A stretch of DNA of 7,952 nucleotides. It comes from an uncultured Clostridia bacterium (lineage in GTDB: Bacteria; Bacillota_A; Clostridia; Oscillospirales; Oscillospiraceae). This document shows positions 1 to 7,952 of this stretch, piece after piece. Location of the stretch: the NCBI GenBank assembly GCA_946405325.1, contig CAMJGU010000033.1, positions 1 to 7,952 of the forward strand, given 5' to 3'. Under the pieces are notes generated by a model, which saw only the letters and a list, made by a program, of their open reading frames with translations, ran no database searches and was not told the DNA's origin. The position numbers and the translations under genes are program-made. The stretch's first letter is position 1, and each line of letters opens with the position of its first letter.

Positions 1-173
1 TGCGCGTCGCGCTCGATCCGGTCGTAGTGCTTCAAAAGCCACGGCTCGATGGCGGCGGTCAGCTTCATGTCGAGGTTGAACATATAGACCGTGAACGTCA
101 CCGCAAAGAGGCCGAGCAGGATCAGCAGGAGCCGAAGGAGGAGCTTTAAGATAAACTTCATCACTTTATTCAT
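1..173 (-). CDS. Small single-span membrane protein, C-terminus cut by window edge
   Basis: I do not recognise a named family. Starting at the ATG at 173-171, 57 codons are visible before the left edge and no stop is reached. The N-terminus is short and basic (MNKVMK), followed by one strongly hydrophobic leucine-rich stretch at about residues 7-32, interrupted by Arg14, which should form a single membrane helix or uncleaved signal anchor. After it comes an amphipathic, charged segment beginning NLDMKL, with IEPWLLKHYDRIERD at about 42-56. The start is set by an AAAGGAG site seven bases upstream. It lies only 15 bp after the stop of the 521-residue dehydratase-family gene with no terminator between, so it is probably the last or a late gene of that operon. 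It could anchor the soluble redox proteins to the membrane, but it could equally be an unrelated conserved small protein. The reading frame is convincing; the function is unknown. Confidence 0.72.
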   Translation of the reverse strand, partial: MNKVMKFILKLLLRLLLILLGLFAVTFTVYMFNLDMKLTAAIEPWLLKHYDRIERDA

Positions 174-180
174 GCTTCCG

Positions 181-187
181 CTCCTTT
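181..187 (-). promoter_or_regulatory. Ribosome binding site of the small membrane protein
   Basis: The minus strand reads AAAGGAG seven bases before the ATG at 173-171. It sits entirely in the 15-bp gap after the preceding stop codon (191-189) and decides the start of the small, edge-truncated gene. Confidence 0.7.
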
Positions 188-188
188 C

Positions 189-1754
189 TTACCACGATTC
201 CTCGTCATGCAGCACCTCGAGCGACGGGTCGATGGGCTCCTCGCGCATGACGGTGCGCATGTAGTTGTTGATCTGGTCGCGCACGCCCTGACGGGAGATG
301 ATGCGCGGGTCGAACAGGTCGTGGGAGACCCAGACGAGGTGGATGCCGAGCTCCCGGGCGCGATCCTCGAACATGCCGTGCATGCCGGTGAGCGCCTTGC
401 AGCTCATGTGCTCCCACAGAATGACCATGTCGGCGTTGAACTGCTGCGTGAACTCCCACAGCTCGTCGAGCAGCACCTTGTAGCCGCCGTGGGTGCGGTT
501 GCGCATGATCATGTTCTCCGTGAGCCACGCCATGTCGTAGATCGCGGTCTCGCGGTTTTCCGGCGTGTCGGTCTCCGCCAGCTCTCGCGTGGAGACCATG
601 GAGAGCATGTCCGTCAGCGGCACGATGCCCCAGCAGTTCAGAAGCCACACCAGGAAGTCCATGTAGTAGTGCGACTGCACGCCCCAGATGATCGCGCGGT
701 GGCGGTACTCCTTCGCCGCGCGTTTCTTCTTCTCGTACGCCTGACGCGCGAGCTTGGAGATCTTGCGGTCCGCCTTCTCAAACGCGGCGATGCGCCCGCA
801 GATCGCCATATAGTTCGTCTCGGTGTAGAGCGCGAGGTTGGAGCCGAACACCTGCGGATACGGCGTGCGGTTCATCTCCAGCCACTCCTGACGGCAGCGG
901 GTGGCGTAGTTGACGCGCTTGGCGCACTCAAAGTACTCCTTCCAGTCCCACTTCGCGCCGGTGTGCTTCTCGATGAACGCGATGGCGTTGCGGATCTCCT
1001 GCGCGGCGTACTCCTGCACGTCGTCCTCGCGGTGGCGCAAGGGAGCTGCGAGCTGGAACACGGGGATGCCGTCCTCGAGCTCGAGGCGGCGGGAAATGAC
1101 GCCGTTGCCGAGGAGCGAGCCGTCGCAGGTGGTGTTGCACTGGATGGCGCAGGCGCCGAGCACCGGCGCGTCGTCGTCGATGGAGACGCCCGCCTCCGCC
1201 TCCGGCATGGGGCACACGTCGCCGGCGAGGCCGAACTCCTGCGCCACGTCGATGTAGTGCTCCGCCGCATGCTGATTGAGCAGCACGGAGACGTAGGTGG
1301 ACGGGGTCTCGCGGCTGAGGCACTTGAGCGTCGGGAAGCCCATCATCACCGCGGTCATCTCGTTCTCGTCGACGAGGACGACCTTCTTGGAAAACTCCGT
1401 GTCGTTGCCGGTGCGGCGGTCGCCGCGGAAGAGGTTGTCGAGCAGCTTCGCCACGTCGTCGATGATGAGGTCCTGCTCCGTGTGGCAGATGCGCAGGTAC
1501 TCCCCGCGCAGGCCCTGCGTGTGGCGGTCGACCATCATCGGCACGGCGAGGTAGTTCGCCATCCAGCGATAGCGGAAGAACGCCTTGACGTTGCGGGGCT
1601 TCATCATGAACTTGCCCAGCGTCCCCATGATGACGAGCCACCGGGAATAATCGTAGAGCGTATCCTCGACGCCGCGCCACTCGCGGCGCTTGCGGACCTT
1701 GCCGCCGTCCTTGTAAAAGTCGCCGAAGCGATCCTTGCCGATCTCTTTAGCCAT
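189..1754 (-). CDS. 2-hydroxyacyl-CoA dehydratase (HGD-D) family protein, large subunit-like, 521 aa
   Basis: This is the second of two neighbouring HGD-D family proteins, related to the HgdA/HadB/FldB-type subunits of [4Fe-4S] 2-hydroxyacyl-CoA dehydratases and to benzoyl-CoA reductase subunits. The family-like part runs from about residue 130 to 505. Candidate cluster ligands are Cys181 (GDVCPMPE), Cys210 in the family's TCD motif (NTTCDGS, with Cys206 nearby) and Cys452 (WEHMSCKAL). A PVFQLAAPLRH segment at 231-241 matches the conserved region after TCD, and VSHDLFDPRI (476-485) resembles the C-terminal Rossmann-like strand. At 521 residues it is longer than the usual 400-480, mainly through a basic, aromatic-rich N-terminal extension of about 130 residues. 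The ATG at 1754 is chosen because AAGGAGG lies nine bases upstream; a further 16 in-frame codons exist upstream but lack a site. Its start overlaps the end of the preceding family member by 8 bp, so the two are probably translated together and form a heterodimer. Substrate unknown. Confidence 0.85.
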   Translation of the reverse strand: MAKEIGKDRFGDFYKDGGKVRKRREWRGVEDTLYDYSRWLVIMGTLGKFMMKPRNVKAFFRYRWMANYLAVPMMVDRHTQGLRGEYLRICHTEQDLIIDDVAKLLDNLFRGDRRTGNDTEFSKKVVLVDENEMTAVMMGFPTLKCLSRETPSTYVSVLLNQHAAEHYIDVAQEFGLAGDVCPMPEAEAGVSIDDDAPVLGACAIQCNTTCDGSLLGNGVISRRLELEDGIPVFQLAAPLRHREDDVQEYAAQEIRNAIAFIEKHTGAKWDWKEYFECAKRVNYATRCRQEWLEMNRTPYPQVFGSNLALYTETNYMAICGRIAAFEKADRKISKLARQAYEKKKRAAKEYRHRAIIWGVQSHYYMDFLVWLLNCWGIVPLTDMLSMVSTRELAETDTPENRETAIYDMAWLTENMIMRNRTHGGYKVLLDELWEFTQQFNADMVILWEHMSCKALTGMHGMFEDRARELGIHLVWVSHDLFDPRIISRQGVRDQINNYMRTVMREEPIDPSLEVLHDEESW

Positions 1755-2952
1755 TTGCCACGCCCTCCTTTTGGATCTTCTTGATCTCCATGCTCTCCAC
1801 AAACGCCTGCACGCGGGTGCGCATCTGACCGGAGGTCGCGATGGAATAGGGACGGTCCACCGCGAGGACGGGATAGCCGAAGTCCTCGCGCAGGATGTGG
1901 GAGCCGAGCATCTTCTCGTACGCCCACGGGTCGCAGAATTTCATCTGCTCGTAGATGATGCCGTCCGCGCCGTACTCCTTCGCGGTGTCCGCGACGTACT
2001 GGCGGCGGCCCTGCATCTTGGGCATATCCATGTAGCGCGGGCACTCGGCGCGCTGCATGTACTGGCGGCAGATCTGCGTCAGCGCGTCCTCGTCGTCGGT
2101 GAGGACGATGGGATCACGCCCGGGCAGCGAGCCGTAGCAGAAGCGGTCGGCACAGACATAGGCGCCGGAATCCTCGATGAGCTTGATGAAGTCGAGGTCG
2201 TCCACCTCGGAGCCGACGACCACGACGCGGGCGCGGTACGGGAACTTCTCGTCCGGCTCGCGGGTCTTGAGCTCTTCGAGCGTCTCCTCGAGCTTGTCGA
2301 TGAGCAGGTACTTCGGACACGCGTAGGTCGCGAGCGTCAGGATGTGGAACTCGTAGCCCGTGATGCGCGGATGCTCGCCCTTGCGGTATTCGCCGATGGC
2401 GCGGATCAGCTCACAGACCTGATTGTGCTCCGCCACCGCCTTGCGGATCGCGGCGTCGGAGGTGTCGATGCCGTAGTGCTCCGCGAGGGGTTTTAAGATA
2501 TGATTCTTGCACTGGAGCACATAGAGGTTGAGGCCGTTGTCATCGCCCTTCATGGGGATCTCCATGTACTCGTAGAAGAAGTTGGGCTTATCCTTGCCCA
2601 TGGTCTTGAGCAGCTCCATGTTCTCCACGCAGCGGTTCATCATCGAGCAGCCGTCCGGCGTGATGATGCAGTCGGCGAAGCTGTAGCCGCCCTCGATGGC
2701 GCGCTCGAGCAGCGCGCGGCTGTACTCGCAGAGGAAACTGGTGAGATAGTACGTCGCGACCTCCATCGACCCCGTGCGCGGTGCGCGCAGGCGCGCGGAG
2801 AACGCGCCGGGCAGGTTCATCAGCGGCTCCGGCGTGTTTTCGCAAGTGTAGGCGACGCAGATCTTGCCGTCCTTTTGCGCCTGTTGGATCAGCTCGTTGT
2901 TGGCCTCCAGCAGGAGATGTTCAAAGTAAATCAGATGCTTGAGATCTTTCAT
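1747..2952 (-). CDS. 2-hydroxyacyl-CoA dehydratase (HGD-D) family protein, small subunit-like, 401 aa
   Basis: This protein resembles the HgdB/HadC/FldC-type subunit of 2-hydroxyacyl-CoA dehydratases and the related BcrB/BcrC and double-cubane proteins, and 401 residues is a normal length. The typical N-terminal block is visible: a Cys-containing strand (YTCENTPEPLMNLPG, 35-49), then Arg54 and Arg56. Likely cluster cysteines are Cys75 (LCEYSRALLE), Cys102 (PDGCSMMNR; Cys95 and Cys108 are alternatives) and Cys340 (MKFCDPWAYE). The segment VVVVGSEVDDLDFIKLIEDSG (about 243-263) followed by VCADRF is characteristic of the C-terminal domain. The ATG at 2952 has an AAGGGGGAG site about five bases upstream. 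The gene follows the Fe-S/FAD oxidoreductase after 42 bp and overlaps the 521-residue partner by 8 bp (ATGGCTAA). Family membership is clear. Whether it dehydrates a 2-hydroxyacyl-CoA, reduces an aromatic or does something else cannot be decided, and no ASKHA-type activator gene is in view. Confidence 0.88.
   Translation of the reverse strand: MKDLKHLIYFEHLLLEANNELIQQAQKDGKICVAYTCENTPEPLMNLPGAFSARLRAPRTGSMEVATYYLTSFLCEYSRALLERAIEGGYSFADCIITPDGCSMMNRCVENMELLKTMGKDKPNFFYEYMEIPMKGDDNGLNLYVLQCKNHILKPLAEHYGIDTSDAAIRKAVAEHNQVCELIRAIGEYRKGEHPRITGYEFHILTLATYACPKYLLIDKLEETLEELKTREPDEKFPYRARVVVVGSEVDDLDFIKLIEDSGAYVCADRFCYGSLPGRDPIVLTDDEDALTQICRQYMQRAECPRYMDMPKMQGRRQYVADTAKEYGADGIIYEQMKFCDPWAYEKMLGSHILREDFGYPVLAVDRPYSIATSGQMRTRVQAFVESMEIKKIQKEGVANG
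1764..1770 (-). promoter_or_regulatory. Ribosome binding site inside the upstream gene, deciding the 1754 start
   Basis: The minus strand reads AAGGAGG, nine bases before the ATG at 1754-1752. The site lies within the last codons of the 401-residue gene, as expected for translationally coupled genes. It argues against the longer frame beginning at 1802. Confidence 0.8.
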
Positions 2953-2994
2953 GCTCTCCCCCTTTTTATTCGGTGCCTGTGGTGCGGTTCCGGA

Positions 2995-5685
2995 TCACTT
3001 CTTGCCCGCCACGCGCGCGGCGATCTTGCCGGTGCGCTTGACGAGATGCTCGGCGACCTTGATGGGCATGGTCTCGAACTCGCCCATGTGCCACTCGCGG
3101 GTCTTTTCGAGGTGGATCGCGTCGAACATGCACTTGGTCGTGCATAGGCCGCAGCCCACGCAGAGGTAGGCATCCACCTTCGTCGCGCCGCACTTGAGAC
3201 AGCGGCTGGTCTCCTGGCGCACCTGCTCCTCGGTAAAGGTGCAGCGGGTGGAGCCGAAGGTCTTTTCCTTGGCGGCGTTGTAGCCGGGGATCTGGCGGCT
3301 GCCGTGGTCATAGCCCTGCGGGTCGACGAGGATGTTGCCCTTGTCGAGCGCGCGGTAGTTGCGGCGGTCGCGGCCGAGCGTCAGCGTCTGACCCTCGTGG
3401 ACGATGCGGTGGAGCGAGATCGCCGCCTCCTTGCCCGCGGCAATGGCGTCGATGATGAACTTCTGTCCGGTGTAGGCGTCGCCGCCGGCAAAGATATCGC
3501 GCTCCGCGGTCTGATAAGTGAGCGGATCCGCCTTGACGAAGCCGCGCTCGGTGAGCTCGACCTTGGTGCCGTCCAGCAGCTTGCCCCAGTCGGTGCGAAG
3601 GCCGATGCAGTAGAGCACCGTCGTGCACTCGGCGGTCTCGGTCTGCGCGTCGTCGAACTTGGGCGCGAATTTGCCGCTCGCGTCCTTGACGGAGAGGCAC
3701 TTGCGGAATTGGATGCCCGCGCACTTGCCGTCCTTGACGATCACTTCCGTCTGGCCCCAGCCGTCGCGGATCTCCACGCCGTCGTGCTTGCACTCGTTCT
3801 GATCCTCTTCGCCCATGGGCATCTCGTCGTAGCTTTCGAGACAGTACAGCGTGACCTTCTCCGCGCCGCAGCGTACCGCCGTGCGGGCGACGTCCGCGCC
3901 GATGCTGCCGCCGCCGATGACGATGACCTTGCCAGAGAGCTTCACGTCCTCGCCCGCGTTGACGCGCTTGACGAAGTCGATGCCCGCGATTACGCCCTCC
4001 GCGTCGTCGCCGGGTACGTGCAATTTGCCGCCGTCCTGCAGGCCGATGGCGAGGTAGAAGCCCTTGTAGCCCTGCTCGCGCAGCTGCGGGATGGTGATAT
4101 CCTTGCCGACCTCGACGCCGCAGCGGAACTCGACGCCCATCTCGCGGAGGATGTCGATCTCCGCCTCGACCACGTCCTTTTCCAGCCGGAAGCCGGGCAG
4201 CCCGTTCATCATCATGCCGCCGGGCTTTTGCGCCTTGTCGAACACGGTGGGGCGATAGCCCTTCATGGCGAGGTAATACGCCGCGGTCATGCCCGCGGGG
4301 CCCGCGCCGATGATGGCGATTTTCTCATCGTAGGGTTTGCCGATCTGGTTGACGAACTTGGGAATTTCGCGGGTCTTGGGGTCGAGCTCCTGCTCGGCGA
4401 TGAAGCGCTTGACCTCGTCGATCGCCACCGCCTCGTCCACGCTGCCGCGGGTGCACTCGGTCTCGCAGCGGTGGTTGCAGACGCGGCCGCAGACCGCGGG
4501 GAACGGATTTTCCTTACGAATGAGCTCGAGCGCTTCTTTATACTTGCCCTGCGCGGCGAGGCGCAGGTAGCCTTGCACGGCGATGTGCGCGGGACATGCG
4601 GTCTTGCACGGCGCGGTGCCGGTCTCGACCACGTCCTCGCGGTTTTCGCGATAGTCCACGTTCCAGTCCTGCTTGCGCCAGATGTGGTGCTCGCTCATCT
4701 TGCGGTAGTCCTTCACCGGCAGCGGCTCCTTGGTGCAGAGCTTCTGACCGAGCTTGAGCGCGTTCGCGGGGCAGTTCTCGACGCACTGGCCGCAGGCGAC
4801 GCACTTCTCCTCGTCGATGACGGCGGTGAAGTTGGAGCGGATCACGTCGCGCGCGCCGTAGAGCATGCCGACGCGCAGACCGAAGCAGGAGCAGGAGCAG
4901 CAGTTGCAGATCGCCGCGCTCTCGCCGACCTCTTCGATGTTCGGCATATCGTGCATGAGGCCGTTGTCCTCGGCGCGCTGGAGAATTTCCAGCACCTCCT
5001 CGCGGCTCACGGGACGGCCGCGGCCGGTGCGGATGTAGTGCTCCGCGCCCTTACCCATCTGGATGCACATGTCCTCCTCCAGATGGCCGCAGCCCTCGCC
5101 GATGGTGCGGCGGGACGCGCGGCAGGAGCAGGGGGAAACGGAGAAGGTGTTGTACTTATTTAAGTAGTAGCTGAGCTTTTCGTCGTCGCGGACGTTGGGA
5201 ATGTCCTTGATGGCGCTCTCAATGGGTACCACGCGCATCAGCCCGGAGCCGTCCGGCATCATCGGCGCCATGGTCGCCATGCGGATGCGGGTGTACTCCT
5301 CGAACGCGCGGGCGACCTCGGGATGGGTGGCGAGCAGCTCCTTGTTGTTCACCAGCATCTCCATGATACCGGGGGCGAAAATCTGCATGTAGAAGCGATC
5401 CTTGCCGTCGGTTGGGTCGGTGGTCACGCGGAACACGCCGATCCACGCCAGATGCTCGGCGAGCTTCTGCGTCTCCTCGATGCTCTTGCCGGTCTTTTTC
5501 GCGAGGTATTCCGTCGTGCGCTCCTTGCGCAAGCCGCAGGCGATGGCGACGTCCGCCTCGTCGTCGGTCAGGATGCCCGCGAGGGAATAGTATTCCGGGG
5601 CGTTTTCGTCGATCTTGTTGACGACGCCGGTCAGGCCGCCGACAACATGACATAGCTTGACGATCTTGGGTCTTAACTGTGCCAT
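2995..5685 (-). CDS. Multi-cluster Fe-S / FAD NAD(P)H oxidoreductase (GltD/NfnB-like), 896 aa
   Basis: A soluble electron-transfer flavoprotein with four parts. Residues 1-180 are a helical, possibly winged-helix-like region. Residues 181-310 are cysteine-dense: SPCSCR (186, 188), Cys199, Cys207, then CNCCSCSC (260-267) and a ferredoxin motif with Cys295, 298, 301 and 305. Residues 355-770 are a glutamate-synthase-small-subunit-like module: Fe-S cysteines 360, 364, 399, 403, 407 and 411, the FAD motif IIGAGPAGMTAAYY (458-471), the pyridine-nucleotide motif VIGGGSIGADVA (589-600) and the FAD-closing IFAGGDAYTG (731-740). Residues 829-852 are a C-terminal ferredoxin motif (Cys829, 832, 842, 845, 848, 852). 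The ATG at 5685 has AAGGAG eight bases upstream; 55 earlier in-frame codons run into hypB and read like shadow sequence. The gene lies 25 bp after hypB and 42 bp before the dehydratase-like pair, so it probably supplies them with electrons. It is not glutamate synthase itself, since no large subunit is nearby. Partner and nucleotide preference are inferred. Confidence 0.88.
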   Translation of the reverse strand: MAQLRPKIVKLCHVVGGLTGVVNKIDENAPEYYSLAGILTDDEADVAIACGLRKERTTEYLAKKTGKSIEETQKLAEHLAWIGVFRVTTDPTDGKDRFYMQIFAPGIMEMLVNNKELLATHPEVARAFEEYTRIRMATMAPMMPDGSGLMRVVPIESAIKDIPNVRDDEKLSYYLNKYNTFSVSPCSCRASRRTIGEGCGHLEEDMCIQMGKGAEHYIRTGRGRPVSREEVLEILQRAEDNGLMHDMPNIEEVGESAAICNCCSCSCFGLRVGMLYGARDVIRSNFTAVIDEEKCVACGQCVENCPANALKLGQKLCTKEPLPVKDYRKMSEHHIWRKQDWNVDYRENREDVVETGTAPCKTACPAHIAVQGYLRLAAQGKYKEALELIRKENPFPAVCGRVCNHRCETECTRGSVDEAVAIDEVKRFIAEQELDPKTREIPKFVNQIGKPYDEKIAIIGAGPAGMTAAYYLAMKGYRPTVFDKAQKPGGMMMNGLPGFRLEKDVVEAEIDILREMGVEFRCGVEVGKDITIPQLREQGYKGFYLAIGLQDGGKLHVPGDDAEGVIAGIDFVKRVNAGEDVKLSGKVIVIGGGSIGADVARTAVRCGAEKVTLYCLESYDEMPMGEEDQNECKHDGVEIRDGWGQTEVIVKDGKCAGIQFRKCLSVKDASGKFAPKFDDAQTETAECTTVLYCIGLRTDWGKLLDGTKVELTERGFVKADPLTYQTAERDIFAGGDAYTGQKFIIDAIAAGKEAAISLHRIVHEGQTLTLGRDRRNYRALDKGNILVDPQGYDHGSRQIPGYNAAKEKTFGSTRCTFTEEQVRQETSRCLKCGATKVDAYLCVGCGLCTTKCMFDAIHLEKTREWHMGEFETMPIKVAEHLVKRTGKIAARVAGKK

Positions 5686-5693
5686 ATCGATTT

Positions 5694-5699
5694 CTCCTT
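5694..5699 (-). promoter_or_regulatory. Ribosome binding site of the Fe-S/FAD oxidoreductase
   Basis: The minus strand reads AAGGAG, eight bases before the ATG at 5685-5683, inside the 25-bp gap after hypB. It fixes the start well downstream of the longest open frame, which begins at 5850. Confidence 0.8.
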
Positions 5700-5710
5700 C
5701 TCCCAAAAAA

Positions 5711-6379
5711 TTATTTCTTCCAGTCGTTGACCTGCTTGCGCAGCCAGTCGATCCACTTGTCCATACCCTCGCCGGTCTTGGCGGAGATCGGGAATATCTC
5801 GAGGCCGGGGTGGCGCATGTGCGCGAACTCCGTGACCTTATCGAGGTCAAAGTCGAAGTAGGGCAGCACGTCGATCTTGTTGATGATCAGCACGTCCGCC
5901 ACCTCAAACATCAGCGGATACTTGAGCGGCTTGTCGTGTCCCTCGGGCACGGAGAGGATGACGGCGTTTTTCACCGCGCCGGTGTCGAACTCCGCGGGAC
6001 AGACGAGGTTGCCCACGTTTTCGAGGATCACAAGGTCGAGGTCCTCCGTACCGAACTCGGTGAGCCCCTGACGGGTCATGTCCGCGTCCAGGTGGCACAT
6101 GCCGCCGGTGTGGATCTGGATCGCCCGCGCGCCGGTCTCCAGGATCGCGGCGGCGTCCACGTCGGAGTCGATGTCCGCCTCCATGACGCCGATGCGCAGC
6201 TCGTCCTTCAGCGCGCCGATGGTCTTTTTCAGGGTGCTGGTCTTGCCGGAGCCGGGGGACGACATCACGTTGAGCAGGAACGTGCCCTGCTTCTTGAGCT
6301 GCCCGCGCAGGCGGTCAGCGTCCGCGTTGTTGTCCGCGAAGATGCTCTCCTTGACTTCGATGACGCGAATAGGGTCCAT
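5711..6379 (-). CDS. hypB: HypB-like metal-binding GTPase, 222 aa, without N-terminal nickel motif
   Basis: HypB is a SIMIBI-class GTPase that delivers nickel during [NiFe]-hydrogenase maturation. Visible here are the P-loop SPGSGKT (41-47), ADIDSDVDA (69-77), GGMCHLDADM (92-101), ENVGNLVCPAEFD (120-132), the guanine motif NKID (167-170) and SAKTGEG (199-205). Cys95, His96 and Cys127 match the GTPase-domain metal site of E. coli HypB (Cys166, His167, Cys198). The N-terminal CxxCGC nickel motif and a histidine-rich tract are both absent, as in many Gram-positive HypBs. The ATG at 6379 has AGGAGG seven bases upstream. An earlier in-frame ATG at 6409 falls at the predicted transcription start, and the one at 6442 overlaps the -35 box. 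It is the first gene of the operon, ahead of the oxidoreductase and dehydratase-like pair. No hydrogenase, hypA or other hyp gene is seen, so a role in maturing or activating the operon's own metalloenzyme is possible. The family call is firm; the client is not known. Confidence 0.9.
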   Translation of the reverse strand: MDPIRVIEVKESIFADNNADADRLRGQLKKQGTFLLNVMSSPGSGKTSTLKKTIGALKDELRIGVMEADIDSDVDAAAILETGARAIQIHTGGMCHLDADMTRQGLTEFGTEDLDLVILENVGNLVCPAEFDTGAVKNAVILSVPEGHDKPLKYPLMFEVADVLIINKIDVLPYFDFDLDKVTEFAHMRHPGLEIFPISAKTGEGMDKWIDWLRKQVNDWKK

Positions 6380-6386
6380 AACGTTT

Positions 6387-6392
6387 CCTCCT
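6387..6392 (-). promoter_or_regulatory. Ribosome binding site of hypB
   Basis: The minus strand reads AGGAGG, a full consensus, seven bases before the ATG at 6379-6377. It selects this start over two upstream in-frame ATGs. Confidence 0.85.
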
Positions 6393-6393
6393 G

Positions 6394-6458
6394 TTGCACA
6401 TTTGCTCATGCTAATTATAACAGGAGACGCCGCTGTTTTCAATCCGCTTTTTGTGCAA
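6394..6458 (-). repeat. Short inverted repeat (TTGCACA / TGTGCAA) flanking the hypB promoter
   Basis: On the plus strand TTGCACA at 6394-6400 and TGTGCAA at 6452-6458 are exact reverse complements, seven bases each and 51 bp apart. One arm lies just downstream of the expected transcription start and the other just upstream of the -35 box. This could be a pair of operator half-sites, but seven-base arms at this distance may arise by chance. Confidence 0.25.
6414..6442 (-). promoter_or_regulatory. Sigma-A-type promoter of the hypB operon with extended -10
   Basis: On the minus strand the -35 box is TTGAAA (6442-6437), the spacer is exactly 17 bp and the -10 box is a perfect TATAAT (6419-6414). 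It is preceded by TG at the extended -10 position (TGTTATAAT). Transcription should start near 6407, leaving a leader of about 28 nt before the hypB ATG. It lies directly after the rpiB terminator, so the five downstream genes form an independent unit. Confidence 0.85.
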
Positions 6459-6465
6459 ATCAGTC

Positions 6466-6500
6466 AAAAAAATTTCCCACCCGGGGGGGTGGGAAATTTT
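6466..6500 (-). terminator. Strong rho-independent terminator after rpiB
   Basis: A perfect 14-bp stem (6500-6487 pairing with 6482-6469) closes a four-base loop (CCCC on the minus strand). The minus-strand transcript ends in a run of seven U residues, four of which lie in the stem. It starts 15 bp after the rpiB stop codon. The stem is AT-rich at its base and GC-rich at its tip. The A/T symmetry would allow weak action on the plus strand too, but no plus-strand gene approaches it. Confidence 0.92.
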
Positions 6501-6515
6501 GTTTGCCGAGTTCGG

Positions 6516-6980
6516 TCATTCGCCGCGGGAGGCCAGTGCCTGCGTCTGCTCAATCTCGGTGATGAGCGCGACGCGGTCGGCGTGGCGGCCGCCCTCGAAC
6601 TTGGCGTTCAGCCACTCGTCCACGATCATCTTCGCGGTCTCGTCGCCGATGACGCGCGCACCGAAGGCGATGATGTTCGTGTTGTTGTGCTGCTTGGAGA
6701 GCTTCGCGGTGTAGGGATCGCTGCACACGCAGGCGCGGATGCCCTTGACCTTGTTCGCCGCGAGGCTGATGCCGACGCCGGTGCCGCAGATCAGCACGCC
6801 GCCGTCCACCTCGCCCGCCGCAACCAGCTTCGCAACGCGGTAGCCCGCGATGGGATAGTCGAAGCGCTCGCTGGTGTCCGTGCCGACGTTGACGACCTCG
6901 ATGCCCTTGCCCTTGAGGTAGTCCATGATCGTGTTCTTCATTTCGACCGCCGCGTGGTCGTTGCCGATGGCCAGTTTCAT
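6516..6980 (-). CDS. rpiB: Ribose-5-phosphate isomerase B, 154 aa
   Basis: RpiB interconverts ribose 5-phosphate and ribulose 5-phosphate in the cytosolic non-oxidative pentose phosphate pathway; some relatives act on allose 6-phosphate. The full family pattern is present: GNDHAA near the N-terminus (Asp8, His9), DYP at 41-43, the catalytic-cysteine loop LICGTGVGISLAANK (63-77, Cys65), KLSKQHNNTN with His98, AFGARVIG (105-112) and EGGRHADRV (129-137) with phosphate-binding basic residues. At 154 residues it has the usual length of about 145-155. The ATG at 6980 has AGGAGG eight bases upstream. It has its own promoter and a strong terminator, so it appears to be a single-gene unit functionally separate from the downstream redox operon. 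Confidence 0.95.
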   Translation of the reverse strand: MKLAIGNDHAAVEMKNTIMDYLKGKGIEVVNVGTDTSERFDYPIAGYRVAKLVAAGEVDGGVLICGTGVGISLAANKVKGIRACVCSDPYTAKLSKQHNNTNIIAFGARVIGDETAKMIVDEWLNAKFEGGRHADRVALITEIEQTQALASRGE

Positions 6981-6988
6981 ACCGGGTT

Positions 6989-6994
6989 CCTCCT
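6989..6994 (-). promoter_or_regulatory. Ribosome binding site of rpiB
   Basis: The minus strand reads AGGAGG, eight bases before the rpiB ATG at 6980-6978. Confidence 0.82.
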
Positions 6995-7011
6995 CAAAAA
7001 TAGTTGTCTTT

Positions 7012-7041
7012 ATTGTAGTACGGACAGCGGGGAAAAGTCAA
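7012..7041 (-). promoter_or_regulatory. Probable sigma-A promoter of rpiB
   Basis: On the minus strand TTGACT (7041-7036) and TACAAT (7017-7012) are each one mismatch from consensus and are separated by 18 bp. The -35 box includes the TGA stop of the upstream transporter gene. The predicted start near 7005 gives a leader of about 25 nt. No terminator hairpin is visible after the transporter gene, so some read-through into rpiB is also possible. Confidence 0.65.
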
Positions 7042-7952
7042 TTCTTCGCCGCGTCCTTCTGCTTGATGTAAAGGTAGATGCCGAGGATCACCACCGCGCC
7101 GCCGACGACCTGATTGACGGTCGGCAGCTCCGAGAGCAGGAGCAGCGCCCAGGTGGCGGAGAGCACCGGCTGGAACAGCTTGATGACGGCGACCAGCGTG
7201 GGGCTTAAGTACTTGAACGACCAGTTGAAGATGCTGTGCCCCAGCAGACTGTTGAACACCGCCATCAAAAAGCCCATGAGATAGTTGATCCAGCCGTAGC
7301 CCGTCAGCGAGTAGGGCGAGAACAGCACCATCACCGTCAGCACGATTGCGGACGTGCCGTAGACCAGAAAGGTGTAGACCGTGTTCGATACGCCGGTGCG
7401 CACCCTGGTGCCGACGAGCGAGTAGCCCGCCTGCATCGCCGCCGCCAGAATCCCGCAGAGGTTTCCGAACAGCATCCCGCCGTCGGCGGAAAAGCCGCCG
7501 GGGGTGTACGCCACCAGCAGCGCGCCGAGCAGCGCGACCGCGATGCCCGCCTTGCCCCAGACGCCGTAGCGCTCGCGTCCCGTGAGCGCCATCACCAGCG
7601 CCACGAACAGTACCTCCGTGCCGACGAGCACCTGCGACGCCGTCACCGTCGTGTTGTTCACCGAGAGGAAATACGTCCAGAAGTGGATCGCGAGAAACGT
7701 GCCGCTGAGCAGGCACCAGAGCACGGTCCCTTTCGTCAGCGAGCGCAGCTCCCGCCGCCGCTCCGGACTGCCGAACACCGCGGGGACGAGCAGCAGCGTG
7801 ACAAAGATCTTGCGGTACGCCGCCAGCACCAGCGACGGCGCGTTGCTCCAGCGCACGAAGAGCGACGCGGTGGAGACAAAGAACACCGCCAGCCATACCA
7901 GCGCCAGCGCGCGGCGGCGCTGACTGCGTTCGGGCGCGATTTCGGCGCGTTC
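7038..7952 (-). CDS. EamA/DMT-family transporter, N-terminus cut by window edge
   Basis: A polytopic inner-membrane protein of the drug/metabolite transporter superfamily, expected to have ten helices in two EamA repeats and to export or exchange a small metabolite. The frame is open to the right edge, giving 304 visible residues. The first 22 (ending RRRALALVWLA) precede the first possible GTG start and run smoothly into helix 1, so the true start is probably just outside the window. The first repeat spans about visible residues 15-138, with the typical AAYRKIFVTLLL and the helix-3/4 region HFWTYFLSVNNTTVTASQVL. The second spans about 150-296 and includes HSIFNWSFKYLSPTLVAVIKLFQPVLSA-type residues near 239-266 and a final helix GGAVVILGIYLYIKQK. 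The substrate cannot be predicted. It stands 57 bp upstream of rpiB with no clear functional link. Confidence 0.9.
   Translation of the reverse strand, partial: ERAEIAPERSQRRRALALVWLAVFFVSTASLFVRWSNAPSLVLAAYRKIFVTLLLVPAVFGSPERRRELRSLTKGTVLWCLLSGTFLAIHFWTYFLSVNNTTVTASQVLVGTEVLFVALVMALTGRERYGVWGKAGIAVALLGALLVAYTPGGFSADGGMLFGNLCGILAAAMQAGYSLVGTRVRTGVSNTVYTFLVYGTSAIVLTVMVLFSPYSLTGYGWINYLMGFLMAVFNSLLGHSIFNWSFKYLSPTLVAVIKLFQPVLSATWALLLLSELPTVNQVVGGAVVILGIYLYIKQKDAAKN

Follow-up and report, generated by a model that had tools for sequence, protein, structure and literature searches.

A clostridial operon combining HypB, an IsrA-like oxidoreductase and a benzoyl-CoA reductase-like HGD-D pair that is probably served by an ASKHA activator

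The class I benzoyl-CoA reductases BzdNOPQ of Aromatoleum and MbdONPQ contain two HGD-D subunits, and the N-type subunit carries six cysteine positions for a double-cubane [8Fe-9S] cluster. In BzdNOPQ, three cysteines of the O-type subunit belong to a catalytic [4Fe-4S] site, the ASKHA activator has two distinct subunits, P and Q, and a putative NADPH:ferredoxin oxidoreductase, BzdV, appears alongside the complex. IsrA of Acetobacterium wieringae is a putative nickel-dependent isoprene reductase of a family whose genes lie near those of HypA and HypB, and its CxC pairs are numbered 180/182 and 254/256; the same sections of that paper give CHxnC as the nickel motif of the HypB G-domain (PMC10134865, sections used here).

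The window, which is the whole stretch of 7,952 bases analysed here, comes from an uncultured Clostridia bacterium with kin among the Clostridia of rumen and gut. Judged from sequence, its operon appears to be a variant on these known BCR and IsrA parts, and a description of the module itself was not found in the open-access literature, for which synonyms were covered in part. The features are as follows.

1..173, minus strand: smp, which starts at 173 and runs past the left window edge; small protein, single-TM-like as judged by eye, 57 aa present in the window
189..1754, minus strand: hgdD2, BzdO/HadB-like subunit extended by an N-terminal helical region; invariant cysteines C181, C210, C374 and C452
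1747..2952, minus strand: hgdD1, BzdN-like subunit; PF06050 at 288.7 bits
2995..5685, minus strand: IsrA-like NAD(P)H/FAD/Fe-S oxidoreductase, 896 aa; PF14691, PF07992, Fer4
4885..5130, minus strand: Cys6 site of the oxidoreductase, C186, C188, C207, C260, C262 and C267, invariant in 10/10 aligned homologues
5711..6379, minus strand: hypB, nickel-binding GTPase (HypB equivalog, TIGR00073), 222 aa
5999..6097, minus strand: HypB residues 95-127, placed by residue position, with Cys95-His96 and Cys127 as the G-domain nickel site CHxnC
6414..6442, minus strand: promoter of sigma-70 type, TTGAAA-17-TATAAT with TG before the -10, 11/12 positions matched
6469..6500, minus strand: hairpin with T-run, probable rpiB terminator; 14-bp stem and 4-nt loop by RNAfold

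The genes hypB, oxidoreductase, hgdD1, hgdD2 and smp are all on the minus strand. The gaps of 25, 42, -8 and 15 bp given in a preliminary description of this DNA were reproduced exactly, and its family assignments agreed with TIGR00073 for hypB, PF06050 for both HGD-D proteins, and PF14691, PF07992 and Fer4 for the oxidoreductase. The strong promoter that it proposed was found at 6442-6414, and 11/12 sites were absent from all dinucleotide shuffles of the window (0/200) and of the intergenic stretch (0/1000). At a looser threshold of 9/12, the two matches in the window were at chance level (1.4 in shuffles). The operon layout is common to the window, to its closest relative L001 and to L004; the promoter of L001 reads TTGAAA-TATCAT, and none was identified in L004, where the upstream region aligns poorly. 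The promoter comes after the hairpin at 6500-6469, which is probably the terminator of the upstream rpiB and sets that gene apart from the operon. This hairpin was missing from the terminator-scan listing; RNAfold gave -24.8 kcal/mol for all 60 bases of 6500-6441, of which the hairpin is the first 32. The window contained 5 terminator-like matches, which is chance level (5.3 in shuffles), and one of them, on the operon strand within hgdD1, is a weak 5-pair stem.

Related loci were compared in a set of 80, the best of 195 found. From these, 48 were picked for whole-genome tests, mainly on longer contigs, and together with G167 and G183 from a class sample of 196 Clostridia genomes they made up 50 carrier genomes. 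The D2 family was present in 4/196 genomes of the class sample, with five of the nine matching genomes falling below 40 bits and being taken as generic HGD-D. Butyrivibrio isolates carried three such pairs (types A, B, and C), and G002 had five pairs of HGD-D matches, classified in part, and one single. A homologue of smp was found in 78 of the best 80 of 195 loci and could be aligned across types A, B, and C; the match L149:12634 was spurious. In the 400 bp downstream of D2, smp was the first gene to be recognised in 65 of these best 80 loci, and the activator in 12.

The best PDB match of HGD-D1 was BzdN (E 6e-33), and in the alignment its cysteines 37, 75, 102, 272, 304, and 340 fall at BzdN Cys36, 73, 100, 263, 293, and 327. 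All six [8Fe-9S] positions were present in 23/23 D1 sequences, and the four invariant cysteines of D2 were kept in 24/24 sequences; the D1 set is smaller by the C-type D1 of L151, which was truncated in the sequence retrieved for that locus and left out. C181 and C452 of D2 align with BzdO Cys95 and Cys380, the segment of the latter scoring 0.2 bits, and C210 aligns with Cys129, one residue from the published ligand Cys128. At least two of the three cysteines that form the catalytic [4Fe-4S] site of BzdO appear to have counterparts; the offset at C210 and the low-scoring Cys380 segment count against the explanation preferred below. The comparison favours a resemblance of the pair to BzdNO, and D1 would, like BzdN, hold a double-cubane [8Fe-9S] cluster, a part of the overall explanation given below. 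The pair differs from BzdNOPQ in the N-terminal helical extension of D2 and its fourth invariant cysteine (Cys374), and D1 scored 92.3 bits against the bzdN equivalog model TIGR03190 and thus did not reach its cut-off of 453.8. In addition, a single activator gene was seen per operon instead of distinct P and Q subunits, and the window type has the extra partners CooC-like ATPase, ACS-A2-like protein, small TM protein and HypA/B. DCCP also has cysteines in all six columns aligned with D1, but D1 scored 126.7 bits against the NF040772 cut-off of 350, and DCCP is a homodimer (PMC11971306, in the sections used here), whereas two unlike subunits are found in this operon.

The oxidoreductase is best read as IsrA-like by its length, domains and Cys6 site. 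It has the size of about 900 aa, the N-terminal domain of about 270 aa, the FAD/NAD(P) and Fer4_20 domains (PF14691 and PF07992 both matched), the ferredoxin-type sites and the adjacent hypB of the isr operon. Its Cys6 site contains two CxC motifs with the same spacing as in IsrA, a likeness taken from the published description in the sections of the isoprene paper at hand. The two operons differ in that the window protein is encoded together with an HGD-D pair, which the main text of that paper does not mention.

The HypB protein scored 250.5 bits against TIGR00073 (cut-off 121.2) and has the CHxnC site of the G-domain. A metal-loading role, which had been suggested for the GTPase, is supported because this equivalog match with Cys95-His96 and Cys127 is joined by the published IsrA-HypA-HypB association. 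The preferred reading of HypB is that it serves the oxidoreductase. HypB was above the cut-off in 45/50 carrier genomes and is thus common at the genome level, and HypA was found in 8/8 of the relatives' genomes checked. The role of a hydrogenase factor was rejected for the lineage of the window, since no NiFe-hydrogenase match was found in G001 or G002, both closely related to the window. Among the 48 carriers, no NiFe-hydrogenase match was found in 29, while the other 19 had a match of this family that HypA/HypB could serve, which counts against the explanation favoured here; these matches cover the first ~70 family positions, and in one case also a later stretch.

A CooC-like ATPase and p241, a protein of about 240 aa encoded outside the window, are regular genomic partners of the pairs, probably for cluster maturation. 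The ATPase matched CooC (E 1.5e-17) with CYC aligned, shares GKGGVGKT and CxC with it, and kept CYC in 27/27 copies of at least 50% identity. p241 was found in 46/48 carriers, one of them with a 32-position fragment, and in the class sample it occurred in exactly the same 4/196 genomes as the D2 family. Foldseek placed nothing but ACS and CODH/ACS entries at its ranks 1-22 (best E 7e-9), and its sequence match to ACS is limited to about positions 308-490, which we take to be the A2 domain. p241 shares the A2-domain fold with ACS, but A1 and A3 are both absent from it, and its C-terminal end reads CxxCx5C. We rejected the idea that p241 and CooC are remnants of a CODH/ACS pathway, since Ni-CODH over the cut-off was absent from 49/50 genomes; the exception was the class-sample genome G167, with two. 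Accordingly, none of the 48 carriers from the 80 loci had Ni-CODH over the cut-off, and two had sub-cut-off matches (a partial one in G229 and three weak ones in G205). Two loci stand against the favoured explanation, namely L158 (cooC-activator-p241) and L155 (cooC-p241), both without an adjacent pair.

The explanation that we consider probable, though far from certain, is that the operon comprises two functional units, HypB with the oxidoreductase and HGD-D1 with HGD-D2, the latter working as an activator-driven, BCR-like enzyme. The two units can occur apart, as in G183, where the D2 module is present with neither HypB nor a full-length IsrA-like protein, a point against this explanation. 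HypB would load nickel together with HypA, whose gene lies elsewhere in the relatives; the likeliest recipient is the oxidoreductase at its Cys6 site, and the small TM protein may hold the HGD-D1/D2 heterodimer near the membrane. An ASKHA activator common to all pairs of the genome, with its gene either within the operon or elsewhere, would hydrolyse ATP and pass single low-potential electrons to the double-cubane [8Fe-9S] cluster in D1; from there they would move on to the [4Fe-4S] site in D2 and reduce the substrate. For the oxidoreductase, two roles in this pathway are conceivable, one as an ene-reductase for an unsaturated product or substrate, the other as an NAD(P)H:ferredoxin donor through which the activator is reduced again. 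The components and the cysteine positions were observed, and the wiring is drawn by analogy with BzdNO.

The preliminary description had seen no activator and let the GTPase, together with a stoichiometric NAD(P)H donor, take its place. Its observation holds for the 7,952 bases of the window; it does not hold for related genomes. In L004, which has the same gene order, an HgdC-type activator gene (8061-8861; PF01869, 197.9 bits) follows 19 bp after smp. Activator genes were also found in the examined flanks of 15 of the best 80 of 195 loci and in 46/50 carrier genomes, 42 of them with matches above 500 bits and 4 with partial ones; no match at E 1e-60 was found in G208, G218, G229, and G234, and many of the genomes are fragmentary MAGs. 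The activator of L001 lies at another genome locus, and that of L062 is of the single-gene ASKHA type (TIGR00241, 212.6 bits, cut-off 125.4). One activator may serve all pairs of a genome, because 10 other aligned activators shared 74-97% identity with the L004 activator, compared with 34-39% between the D2 proteins of types B and C and D2 of the window. The expected co-occurrence of hypB with the HGD-D pair failed as well: hypB lay in the examined flank of 4 of the best 80 of 195 loci, and in that of 3/39 among those for which 8 kb or more of upstream and 3.5 kb or more of downstream sequence was available. Moreover, G183 contains the HGD-D module and the activator and has no HypB match. A joint drive of electrons into the pair by the HypB GTPase and the oxidoreductase, which the layout shared by the window, L001, and L004 and the frequency of HypB in carrier genomes would suit, is therefore highly improbable, and on the evidence of the relatives we rejected the idea that the GTPase stands in for the ASKHA activator.

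With the activator-driven, BCR-like pair retained as the preferred reading, the reaction itself has to be weighed. The D2 fold score is a tie between BzdO, a reductase, and HadB, a dehydratase, with the first ~80 residues barely covered, and the fold alone therefore leaves the reaction undecided. A HadBC-like 2-hydroxyacyl-CoA dehydratase in a reductive pathway, followed by ene-reduction, would also fit the single TIGR00241-type activator gene and the OYE-family flavoproteins (PF00724) at or near the B-type operons (4 scanned). We nevertheless regard it as rather unlikely: HadC carries Pro35 and Ala261 at two of the six positions in the same alignment, a ligand loss of the HadC-type beta subunit that is not seen in D1, and the HadB and HadC models remained far under their cut-offs (20.3 vs 750 and 77.1 vs 700 bits). 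Since D1 has the six [8Fe-9S] cysteine positions of BzdN, a net reductase, as had been proposed, fits better than a dehydratase. Alternatively, the IsrA-like protein may be only a BzdV-like donor from NAD(P)H to ferredoxin or the activator, with no organic substrate. This is a realistic possibility, although not the one we prefer. The place of BzdV beside BzdNOPQ, a likeness of pathway role between unaligned sequences, speaks for it, as does the IsrA-like N-terminal domain in 48/48 carriers compared with 14/196 genomes of the class sample, where 5 of 19 matching genomes were below 65 bits and were left out. However, the Cys6 site and hyp genes would presumably be superfluous for a simple donor, 11/192 Clostridia genomes that lack the D2 family contain IsrA-like proteins too, and no full-length one was found in G183 beside its pair. 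Among the best 80 of 195 loci, 28 or 30 had the oxidoreductase gene, depending on the ORF calling.

A bolder reading would make the HGD-D pairs themselves nickel-iron-sulfur enzymes. The CooC-like ATPase, p241, and HypA/HypB would then load nickel into the BCR-like heterodimer, whose D2 has the fourth invariant cysteine, Cys374, and the pairs would form an ATP-driven, membrane-tethered family with several paralogues per cell that hydrogenates unsaturated substrates, for example conjugated fatty acids, in rumen and gut Clostridia. We consider this quite unlikely as a whole, and no open-access paper uniting nickel and 2-hydroxyacyl-CoA dehydratase was found. Fatty-acid biohydrogenation was not accepted as a function, as no sequence evidence points to it, and it is kept as a lead from the IsrA precedent and the literature. 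To our knowledge, no gene has been assigned to the Butyrivibrio reductase that belongs to this literature. That enzyme is the one of Hughes et al. 1982, as cited in the part of PMC4478896 used here, and two Acetobacterium species reportedly carry an oleate hydratase close to homologues of IsrA (PMC10134865, section 8).

If the activator-driven reading is true, rumen and gut Clostridia, including cultured Butyrivibrio, would carry several ATP-driven low-potential reductases with one shared activator. Parts derived from CODH/ACS (the CooC-like ATPase and the ACS A2 domain) would have been taken up in genomes in which no Ni-CODH was found. It would then become testable in culture whether the HGD-D/benzoyl-CoA reductase superfamily uses nickel, and which enzymes perform reductive steps such as the hydrogenation of conjugated dienes in these bacteria.

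The five genes of the operon on strand - (hypB, the IsrA-like oxidoreductase gene oxr, the BzdN-/BzdO-like HGD-D pair D1 and D2 of PF06050, and the small membrane protein gene smp) were borne out in order and strand, and their gaps were recomputed as 25, 42, -8, and 15 bp. The last gene, smp, is incomplete, since the left edge of the window cuts through it. The strong promoter proposed in the preliminary description also held, matching 11 of 12 consensus positions, a score reached in 0/200 shuffles of the window and 0/1000 of the intergenic stretch. A strong hairpin with a T-run stands between the operon and rpiB, and the following features lie upstream of the operon:
6516-6980, strand -, rpiB
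7038-7952, strand -, EamA-family transporter
The rpiB gene was also found upstream of hypB in L001 and L004, relative loci with DNA identities to the window of 93.3% across 7.0 kb and 89.2% across 6.2 kb, respectively.

D2 was scanned against contigs of one genome per species, and the best 80 of 195 relatives were kept. Going by their record labels, these were mainly from rumen/gut Oscillospiraceae, Butyrivibrio, Mogibacterium, Lachnospiraceae, and unplaced Clostridia, with a single Spirochaetales-labelled record. Among these best 80 of 195, the neighbourhood expected to be conserved stood for D1 (77 loci) and smp (78 loci), which are kept together with D2, but not for HypB (4 loci), and an activator gene, the ATP-driven electron donor thought to be missing, was found at 15. 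The oxr homologue was present at 30 loci, HypA at 21, p241 (a ~240-aa protein like the ACS A2 domain) at 14, and the CooC-like ATPase gene cooC at 11. When the count was restricted to the 39 loci with flanks of >=8 kb upstream and >=3.5 kb downstream, HypB was present at 3 and the activator at 5. These counts indicate that D1-D2-smp is the constant core, and that the presence of HypB next to it varies, as does that of the activator.

The claim that the GTPase replaces the activator was refuted as far as relatives can show. In L004, where the gene order is that of the window, an HgdC-type activator (PF01869, 197.9 bits) lies 19 bp past smp, and activator matches (E <=1e-60) were found in 46/50 carrier genomes, 42 above 500 bits and 4 partial. 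L062 holds one large run, cooC-D1-D2-activator-smp-p241-oxr-hypA. At L001, a sensor-regulator pair resembling KdpD/KdpE (11844-15938) follows smp at the place of the activator in L004. The activator between D2 and smp in L058 (~1556-1829) looks broken up or truncated, and no activator match at E 1e-60 was obtained in its genome, G229.

Three HGD-D pairs are present in each of the Butyrivibrio genomes G003-G007. Type A is that of the window; type B reads cooC-D1-D2-activator-smp-p241 and then an old-yellow-enzyme (OYE)-type flavoprotein, its smp being uncalled in 2/5 of these genomes; type C is D1-D2-smp, divergent from B. The three types were separate in a tree of 24 D2 proteins (bootstrap at least 98 each), where the divergent D2 of G167 and G183 were on long branches and unsure in position. 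G002 had five pairs of HGD-D matches, part of them classified, and G008 had one only. In the Butyrivibrio genomes and in G001, the genome of L001, a second pair adjoins the activator at a separate locus. Because aligned activators are 74-97% identical to that of L004 while type B and C D2 are only 34-39% identical to the window's D2, a single activator seems, judging from these identities, to be common to all pairs of a genome. OYE-family flavoproteins of 649-687 aa (PF00724 and PF07992) were seen at the following places, where they close an operon of type B or with a single pair, or lie close to its end:
L103:4414-6477
L151:9762-11822
L148:14875-16824
L150:706-2757
L148 (G167:C1:555001-572000, on a contig of 3.39 Mb) is a divergent single-pair version; ahead of it lie a GAF/PAS protein and a protein resembling a regulator of the sigma-54 type. 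Its genome has two Ni-CODH genes.

The CooC-like ATPase matched CooC (E 1.5e-17) with the CYC motif aligned, and CYC was kept in 27/27 copies, counted at >=50% identity. The protein p241 matched ACS both by sequence, with an E of 3.7e-5 for profile A1 against 3git, and by fold, with Foldseek ranks 1-22 exclusively ACS or CODH/ACS entries, and its C-terminal end, CxxCx5C, was invariant in 11/11. A single in-frame TGA was seen in one copy (G211:C96:15280-15996). The D2 family was found in 4/196 Clostridia genomes and p241 in exactly those 4, a coincidence inflated by kinship, as two of the four belong to Butyrivibrio and the sample was centred on one of them, G003. Moreover, of the 48 carriers selected among the 80 loci, 46 had p241, in one case as a 32-position fragment. 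Three cases count against tight coupling of the module parts: G183 carries the D2 module without a HypB match or a full-length IsrA-like protein, and cooC-p241 in L155 (G218) and cooC-activator-p241 in L158 (G224) have no adjacent HGD-D pair. An HtpG-like gene recurs next to cooC or the C-type smp (L150, L151, L153, L154, L156, and L158); the copy of L156, the one scanned, is an Hsp90 (PF00183), and the recurrence suggests a chaperone dedicated to the HGD-D module.

No description of this module was found in the open-access papers searched. Its components, cysteine positions, folds, and co-occurrence were shown. IsrA is described as a 901-aa protein with FAD/NAD domains, PF14691, two more ferredoxin-type sites, and a Cys6 site whose CxC pairs are located at 180/182 and 254/256 (Kronen et al., 2023; PMC10134865). 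The window oxidoreductase (896 aa) has the same domains, and its C186/C188, C207, C260/C262, and C267 were invariant in 10/10 aligned homologues; both CxC pairs are displaced by six positions relative to IsrA. The IsrA-like N-terminal domain was present in 48/48 carriers chosen from the 80 loci compared with 14/196 Clostridia genomes. The oxidoreductase may be a BzdV-like electron donor, a model kept alive by the listing of BzdV alongside BzdNOPQ as a putative NADPH:ferredoxin oxidoreductase (PMC5658619). We infer the electron path of the module, as well as its cluster types, nickel destination, and membrane tethering.

The HypB of the window scored above the TIGR00073 cut-off and retains the CH...C nickel site, and HypA and HypB are nearby in 73 and 56%, respectively, of 988 IsrA homologues (PMC10134865). 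Together with the IsrA-like features of the oxidoreductase, HypB is best read as its putative nickel chaperone. HypA was found in G001 and G002, near relatives of the window, and a search of these two genomes gave no NiFe-hydrogenase or Ni-CODH match. In L111 (G003:C5), a second HypA adjoins a protein that we take to be LarC-like, so that HypA may have a further nickel client in Butyrivibrio.
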